Source: Actinomycetes bacterium
GTDB taxonomy: Bacteria > Actinomycetota > Actinomycetes > Nanopelagicales > Nanopelagicaceae
Reading direction: 5' to 3'
Length of the DNA stretch: 35,252 nt
Assembly (NCBI GenBank): GCA_025354785.1
Contig: JANXME010000127.1
Coordinates: 1-35,252, forward strand
Shown: positions 1-35,252 of the stretch, in pieces
Layout of the letters: each line of letters starts with the position of its first letter
Position numbering within the stretch: the stretch's first letter is position 1
Translations under genes and position numbers: made by a program
Notes under the pieces: generated by a model
The model's database searches: none
Told to the model about the DNA's origin: nothing
What the model saw: the letters and a program-made list of their open reading frames with translations, nothing else

Positions 1-59
1 CTAAACCGTTCGGGACAGAGCTTCCCGAAAATCAGTTTGAGGTTGAAACGCCTCTAGAA

Positions 60-1076
60 ATGTTAGAGCCTAAAGAGTTCAAAGCGTCTGAAGTCTCTAA
101 GGAGACCAAGACATCTTTAGGGCAAAAGCCTAAAAAAAAACTTGATAGCATTAACATTAGGGATTTTAGGCATTCTTTTGTTAAGCCTAAAGAGCACTTA
201 ATTGGTCCTTTTGTTCGTCAAGGACTTTCAATGGTTTACGCACCGCCTGGCGTAGGGAAAACACATTTTGCCTTAGGGATAGCTTTTGCCGTATCGACCG
301 GCGGGAGTTTCCTTAAATGGAAGACTGAGAACATGGCGTCGGTTCTATACATCGATGGTGAGTTACCCGCACATATCCTTCAAGATAGGATAGCCCCTCT
401 TGTGGACGCTGTGAGCCACGATATGCCCATAAATTTTGAATTTATAACACCGGATAGGCAGGAAGAAGGGGTAATGCCAGATATTGCTACAATCGGGGGC
501 CAGGCGGCTTTAAAGGAACATGTGGATAGGGCTGATTTTATTGTTGTGGATAATATCAGTTCCTTGGTTAGGTCCGGCAAGGAAAATGAAGCAGAAAGTT
601 GGATACCCGTACAGGACTGGGCCTTAGGTCTTAGAAGAGCAGGTAAAAGCGTTTTGTTTGTCCACCATAGCGGTAAAGGTGAGGGGGCTAGCCCTAGGGG
701 TACCTCAAAGCGTGAAGACGTTATGGATTTAATTATCGGCCTTTCACATCCCGCAGGATGGGAGGCAGACAAGGGATGTGAGTTTGAGGTTAAGTTTAGA
801 AAGGCTCGAAATTTTCGAAACGCTGAAGAGATAAGAAGTTTTCAGGCAAAATACGTACACACTGAATTTAGTTCCCCTTCTTGGGAAGTCATCGGCATTG
901 ATGAAAGAAACTCTGATAAAATAGAACAGATGTCTAGAGACGGTGTGTCACAGAAAGACATTGCCGATGAGTTAGGTATCAGCAAGCAGTATGTTTCCAA
1001 GGTAGTTAAAAACCTTGGGTTCACACCGGGCAGCGCTAAGGGCAAAGGTCGCATTGATTCCGATAGCGATTTTTAG
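60..1076 (+). CDS. RepA/AAA_25-like hexameric helicase domain, C-terminal part of the prim-pol/helicase protein, with C-terminal HTH
   Basis: Walker A MVYAPPGVGKTHFALG, Walker B-like ADFIVVDNISSL, C-terminal HTH DGVSQKDIADELGISKQYVSKVVKNLG. Open upstream to window start; the full gene across the junction would be about 634 aa. Confidence 0.85.
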   Translation: MLEPKEFKASEVSKETKTSLGQKPKKKLDSINIRDFRHSFVKPKEHLIGPFVRQGLSMVYAPPGVGKTHFALGIAFAVSTGGSFLKWKTENMASVLYIDGELPAHILQDRIAPLVDAVSHDMPINFEFITPDRQEEGVMPDIATIGGQAALKEHVDRADFIVVDNISSLVRSGKENEAESWIPVQDWALGLRRAGKSVLFVHHSGKGEGASPRGTSKREDVMDLIIGLSHPAGWEADKGCEFEVKFRKARNFRNAEEIRSFQAKYVHTEFSSPSWEVIGIDERNSDKIEQMSRDGVSQKDIADELGISKQYVSKVVKNLGFTPGSAKGKGRIDSDSDF

Positions 1077-1081
1077 GTCCG

Positions 1082-1321
1082 GTCAACCAATTTTAAAAAT
1101 CCGTAGTCAACCACTCTCTCTCTTAAGAGAGAGAGAGTTGGTTGACTGACTGTGAGAATCAGTCAACCAAGCTGGTTGACTCGGTTGACTCGCGCTTGTA
1201 AGTAATTGTTATTATTGGGAATGTTAGTCAACCACGTTGGTTGACTGGTTGACCAAACACTGTTTTTTCGAGTCAACCAAGCATCAAAAAAAGAGGGGGT
1301 TGGTTGACTGAGTTAGTTGAC
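1082..1321. repeat. Iteron-like cluster of GTCAACCA/TGGTTGAC octamers (candidate replication origin or control region)
   Basis: Exact copies at 1082(+),1106(+),1139(-),1162(+),1173(-),1227(+),1238(-),1246(-),1272(+),1301(-); one-mismatch copies at 1182(-) and 1314(-). Confidence 0.85.
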
Positions 1322-1536
1322 TGGGAGAGTGCCTTAATTTTGTTTTAAGGGTTTTTGACGGTTTTGGCGTTTGACCCTCGGCGCAAGGGCTAAAGGCAAT
1401 AGTTCTGCTAGTCTTTGGATTGAGAATCAAATAATGGGGCGTGATATGCCCAAAGATTAATTACGTCTTTTTGTCGCATATCATTCAATGACTTTTGGCA
1501 TACAAAGCATTCCCCCAATAGAGGCATTATTGCCCA

Positions 1537-1743
1537 ATGGATAATGATCTAAATGCCTATATAACAAAGCAATTAAATAGCTATTCTAACTTAACTTTTT
1601 ATCAAAAGTTATTGTTAATTGGCTTACTAGAAATTAGAGATGAAATACATGAAGAAATTAAAGCGCAAGGGTTTAATTATTATGATATACGCGAAATCAA
1701 GGAACAAGATCCGTTTTATGCGTACTATCGTGATTTGACATAA
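1537..1743 (+). CDS. Hypothetical protein, 68 aa
   Basis: ORF upstream of TerS, same strand; no motif recognised. Confidence 0.5.
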   Translation: MDNDLNAYITKQLNSYSNLTFYQKLLLIGLLEIRDEIHEEIKAQGFNYYDIREIKEQDPFYAYYRDLT

Positions 1744-1771
1744 GTCAATAAATCCACGCATTATTGGGAAT

Positions 1772-2245
1772 ATGGCTGGTCGGCCCACATCTCTCAACGA
1801 AAAATTAGGTAATCAAGTCTGTGCCCATATTGCTGATGGGCTTTCTTTGCGTCAAATAGAGAAGCTTGACGGGATGCCAGCCCGTACAACCATTAAAAAT
1901 TGGGTTACTCAGGCTAATTATGGTAATGAAACTTATCGGGCATTTCACGTCCAATACGCCCGCGCGTGTGAAATGCGTGCTGAAATTTGGGCAGAGGAGT
2001 TGCTCGAAATTGCTGATAATGGAACCAATGATATCATTGAAAAAGAGAATGATGATGGCTCGACCTATGAGGTGACAAACCACGATCATATTAATCGTTC
2101 TCGCCTAAGAGTTGATACGAGAAAATGGCTCTTATCAAAAGTGTTGCCTAAGGTTTATGGCGACAGGGTTCACCAGGAAATCACCGGTAAGGACGGCTCT
2201 GCATTTACGGCCGCTCTAAACATCACAATCGAAAAGAAAGGCTAA
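1772..2245 (+). CDS. Terminase small subunit
   Basis: MAGRPTSLNEKL...ICAHIADGLSLRQI-type N-terminal HTH, WLLSKVLPKVYGDRV typical of TerS, immediately upstream of TerL. Confidence 0.8.
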   Translation: MAGRPTSLNEKLGNQVCAHIADGLSLRQIEKLDGMPARTTIKNWVTQANYGNETYRAFHVQYARACEMRAEIWAEELLEIADNGTNDIIEKENDDGSTYEVTNHDHINRSRLRVDTRKWLLSKVLPKVYGDRVHQEITGKDGSAFTAALNITIEKKG

Positions 2246-4717
2246 GTGAATGGCTCAATTGATCTAAGGCTTCACCATAAGCAGGGACTAGCACTATTAA
2301 GTCATGCCACCGAATTAGGCTATGGCGGCGCGGCAGGCGGTGGAAAATCTCATCTTGGTCGAGGCTCTGCTATTTACTTTTCTCATGCCATACCCGGATT
2401 AAATACCTACCTATTTCGTAGAACTAATAATGAATTACAGAAGAATCATTTTGTTGGCCCAACATCGTTCCCTGCCTTGCTTCATCCTTGGACATCCTCG
2501 GGCTATGTAGAAATTGTTAAAAACGAGATTCGCTTTGCCAATGGTCCAGATAAAAAAGACCCATTTACTAATGGTTCAAAGATATTTGCATCGCATTGCC
2601 AACACGAAAAAGATGTCTTCAATTGGCTTGGCCCCGAGATGCATTATCTTATCATTGAGCAAGCCGAACAATTCACACCGTTTATGATCCAGATGCTTCG
2701 CGGTAGGAATCGAATACCTGAAGCGCTAAACATTCCTACAGAATTTAAAGCACTATTCCCTCGTTGCCTTTATACCTTTAATCCGGGGGGGGTGGGACAT
2801 GCTTTCTTTAAGTCTAAGTTTGTTAAAGCTTTAAAGCGTGATAACTCGGGAGTGTCAGAGATTGTCGAGCAACCAGACGATGAGGGTGGAAAGAAACGCC
2901 AATTCATTCAAGCTAAGCTTGATGATAATCCTTCTGTTAATCCGGTTGAGTACCGTAAAACTCTTCGAGGACTGCCTCCCCGAATGGCTAAGGCATTAGA
3001 AGAGGGAGACTTTGACCAGGTAGTAGGTGCATTCTTTCCTGAGATTGATAGAGCGCGACATTTTATTAAGCGCCATTTTGTCCCGCCCCATCTTATGAGG
3101 ATACAAGGTACCGATTGGGGCTCATGCGGTGAGGCAGATCCATTCTCTATCGGATGGTGGTATGTAAGTGACGGCACAATTAAAGCAATTAATAGCGTGA
3201 CTAATGACGTGTTTACTATTCCGAGAGGAGCTTTGGTTTGTTACCGCTCATGGTACGGTAGAGGATTACCTAAGGTAACTGCTTCTTTAGTGGGTAGAGG
3301 GATATTATCCAAAGAAAATGGCGAGCATGTAATGGTGCGCGTTGCGGGTGGAGATATCGACGAGAAGAAGGGGCATGGTGAGAGCTTACTAGAAATCTTT
3401 AGTCAGAATGGTGTCAATTACCAAAAGGCTGATAGAAGAAGACAACCCGGGCATATGCAGTTCAGGGAGCGTCTAGTTGGCAAGAACGATCGGCCTATGA
3501 TTTACTGGTTTGAAGACTTCGAAGTAGAGGTTGAAACTATCATGAATCTTCAACATGATTTACACGATCCAAACGATTGCACTCCTTTTGACGATCACTG
3601 TTTAGATGGGGACACCCTCATTGAAACAGATACAGGAATAAAAGCGATTAAGACAATGGTGGGCACGAGTGGCTTTGTTAGGAACCATCTTGGGCAGTTA
3701 GTTCCCTTTGAAAGGTGCAAATCTTACGGCATCGACGAAATGATAAAATTGACCTTCAGTGATGGAGCAACCATTACGTGCACTCCAGATCATAAGCTGA
3801 TGAATAGTAACGGTACGTGGGAAAAAGCTATTGATTTTATAGACCAAGAGCGATATGTTTACATACCATGCGACCAATCGTTATTTCAGAAAAATGTCAA
3901 GAGTTTGACGGAATTAGATACTATAAGATCGGTGCCTATTTTGCGCACTCCTATAGACATTATTCAGTCCGACTGCATCGGTCTGTGTGGCAATATCATA
4001 ACGGGGCAATACCGGATGGCATGCACATTCACCACAAGGATCATGACAGAGCTAATAACAAAATTGAGAACCTGGAGTGTCTCAGTGCGGGAGAGCATCA
4101 GTCATATCATGCAAATCTCCCAGATAGGATTGAGTACGGGCGAATGCAGATTGAGCGCATTCGCCCCCTTGCCGCCCAATGGCATAAAAGCGAGGCCGGA
4201 AGAGAGTGGGCGAAGAAGCATTATGACGAGAAAGTTCGAGATAAGCTTTTCCAGGATCGCGAAGTGGTATGCAGACAGTGCGGCGTTACATATACTGCGA
4301 GGTTTCATAATGCCGCATTTTGCTCCAATAAGTGCAAGTCAAAATGGAGAAGAGCCTCGGGTTGTGATGATGAGGTTCGAGCTTGCGTCACTTGTCAGCG
4401 AGAGTTTAAAACCAACAAGTACAGTGCAATTAAAACATGCGGCAAAGCGTGTGGCGCAAAAAGCCAATCAATTACCAAGGTGCGTCAGAATCGAGAGCGT
4501 TCAAAGGGGTGAGACGTTCTGCCTAGACACACCAAGCCCTCATTCTTTCCTACTCGCCAATGGAATAGTGGTTCACAATTGCTACGAACAGACACGTTAT
4601 GTTTGTATGTCTCGCCCTTGGATTGAAGACGAGCCGCAACAACCCATTGATACAGTTTATAAATACCAAAATCCAACAATAAATGACCTATGGCCAAGAC
4701 AACACACGAGGCGCTAA
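2246..4717 (+). CDS. Terminase large subunit interrupted by an intein (GTG start)
   Basis: Walker A GYGGAAGGGKSH, Walker B HYLIIEQAEQ, nuclease GTDWGS...DPFSIGW; C-terminal DDH/CYEQTRYV interrupted by an intein. Extein total 496 aa, a typical TerL size. Confidence 0.92.
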   Translation: MNGSIDLRLHHKQGLALLSHATELGYGGAAGGGKSHLGRGSAIYFSHAIPGLNTYLFRRTNNELQKNHFVGPTSFPALLHPWTSSGYVEIVKNEIRFANGPDKKDPFTNGSKIFASHCQHEKDVFNWLGPEMHYLIIEQAEQFTPFMIQMLRGRNRIPEALNIPTEFKALFPRCLYTFNPGGVGHAFFKSKFVKALKRDNSGVSEIVEQPDDEGGKKRQFIQAKLDDNPSVNPVEYRKTLRGLPPRMAKALEEGDFDQVVGAFFPEIDRARHFIKRHFVPPHLMRIQGTDWGSCGEADPFSIGWWYVSDGTIKAINSVTNDVFTIPRGALVCYRSWYGRGLPKVTASLVGRGILSKENGEHVMVRVAGGDIDEKKGHGESLLEIFSQNGVNYQKADRRRQPGHMQFRERLVGKNDRPMIYWFEDFEVEVETIMNLQHDLHDPNDCTPFDDHCLDGDTLIETDTGIKAIKTMVGTSGFVRNHLGQLVPFERCKSYGIDEMIKLTFSDGATITCTPDHKLMNSNGTWEKAIDFIDQERYVYIPCDQSLFQKNVKSLTELDTIRSVPILRTPIDIIQSDCIGLCGNIITGQYRMACTFTTRIMTELITKLRTWSVSVRESISHIMQISQIGLSTGECRLSAFAPLPPNGIKARPEESGRRSIMTRKFEISFSRIAKWYADSAALHILRGFIMPHFAPISASQNGEEPRVVMMRFELASLVSESLKPTSTVQLKHAAKRVAQKANQLPRCVRIESVQRGETFCLDTPSPHSFLLANGIVVHNCYEQTRYVCMSRPWIEDEPQQPIDTVYKYQNPTINDLWPRQHTRR
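3599..4579 (+). other. Intein within TerL (327 codons: Cys1 ... His-Asn, +1 Cys extein)
   Basis: Block A CLDGDTLIETDTGIKAI; block B GATITCTPDHKLMNSNGTWEKA; block F/G VRIESVQRGETFCLDTPSPHSFLLANGIVVHN/C. Excision joins ...CTPFDDH to CYEQTRYVCM, restoring the TerL nuclease motif. Confidence 0.92.
3868..4512 (+). CDS. HNH homing endonuclease (HNH_3-like) nested out of frame inside the intein coding region
   Basis: YYKIGAYFAHSYRHYSVRLHRSVWQYHNGAIPDGMHIHHKDHDRANNKIENLECLSAGEHQSYH is an HNH_3 pattern; C-terminal zinc-finger-like CRQCG...CSNKCK...CVTCQ...CGKACG. Frame is +2 (i.e. -1) relative to TerL. Confidence 0.88.
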   Translation: MRPIVISEKCQEFDGIRYYKIGAYFAHSYRHYSVRLHRSVWQYHNGAIPDGMHIHHKDHDRANNKIENLECLSAGEHQSYHANLPDRIEYGRMQIERIRPLAAQWHKSEAGREWAKKHYDEKVRDKLFQDREVVCRQCGVTYTARFHNAAFCSNKCKSKWRRASGCDDEVRACVTCQREFKTNKYSAIKTCGKACGAKSQSITKVRQNRERSKG

Positions 4718-4863
4718 TCAATATTAGTAATAAGGAATTAAGGGCTAGGATTCGAGCGCTCATAGAGAGTAAGCATAAGGATATTACTTGGAAGGATGCT
4801 AGGAAACTCTATACTCACCTATGGAAAGCTGCCAAACTCAAGCAAATAACGGAGTTTAATTGA
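4690..4863 (+). CDS. Small hypothetical protein, 57 aa
   Basis: Below ORF-track cutoff: MAKTTHEALINISNKELRARIRALIESKHKDITWKDARKLYTHLWKAAKLKQITEFN*; overlaps TerL 3' end and the next start. Confidence 0.5.
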   Translation: MAKTTHEALINISNKELRARIRALIESKHKDITWKDARKLYTHLWKAAKLKQITEFN

Positions 4864-5078
4864 CAAATCCAGTTCATTACGGCTTTACTTGTGACGCTTG
4901 CCAAGCTGTAAGTGTCCCTGACAGTGAACGTACTTGGATTGATAACGCCGTTATAGATGAGAACGGGGAAACAATGGATGCGTGCTTGTGTCTTACTTGT
5001 CGAGGTAAGTATGAGCAAAGCCCCTGTGACAAAGAGACCGATTTTAGAACGTGGTTAAAAGAATTCAATGGTAAGTGA
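4860..5078 (+). CDS. Small zinc-ribbon-like hypothetical protein, 72 aa (TTG start)
   Basis: CDAC...CLTC paired cysteines; start overlaps previous stop (TTGA), end overlaps portal start. Confidence 0.55.
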   Translation: MTNPVHYGFTCDACQAVSVPDSERTWIDNAVIDENGETMDACLCLTCRGKYEQSPCDKETDFRTWLKEFNGK

Positions 5079-7428
5079 ACAGGCCCCAATAGATTCCTCT
5101 AATGCGGATGATGAACTCTCAAAGTACATGGGAGATGAGGGGATCTATAACCGCTGGATAAAAGAAATCACAACGGTTCAACAATCAAGAACGCGGCGGC
5201 TATACGAAAGAGCTGGTGAGAAAATTGTTAAGATCTATCGGAATCAATTAACTCTCGACTCTTACGCCAAGAATACCGACACGATTAATCATGTGATGTT
5301 CAATATCTTATGGTCGAACGTCCAGATACTAAAGCCTGCCCTATTTGCGCGAATGCCAAAGGTTGTGGTGGAGCGTAGATTCAAAGATCAAGATGATACA
5401 GGACGCCTTGCCTCATGGATTGCAGAACGTTGTACTACATACGCACTTGATGAGCAAAGAGATAAAGCAATGTGGGCAATTCGGAGTGCCGTTGAGGATA
5501 GATTGCTACCCGGAATAGGGCAGTGCTTTGTTCATTATAAAGCAGAATTCTCGGATGGGACTAACGACGATGGAACGCCGCTAGTAGATGAAACAAACAA
5601 TGTTGTTAAGATTCCTACGCCTGGCACCGAGAAAGCAATTATTGAGTATGCCTTTTGGCAAGATTACCTAACGAGTCAATCGCGTTCACCGTATGAACTA
5701 AGGTGGCAGGCTAGGCGTTCTTATATGGTTCGTTCGGAATTAATTGATAACTTTGGTCCTGATATTGGTAGAGCGATCTCTCTTACTGCTGATAAGAGGA
5801 AAGATAAGCTAAGTGACTCTGATGGTGAGTTCTTGCGACAAGCTGAAGTGTGGGAGATTGAAGAGTTATCAACAAAGCTTAGGTTCTGGATTAGTACTGG
5901 CTACAAAAAAGGCCCGTTAAAGGTACAAAAAGATACTATAAAGTTTAAGGGTTTTTATTCTTACCCGCGTCCGCTACTTGCTACAACAACTACGGACAAC
6001 ATGACACCAACTGCGGACTATGTCATTTATGAGCGGTTAGCGTCTGAGCTTGATTATCTAACTAAACGTATATCTGCAATGGTTGAGTGCGTAAGGCTTG
6101 TCGGGATTACGGCCGGACCATTGTTTGAAAAGATAAAGAACGTTCTTAAGCTAAAAGATGGTGACTTATGGCCGGTTGAGAATTGGGCGGCTTTTACTGA
6201 TAAGGGTGGCCTGAAAGGCGCAATCGATTGGATGCCGTTTGATATGGCGGCAACGGCAATCCCCGTACTCATGCAGCAAAGAGATGCAATACTAGCTGAT
6301 ATAGATTTAATTACTGGTATTCCTGATGTAGTTCGAGGGAGTACTGATGCTCAAGAAAGTGCAGCAGCAATCCAAAGAAAATCGCACTGGATGGTATTAA
6401 AGCTTCAAGAGCGGCAAGAGGATGTACAGCGTTTTTGTCGTGACTTAGTCGGTAAGATAGCGGAAGTTATCTTTGAGCCGGGACTATTTGCTGATGAGAC
6501 TATTGCTCTTATGTGTGGGTACGACCAAATGCCTGATGATGATAAGGCAAACTACCCAGCGGCACTGCAGTTACTAAGAGATGATAGACTTAATACCTTT
6601 AGAGTTGATATTGAGACTGATTCGACAATAGCCGCCGATGAGGACGAGAACATCGCTCAGTGGCAGAATTACATGCAATCAATATCGAGTATGGTTTCTC
6701 AAGTACAAGGTGTTAGTCAATTTGCACCTGAACTACTTCACCCGATGATTGAATCAGCTAAGTCAGCGGCTAGAGTACTACGAACGGGCAAAAGCGTTGA
6801 AGGTGCATGGGATTCAGCTTGGAAGCAGGTAGAGGATAGGATGCAAAATCCACCGCCACCACCACCACCGCCGCCGCCACCACCTGATCCAATGGTTGAT
6901 GTGAAGATGCGAGAACTTGACCTTAAGCAACAAGATCAGGAATTCAATCAGGGCATGAAGCAGCAAGAGTTACAATTGAAAGACCAAGTAGCTCAAATGG
7001 ATTTTGAGATTAAATCTCAGAACACTGAGATATCCGGTCTAAAAGTGCAAAGCCAGCAACAAAACGATGCAACTGTTGCGGAATTAGACAAGTTCAAAGA
7101 ACAATTCCGTCAGTTCGTTGATTCGCAAATGCTTACTCTCAATGCCAAAGAAGTTGAGCTTGAAAGTGCTAAATTAAGTCATGCGATTGAAACAACACAT
7201 ACCGACCAGGTCCTATCGGCGGTTGAGTTAGCGCATCAACAAAAGCAAAATGAGCATAATAACGCTATGGACGTTCACGGTGCTGTGTTAAGTACGGCGG
7301 ACCATCATGCGGGTACTCTTGATGTGGCTCAAGCGCATCAAATAAATATTCATAATGCTCAAACTGATAGACTTAAAGCTAATAATTTACGTCAATCGGA
7401 TACCCAGAAGCTAAAGCCAAAGGTGTAA
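5068..7428 (+). CDS. Portal protein (P22 gp1-like type)
   Basis: 786 aa directly after TerL; NRWIKEITTVQQSRTRRLYERAGEKIVKIYRNQ..., PDVVRGSTDAQESAAAIQRKS typical of podovirus portals; coiled-coil C-terminus after a poly-Pro run. Confidence 0.8.
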   Translation: MVSEQAPIDSSNADDELSKYMGDEGIYNRWIKEITTVQQSRTRRLYERAGEKIVKIYRNQLTLDSYAKNTDTINHVMFNILWSNVQILKPALFARMPKVVVERRFKDQDDTGRLASWIAERCTTYALDEQRDKAMWAIRSAVEDRLLPGIGQCFVHYKAEFSDGTNDDGTPLVDETNNVVKIPTPGTEKAIIEYAFWQDYLTSQSRSPYELRWQARRSYMVRSELIDNFGPDIGRAISLTADKRKDKLSDSDGEFLRQAEVWEIEELSTKLRFWISTGYKKGPLKVQKDTIKFKGFYSYPRPLLATTTTDNMTPTADYVIYERLASELDYLTKRISAMVECVRLVGITAGPLFEKIKNVLKLKDGDLWPVENWAAFTDKGGLKGAIDWMPFDMAATAIPVLMQQRDAILADIDLITGIPDVVRGSTDAQESAAAIQRKSHWMVLKLQERQEDVQRFCRDLVGKIAEVIFEPGLFADETIALMCGYDQMPDDDKANYPAALQLLRDDRLNTFRVDIETDSTIAADEDENIAQWQNYMQSISSMVSQVQGVSQFAPELLHPMIESAKSAARVLRTGKSVEGAWDSAWKQVEDRMQNPPPPPPPPPPPPDPMVDVKMRELDLKQQDQEFNQGMKQQELQLKDQVAQMDFEIKSQNTEISGLKVQSQQQNDATVAELDKFKEQFRQFVDSQMLTLNAKEVELESAKLSHAIETTHTDQVLSAVELAHQQKQNEHNNAMDVHGAVLSTADHHAGTLDVAQAHQINIHNAQTDRLKANNLRQSDTQKLKPKV

Positions 7429-7483
7429 GACTTGACACTAAGATTATGGGTATGACAATAATCAAATCATAAGGTTAATTCTT

Positions 7484-7852
7484 ATGGTATTTCCTACACG
7501 GTACGGCACTTTAGGGGAAAAGGTATTCGGTAAAGACGATCCTTTTATCAATGATATTGATTCTAATATGGTCATTGATGATTCAATGACAAAGCTTACA
7601 CACCCTGTTACTGGCGAAGTTGTTGCGAGTAAGACTAGATGGTCTCAAATAAATAAAGAGCTTAAACTTGATGTAGTGGGCAATGATATTCCAAAGTATA
7701 GGCATAGAATCCCTGATAAGATTACTGATGACTTGATTCTAGATAAGATTCAAAAAGCTGAAAGCATTGTGGGCGATCCTTCAAAATTACGAGAATTTTA
7801 TAATCGAAACGAAGAAAGACTAGAAAGACGCAGGATCCTGATTGAAAGATGA
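7484..7852 (+). CDS. Hypothetical protein, 122 aa, between portal and scaffold-like gene
   Basis: ORF in the virion cassette, no recognised motif. Confidence 0.6.
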   Translation: MVFPTRYGTLGEKVFGKDDPFINDIDSNMVIDDSMTKLTHPVTGEVVASKTRWSQINKELKLDVVGNDIPKYRHRIPDKITDDLILDKIQKAESIVGDPSKLREFYNRNEERLERRRILIER

Positions 7853-8978
7853 TAATGACCTAATAGACAGGGCGATGGATGCGGCGGAAGCTAAGCTACT
7901 TGATGCCCCTGATAGAGAGACCGAAGCGGCGGAAGCGCAGATTGTTACTCGCCAATCAGAAGAGCCGGTAAGATCGGAGCAGCAGCAATATCAACAACGA
8001 GAAAGGGAACGTGCTCCCGATGGTAAGTTTGCTAAAACCAGAAGCACACAAATTTCAGACCATAACGCTAATGTAGAGTTGACTACTGAATCAGCACCGG
8101 CAACCCCGGCAGCTGTAAATTCGGTAAATCCTCCCGCATTTTGGTCTACCGAGCAAAAAGCTCTGTTCGCTAAAGCAGATCCACAAATGCAACATCTCGT
8201 TGCCGCGTGGGAACTTGAGTTACAGCAGCGATTAAGTCGGGCAGCAAACGAAGGGCAAAGAGGCCGTGCATTTCAGAACCGAATGTATGAAGGCTACGAA
8301 CCGAAAGAGATTCAAGCGCACAAAGCGAAACTCCAGTTAAATGGGCTTCGTGATGAGGTTGATGAACTCCATAGGTATCGAGCATGGGATTCAATCTTTG
8401 AGACTGATCCTTATACTGGAATCTCTGATTTAATGCGGAAAAACGGATTCTCGCCCTATGATTTTATTGCGGGCGCTCAGGTTGGGCCGCAGTATCAAAC
8501 TGATCCACAAGTAGAAGCGAAATTACAAAGACTAGAGGAGTTGGAACAGAAGTTTTCTAATTTAGAAACTTCCTATAACACTCAGGAGGAACATGCGTTT
8601 CAAGCAAATATTGAAGACTTCAAAAGTGGAGTCGATAGTAGGGGGCAAGTAAGGCGCCCGTTTGCTCAGATGTATGCTGCTCACATTACTCAAGCTCAAA
8701 GTCAGATAATGGAAATTTATCCACACTTAGAGTTTAATAGTGCTCTTGAACATGCGTATGAGTATGTCCTAAATGAAGTATCAAAGCTTCATGGAATACC
8801 TCAAAAAACTTCTATATCAACACCAGAAAAAAAGATTGCGAACGGAAAAAAAGCCCAAGCTGCTGCTTCTAGTGTTGTTGGTGCACCTCGGTCTGATGCT
8901 GCTACTCAAAAACCTCGCGCGCGTACAATTGATGAAGCGCTTGATCGTGCTGAGGAATTGGTCTACGGAGGCCGATAA
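7842..8978 (+). CDS. Putative scaffolding-like protein
   Basis: Acidic, Gln/Ala/Glu-rich, coiled-coil-rich 378 aa located directly upstream of the major capsid gene. Confidence 0.55.
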   Translation: MKDDNDLIDRAMDAAEAKLLDAPDRETEAAEAQIVTRQSEEPVRSEQQQYQQRERERAPDGKFAKTRSTQISDHNANVELTTESAPATPAAVNSVNPPAFWSTEQKALFAKADPQMQHLVAAWELELQQRLSRAANEGQRGRAFQNRMYEGYEPKEIQAHKAKLQLNGLRDEVDELHRYRAWDSIFETDPYTGISDLMRKNGFSPYDFIAGAQVGPQYQTDPQVEAKLQRLEELEQKFSNLETSYNTQEEHAFQANIEDFKSGVDSRGQVRRPFAQMYAAHITQAQSQIMEIYPHLEFNSALEHAYEYVLNEVSKLHGIPQKTSISTPEKKIANGKKAQAAASSVVGAPRSDAATQKPRARTIDEALDRAEELVYGGR

Positions 8979-9036
8979 TCTTTAGCATAATCTCAAGCGC
9001 ATAATTTTAAATTTTATGTGACCAGGATTAAACAAA

Positions 9037-10008
9037 ATGGCATCCCCAAATAGTTCTTTTAGTGAGTTGTTATCTGTAACAGTTCAGGAACTCGAAGATG
9101 AACTCTTCGACCAAATCTCTGCCAAAAATGCTACAACTGCTATGCTCAAAGAGTATGGTTCGGTTGTTCCTAAAGATGGCGGACCAACAATTGTAATTCC
9201 AATTATGTATGCTGAAAACGGCTCTTATAAGCGTTATTCAGGAGCGGAATTACTTAACACATCAAGTAATGATGTATTCACCGCATTTCAGTACCCATGG
9301 TGTCAGGTAGCAATAAACATTCAGGCAAATATGCGTGAAGTATTGCAGAACTCTGGCCGCTCTCAGAACCGTGACTTAGTTAAGTCTCGTGTAATGAATG
9401 CCAAGGTTACTTTTGAGAATGAGTTTAACATCGATATGCTTTCTGATGGTTCTGCGACTAGCCAGGTAAACGGCCTTCAGGCTCTTATCTCAGCAGCAGG
9501 AACAGGAACAGTCGGCGGTATTGCTCGTGCATCTTATGCGTTTGCTCAGAATCAGTTCTACCGAGCAACCACAGATGGTGGATCAGCATTAACCTCTGCA
9601 AACATTGTTTCTTACATGGATGCACTCGATCTTCGACTTCAAAGATACCGAGCAAAGACTAAGGTTATTTTGTCTGATGATGTTACCTACGCTCTTTATG
9701 AGAGTGCAGTTCATCCTCTTCAAAGACTTAACCAGCCTGATGCTCCAATGGCTAAACTTGGATTTAGAACGTATCGATATAAAGATGCGGAACTAGTATT
9801 CGAGCCAGGTATTGCAGGTATGCCAGCTAATACTCAGTATTGGTTAGATCCTGAAGTACTAGAGCTTAATCCACACAAGGATAGAAATCTTGTACAACTT
9901 GATAAGCGAAATTCGTTTAATCAAGATGCAATGATCGAATACCTTGCATGGATGGGTAACTTGACGGCTAAGAACTTCCGAAGACTCGGAACTCTTAATA
10001 ATACTTAA
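9037..10008 (+). CDS. Major capsid protein (HK97-fold type)
   Basis: MASPNSSFSELLSVTVQELEDELFDQISAKNATTAMLKEYG...GGPTIVIPIMYAENGSYKRYSG...; size and position fit. Confidence 0.78.
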   Translation: MASPNSSFSELLSVTVQELEDELFDQISAKNATTAMLKEYGSVVPKDGGPTIVIPIMYAENGSYKRYSGAELLNTSSNDVFTAFQYPWCQVAINIQANMREVLQNSGRSQNRDLVKSRVMNAKVTFENEFNIDMLSDGSATSQVNGLQALISAAGTGTVGGIARASYAFAQNQFYRATTDGGSALTSANIVSYMDALDLRLQRYRAKTKVILSDDVTYALYESAVHPLQRLNQPDAPMAKLGFRTYRYKDAELVFEPGIAGMPANTQYWLDPEVLELNPHKDRNLVQLDKRNSFNQDAMIEYLAWMGNLTAKNFRRLGTLNNT

Positions 10009-10037
10009 TTTTTAATTTCTAATAGAGGAGTTTTTAT

Positions 10038-10541
10038 ATGGCATTAATTGGTATTTACCCAAATGAGGTGGTCGGTGCTCGTTTCGAGCAAACTGATACC
10101 ACATCATTATTCCCTTCAGGGACTATTTGTACTGACAATCTAGGTGGTATTTGGAAGTATGGACAAGCAACCGCTGCCATAGCACAGTATAACCTGTGTT
10201 ACGGTACCGGCGCTGGAACACCTGCTTTTACCTCAGCAACTGCGGCACTTTTAACCACAACAGCATCTTATTTTATCGGTATTGCTCAAGTAGCTTTTGC
10301 CATAAATGAGTACGGTTGGTTCTGGTGCGGTATTGGTGGCGGCGTGGGTCATGGTCTTAAGGTTAACGTTGCGGCATCAACTGCTGCAAACGTGAAGCTT
10401 TTCGGCACAGTAACAGCGGGCGCTGTTTCGTCCACTGTTCTTGCTCCGTTAATCCAAGGTCTTCAGATGTGTGCATTAACTGTTTCTGGTGCTGGAGAAG
10501 TGTATTCAGCCACAGAACTGATGATTAACACTCAAGACTAA
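10038..10541 (+). CDS. Capsid decoration/cement-like structural protein
   Basis: Ala/Gly/Thr-rich 167 aa directly downstream of MCP, followed by a terminator-like hairpin. Confidence 0.5.
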   Translation: MALIGIYPNEVVGARFEQTDTTSLFPSGTICTDNLGGIWKYGQATAAIAQYNLCYGTGAGTPAFTSATAALLTTTASYFIGIAQVAFAINEYGWFWCGIGGGVGHGLKVNVAASTAANVKLFGTVTAGAVSSTVLAPLIQGLQMCALTVSGAGEVYSATELMINTQD

Positions 10542-10549
10542 TGGTTTTT

Positions 10550-10590
10550 GATTTGCCGCTTCTTTTAGTTTAAGAGGCGGCAAATTTGTT
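10550..10590 (+). terminator. Rho-independent terminator-like hairpin
   Basis: ATTTGCCGCTTCTT-loop-AAGAGGCGGCAAAT stem (one G-T wobble) after the MCP/decoration pair; T-rich flanks. Confidence 0.65.
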
Positions 10591-10607
10591 ATAAGGAAAA
10601 TAATTGT

Positions 10608-11345
10608 ATGGCTTTAGAAAAAATAACGTATATCGAAGGATTAGACTCTAGTTACGAAGACATTGAGTTGATGAATGATACTCCACTTGGAGTAACGAAA
10701 GTAAAATTCTTTCTTAAGAGCGAAGACATGCCGTTTCTTTCTGAAAAAGAGGGAAGAGTAATTCGAAAGAATTTTGTATGGATCGAAAAGATTATTAATC
10801 TTGGTAATTTGATTATTCAACGACGTTGTAAGGATATCGTAGAGTACGATGAGAATACCGGTAAGTGGGCAGTTAGAAAGCTTGCTAGCGGCATGGAGTC
10901 TGATATTAAACTTTATAACAACGAGTGGAACGCGTTCGCGCGTGGTGCATCGAGTGATATTATTGGCACACCTTTAGAGTTCTTATTCAAAAATGATCCT
11001 TCAAAAGTTGAAGGGTACAAAGCTAAGCATGTTCATACTATCGAGCAACTTTCTCAATTCTCGGATGTTCATATCCAAGATGTAGGGTTTGGAACTCGTC
11101 AAGATGTTGAGATGGCCAAGTACTACATGAAGAAGATTCAAGAGCAAGCACCAGCAATTGAGTTAAACAATAAGTTTGAAGAAAAAGATTCCGAGATTCG
11201 TTATCTTAAAAATCAACTTAACGAAACTATTGCTATGATGAACCGCGTCATGTCCGAAAAGGGATTTGATGATAAAGAGGCTCCGAAGGTTCGTAAACCT
11301 AGAGGACCAAACACAAAAATTAAAATAGAAAAGGATGAAGAGTAA
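10608..11345 (+). CDS. Hypothetical phage protein, 245 aa, C-terminal coiled coil and basic tail
   Basis: ORF in the virion cassette; LNNKFEEKDSEIRYLKNQLNETIAMMNRVMSEKG coiled coil. Confidence 0.6.
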   Translation: MALEKITYIEGLDSSYEDIELMNDTPLGVTKVKFFLKSEDMPFLSEKEGRVIRKNFVWIEKIINLGNLIIQRRCKDIVEYDENTGKWAVRKLASGMESDIKLYNNEWNAFARGASSDIIGTPLEFLFKNDPSKVEGYKAKHVHTIEQLSQFSDVHIQDVGFGTRQDVEMAKYYMKKIQEQAPAIELNNKFEEKDSEIRYLKNQLNETIAMMNRVMSEKGFDDKEAPKVRKPRGPNTKIKIEKDEE

Positions 11346-11656
11346 TGGACAAGGTTATTAAATTCGTAGAGCGTCACGAGGACGTAACTAGAGAAGATGG
11401 GAAGGTGGAGCACCTTATTACATTAAACATTGAAAAATCATGGATTATTGACGGTATACTTCATGCAATAGAGAGAGTAGCAACACCAGAGGACGAAGTG
11501 GAGTTTGCAACTGAATTCGATGCATTTAAGCGTAACGTTACTGAAGCAGATTTCGAAGCGTTTAAAGCGTCAAAAGAAGGTGAATTAAGAGCTGAATTTG
11601 AGGCTACAAAATCATCTCCCGTATTCAAAGAAGAGTTTTCAGATAAAAAAGAGTAA
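11345..11656 (+). CDS. Hypothetical protein, 103 aa
   Basis: Start abuts previous stop; acidic. Confidence 0.6.
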   Translation: MDKVIKFVERHEDVTREDGKVEHLITLNIEKSWIIDGILHAIERVATPEDEVEFATEFDAFKRNVTEADFEAFKASKEGELRAEFEATKSSPVFKEEFSDKKE

Positions 11657-11683
11657 TCAAGTAATTACAAAAGGATATTTAAA

Positions 11684-12094
11684 ATGACTTTACAAACTGA
11701 TTTAATGGGTGGCGGAAGCATACCAGCGCAAGCTGCGGTACTTCTCTCCACTAATACGATTAACGATGCTCCTACAAGGTCCCTAGCGGTTGGGCTAACT
11801 GCTACCGGTACCGTTCTTGCCGATGCGTTTCAATTAACGACGTTTAATTCGAACTTTTCAACCGTGGCAGCAGGCACCGGCTGTAAGCTGATTACTAACT
11901 GGCCAATTGGTCAGATGGGAATTGTTTACAATGGCGGCGCAAATTCTTTGAAAGTTTTCCCGCATATTTCTACCGGAACTATTAACGGTGGTAGCGCGGG
12001 CGTTGCGGTAACTATGGTAGCAGCTACGGCGAATTTAATTATGCGTCATTCAGCTCTCGACTGGGGCGTGTATGTATTGACTAAGCAGACATAA
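11684..12094 (+). CDS. Structural-type hypothetical protein, 136 aa
   Basis: Thr/Ala/Gly-rich virion-like composition; followed by a hairpin terminator. Confidence 0.55.
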   Translation: MTLQTDLMGGGSIPAQAAVLLSTNTINDAPTRSLAVGLTATGTVLADAFQLTTFNSNFSTVAAGTGCKLITNWPIGQMGIVYNGGANSLKVFPHISTGTINGGSAGVAVTMVAATANLIMRHSALDWGVYVLTKQT

Positions 12095-12106
12095 GAATTT
12101 TTTAAC

Positions 12107-12140
12107 GATTAGCGGCTTTTATAGGCCGCTAATTTTACAT
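12107..12140 (+). terminator. Rho-independent terminator-like hairpin
   Basis: TTAGCGGC-TTTTATAG-GCCGCTAA followed by TTTTAC. Confidence 0.65.
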
Positions 12141-12150
12141 AATAACTAAT

Positions 12151-12528
12151 ATGAAAAATCTTATAACCAAAACTATAATTTTAGTAGCTTTGTTAATTAA
12201 TGTTGATGCTGCTAGTGCTGCAATTCCTTTTACCGTCCCAGTAAGAACAAGCACCCCATCTTTAGCAACATCGACAAGTGTTACGGTTTCTCCGACTAAT
12301 CTTGTTAGGAAATATCTTGTAATACAAAACAATTCGTTAGCAAATATTTGTTGCTCTATTTCTGGTGGAGTATTAACGGGGGTAACTCCCACGGCTACTA
12401 ATAAGTGTATAGTTATTTCCCCAGGTGGATACTTTGAAAATAACTCAAACGTTATTCCACAGGATGCAGTTACTTGTTATCAAACAAGCGGCGGGACGAT
12501 CAATACTGTTGTTATATTAGAAGGATAA
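12151..12528 (+). CDS. Hypothetical exported protein with signal peptide, 125 aa
   Basis: MKNLITKTIILVALLINVDAASAAIPF signal-peptide pattern (AxA before cleavage), four mature Cys. Confidence 0.6.
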   Translation: MKNLITKTIILVALLINVDAASAAIPFTVPVRTSTPSLATSTSVTVSPTNLVRKYLVIQNNSLANICCSISGGVLTGVTPTATNKCIVISPGGYFENNSNVIPQDAVTCYQTSGGTINTVVILEG

Positions 12529-12531
12529 GAA

Positions 12532-15387
12532 ATGCCGATAGGTAATCCTACCGTTACGGGTGCGCAGCTACTGAATGCAGTTAAGCCTAGCCCTATAAGG
12601 GTTCAAACTACTCCTATTATTTTTCGCTCGTTTTTCATGACTCAGCATCCTTGGTCACGTCAGTACGGAGTGTTTGTCGAAAATGAACAAAGAAGAGGCG
12701 CTTTTTGGTGTTTCGGTGATATTACTTGGAAAGGTAAAACCAATCTTTGTTATAGCGCTGAAGGGATTATCGGGCAGTATTATGGGTATGCTCATGCGAA
12801 TGTTGTAAGAAGAGCGGCGGGGAGCGGCGGGAACCCTGGGTCTATTGGTGGGTGGGTTGGAACATCTGCGACAAACAATTCTCAAAATTGGGGCGGTGGG
12901 GCATCGATATCTATCTCAGGTAAAGAAAGCGCAGTGTTTACTTTTACGGGTGACGCGTGCGGTATTATAGGGGCTTACTACCGATCTGATGCTGGGGGTT
13001 ATGCAATTATTGGTATTGATGGAGACTACACAAAAGCTAACGGGCCAGAGGTCAGAACAATCACACAGTCCGATATTAATTCTGGGAAATTTGCTACAAA
13101 TATTACTCTTAATAATGGAAATACTACACCGGCATTAGGTTGTAAGTACGTTGATTTCAGACGAGCCTTTCTCTATGGAGAGGATTTAGGACTTTGGGAG
13201 GATACCGCATATTCTAATACGTCTCATACTTGCGAAATCCTTACCACAGGGACCAATAACGCAAAAGACACAAGCGGCTCAAATCTTGGGTTTAGTGCCT
13301 TTTTTGCATCTTCTTCTACGCAAGGAACCGTATTGGCTCAATTAGGGACAAACGGGGCCTCTGCGTATCCAACCAGTAGTTTTAACACTTCAAATCCATA
13401 CGTATTGGCTTGGCGCCCTATTGCACAGCCAAGAGTTATTTCTAACGCACAAACAAAACCAATCGTTGGTGCATCTCCTTTTGTTGAAGATTCTGTATAC
13501 GAAATGAAGAGTGCCGCGGGTGGAACATACAGATTTAATCGCCAAACGCACGCCGACGGGTCAAGTACAGGACCAATGGAATGCTCACACGTTCCAACCT
13601 ATGTTGCGGTTGCCTCGGGGGGCGCAGCCGGGGTTGATAACTTATCAGGACAAGCTCATTTAAAATTAAGAGCAACTGATGGGCTTGGCTTTACTGCAAA
13701 CGATTATATTTGGATTGAGTCAAACATTCCAATGCTTCGAAAAATCAGTAGTATCGCAACTGACGACCTTACTCTCTTAACGAATCTAACCTCATCACTT
13801 AACCTAAACGTCGCAGCGGAAAAAGTTTATCGCTGTGAAACGGTGGTAAGTGGTGCGGTAACTGCTTCAGCAAGTGTCACGCTTGCATCAGCGACGCATC
13901 AAATAGCTATCGGGGATGTTCTTACGTTTGTCTTGGATGCAAATATTCCTGTAACGGCAACGTGTAAAACAATATCTGGTACTGCCTTGGTTCTTGATAG
14001 GGCTGTAACAATTGCTGATACAGCGGGTGTTCTTCGTCTTTCAATGAAAGATTATGAAACGTACTGGTTAGCAGATAATAATATTCCGCTTTATTTAAGT
14101 GCTGGGTGTTTTTGGACTCCAACAGATAAACTCTCCTTAAGACGGGTTTATATGTCTTCTTATACTGATGATTCCACAACAGCTAATGGAGCAGCTGCAA
14201 GGGGAGCAACAACAATAACAGTTGTAAGTGACGCAAATATAATTGCCGGGAACCTTGTAAGTATTGATGCTAACGGAACACAAATTAGAAGAGTTGTATC
14301 TAAGGCAGCTAACGTATTGACCCTTGATAAAGCGCTTGATTCCTACACTCATACAGGATTAAAAGTGTCTTCTGCTATGCTTAGACGGGAAGACGTTATT
14401 ACATGGAACTCTACAAATTCATGGCAAATGAAGGTTCAATGGCTCGAAAAAGAGTACAGAGACGGCGATTTATTTAGAGCAATGTATGATGTCATGCATA
14501 CGCAAGGATACGAAGCAGCGCGCGTTACTCCTCCGACCTATACAATTACAAATGCAACTAATGTAAATCCTATTGTTGTTACAACCGCGGCAGCTCATGG
14601 AATGGCCACAGGGGATGGAGCAAAGATAACTAACGTTAATGGTAATACAGCCGCAAATGGCAACTGGGTTGCTACGGTTTTATCAGCAACAACCTTCTCG
14701 ATTCCGGTAGCAGGAAACGGCGCCTATACATCCGGCGGAACGCTAACCAAGGGTAGCGCAATTACAGACGCAACGAACGCGACACCAATTTCTATTACTT
14801 CTCCTAATCACCAATTTGTAACAGGGGATAGATGCCGTATAGCGGGTGTTGGTGGAAACACTAATGCAAATGCAGACTGGAGAATAACCTATATTAATGC
14901 AAACACTTTTACACTAGATGGATCCGTAGGTAACGGCGCGTATACCTCTGGGGGTACCGCGTGTGAGGTTGCTATTTATTTTGGGACTATTTTTAATTGC
15001 AATGCGGTTTTAGGCCCTGGAATCGCTCCAGTAGTAGATTTTAATTACGATTCTGTAAAACCATACAACATTGGGGGGGTTTCTCAGGTTGATACTAATG
15101 GAGCAAACATAAATTCTTTTTATTCAACAGATCATCCTTTGGTTTATTCATGTTGGATGGAAGATATCGACGAGGTTACGGGCACAGGAGGCCAGACATG
15201 CAAGACGTTTCAACAAGGACGAGCCACGGGTGATTATAAGGTCTACTTCATGGCCGGAAGTAACCAAGGGGCTAATGCCACGCTAACGCTTGGATATAAT
15301 TCTATACGTAAAGGATGTTACAGAAAGCAAATTAGAAGAATTCCCACATTCGCAAACAACGTAGCGAGACAATTTATACCTGGGTAA
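12532..15387 (+). CDS. Large tail fiber/receptor-binding-like structural protein, 951 aa, with tandem FCCH-like beta domains
   Basis: Gly/Thr/Ser/Asn-rich; two tandem about 70-aa units ending in GNGAYTSGGT near 14537-14964. Confidence 0.6.
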   Translation: MPIGNPTVTGAQLLNAVKPSPIRVQTTPIIFRSFFMTQHPWSRQYGVFVENEQRRGAFWCFGDITWKGKTNLCYSAEGIIGQYYGYAHANVVRRAAGSGGNPGSIGGWVGTSATNNSQNWGGGASISISGKESAVFTFTGDACGIIGAYYRSDAGGYAIIGIDGDYTKANGPEVRTITQSDINSGKFATNITLNNGNTTPALGCKYVDFRRAFLYGEDLGLWEDTAYSNTSHTCEILTTGTNNAKDTSGSNLGFSAFFASSSTQGTVLAQLGTNGASAYPTSSFNTSNPYVLAWRPIAQPRVISNAQTKPIVGASPFVEDSVYEMKSAAGGTYRFNRQTHADGSSTGPMECSHVPTYVAVASGGAAGVDNLSGQAHLKLRATDGLGFTANDYIWIESNIPMLRKISSIATDDLTLLTNLTSSLNLNVAAEKVYRCETVVSGAVTASASVTLASATHQIAIGDVLTFVLDANIPVTATCKTISGTALVLDRAVTIADTAGVLRLSMKDYETYWLADNNIPLYLSAGCFWTPTDKLSLRRVYMSSYTDDSTTANGAAARGATTITVVSDANIIAGNLVSIDANGTQIRRVVSKAANVLTLDKALDSYTHTGLKVSSAMLRREDVITWNSTNSWQMKVQWLEKEYRDGDLFRAMYDVMHTQGYEAARVTPPTYTITNATNVNPIVVTTAAAHGMATGDGAKITNVNGNTAANGNWVATVLSATTFSIPVAGNGAYTSGGTLTKGSAITDATNATPISITSPNHQFVTGDRCRIAGVGGNTNANADWRITYINANTFTLDGSVGNGAYTSGGTACEVAIYFGTIFNCNAVLGPGIAPVVDFNYDSVKPYNIGGVSQVDTNGANINSFYSTDHPLVYSCWMEDIDEVTGTGGQTCKTFQQGRATGDYKVYFMAGSNQGANATLTLGYNSIRKGCYRKQIRRIPTFANNVARQFIPG

Positions 15388-15410
15388 GACTATAAAAATA
15401 ATGTATTGAA

Positions 15411-16151
15411 ATGCCAAATATCACAGATTTAGCTTCATGGTTTACCTCTCAACAGGCGCAATTACTTTGTGATCCTAATGGTGGATGGGCGCCAGCTAAT
15501 CAATTAGATAATGGCGTTCCATGGACGTACCCTTCAGTGGCTCCAGTTGGAGGTCCTAGTGTAGCGGTCGCAGCTCAAATAGGCTCAATTACGGTAGCAA
15601 GTGACCCGACTAATTATTATTCGGTGGGCGATAGAGTGCGTCTTAAGCAAGGGGCTGGGTACCTGTATTTTTACATACTCGCTGTAACTACAACGGCTTT
15701 ATTCATTACTGGTGGGTCGGACTATGTGCTAGTAAACGCGCCTATTACTAGTTACGAAATTTCTAAATCTAGTAGTCCTGTTGGATTCCCTACCGGATTT
15801 AATTACGCACCTATTATTTCAGGGTTTGCGGTTAATCCTACGCAAGCATCGTATCGATTTACCCTTACGGGGCATAAGTGTGAAGTCGCATGGCGTCAAG
15901 GGGTAGCGGGTACAAGTAATGCGACTGATTTTTCAATCAGTGCACCAATACCAGCACTTACCGCAACCAATATGTATTGGGGGAATTGTTGTTGGGGAGC
16001 AACTGATAATGGGGGAGTTTTAACATCACCTTCTTCTTGCTCTATTCAGAATGGGACGTCTACTATTAATTTATTTAAAGATTTAGCTGGGGGTCTTTGG
16101 ACTAATGCCAACGATAAGCGAGCAGACGGAAGTATTATTTACGAGGTTTAA
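15411..16151 (+). CDS. Hypothetical virion protein, 246 aa
   Basis: ORF in the tail cassette; beta-rich composition. Confidence 0.55.
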   Translation: MPNITDLASWFTSQQAQLLCDPNGGWAPANQLDNGVPWTYPSVAPVGGPSVAVAAQIGSITVASDPTNYYSVGDRVRLKQGAGYLYFYILAVTTTALFITGGSDYVLVNAPITSYEISKSSSPVGFPTGFNYAPIISGFAVNPTQASYRFTLTGHKCEVAWRQGVAGTSNATDFSISAPIPALTATNMYWGNCCWGATDNGGVLTSPSSCSIQNGTSTINLFKDLAGGLWTNANDKRADGSIIYEV

Positions 16152-17378
16152 ATGAGTCTTTTAACAATTGCCCAAACATGCGCTAAGAGATTACAGATAA
16201 CATCTCCAAGTGCTGTTATCGGTAATACTGATAACAATATGGTGTTGCTTTTAGCAATGATTGAAGATGGGGTGCAAAACATTAGAAATGAATTTCTATG
16301 GCCAGAACTTCAGAGAGAATGGTTATTCTATACAATTCCTGGCGTAGATGCGTATCCATTGCCTGGAGATTTTAATAATGCACTCGTAGAATCTGTTTGG
16401 AATCGTACGCAAAAATGGCCGCTTTTAGGCCCTGTTGACGCAAGCTCTTGGCAAACTTATAAGTCAGGATTAGTTCCGACACTTCCAAGACAAAGGTACC
16501 GAATTAAAGGATTTAGTAATAATCAGTTTTTTATCGATCCAACTCCTACTGTTTCTGAACTTTGCGTACAAGAATATATTTCACGTAATGTGATTAGACC
16601 TAAAAAGTGGGTAGCAAATACAGCATATTTATTTAACGACTATGTTTTTTCGAATGGTTTATTCTTAAAATGCTTGACTAACGGAACTAGTAGCGTTCTT
16701 CAATATCCTGAATTTGGAAGAGACGGCACTGTTTTTTGGACAAGTATACCGGGATATGCTGTTGCGGCTAGCTATAACGTTGGTCAATACATTTATGCAT
16801 CTCCTAATGCGTATAAGTGTACAGTTGCTGGGGTATGTGGAGCTGCTCCAACTCACACGAGCGGATCTGCTACTTCAGGCACGTGTACCTTTTTATATGT
16901 AGGAACACCCTCGGCTTGGGTTGCGGGAACTACGTATGCTACAGGAGCATTGACCATTGCAAACCCTACGCCAGATTGCTACCTGTGCGCAGTACCAGGA
17001 GTTTCTGGACAATCGAGTCCTAAATTTAGATCTGTCGTTTTCCTTGGGGCAGGGATAGGAGTCCCGACTTTACCGACGTTTGACACCATTACAGATAGTA
17101 CAACGAATTGGTTGCTTCAATATCAAGCGTTTGAATCATTCACAGCTGATACGGACGAAGTGGTTTTAGATAATCAAATGATTATCGATGAAGCGGTATG
17201 GAAATTCTTACAGATTCGAGGGTTTGATTATGCTGAATTAATGAAATCTGCGCAGGAACAAAAAGATATTCTTAAAACCAATCTTTCAGGTACTGGAGTG
17301 GTAAGTGTTAGCGGTCAAGGGGGCGTTCCACCATGCATAGGGCAGTGGAGTTACCCAATAGGTAATTTTGGAATATAA
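16152..17378 (+). CDS. Head-tail adaptor / DNA stabilization-type protein (P22 gp4-like pattern)
   Basis: MSLLTIAQTCAKRLQITSPSAVIGNTDNNMVLLLAMIEDGVQNIRNEFLWPELQREWLFYTIPGVDAYPLPGDFNNAL typical adaptor N-terminus. Confidence 0.65.
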   Translation: MSLLTIAQTCAKRLQITSPSAVIGNTDNNMVLLLAMIEDGVQNIRNEFLWPELQREWLFYTIPGVDAYPLPGDFNNALVESVWNRTQKWPLLGPVDASSWQTYKSGLVPTLPRQRYRIKGFSNNQFFIDPTPTVSELCVQEYISRNVIRPKKWVANTAYLFNDYVFSNGLFLKCLTNGTSSVLQYPEFGRDGTVFWTSIPGYAVAASYNVGQYIYASPNAYKCTVAGVCGAAPTHTSGSATSGTCTFLYVGTPSAWVAGTTYATGALTIANPTPDCYLCAVPGVSGQSSPKFRSVVFLGAGIGVPTLPTFDTITDSTTNWLLQYQAFESFTADTDEVVLDNQMIIDEAVWKFLQIRGFDYAELMKSAQEQKDILKTNLSGTGVVSVSGQGGVPPCIGQWSYPIGNFGI

Positions 17379-17381
17379 AAT

Positions 17382-18551
17382 ATGGGAAATTTTAATCCGG
17401 CTTTTCATGCTAATTATAAATATTTAACACCAGAACAAAAACAGTTTGCTATTCAGCAGTACTTAGCTAGCCAACAGCAGTTGCAAGAAGATCCTTCACT
17501 TCAGCTACAGCAACAACAGCAACAACCACCACAGCAGCCCCCGGCTGGAGGGGTAGCAAGTATTGCAGGCCAGGTCGGTGGAAAGTATTTGGCTAATAGC
17601 TTAATGGATGGCGGCGGGGAAGCAGCGGCGAGCGCGAGTGAAACTCCAATGACATTGGAAGGGATGCAATCTCTTTCTAATGGCGGCAACGGTTTAATGA
17701 GTATGGGCGGGGCTGATAGTGGTGTTGGGGCAGTGTCTGGAACACCCGGTGCTGCAACAATGACGGTTAACGGTCCTATGAGCTTGGCCGGATTTGGCAC
17801 AGCGGGGAATGTTTACTTACCAGCAATCGGAGCTCTTGGCGCATATAATCTTATTCAACATCAAGGTGATGCCCCAAGAGGTGATTATGCAAGGGGCATA
17901 GGGCAAGGCGCTTTGAGTGGCGCTGCGATTGGGTCATATTTTGGTCCTTGGGGCGCTCTTATAGGTGGCGGCGTTGGGGGCCTTGCGGGCGGCATTGGAG
18001 CTCTGACAGGGTCAGGAAAAGACAAAGCCCAAATGAATAGAGACAGATTAAGAAAAGCTCTTCAAGCAACGGGCATTGCCGATGATAAGTACATGATTAA
18101 TGGGGTTGATATTGGCGCAGATGGTGGATCTATGGATCTTAAAAATCTAGGCACCAATATTGATGGTAAAAATCAACGTCATTCCTATGACGTTGATTTT
18201 TCTAATCCACTTTCTGGCGGAACTGTGTCAGCGGTTAATCCGCTAACAATGGCATTGTTAGGAAACGGCGCAAAGCAAAAGCAAATTGATGATCTTAATG
18301 GGATGCTTACTAATTCGGTAATGAATGGAGCAACTGATCAAGCAACGATTAATAAAAATATTCAAGCACTTTACGCAAAGATTCCAGGATTAAATACTCC
18401 TGGACTACCAACGGGCCCCGTACCATCTTTAAATGCACCGGGGGTTACTTTAGGGGTGCTAGGGGGAGCTAGTCTCCCAGCTCGTTCTCAAACTTTGTCG
18501 CCCGGAATTTCAAAAACAGGGCAGCGTATATCTTATCAAGGACATAAGTAA
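17382..18551 (+). CDS. Ejection/internal virion-like protein with glycine-zipper hydrophobic segment
   Basis: Poly-Q N-terminus; GQGALSGAAIGSYFGPWGALIGGGVGGLAGGIGALTG. Confidence 0.5.
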   Translation: MGNFNPAFHANYKYLTPEQKQFAIQQYLASQQQLQEDPSLQLQQQQQQPPQQPPAGGVASIAGQVGGKYLANSLMDGGGEAAASASETPMTLEGMQSLSNGGNGLMSMGGADSGVGAVSGTPGAATMTVNGPMSLAGFGTAGNVYLPAIGALGAYNLIQHQGDAPRGDYARGIGQGALSGAAIGSYFGPWGALIGGGVGGLAGGIGALTGSGKDKAQMNRDRLRKALQATGIADDKYMINGVDIGADGGSMDLKNLGTNIDGKNQRHSYDVDFSNPLSGGTVSAVNPLTMALLGNGAKQKQIDDLNGMLTNSVMNGATDQATINKNIQALYAKIPGLNTPGLPTGPVPSLNAPGVTLGVLGGASLPARSQTLSPGISKTGQRISYQGHK

Positions 18552-20092
18552 TGCCATATAATATTGTCCCCGACCGCGTAAAAAGTTTAGAGCAGGTACA
18601 TACAAGTATCATTCCTCCTCCGGTCTTGGGGTGGAATACAAAGGATCCATTAGTCAATATGGATTCTAAATATGCGGTAGATACACTCAATTATTTCTCT
18701 TCTGGGGGTAGTGTAGAGCTTAGAAAAGGCTATACGGTTTATGCTCGATTAATAGATGGCGGAACTCCTCAGTTATCTTTGTTTTGCCTTAATTTACAAA
18801 ACGGAACTACGAAAATACTTTGCTGCTCGGTCACTGGCAGGACTTACGATATTACTGCTGGTGGCGTAGGTGGTACTGATTTATCTAATGGATCAACGCG
18901 TAACGTATATAGCGGCATTGGCACGTATATTAATTATAAAAATAGAATTTATATTAAGGATTGCAACGCGGTCAATAATGTTTGGTACTGGGACGGCGCA
19001 GCTGCATCTCTTCTTCCCGCTGCATTCGTAGGCCCAGGGGGGGACGATAAGTTATTAGTGAATCCACAGACCTATAAAAATAGAATGTATTTTTGCGGGA
19101 CCGACCTTAGCTGTTGGTTTAGCGATGTCGATGCGGTTACCGGCGCTCTTCACCAATATGATTTTCAATCAGTTTTTAAATTAGGTGGAAAACTTCTTTT
19201 CGTAGGTGGAACGACAAGAGTAGGTCAAATAAATCAACAATATTTTGTCGCAATTTCTAGCCTAGGCGAAATACTTTTATACCAAGGAGATTCACCTCTT
19301 TCGGCTACATGGTCATTGATAGGTACGTTTAACATGCCCACTCCAGTAGGGTATCGGTCTTTTTTTTATTGGGGTAAGGACTTAGTAATTATCACGTATC
19401 AAGGATTAATACTGTTATCAGATGTTCTTGCCGGTGGGGATATAGTATTTTTAAGTGATAAAATAAACGATCAATTCGTTGCCGCATTCGCGCCGATTGT
19501 TCCATTTAGTTCAGATGCTTTATTAATTATGGGCATCTTTGCGCCATTACAAAACATGATAATTATTACCATGGGGGCAATTGGTGAAACGTCTACGTTC
19601 GTGCATTTTGTTATGAGCACGATTACCCGTGGATGGTGGAAGTTTTCTGGTATAGACGGATATCATTTTGCAAATACGCCGACCGCTACTTTATGTTGTG
19701 GGCAGTTTGGAAGTGCTTATACATGTTTTAATGGGTATACAGATTTTTTGAATAATGTAAGTACCATAAGAAAGGTACTACTGCGCCCTGCCTATAACTA
19801 CATGGAGAGCCCGACTGCGGTAAAGCTCCTTACGGAAGCTCAAATATTTATGTACGAGTCTAACGGCTTAGACATAACGGTGGACGCTGATGTAGACTAT
19901 GCTAATAAGGTGGCTATTTCACAGAACATCGATACGAGTAAAGGAAATGCGTACCAATTCTATAATAATCGTGTTGGATTAACGGGGATAGGTTATGCGG
20001 CTTCAATTAGGTTCGATGGAACGGTAACAACAAAACAAAGAAGTATCCAAGCAATTAAAGTGTTCTGGAAAGAAGGTACGGAAAGAGGATAA
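18551..20092 (+). CDS. P22 gp10-like tail/stabilization protein
   Basis: 513 aa; PPPVLGWNTKDPLVNMDSKYAVDTLNYFSSGGSVELRKGY start typical of this family; position after adaptor. Confidence 0.6.
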   Translation: MPYNIVPDRVKSLEQVHTSIIPPPVLGWNTKDPLVNMDSKYAVDTLNYFSSGGSVELRKGYTVYARLIDGGTPQLSLFCLNLQNGTTKILCCSVTGRTYDITAGGVGGTDLSNGSTRNVYSGIGTYINYKNRIYIKDCNAVNNVWYWDGAAASLLPAAFVGPGGDDKLLVNPQTYKNRMYFCGTDLSCWFSDVDAVTGALHQYDFQSVFKLGGKLLFVGGTTRVGQINQQYFVAISSLGEILLYQGDSPLSATWSLIGTFNMPTPVGYRSFFYWGKDLVIITYQGLILLSDVLAGGDIVFLSDKINDQFVAAFAPIVPFSSDALLIMGIFAPLQNMIIITMGAIGETSTFVHFVMSTITRGWWKFSGIDGYHFANTPTATLCCGQFGSAYTCFNGYTDFLNNVSTIRKVLLRPAYNYMESPTAVKLLTEAQIFMYESNGLDITVDADVDYANKVAISQNIDTSKGNAYQFYNNRVGLTGIGYAASIRFDGTVTTKQRSIQAIKVFWKEGTERG

Positions 20093-20098
20093 ATATTT

Positions 20099-20839
20099 AT
20101 GGTTAATTTTCATTCAAATCAAGCTCAACAAAGAATCCCTATTGCCCAGCGTACACCAGGGGGACCTGGCTTTACGCCTAGACCTCCTGTAATGCCACAA
20201 TCAGGGCATTCAACAGCAGACTTTCAACGTGTGCCTATTGCACAACGTACACCAGGAGGCCCCGCATTTACGCCGAGACCTCCCGCAACTCCTCCAGCTG
20301 CAGGCCCTGGCGCGTCAGCTACTCAACAAGCGCAATCTAATCAACCTATGCCATCAAACCAAGTAAATTACGCTTCAGGGCAACCAAACGGGCAGTCCTT
20401 TGGTCAAGTAATTAATCAAGCGACTGGTCAACCAAATGGCCAAGACGGGCAGTCTTCCGGTCAAAACGGCCAATCCTTTGGTCAAGCGTTTGGCCAAACG
20501 CTTGGCCAAGACGGGCCGTCTGGTCAAGATGGTCAATCATTTAGTGAAAAACCTGGGCAATTTGGTCAACCTGGTCAATCGTTTGGCGGTGGTCAAATGG
20601 GTCGATGGTTTAATAACTACTACAATCAAAATCCTGGCCAATTTGGTATAGATTCACAACGGGCGGGCCAAGGGATGATGCAATATGACCCAACCTCTTC
20701 CCCGCAATATCAATCCCCCTCAAGGTCGCCGTCTTTATATAATAACATGGTGCCTCAATCTGGGTCTTCTACGCCGCAGGGCTTATTATCGCAGCCGCCT
20801 ATGGGGCAGAATATTTTCAATCCAGGGAATTATAAATAA
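20099..20839 (+). CDS. Low-complexity Gly/Gln/Pro-rich virion-region protein
   Basis: Duplicated PIAQRTPGGPxFTPRPP motif and many (N/D)GQ-S-(F/S)GQ repeats. Confidence 0.5.
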   Translation: MVNFHSNQAQQRIPIAQRTPGGPGFTPRPPVMPQSGHSTADFQRVPIAQRTPGGPAFTPRPPATPPAAGPGASATQQAQSNQPMPSNQVNYASGQPNGQSFGQVINQATGQPNGQDGQSSGQNGQSFGQAFGQTLGQDGPSGQDGQSFSEKPGQFGQPGQSFGGGQMGRWFNNYYNQNPGQFGIDSQRAGQGMMQYDPTSSPQYQSPSRSPSLYNNMVPQSGSSTPQGLLSQPPMGQNIFNPGNYK

Positions 20840-21837
20840 TGACAAGCACATCGCATGCGGGGCAAATACGAGTTTCGCCGGGTGTGTATAGACCTGCGAG
20901 CGCTGTTAGCTCTGCTTTATCAGGATCATCAAAAAATAATACTCCAAAAAATAATACTCCAAAGGCGTCTACGACTTCGAAAACCCCCGCGCAAAGCCTT
21001 CCTGGTCTTACTAAGCAGCAAAATGCGAATATTAATCAGAGACAATCCGCTGATAATTCTCTTGGCACTGCTGCTAATGGCCAACTACAAGCGATATCAA
21101 ATAATTTCTCTCAACCATTTGATTATAACTCGCTACCCGCTGCTCCAGTAACAGGGGATTATAACAATTGGGTTTCCAGTCAAATGGGAAACTATAATAA
21201 AGCGTTTGATGATAGAAACACCCCAGTTTTTAAACAACAAGCCGATGACTTTGAGCAGCAAATGGCCAACAGGGGTATTCCTATGGGGTCAGATTTATAC
21301 AATCAACAAAAAGGTTTGATGGTTCAGGGTCAAAATGACGCTAGAGAACAAGCGTATGCTGCTAATCAAGGTCAAGCGGTTCAATCGGCGGAAAGCCTTT
21401 ACAAAGTGGGAACAGACGCAAGAAGCCAAGCGTACACAATGGCTCAAGCGCGAAGGAACCAACCACTAGCTGATTTCAATTCCCTTTATGCCTCGCAATC
21501 GGGTATGGACAATCAGAATCTAAAGTACTCTCAAGGGCTAGACCTACAGAATAATCAAGAAGCTTCTCAAATGGCGATAATGAAAGCCACCCCTCGTAGT
21601 GGTGGGGGTAAAGGCTCTGGCTCTGGTGCCGGTGGATACGGTGGTACAGGGCTTAGTTATCAAGATTATTTAAACACTCAAAATCAATCAAAATTGCAGC
21701 TCCAGCAGGGGTTAAATGCGCTTAATCCTCAACCACAGGCTCCAAGTTATGGGGCGCAATTAGGGGGAAGTCTGTTATCTTCGGTCGGGCAAGGTCTTGG
21801 AAAAGCAGCTGGAACATATTTATGGAGTCAAATATGA
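20839..21837 (+). CDS. Internal virion/ejection-type protein, 332 aa
   Basis: Ala/Gln-rich helical region DDFEQQMANRGIPMGSDLYNQQKGLMVQGQNDAREQAYAANQ; adjacent to other ejection-like genes. Confidence 0.5.
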   Translation: MTSTSHAGQIRVSPGVYRPASAVSSALSGSSKNNTPKNNTPKASTTSKTPAQSLPGLTKQQNANINQRQSADNSLGTAANGQLQAISNNFSQPFDYNSLPAAPVTGDYNNWVSSQMGNYNKAFDDRNTPVFKQQADDFEQQMANRGIPMGSDLYNQQKGLMVQGQNDAREQAYAANQGQAVQSAESLYKVGTDARSQAYTMAQARRNQPLADFNSLYASQSGMDNQNLKYSQGLDLQNNQEASQMAIMKATPRSGGGKGSGSGAGGYGGTGLSYQDYLNTQNQSKLQLQQGLNALNPQPQAPSYGAQLGGSLLSSVGQGLGKAAGTYLWSQI

Positions 21838-23033
21838 CAGTTTCGTTATATAACGCACTAGCTGGAGGATTAGACGATCAAAAAATATATGATGCTCAAG
21901 ATCCGATCTATAGTTCGGGGGCAGCGCTTTTAAACTCGCCGCTTCCGGTTGCAAGAACCAACACAGAAGCATTGTTGGGGCCACTCATCCAAGGGTTGGT
22001 CGGCGGCACGATGGCGGGCTACGGCCAGGAGAGTGCAAAGCAAGCAGCGTATAATGATTACTCACGCATTAATAATGCGATTAACATTGGAACATCCGAC
22101 CCAGTAGCGTTACAAGCTGCGTTAAGTGCAGATCCGACAAATACACCTACTCCGAAAGATTGGACTGTTAAGCAGGGGCAGGCATTGCTAGCTCAATCAA
22201 CCATTCAGCAACAAATGGTTGATGATATTAAAAGTAAGGTAACAACCGATGCTCTTACGGAGTCGGTAAAAAATGGCACATATACTCCCGCACAAGCTAT
22301 TAAATTCGCGTCTGGGTCTTCTGCTGATTTGCAGGCGGCTTTGGCAAGTGATGGGACAAACCCAAGGCTTCAATCAACTATGGACTCTTTGCATATTCCT
22401 GAGGGCGATAGAGCAGGAATAAAAACACCCGAAGAACTTCAATTATATATGGCCCATGTGTTTGGGCAAGATGATAAGCAATCGGCTAAAAGTGCATTAC
22501 TTGAGGATAAAGCAAAGAAGGAATGGGACACGAAAAACGGCAAAATACTTGATACGTTAATTCCAATTAAATCATCACTTGATGATTTAGGTAAGCTTAA
22601 TTCGCCTCCTTCCGATTTAGCATTACAAGAGTTGTTACAACGTTCGATTACTCCAGGAGCCCAAGCAGTAAGAGCGGAATTTTTTAATAAAATTACCGAT
22701 GCTCAAAACCCAGCTAATAAACTTGCCGGAACAGTTAATAAGTGGCTTGGAGGCGGTTCATTAGATGACGCAAGCAGAAAACAGATTGGCGATACGATTA
22801 AAAGCATCGTAGACGACAAACTAAACTACTACAAAACTCAGGCTGATAATATTAAAGGTATAGCCGATAGGAGAAAATTAGATTTTAGTAATATTATTCC
22901 AGATTATAATACGGCATTTGGTTCAATTAAGCCGAAAAATACAACTGGTGTCTTAGATTCCATACCTGCGGGATATGCTCCAAATGGAAAGGTAGATGCT
23001 AATGGTAATCAGTTGGTAAGTAGGATTGGGTAA
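21822..23033 (+). CDS. Internal virion/ejection-type protein, 403 aa
   Basis: Overlaps neighbours on both sides in the ejection block; helical. Confidence 0.5.
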   Translation: MESNMTVSLYNALAGGLDDQKIYDAQDPIYSSGAALLNSPLPVARTNTEALLGPLIQGLVGGTMAGYGQESAKQAAYNDYSRINNAINIGTSDPVALQAALSADPTNTPTPKDWTVKQGQALLAQSTIQQQMVDDIKSKVTTDALTESVKNGTYTPAQAIKFASGSSADLQAALASDGTNPRLQSTMDSLHIPEGDRAGIKTPEELQLYMAHVFGQDDKQSAKSALLEDKAKKEWDTKNGKILDTLIPIKSSLDDLGKLNSPPSDLALQELLQRSITPGAQAVRAEFFNKITDAQNPANKLAGTVNKWLGGGSLDDASRKQIGDTIKSIVDDKLNYYKTQADNIKGIADRRKLDFSNIIPDYNTAFGSIKPKNTTGVLDSIPAGYAPNGKVDANGNQLVSRIG

Positions 23034-25770
23034 TATGGGTTATGTTATCGATGATTCCCCAGATCCTTCAGCACCTTTACCTGTAGCTGATTGGACTGCT
23101 AAATATGGCGATCCAAGTACAGGGCAGATGCCAACGGGACAGCCTAAAGGGTATGTTATTGATGACTCGCCCATTCAAGAGAATACAGTAGACCCCTCAA
23201 ATATATTTGAGGGCATGAAAAATCTCCCTTCAGGTTTATGGAATCAAATAAAATCTATTCCTTCGGGGATAGACAACCTTAACGAGGTAGCTTCTGCTCC
23301 GATGAAATTTCTATCTGGTCAAGATGTTGATTTGAGTAAGATTGAAAATGCTTTGCGCGGAACGGGTACAATTGCTAGTGGGATCGCAGGAGGCGGAACG
23401 GGTGCCGCCGCCGGGGCGGGGCTTGGCGCATATTTAGCGCCTCTTACTGGAGGACTTTCCATACCAGCTGGGGCAGTTATTGGAGGAGCTCTAGGAGGGG
23501 GGGCCGGGCTGCTTGGCTTTAATAAGCTTAATCAAATAACTGGGTCAGACGCGCCTACTACGGGCGCCCAAGATATTAACAGTTTTCTTTATAATACAGG
23601 ACAAGGGCTTGCCGGTGGGGCAGTCTCCGAGGCTATTCCAAGGATAGCAAACCCCACTATCAACGCAGCTGAATTGGGGATATCTGATCTTATTGGTCCG
23701 CAAACACCCGAAGCAGCATCTCGAATAGTAAAAGATAATATAGGAAAATATGTTGATTCTTCTAAGTTAGAAGAATCATTAAAATCTATTAAAACAGACC
23801 CACTATCTGGTCTTCAAACCAGTGCCGAGGCGCTTCAATCTCCTGAGTTAGCTATACTTGAGCAAAAATTAGGTAGCAGTGATAAGGCTCTTGAATATGC
23901 GAAGTACCAAAATGATACTCGAGCTTCAGGGCGTAATTTTATAAAAGACCAAATATCCGCTGCTACCGACCTTCCTACTGAAAACACCGGTGCGGCAATC
24001 CAAGATCTTTATAATACTGCTAAAGATAACAGCAAGGCATCTGTTTCCGCTTTATATGACGCAATTCCCTCGGATGTAACAGCTCCCGTCTATCCGCTTA
24101 AGATGGCGATTCAAGATGCAAAGAATCAATACTTTGGCCCTGGTTCGCCTCCGGTTCCTTTACGATTACAAGGCGTAATAGATTACATAACAAACCCTAA
24201 AAATGAAAATAACCTTTCGATAGGAGAGCTACAGCGGTTAAGAAGTCATACAGGAGACATTGCCAACGTTGCTTATCGAACTGGAGAAAATGAGACCGGC
24301 GCTTTAGCATCGACCATTAATAAATCAATAAAATCTACACTAGAAAACGCTCCAGTGGGCGCGAAGGAATGGACTGCGGCTAATGATGCCTATAGAGAGC
24401 ATGCTTTAACATTCAAAGACGGGCCTATCGTAAACATAGGCGATGCAAAAAAAATTCTTCCATCCCAAGTTATAACAAAAATTCTATCGTCTCCTGAATC
24501 GGCTCAAAAATTCACCGATTTATTCGACAATCAGCCAAAAGCTGTACAGCTTGTTAAAGATCAATTAATGAGTGATTTTTCAGGCTTGAGCGACACTAGA
24601 AAAGCAGGTTTTATTAATGCAAATGAAAGTCAATTAAAATCTCTCCTCGGAAAAGATTTTACATACCTTGATGCGATTCGTAATGATATTAAAAGTAAAA
24701 CTAGCGCTCAAGGTTTAGCAAACGCCACTCGTGGATCTAATACGGCATTAAAACTTTCTGACTCTATTCAAAAGGCACTTACTGGGAAAGATGTTACTGC
24801 AAAACCTGGATTATGGGACAGAACTATTCAAGGTATGGGACTAGGTAGCGGAGGCGCTCTTGGATATAGTCACCCTGCGGTAGCAATACCGACTGCTATT
24901 GGGGCATACGCAATTAAGGCACTTAAAGATAAGGGTAATACCCTGATTCAAAATTCCTTATATGATTCATTGATGAATCCTGAAGTATTAAAAAACACGA
25001 TGAACTTAGAACCATCTACTTCTTTTAAGATACCTAATATTGATCCAATAATTGTGCAAGGTGCGCTTACTCAAAAAGAGGGCGAGAAATCAACTCCTCA
25101 AAGTGGAAACTTTATCGATAACGCTCTCAATAGAGCGCAAGATAAAATAAACAGTACGTCTGTAACCCCGACTAGTCCTCAAGGGGTAGATTATACTGAC
25201 TTATATAAAACCTTTAAGGCAGATACATCACCCCAAAGTGGAAGCTTTATCGATAACGCAATGAACAGAGCGGAGAGTAAAATGAATGGTACACCCTTAG
25301 CACCTCCAACTATCATTGATGCAAAGCGAATAGACCACACTGACCCTGAGCAGATAGCAGCGGTGATGCCTTCTCTTTGGCATCAAGAAAGTGGCGGAAA
25401 TTCTGATGCCGTTTCTACGGCAGGAGCCAAGGGCGTTGGTCAATTAATGGATGCAACAGGGAAGGAACTTTTTAATACCTACAAAGACACTCTTCCTGAT
25501 GGCATAAATAAAAAATACGATCCATTCAATACGGATCAAAATAAAGCTCTTTCTACTCTTTACATGAAAGAAATGCTTCAAAAATATGATGGGGATTTAG
25601 CGTTATCACTCACAGCTTACAATCAAGGACCAAAAAGAATTGATGATTTATTAAAGATTCATAATGCGAATTCTCTCAGCGAGATTCGACAATACTTAGG
25701 TCCAGATGGTAAAGCGTATGCTAAAAGCATTATGAGTAGGTTAACAAAGCAAGGGGTTTTAAAGGTATGA
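23026..25770 (+). CDS. Internal virion protein with C-terminal lytic transglycosylase (SLT) domain
   Basis: C-terminal MPSLWHQESGGNSDAVSTAGAKGVGQLMDATG...LSLTAYNQGPKRIDD (ES...GxGQxM...AYNxG); glycine-zipper segment near N-terminus. Confidence 0.82.
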   Translation: MGNMGYVIDDSPDPSAPLPVADWTAKYGDPSTGQMPTGQPKGYVIDDSPIQENTVDPSNIFEGMKNLPSGLWNQIKSIPSGIDNLNEVASAPMKFLSGQDVDLSKIENALRGTGTIASGIAGGGTGAAAGAGLGAYLAPLTGGLSIPAGAVIGGALGGGAGLLGFNKLNQITGSDAPTTGAQDINSFLYNTGQGLAGGAVSEAIPRIANPTINAAELGISDLIGPQTPEAASRIVKDNIGKYVDSSKLEESLKSIKTDPLSGLQTSAEALQSPELAILEQKLGSSDKALEYAKYQNDTRASGRNFIKDQISAATDLPTENTGAAIQDLYNTAKDNSKASVSALYDAIPSDVTAPVYPLKMAIQDAKNQYFGPGSPPVPLRLQGVIDYITNPKNENNLSIGELQRLRSHTGDIANVAYRTGENETGALASTINKSIKSTLENAPVGAKEWTAANDAYREHALTFKDGPIVNIGDAKKILPSQVITKILSSPESAQKFTDLFDNQPKAVQLVKDQLMSDFSGLSDTRKAGFINANESQLKSLLGKDFTYLDAIRNDIKSKTSAQGLANATRGSNTALKLSDSIQKALTGKDVTAKPGLWDRTIQGMGLGSGGALGYSHPAVAIPTAIGAYAIKALKDKGNTLIQNSLYDSLMNPEVLKNTMNLEPSTSFKIPNIDPIIVQGALTQKEGEKSTPQSGNFIDNALNRAQDKINSTSVTPTSPQGVDYTDLYKTFKADTSPQSGSFIDNAMNRAESKMNGTPLAPPTIIDAKRIDHTDPEQIAAVMPSLWHQESGGNSDAVSTAGAKGVGQLMDATGKELFNTYKDTLPDGINKKYDPFNTDQNKALSTLYMKEMLQKYDGDLALSLTAYNQGPKRIDDLLKIHNANSLSEIRQYLGPDGKAYAKSIMSRLTKQGVLKV

Positions 25771-26021
25771 GTAAACTTAAACTTTCCCCAGAGGTTGACT
25801 TAGTCGACCACCCGGAAACAAAAAGAAGTATTCTAACTTCCGTGGACGCGCTTACCTTGGCAATTTCTAATCTTACCACAAAGCTTGATATGTTTATGAG
25901 CTTACAGCAAAAGGCAATCCCCTATCCGCTTGTTTTGATAATGTTCCTAATAATAATAGGAACAATTTTCGGAATAGGAGCGCTACGAAAATTTGAACTA
26001 ATTCAAAAACTACCAATTTAA
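25767..26021 (+). CDS. Small single-TM protein, holin/spanin-like candidate
   Basis: One TM helix YPLVLIMFLIIIGTIFGIGAL preceded by amphipathic segment; ATGA overlap with upstream gene. Confidence 0.45.
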   Translation: MSKLKLSPEVDLVDHPETKRSILTSVDALTLAISNLTTKLDMFMSLQQKAIPYPLVLIMFLIIIGTIFGIGALRKFELIQKLPI

Positions 26022-26031
26022 TTAAAGGAGA

Positions 26032-26277
26032 ATGATTATGAATTTTATTAAAAACTTAATTAACGAGATAGGGGTAAACGGAAAGCTTTTATCCGGATAT
26101 GTTGTTTCTCAAATTCCGCAAATAACAAGTTTTCCGGGAATTGTCACTTCTTTTAAAACCGCTGTAGCTGATAGAACTCCAGCAGCTTATGTTGATGTTG
26201 CGGTTCAGGTTATTATGGCTGTTGCGGCTGCTATAAAAGCTAAAAAAATTGTCGTAGAAGCGGCAAAGAAAAGCTAG
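26032..26277 (+). CDS. Small hypothetical protein, 81 aa
   Basis: SD AAAGGAG upstream; hydrophobic helix VDVAVQVIMAVAAAIKAKKIV. Confidence 0.5.
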   Translation: MIMNFIKNLINEIGVNGKLLSGYVVSQIPQITSFPGIVTSFKTAVADRTPAAYVDVAVQVIMAVAAAIKAKKIVVEAAKKS

Positions 26278-26606
26278 TTTCTCATATTCCATTTAGCGAA
26301 CGAATCGCGTCCTTGACCTGTGTATGTTTCTGGTCCAGTTGCCCCGCAATGCTTGCATTTTACTTTACATAATGCGGCAGTAGTGCTTCTAATGATTAGA
26401 AAGCTAGCTTTTCCACAAAAAGGGCACGTTTTATGCGGCTCGTTTTTGAAAGGTTTTTGAAGTTTAAAATCATCATATTGTTGATTAATATGACGCATGG
26501 TTATCTCACTACCTGTTTTTGAATCAGGGTGATGAATCTTTGCTAGTCGTTTATATTCTTTCGTTGCCTCTTCTTTCGTCGTGCAAGAACTAAAGTAGTT
26601 AATCAT
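26274..26606 (-). CDS. J-domain protein fused to a Lar-like zinc ribbon
   Basis: EEATKEYKRLAKIHHPDSKTG...HINQQYDDF (HPD J-domain) followed by CPFCGKASFLI...CKVKCKHCGATGPETYTGQGRDSFAKWNMR (Lar-like). Confidence 0.72.
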   Translation of the reverse strand: MINYFSSCTTKEEATKEYKRLAKIHHPDSKTGSEITMRHINQQYDDFKLQKPFKNEPHKTCPFCGKASFLIIRSTTAALCKVKCKHCGATGPETYTGQGRDSFAKWNMRN

Positions 26607-26979
26607 TAGTCGATTTATTTTCCCAAAACTGAGAGCCTAATTCTCGACTGAGAAAGAAAAATAATTCAGGTGTAATGCTGTATGTCCCAGTGATCTGTTC
26701 AGCTAGATATTTAAGATAAAAATCAGCTTCTTGTCGGGTATGAAAAGCTTGATATACGGGGGAGCTATAAGCAACATCATGAGGAGTGCACGCATCGGTC
26801 AATGGTGAATTGGCGCTAAGGCTAAAAACCCCAACACCACATCTATTAACACTATCCACAGAGCTCCCGCTATCTGTAAAAGCATATATAGTTCCGTACG
26901 AATCTTCATAAAATCCCTCATTATTCTTTTTTAACTCAATCGATTGGCCTCTAAATGTTATGTATTTGGTGTCATCCAT
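26599..26979 (-). CDS. Hypothetical protein with PLA2-like or DUF1353-like HD-Y...AD signature
   Basis: CGVGVFSLSANSPLTDACTPHDVAYSSPVYQAFHTRQEADFYLKYL. Confidence 0.45.
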   Translation of the reverse strand: MDDTKYITFRGQSIELKKNNEGFYEDSYGTIYAFTDSGSSVDSVNRCGVGVFSLSANSPLTDACTPHDVAYSSPVYQAFHTRQEADFYLKYLAEQITGTYSITPELFFFLSRELGSQFWENKSTND

Positions 26980-28061
26980 TATCTGTAAACGCCTAATCGC
27001 CGAATAGGATTATATTTATAGCAGTCCTTGCCCGAAACTATCTTCCCCCATTCTCCACCTAATAAGTCTTGTAATTCAGTAGGGTTTTTACCTGAGCAAT
27101 TGCCTTCGTATAGCCGACTTTGATTAGTTCCAAAAGAGCCAAAGTATTTAAAGCACCCTACTTCTTTCCCTGCAATTGTTTGAATTGACATTCGAGAATA
27201 ATTTTTAGTTAGTATTACCATTGGCTTATTTTGCCTTGGGTCCCCTTGGCCTACTCCATAATTTTCAGCTCTAGGTTTCCCTATGTCGGGGGGCTTTATA
27301 TCAGCGCATAGCATGGTAGGGCTTGCTTGAGGTGTTCGCATAATTCTTACCTCGTGGCGTATTTCTTCACGAGAACAAAAGTTTCTTCGCTGCGTTGGTA
27401 GCGGGATAGAGTCACCGGGCTTTTCAGAGCTTAGTCTCCCATTGTTGCAATAACTCCATGCAAACGTCATTAAAGACCCTGAGTTTTGATAATCAGGGGT
27501 AGAGGAAAACACATCCGCACCATCATTTGATCTAAATGGGGCGCTTCCTGTGTTTCCGTGAAGCTCTTTATGTACATCAGGGGGGCAGTATCCATGACTA
27601 TCAGGACTACACACTAATCCAACTCCTGGCGCGTCTTTTCTTAATTGTGCGTACCATCCGTTTACAACCGAAGGATTGTTACACCCATGCTCAAGTACTG
27701 GGCTTAGGTAGATTTGAATACTTGGATTATGAGTTACAAAAAAATTAAATGCTTTTTTGGCTCTTGCCGAAAGAGTTGCAAGAGATGTTACATCCCCACT
27801 ACAAGCGTGGTTATTAACAGTACCGTCAATTAAATGTACCCTAAAGCCAATTACTTTATGAGAGTCTATTAATTGTTGTATCTTTGGATACGGATCTTTA
27901 AAGGTAACATCTAAAACCCCAATAACGCTATTCGAGTCTAACTCTTGGGCAATCATTCCCGCATCCATCATGCCAAGCCCTAAAAGGTCTACCCCTTTAA
28001 ATGGCTGAGCAAAAGCAATGGAAGGAGTGAAAAGTAAAGCAAATAGAATTTTTTTAATCAT
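26979..28061 (-). CDS. Exported hypothetical protein, 360 aa (candidate secreted hydrolase/endolysin; function unproven)
   Basis: Signal peptide MIKKILFALLFTPSIAFAQP; Cys-rich; location in lysis-like region. Confidence 0.5.
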   Translation of the reverse strand: MIKKILFALLFTPSIAFAQPFKGVDLLGLGMMDAGMIAQELDSNSVIGVLDVTFKDPYPKIQQLIDSHKVIGFRVHLIDGTVNNHACSGDVTSLATLSARAKKAFNFFVTHNPSIQIYLSPVLEHGCNNPSVVNGWYAQLRKDAPGVGLVCSPDSHGYCPPDVHKELHGNTGSAPFRSNDGADVFSSTPDYQNSGSLMTFAWSYCNNGRLSSEKPGDSIPLPTQRRNFCSREEIRHEVRIMRTPQASPTMLCADIKPPDIGKPRAENYGVGQGDPRQNKPMVILTKNYSRMSIQTIAGKEVGCFKYFGSFGTNQSRLYEGNCSGKNPTELQDLLGGEWGKIVSGKDCYKYNPIRRLGVYR

Positions 28062-28065
28062 ATTC

Positions 28066-28347
28066 TTATTCCAGTTTAAAGTTTAAAGCATCTTCTAAAG
28101 ATCGAAGTGTTATAATTGGGCCCCCTTGCCAACTAGCTAAAAACTTCTTTTGCGCCGGCGTGTATTCATTCTTCCACCCCTCTTTTTTGGGATCTTTAAT
28201 TTCAACGATAGCACTTTTACCATTTTTAGCGACAATTAAATCGAAGGGCTTTGATATTTGGTGCACTTGAAAGCCTCGTTTCCTTAGAATCTCGACTAAC
28301 TCTTTTTGGTTTGAATCAACTTTTTTATCCCATCGGTTAAAGGTCAT
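28066..28347 (-). CDS. Small PD-(D/E)XK / VRR-NUC-like nuclease
   Basis: PFDLIVAKNGKSAIVEIKDPKKEGWKNEYTPAQKKFLASWQGG pattern. Confidence 0.6.
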   Translation of the reverse strand: MTFNRWDKKVDSNQKELVEILRKRGFQVHQISKPFDLIVAKNGKSAIVEIKDPKKEGWKNEYTPAQKKFLASWQGGPIITLRSLEDALNFKLE

Positions 28348-28391
28348 GTTTTTTTTATGTAAAAGTAAAAAGTGAAATTATGTGCTTCACT

Positions 28392-28565
28392 TCAAAGTCT
28401 AATGCCAGAAGAAAAGATTCCAAACACTTGGAGCAGGTAAAGAAACACAAGCAGTATCACCAATACATGAATGATTTGTTTTATTGTTGGGTCTAATGGC
28501 AAAATATTTACCATGTACAGTAACACCCCAACTATTACTAGCGTTACAATTATACTTATTAACAT
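28392..28565 (-). CDS. Small two-TM membrane protein (Thivi_2564-family-like; holin candidate)
   Basis: Below ORF cutoff: MLISIIVTLVIVGVLLYMVNILPLDPTIKQIIHVLVILLVFLYLLQVFGIFSSGIRL*; SD AAGGA upstream. Confidence 0.7.
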   Translation of the reverse strand: MLISIIVTLVIVGVLLYMVNILPLDPTIKQIIHVLVILLVFLYLLQVFGIFSSGIRL

Positions 28566-28637
28566 TATTTTCCTTTTGTTTTATTAAAATTACTTCCGTT
28601 ACTTGAGATTTCTTCTATGCCTTTATTCATTGGGTTC

Positions 28638-28901
28638 CTACATTGAGCCATTAAAAAAGTCTTCCCAGAATTCCTTAAGGGCGATGAGTTTTTCTATGAA
28701 TCGTGGAAATTCGTCGGTATGAATCGAAACACTATCATCATTAAGTATCGCATTTGGGTCGATTTTGTTTTCTTCTCGAGCGCTAATAAATAAATGTGTA
28801 CATCCGTCGAATCTTAGTAACGCCTCCATACCTTCGCATTCAACACTGACGGATGCTCCGTGCTCTGGGTCGCTCTTAATTGTCCAAATTGGTTTACTCA
28901 T
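28638..28901 (-). CDS. Hypothetical protein, 87 aa
   Basis: ORF in minus-strand block. Confidence 0.5.
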   Translation of the reverse strand: MSKPIWTIKSDPEHGASVSVECEGMEALLRFDGCTHLFISAREENKIDPNAILNDDSVSIHTDEFPRFIEKLIALKEFWEDFFNGSM

Positions 28902-29013
28902 CCTCGCCCCCGAACTCTTTCTTGCGATTCTCTTTCCATTCGGCTACCACAATGTCCACATCAGTAGTTTCTTGTGTTGAACTTTAACCATTTTTATAAA
29001 ACGCTAGTTCCCC

Positions 29014-29187
29014 CCGACCGTGACCACGGAACCGAAACCAAACCCGACTGTGAGCCCGCCATCAACCCCGAACCCGTTCGCGAATTCGACCGCGAGCACA
29101 CCAACCAAGCCGAGCCCGACACGGCCCCAGAGCGCCCGCTCGCTCTAGAACCTGACCGGGACTGCCACCCTAACCGCAAGGCCGACA
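29014..29187. repeat. Degenerate phased hexanucleotide tract, 29 units, consensus about CCGANC
   Basis: Read as 6-mers CCGACC GTGACC ACGGAA CCGAAA CCAAAC CCGACT GTGAGC ... CCGACA; position 2 is C in 21/29, position 3 G in 21/29, position 4 A in 22/29, position 6 C in 18/29. Confidence 0.85.
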
Positions 29188-29207
29188 AAAACTTTTTATG
29201 TTTAATT

Positions 29208-29471
29208 TTAAGCATTTTTATAAATGCCAAAAGATTCAATAGAGCTCATAGAAATATACCAATCGTTTGGAAGTTTTTCGGCTATTGACCAGTTTTTATT
29301 CGTGGCCGCACCGGTTTCATAAACAATAGATGCGTCTTGTAAGAGTACGCAATATTCATTCACGCCCATAAGTTTACCCGCATAGATGTAACTCATGCAG
29401 TAGAATGTTACATACTCTCCTAAGAGTTTTTGTAATCCTTCTGATGAATCTTCAAACATTACTTTTTTCAT
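29208..29471 (-). CDS. Conserved phage hypothetical protein, 87 aa
   Basis: LLGEYVTFYCMSYIYAGKLMGVNEYCVLLQDASIVYETGAATNKNWSIAEKLPNDWYISMSSIESFG resembles a recurrent phage hypothetical family. Confidence 0.6.
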   Translation of the reverse strand: MKKVMFEDSSEGLQKLLGEYVTFYCMSYIYAGKLMGVNEYCVLLQDASIVYETGAATNKNWSIAEKLPNDWYISMSSIESFGIYKNA

Positions 29472-29500
29472 ATTTTATTAGCTTTTTAAATTTTGATTAT

Positions 29501-29529
29501 TTGACTTAAAATTTAAGGTAAAATATATC
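29501..29529 (+). promoter_or_regulatory. Sigma70-like promoter TTGACT-17-TATATC upstream of 29559
   Basis: -35 at 29501-29506, 17-nt spacer, -10 at 29524-29529. Confidence 0.5.
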
Positions 29530-29558
29530 CTGTACATGATTATCAATTACTAGTTATA

Positions 29559-29795
29559 GTGTCAAACAAAACCTTTACCTTCATAGATTTTTTTTCGGAT
29601 GTAATGAAAACCGATTCAATTGATGTTCGCGATCGTCTCAACTGGTCCCGCCAGCTTTGGCACTATCATACAAAAAGTTTTCACTATCCGTCTGATAAAC
29701 TAATAAAAACTCTATCGAAAACCTTTAAGATCGCATCCAATGAAATGATAGAAATTCTCATAGAATGGCTGAAGACTTGCAAAAACATAAAGTAG
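29559..29795 (+). CDS. Hypothetical protein, 78 aa (GTG start)
   Basis: ORF downstream of a predicted promoter. Confidence 0.5.
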   Translation: MSNKTFTFIDFFSDVMKTDSIDVRDRLNWSRQLWHYHTKSFHYPSDKLIKTLSKTFKIASNEMIEILIEWLKTCKNIK

Positions 29796-30034
29796 ACATA
29801 GAGGACCTTCCTTGTTGGTCTTCTGAAAGAGACTTGTTTGCTGCTGTTCTTTCAAGAGCCATTTCCGACCTACTAGTAGATGAGGAAAGGCTCAGGGCTA
29901 TTAGATGGATAAAAAGCAATAAAAAAAGCGGAAAGTATCTAACCTTTTTAGATGTTTGCGAAACACTCGATCTAGACCCATACGAGTTAAGAAAAACAAT
30001 TGCTCGCGGGCCCATCAAAATCATTCCGCGGTGA
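29765..30034 (+). CDS. Hypothetical phage protein, 89 aa
   Basis: ERLRAIRWIKSNKKSGKYLTFLDVCETLDLDPYELRKTI; overlaps the previous ORF. Confidence 0.55.
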   Translation: MAEDLQKHKVDIEDLPCWSSERDLFAAVLSRAISDLLVDEERLRAIRWIKSNKKSGKYLTFLDVCETLDLDPYELRKTIARGPIKIIPR

Positions 30035-30338
30035 CTGCGCTTTTAATCATTGAAATCTTATTATCGTACTGCTTAATCCGACTCTGATACTCGATATCAT
30101 TAAGATACGCTAAATATAACGCTTGTTGACATTCGGCTATCGTAATCGTTGATGCTAGAACGGTTTTACCATTTTTATCAGTTTGAATCTTCTGAGATAA
30201 AAGCTTTTGATTAATAGTTTCTGCCGCGGTCTCTGCCTTCCATTCATCATATTGTTTACTAATTTTACTATAGCCCCACACCGACGAGGGTATGAGGCAT
30301 AGAGCTGATACTGCAAATATTGATAATTCTTTTTTCAT
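30021..30338 (-). CDS. N-terminally anchored or exported protein; i-spanin-like candidate
   Basis: Hydrophobic N-terminus LSIFAVSALCLIPSSVWG followed by charged helical region; TAATG overlap with an upstream lipoprotein-like ORF. Confidence 0.45.
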   Translation of the reverse strand: MKKELSIFAVSALCLIPSSVWGYSKISKQYDEWKAETAAETINQKLLSQKIQTDKNGKTVLASTITIAECQQALYLAYLNDIEYQSRIKQYDNKISMIKSAVTAE

Positions 30339-30505
30339 TAGTATTTTACTCCCTTAACGCTTGCAGTTCTAAATGATTCAGTGATCGTATTGTCATCTAT
30401 CCCTGTTTTTCCGTGATACCCTAACTCCATTTTTACGCTACACCCACTACATGCCCAAACGATTCCTATCCACATTAGTCCACTAATAATTACGCCTAAT
30501 CTCAT
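30338..30505 (-). CDS. Small lipoprotein-like ORF, 55 aa
   Basis: Below ORF cutoff: MRLGVIISGLMWIGIVWACSGCSVKMELGYHGKTGIDDNTITESFRTASVKGVKY*; lipobox-like Cys; SD AAGGA. Confidence 0.5.
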   Translation of the reverse strand: MRLGVIISGLMWIGIVWACSGCSVKMELGYHGKTGIDDNTITESFRTASVKGVKY

Positions 30506-30560
30506 AACATTTTTCCTTTTTTAACCTTAAAGCCTAATTGCTCTAAAACTTTATTAAAAC

Positions 30561-30773
30561 CTATTCACAATGTTGGCACTTGCCGTTTTTAAATTCGCCT
30601 TTATATTCCCAAGATTCACACCGCGTGCATTGAACAATCCACCCGCTATCAATGACATGCTCTATAATGCACTCCATCAGTCCCGGCTTATCTTCTATGA
30701 TATCTTCAGCGATTTTTAATAAATTATGCTTTTCCATTTTCATATTCTCCTTAAAATTCGGTAAAACTTTCAA
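30561..30773 (-). CDS. Small zinc-ribbon-like hypothetical protein, 70 aa
   Basis: CTRC...CQHC at C-terminus. Confidence 0.5.
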   Translation of the reverse strand: MKVLPNFKENMKMEKHNLLKIAEDIIEDKPGLMECIIEHVIDSGWIVQCTRCESWEYKGEFKNGKCQHCE

Positions 30774-30957
30774 TTTGAAAATTAATCATTTCCTGATATT
30801 GCTTGTAAGCTTCATCAAGGATTGTGTTTAATTTTCCAAGTGATAAAAGGTCATAAGTTGATGGGCAAGTATCTGCCGCCCTAAGTTTTTTTACTCGCTT
30901 ATCCAATGATTTTACGATTCCCATAACTTCCGCGAATGCGTCATCTGATAATTCCAT
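30751..30957 (-). CDS. Hypothetical protein, 68 aa
   Basis: First gene after the minus-strand promoter at 31008-31036; SD AAGGAGA. Confidence 0.55.
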   Translation of the reverse strand: MELSDDAFAEVMGIVKSLDKRVKKLRAADTCPSTYDLLSLGKLNTILDEAYKQYQEMINFQIESFTEF

Positions 30958-31007
30958 TTTTTGTCTCCTTAGTCGTTTTTGTTAATCAGTTGTTACCTGA
31001 TTTAAGG

Positions 31008-31036
31008 AGTATCGAACTAGTTGTAGGTTTAGTCAA
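31008..31036 (-). promoter_or_regulatory. Sigma70-like promoter TTGACT-17-GATACT on minus strand
   Basis: -35 complement at 31031-31036, 17-nt spacer, -10 complement at 31008-31013. Confidence 0.65.
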
Positions 31037-31066
31037 GTCTTTTTTATCAACTAATTACTTTTATTT

Positions 31067-31088
31067 TCAAGGTGTTTTACTACCTTGA
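31067..31088. promoter_or_regulatory. Operator-like inverted repeat TCAAGGT-N8-ACCTTGA
   Basis: Perfect 7-bp arms; overlaps the -35 of the regulator promoter. Confidence 0.6.
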
Positions 31089-31113
31089 CCTATTAGACCA
31101 TTATTACTATACT
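31085..31113 (+). promoter_or_regulatory. Sigma70-like promoter TTGACC-17-TATACT of the regulator gene
   Basis: -35 at 31085-31090, 17-nt spacer, -10 at 31108-31113; predicted TSS coincides with ATG 31120. Confidence 0.65.
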
Positions 31114-31119
31114 TGTATT

Positions 31120-31368
31120 ATGGAACAACAACAAAAGCAGAAACCAATAAAAACCATAGAGGATTTCCTAGACACCGTTAAGGGCGGATATAAGGAGCTT
31201 GAAAGGGTAACTGGGGCCACTTTTTGGTCAATTGCTCAGTGGAAAAGAAAAGGCATCCCCTCAGACTATTGGAAAGCCCTTGCAAAGGAATACCCCATTA
31301 CTATATCAGAACTGTTTTATATTTCTGAGCGGGCGAAGGATTCTTTTAAATCTTCTCAGAAAAGTTAA
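31120..31368 (+). CDS. HTH (Cro/CI or YdaS-like) transcriptional regulator
   Basis: YKELERVTGATFWSIAQWKRKGIPSDYWKALAKEYPIT HTH pattern; ORF track start 31072 lies upstream of the predicted promoter -10, so ATG 31120 preferred. Confidence 0.65.
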   Translation: MEQQQKQKPIKTIEDFLDTVKGGYKELERVTGATFWSIAQWKRKGIPSDYWKALAKEYPITISELFYISERAKDSFKSSQKS

Positions 31369-32159
31369 TCTAAAAACTCTAAGCATCCATCGATATTTTG
31401 AATAGTGTCTTTTTCTGACTTCATTAGTGGACACTTACTTTTTGCATCGCACCACTTACACCAGTCGCCTTTTTTAAATTCTCTAGGCGTTATCCCTATT
31501 ACTTGATAGATAGCTTTTTCAGCCCCTCTTGTTAAGACTCCTATCCACGCCATTAAATCAGCGTGGGTATAGTTAAAACCCCTAACGGGTTTATCAATCC
31601 TTGGCTGGTAGATTGAAACTTCAACGGAATCTAGTAATACGCCGGGCTTTTGTTCTTGCGCAGTTTTAATAAGCGCTGCGCCGTAGTAAGACAATTGTGG
31701 ATTATTTAACGCCTCAACTGGAGTTTTTCCGTATTTAAGATCAATGACTTTTCCATGATAGGCGCCGTCTTTAATGCCTACCATAACCACGTCAGCTGTT
31801 CCCCACATGTTTAAATCTTTATACAGGGTGAGTTTTTTTTCTATTCTGATAATCGGTTCTTTATCAAATTCCTTAGCCTTACCTTGAACAAAGCTAATGT
31901 ATTTTTTAATGTTTAAAAACATTTCTTCAGGAATTTCAGTCATAACCTTATCAGTCTTTATTTCTAAAATCTCTGATAAGACAATCTCTGCCACCTCATG
32001 CGCTTTAGTCCCTTCCTCGGCATAAATAGAGGTTCTCTTAGGGACTTCTCGACATAGCGCGACACTTCCCGAACAGTTTAACCACCTATGCGAACTACTT
32101 GCCGAGCATAGGGCATGGCCCCTTGAGCCATGCCGTACTATTTTTTTTATATCATTCAT
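31365..32159 (-). CDS. DUF2800-family (Cas4/RecB-like PD-(D/E)XK) protein
   Basis: HALCSASSSHRWLNCSGSVAL...AEEGTKAHEVAE...WGTADVVMV...KVIDLKYGK...CKWCDAKSKCP. Confidence 0.82.
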   Translation of the reverse strand: MNDIKKIVRHGSRGHALCSASSSHRWLNCSGSVALCREVPKRTSIYAEEGTKAHEVAEIVLSEILEIKTDKVMTEIPEEMFLNIKKYISFVQGKAKEFDKEPIIRIEKKLTLYKDLNMWGTADVVMVGIKDGAYHGKVIDLKYGKTPVEALNNPQLSYYGAALIKTAQEQKPGVLLDSVEVSIYQPRIDKPVRGFNYTHADLMAWIGVLTRGAEKAIYQVIGITPREFKKGDWCKWCDAKSKCPLMKSEKDTIQNIDGCLEFLD

Positions 32160-32161
32160 GA

Positions 32162-32785
32162 TTAAAAATGATCATTTTCGTTATCGGTAGACTCTTCTTC
32201 ATTCGAGAATTGATCCTGGGGGTTCCCGGAATCTCCACCGAACGATTCGCCGCCACCAAGTATTTGAACGTTTTTAAGATTAAGACTAACACCTTTACTG
32301 CCAGCTTTATCATAGGTAAAAATCCCTAAAGATAACCTTGCATTTTGACCACCATAAATCAATTCAGGATCGTCGATAGTAAGCTTAGGGTTTGGCCCGA
32401 CAATTGTTGGACGATAATCAGTCTTTGCCTTTAAATACCAATAGCCCGGGTATTTCTCTTCGTCATCTCCATCTCTTAGTGGCGGATGCTTTAAGGTACT
32501 TAAAGACTTAAATTTCCCCGGAAATTTTGCATTAAGCGCACTCATGCACGCATCTTGTATTTCTGAAATATCCTTAGTTTTTTCTATTAAAAAAGTTGTC
32601 TCATATTTATCACTTGGATAAGAGCCACCACTATTTCTTTCGAGTAAGTGCGGGTAAGACAATCTACCCTTAGGGGTGATAATTGTCTGAGTATTTTTAA
32701 CGTCCTTAACATCTTTCTCATCTTTTGCGTTTTTTGTTTCCTCTGTTGGTTTTCTCTCTTGTGTCATTTTTTTCTGTATAGTCAT
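32162..32785 (-). CDS. DUF2815-family ssDNA-binding protein
   Basis: TPKGRLSYPHLLER...YETTFLIEK...HPPLRDGDDEEKYPGYWYLKAKTDYRPTIVGPN...ELIYGGQNARLSLGIFTYDKAGSKGVSLNLKNVQIL. Confidence 0.82.
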   Translation of the reverse strand: MTIQKKMTQERKPTEETKNAKDEKDVKDVKNTQTIITPKGRLSYPHLLERNSGGSYPSDKYETTFLIEKTKDISEIQDACMSALNAKFPGKFKSLSTLKHPPLRDGDDEEKYPGYWYLKAKTDYRPTIVGPNPKLTIDDPELIYGGQNARLSLGIFTYDKAGSKGVSLNLKNVQILGGGESFGGDSGNPQDQFSNEEESTDNENDHF

Positions 32786-32801
32786 TTTAGTCCTTTTATT
32801 T

Positions 32802-34043
32802 TTAGTTAATTCCCATAACCTTATTTATGTTTTGTTGTTTCTTTAAAACGGCAGAGGTTATCCGCTCGTCTAAAGAATTTTCAATAATAAGATAATGAGA
32901 TCTGGTTACGCTTTTTTGCGTTATTCTAAACACGCGTCCTTCGGCCTGTTCATTAATAGAAGGCACAAAATCGCACTCAACGAAAATCACATCTTGGGCT
33001 TTTGTTAATGTGATTCCAGTACTAGCCGCGTGAAGGGATGCTAAAAAAACTTTATACTTTCCGTCTTGGAATTCATCGACAATTTTTTGTCGTTCAGAAA
33101 CATCGGTATCCCCTCGAAGCATACAGTTGGTAACGCAGTTAGCATCTAATTTTTCCTTTAATCCACTTAAAACATCCATGTGGTGCGCAAAAACTACACA
33201 ACACTCAACCTCTTTTAATAGGTTTTTAATATATTCAGTTGAGGAAAATATTTTCGATAGTGCGTGCCGTCTCCAAATTGATTTAATTTCTGGGGTTAAA
33301 TCTTCAGTATCACACCCGTTGTATTTATTCACATCATCATACGATAAACCTCCGTGATGAAATTGAGGTTCAATCGGAACGGTTTGTCGCACTAAGGGGG
33401 GCAATTGTCCAATTGTTTCACTTCTTTTTCGCCGAATCATAAAAGACTCTTTGGCAATTCGTCCCAATTGCTCAAGGTTTTTAGAGCCATTATAGTTTAC
33501 TCCCCAGGGAGTTTGTTGCCGAACACAATAGGTGTTAATAAATTTCCGTTTATCCCCGAAATTTTTCTCATCAAGTTTTGCAAAAAGGGGCCAAGCTTCT
33601 ATCGCTCTTCCGTTCGGAAGGGGGGTTCCAGTTATTGCTATGTGGTGGCGGGCGTTTCTCCAGTAAAAATCTAAACAAGCAAAAGTTCTTTGAGACTTAG
33701 GGTTTTTTAAGTAATGCGCCTCATCCAGTATGAGGACATCAACCTCAAAGAAACACTCTAACCCAATTGCCGGGGTTTTTAATTGCCCTGCCGCTTCATA
33801 GCTCATGACAATTAAAGAGAACTCTTTAGAGCTCCATTTTCTAAACTCTCGTTTCCAATTTTCTTTCAGTGAGGCAGGGCAAATAACTAAAACTGATTCA
33901 GCACCTAGACTTTCAGCCGCTAGAATTGCCTGACAAGTTTTTCCCGCCCCTGGGTGATCAGCTAATAAGACATTTTTTCTTTCTTTTATTAACTTGATGC
34001 CTTCTATTTGATAGGGGAATAATTTCAGATTATTTAAGGTCAT
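32802..34043 (-). CDS. SNF2-like superfamily 2 helicase
   Basis: Walker A DHPGAGKTCQAILAAESL, VICPASLKENWKREFRKW, DEAHYLKNPKSQRT, ITGTPLPN, C-terminal FLASLHAASTGITLTKAQDVIFVECDFVPSINEQAEGRVFRITQ. Confidence 0.9.
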   Translation of the reverse strand: MTLNNLKLFPYQIEGIKLIKERKNVLLADHPGAGKTCQAILAAESLGAESVLVICPASLKENWKREFRKWSSKEFSLIVMSYEAAGQLKTPAIGLECFFEVDVLILDEAHYLKNPKSQRTFACLDFYWRNARHHIAITGTPLPNGRAIEAWPLFAKLDEKNFGDKRKFINTYCVRQQTPWGVNYNGSKNLEQLGRIAKESFMIRRKRSETIGQLPPLVRQTVPIEPQFHHGGLSYDDVNKYNGCDTEDLTPEIKSIWRRHALSKIFSSTEYIKNLLKEVECCVVFAHHMDVLSGLKEKLDANCVTNCMLRGDTDVSERQKIVDEFQDGKYKVFLASLHAASTGITLTKAQDVIFVECDFVPSINEQAEGRVFRITQKSVTRSHYLIIENSLDERITSAVLKKQQNINKVMGIN

Positions 34044-34081
34044 GTTTTAAAGAGTTAGTAGAGTTTTAAAGAGTTAATAGA
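34044..34081. repeat. Two tandem 19-bp repeats GTTTTAAAGAGTTARTAGA
   Basis: 34044-34062 and 34063-34081, 18/19 identical; third partial GTTTAGTAG follows. Confidence 0.7.
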
Positions 34082-34154
34082 GTTTAGTAGTTGCAAGCAC
34101 AAAATCTTTATTGCATATTAAGACTAGTCTGTAAACACAAATATTAAAAAAAAT

Positions 34155-35252
34155 ATGTCAAACTCCACTAACTCGAAAAGTTTAGCCATTTCCTCGTCTT
34201 TAGTTCTTGATTACGCAAAAAAATATATCAATGCCGGCTTTTCTGTTCATCCCTGTAGGGGAAAAATCCCTAAGATATCTCGTTGGCAAGAAAAAACTCT
34301 CACCCTTAGTGAGTTTAAATCTTACTACAAAGAAGGGGACAATATCGGGGTAGTGATGGGGCAAAAATCCCTTATGGTTTGCGTTGATATTGATCCCAAA
34401 AATGGTGGTTTGGACTGGTACAATGCTTTAAAAGACGATTTAGGAAATCCTTTAGTTGAGGTTACAGGTTCTGGGGGCCTTCATTTATATTATAAATATC
34501 CAATTGGTGTAGATTCGATTCAGAGTAAATTGTCGTTTGTGCCAGGGGTCGATATTCTAGCAGACGGTGGGAAACAAGTTGTAACGGCCCCGAGTATTCA
34601 TGATTGCGGCGGGGAATACGTAATTAACGATTTTTATACCCTTCTTGATGTGTACGATTATGCAGACACTTTCCCCACTTGGTTACTTAAGAGCCTTTCA
34701 ACGGGGAAATACCTACCGAAACAAAGTTTTGAGATTCCTACCTTAAGTTCGGAGTCTTTGGCCATTAACTTGGCAATTGATAGGATTAAAGATTTCCCCC
34801 CTGCTATTCAAGGTAGAGCCGGTGACACTCAGACATTTAAAGCTGCTTCTCTTTTATGGGACTTAGGACTCACTCACAAAGAGGCATTAAATGTACTTAT
34901 GGAGCACTACAACCCAAGGTGTATGCCCTCATGGTCTGAGGGTGATATTAAAAAAAAGATTATCAATGCTTATAAATACACCACTAAACCGTTCGGGACA
35001 GAGCTTCCCGAAAATCAGTTTGAGGTTGAAACGCCTCTAGAAATGTTAGAGCCTAAAGAGTTTAAAGCTTCTGAAATTTCTAAGGAATCCAAGGCACCTT
35101 TGGGGCAAAAGCCTAAAAAAAAACTAGATAGTATTAACATTAGGGATTTTAGGCATTCGCTTGTTAAGCCTAAAGAGCACTTAATTGGTCCTTTTGTTCG
35201 TCAAGGACTTTCAATGGTTTACGCACCGCCTGGCGTAGGGAAAACACATTTT
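34155..35252 (+). CDS. Bifunctional primase-polymerase (prim-pol N-terminal domain), 5' part of the gene cut by the contig end; continues as ORF 60..1076 across the circular junction
   Basis: Not in ORF track (open at window end). Translates MSNSTNSKSLAISSSLVLDYAKKYINAGFSVHPCRGKIPKISRWQ...VCVDIDPKNGG...GSGGLHLYYKYP..., the prim-pol (PF09250-like) pattern. In frame with the duplicated MLEPKEF... segment at 35043. Confidence 0.85.
   Translation, partial: MSNSTNSKSLAISSSLVLDYAKKYINAGFSVHPCRGKIPKISRWQEKTLTLSEFKSYYKEGDNIGVVMGQKSLMVCVDIDPKNGGLDWYNALKDDLGNPLVEVTGSGGLHLYYKYPIGVDSIQSKLSFVPGVDILADGGKQVVTAPSIHDCGGEYVINDFYTLLDVYDYADTFPTWLLKSLSTGKYLPKQSFEIPTLSSESLAINLAIDRIKDFPPAIQGRAGDTQTFKAASLLWDLGLTHKEALNVLMEHYNPRCMPSWSEGDIKKKIINAYKYTTKPFGTELPENQFEVETPLEMLEPKEFKASEISKESKAPLGQKPKKKLDSINIRDFRHSLVKPKEHLIGPFVRQGLSMVYAPPGVGKTHF
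34984..35252 (+). repeat. Imperfect terminal repeat of positions 1-269
   Basis: Base-by-base comparison: 256/269 identical, no indels, all 13 differences between positions 80 and 177 of the start copy. Confidence 0.95.

Follow-up and report, generated by a model that had tools for sequence, protein, structure and literature searches.

A degenerate GGTCGN tract in a podovirus-like phage contig is probably the body of a small gene coupled to a predicted Sm/LSm-fold gene

The window analysed here is an entire contig of 35,252 bases from a 1.95-Mb MAG, and represents a podovirus-like phage encoding terminase, portal, major head protein, single-strand binding protein, exonuclease and helicase. A hexanucleotide tract in this contig probably makes up the body of a small phage gene that is translated, lies downstream of a gene for a protein of predicted Sm/LSm fold (gene A) and is coupled to it, the two products being candidates for a joint role on RNA. 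The small gene belongs to a family of ORFs in which Ser alternates with a second residue (S-x), and in identity and pairing the two genes very probably reproduce the arrangement of that family. The window is one worn member of a two-gene family that occurs in scores of environmental phages. The features concerned are listed in Table 1.

Table 1. Features at and around the hexamer tract, in window coordinates
Feature	Position	Strand	Basis
Gene A, 87 aa, predicted Sm/LSm-fold partner, ends ..DWYISMSSIESFGIYKNA (stop)	29208..29471	-	Partner-family identity; AF2 model; PDB structural matches
S-x dipeptide-repeat ORF, 73 aa, MLKIKHKKFLSALRLGWQSRSGSRASGRSGAVSGSAWLVCSRSNSRTGSGLMAGSQSGLVSVPWSRSGGTSVL	28994..29215	-	ATG overlapping gene A stop codon; frame, register and position as in S-x ORFs of other phages
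Degenerate (GGTCGN)29 tract, probable body of the S-x ORF	29014..29187	-	Period-6 statistics; 66% agreement with GGTCGN, shuffles reaching 52% at most
Second leader, MVKVQHKKLLMWTLW (stop)	28944..28991	-	Resembles first leader MLKIKHKKFL; tandem copies in other phages
32-nt imperfect direct repeat, left copy	28969..29000	.	84% identity to right copy
32-nt imperfect direct repeat, right copy (gene A end and S-x ORF start)	29193..29224	.	84% identity to left copy

Positions 1-269 and 34984-35252 of the window are alike over 269 nt (95.2% identity, 13 mismatches, ungapped); judged from this match, the genome appears to be circular or terminally redundant and assembled from variants. At 2246-4717 of the plus strand the large terminase reads through an intein-like insert (CLDGDTLIETDTG ... 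ANGIVVHNC), and a separate HNH-like ORF lies inside the insert in another frame (3868-4512, plus strand).

The tract comprises 29 hexamers with no indels and has 66% G+C, compared with 41% for the contig; no other 174-nt stretch of the window is as rich in GC. Its period-6 information of 69.7 bits was attained by none of 2000 shuffles of whatever kind, mononucleotide shuffles yielding 11.5 ± 4.1 bits and codon shuffles 26 ± 3.4 bits. Period 6 exceeded period 3 by 50 bits, where the window averages 7 ± 4. The compositional distinctness and strict phasing at 6 nt reported in the initial annotation were thus both borne out. The minus-strand consensus is G18 G14 T22 C21 G21 N (counts of 29), with the sixth base free. 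Agreement at the five fixed positions was 66%, compared with 41 ± 2% and a maximum of 52% for dinucleotide shuffles scored across both strands and all registers.

Similarity searches with the tract itself, at the DNA and protein levels, against phages and plasmids returned matches at chance level only, and an exact 26-mer taken from it was absent from IMG/VR. Tandem Repeats Finder reported no array at the tract down to a score of 30, and the earlier suggestion of a decayed microsatellite found no support; neither did those of a captured foreign segment and a recombination or packaging signal. A structured RNA had also been proposed. The minus-strand fold of the tract plus its flanks gave a z of -3.8, which weakened to about -2 when only the units of the tract were shuffled, and nothing in Rfam matched near the tract; the case for a structured RNA is weak.

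The three readings described in the initial annotation, X-D/E, Pro/Thr and the minus-strand X-S, are all present in the tract. The plus-strand X-D/E ORF (28974-29288) was rejected: 91% of column shuffles also leave its frame open by chance, and in the family the opposite strand rarely has a start codon within 60 nt. On the minus strand, the tract lies in an open ORF that had been overlooked, with a leader (MLKIKHKKFLSALRLGW) that begins with ATG 5' of the tract and overlaps the stop codon of gene A (ATGCTTAA, 29208-29215). The GGTCGN register extends over 29 units, where the family criterion is more than 12, and Ser occupies 7 of 12 alternating positions in the best stretch, short of the family criterion of at least 8. 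The product contains 18 Ser, 11 Gly and 7 Arg among its 73 residues. Column shuffles leave this frame open 52% of the time, and the three positions of the Ser codon are conserved alike (22, 21 and 21 of 29), synonymous changes not being in excess. The window's own copy is little independent proof of translation; the identity of its S-x ORF rests on position, register and partner and not on a coding signal of its own. With approximately 34% divergence from the repeat consensus, this copy is degenerate and may be losing its function.

The 32-nt direct repeat flanking the tract on both sides had likewise been missed. Insertion with target-site duplication, which such a repeat might suggest, was rejected: the repeat encodes two similar ORF leaders, and since the family often has leaders in tandem no insertion is needed. 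The second leader of the window differs from the first at codon positions 1 and 3 and nowhere at position 2, and is probably what is left of another tandem copy after loss of its repeat body. Tandem copies of leader plus tract are present in loci L255, L258, L303 and MW202825.

No close DNA relatives of the window were found among INPHARED phages or genomes of the same host group, and gene A, the exonuclease and the portal as single queries recovered no close relatives from IMG/VR. As these single-protein searches were empty a capsid profile was used, which retrieved IMG/VR phages at 63-89% capsid identity. One relative at 63% (IMGVR_UViG_3300045911_000146, hereafter G331) matches the tract itself, holding two clean GGTCGN hexamer tracts of 75% G+C with a unit identical to that of the window. 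In its locus (L233) near-identical S-x ORFs are dispersed at 2706-2960 and 3350-3622, one alone being preceded by an Sm-fold partner. The period-6 signal of another relative, G321, was set aside as unrelated, belonging to a gene for a secreted protein.

A scan of IMG/VR for four successive GGTCGN units returned at least 120 stretches. The proposal that other genomes be searched for hexamer tracts was thereby rewarded: among the matches listed, GGTCGN tracts occur in more than 80 IMG/VR contigs, and some were found in bacterial assemblies. Tracts among these matches range from 4 to 49 units, those of four units being at chance level in GC-rich contigs, and clean tracts have about 12-49 units, usually 20-40. 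Where the listed tracts reach 12 units or more, their G+C content is 63-83%, mostly around 75%, inside contigs of 39-68%. Their pooled columns read G 92%, G 97%, T 95%, C 95% and G 96%, followed by a sixth base that is A in 8%, C in 29%, G in 32% and T in 30%. The order of the free bases was random at lags 1-6, and no signature of block copying was seen. Locus L303 holds three tract copies and G331 two. The reverse strand of L255 (2549-3810) carries six leader-plus-tract copies in one phage, in two groups with a short gene between them, and is an extreme expansion of the S-x ORF. The bacterial-assembly loci with tracts are L374, L383, L385, L381 and L429, several of them lying close to contig ends in Myxococcota and Planctomycetota MAGs. 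Further degenerate short-period phage tracts were observed in L112 (about 7600-8050) and L102 (about 14317), one a purine-rich tract of period 18 and one a Ser-Val-Trp repeat ORF.

In the family the frame of interest reads TCG NGG, that is Ser-X with X being Trp, Arg or Gly. Among the matches listed, an ATG within 60 nt upstream and with no intervening stop was present in this frame for 48 of 56 tracts, compared with 16 and 11 in the other same-strand frames and 9, 4 and 4 on the opposite strand. The leaders are mutually similar (MNAAIMRVGYERS.., MNAAVMRAGFDMS.., MSAVILRAGFDRS.., MIILKAHEWARS..) and differ at codon positions 1, 2 and 3 in 148, 143 and 237 cases, respectively. Within tract interiors TAG was never encountered beside 383 TGG codons, against 58 NAG derived from other NGG codons (p = 1e-9); change of TGG to TGA is likewise avoided (p = 9e-4), and 2764 codons of the Ser-X frame include no stop. 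Because ATG leaders have been kept and stop codons avoided, these sequence patterns indicate that the Ser-X frame is translated in family tracts. Of the codon-level selection that was to be looked for, stop avoidance is therefore evident in the family S-x frame, whereas an excess of synonymous TCG changes is absent from both window and family. Synonymous changes of the Ser codon TCG across the family were not commoner than others (42 versus 53 and 50); either the nucleotide sequence is therefore conserved beyond the demands of the protein, or the tracts are of recent origin.

Gene A is 47-53% identical in alignment to partners encoded upstream of tracts in five other phages, and a second partner subtype is more distant from it. 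Partner genes encode approximately 85-115 aa, and the S-x ORF usually begins on the stop codon of its partner. Among the matches listed, 48 tracts had enough upstream sequence, and directly upstream lay a partner in 29, another tract in 9 and neither in 10; the last group, where a partner was not recognisable, was counted against the pairing. A strong S-x ORF follows 49 of the 60 partner matches with downstream sequence, although this set was selected through the tract and counts the window locus four times over (each time slightly below threshold), besides one other duplicate. Two phages were found by the partner protein alone: gene A as sole query identified a single deposited phage, MW202825.1, through an unannotated ORF of 66% identity, and another partner as query identified MW202573.1. 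Both have an S-x ORF directly behind the partner. The initial annotation placed the tract in no obvious gene; relatives show it to be the second, downstream member of a conserved gene pair, the outcome that had been named there as refuting that view. A partner profile (alignment A4) matched the window only among 395 same-class genomes, which is no evidence of absence because a DUF6948 control profile matched nowhere.

Gene A yielded no matches against Pfam, PHROGs, NCBIfam or PDB sequences, and an Sm1-like stretch (YIYAGKLMGVNEYCVLLQDA) was seen by eye, with no profile match. AlphaFold2 modelling from a 23-sequence alignment gave a pLDDT of 85 and a helix followed by five strands. Foldseek comparison of this model with the PDB returned almost exclusively Sm or LSm proteins among the 50 matches listed (E from 2e-4, TM 0.6-0.85), the exception being a NatC subunit at rank 48. 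A separate model of the second partner subtype (pLDDT 91) also matched mainly Sm/LSm proteins, more weakly (E from 2.5e-3). Gene A is accordingly predicted to have an Sm/LSm fold.

A parallel arrangement was found with another alphabet of residues. The strongest period-6 tract among other loci, that of MW202898.1 (L018), lies behind a DUF6948 protein (Pfam 4e-33). In seven of seven phages checked, namely MW202898.1 and six others that include Iodobacter phage PhiPLPE, Pectobacterium phage Abuela, one Vibrio phage and Chlorobiaceae phage CV-1-33, DUF6948 is followed immediately by an ORF in which Ser, Tyr or Asp alternates with Gly (x-Gly). The x codons of four clean arrays were 42 TAY, 50 TCY, 37 GAY and 1 GCY. 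Ala, one base away, is avoided, and would be common if the bases were independent; the amino acids of x-Gly arrays are therefore under selection. In the human-gut phage contigs L483 and L486 a short x-Gly repeat 3' of DUF6948 does not stand alone but continues into a C-terminal domain that looks folded (..GIKTFNGDKVYIIDDIPT..).

Whatever the role of the family, the window copy could itself be a dead remnant, a decaying pseudogene inactive at present. Its divergence from the consensus, the lack of a synonymous excess, its weak alternation and the shrinkage of the second copy to a 15-aa leader are all consistent with decay, but the frame is open and free of indels over 174 nt, the coupled start has been kept and the product is still rich in Ser, Gly and Arg. 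We regard a dead remnant as a serious possibility, though on balance not the expected one. A different reading holds that the repeats matter chiefly in the transcript, where the Sm-fold protein of the adjacent gene would bind GGUCGN units as its platform or sponge, translation being secondary. Hfq, which is counted in the Sm/LSm superfamily, offers a partial analogy in its binding of A-R-N repeats, one position of which is likewise free. The 92-97% conservation of five of the six bases (among the matches listed) with the sixth left free, the equal conservation of synonymous positions and the predicted fold of the adjacent product would all suit such a platform. One frame nevertheless strictly avoids stops and keeps a start codon, variation in the analogous DUF6948 pair tracks amino-acid alphabets, and the window folds only modestly better than shuffles, which together make an RNA platform unlikely.

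The repeat might also propagate itself at no benefit to the phage, slippage or copying spreading GGTCGN and those copies surviving that do not block an operon. Tandem and dispersed copies (six in L255, three in L303 and two in G331, one of these without a partner) would be expected of such an element, as would five fixed bases that vary little between frames and codon positions. Set against this are the recurrent site behind Sm-fold genes, the conserved leaders, the avoidance of stops, a free-base order without block-copy signature at lags 1-6 and the independent x-Gly arrays behind DUF6948, and self-propagation is considered rather improbable. Adenine-specific mutagenic reverse transcription by a diversity-generating retroelement could in principle have made the free base, given that the sixth position alone varies, that A stands at no fixed position and that C, G and T each account for about 30%. 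The window ORFs scanned against PHROGs include no reverse transcriptase and the variable codons of x-Gly arrays are not limited to adenine, so that such an origin is highly improbable.

The preferred reading, a translated S-x gene coupled to gene A, permits a tentative mechanism. The products of the Sm-fold gene and the S-x ORF may act together, the former assembling into an oligomeric ring that would bind RNA. The alternating protein would be disordered, its Arg and Trp residues (Tyr and Asp in x-Gly arrays) being spaced by Ser or Gly, and could provide a multivalent adhesive arm in trans, such that phage or host RNA would be gathered into an assembly during infection. This combination of ring and adhesive partner is put forward as a conjecture, somewhat doubtful as it stands. 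The broader proposal, that a two-gene module of tailed environmental phages builds RNA-protein condensates in the infected cell as a counterpart of eukaryotic LSm bodies, is speculative and improbable on present evidence.

Scores of phage contigs share the gene pair, yet no family model exists for the partner and most of the repeat ORFs lack annotation. Were the module to act on RNA, it would represent a minimal natural combination of Sm fold and disordered sticky partner supplied in trans, small enough for reconstitution. Strict alternation in tiny alphabets (Ser with Trp, Arg or Gly; Gly with Ser, Tyr or Asp) provides a natural test of sticker-and-spacer ideas. A separate question, how such arrays arise and persist, is posed by the combination of frozen synonymous positions and a single free base in each hexamer. 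No account of the S-x or DUF6948 pair was found in the family libraries or in the literature searched, which took in few subscription papers or preprints. Sm folds and low-complexity proteins are already known; their pairing in phages, found in neither papers nor family libraries, appears to be new.

Several known systems resemble the pair in part. MW202825.1 (Bacteriophage sp., Manatee Spring) has a homologue of gene A, 66% identical and unannotated in the record, followed by two tandem S-x ORFs whose repeat is cleaner than that of the window. DUF6948 (PF22253) resembles gene A in being a small phage protein with an alternating-dipeptide ORF immediately behind it, and structural comparison also brought up a DUF6948 model as a neighbour of gene A; the profile match between the two families is short and weak (hhalign E 3e-4, probability 40%). 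Gene A differs in having no match to the Pfam model and in the alphabet of its repeat, S-x as opposed to x-Gly. With the Sm/LSm superfamily, comprising eukaryotic Sm and LSm proteins and archaeal SmAP, the gene A model shares an N-terminal helix and five bent strands. The likeness is one of predicted fold, as gene A has no match at the sequence level and is paired with a separate repeat ORF. Some eukaryotic Sm/LSm proteins bear low-complexity tails, among them LSm14, EDC3 and, with RG tails, SmD1/D3, and likewise combine an Sm fold with a low-complexity region rich in Arg, Gly and Ser. In those proteins the region is fused in cis, whereas the phages encode it as a coupled ORF of its own, alternating strictly with a period of two residues, and homology between the repeats is not claimed.
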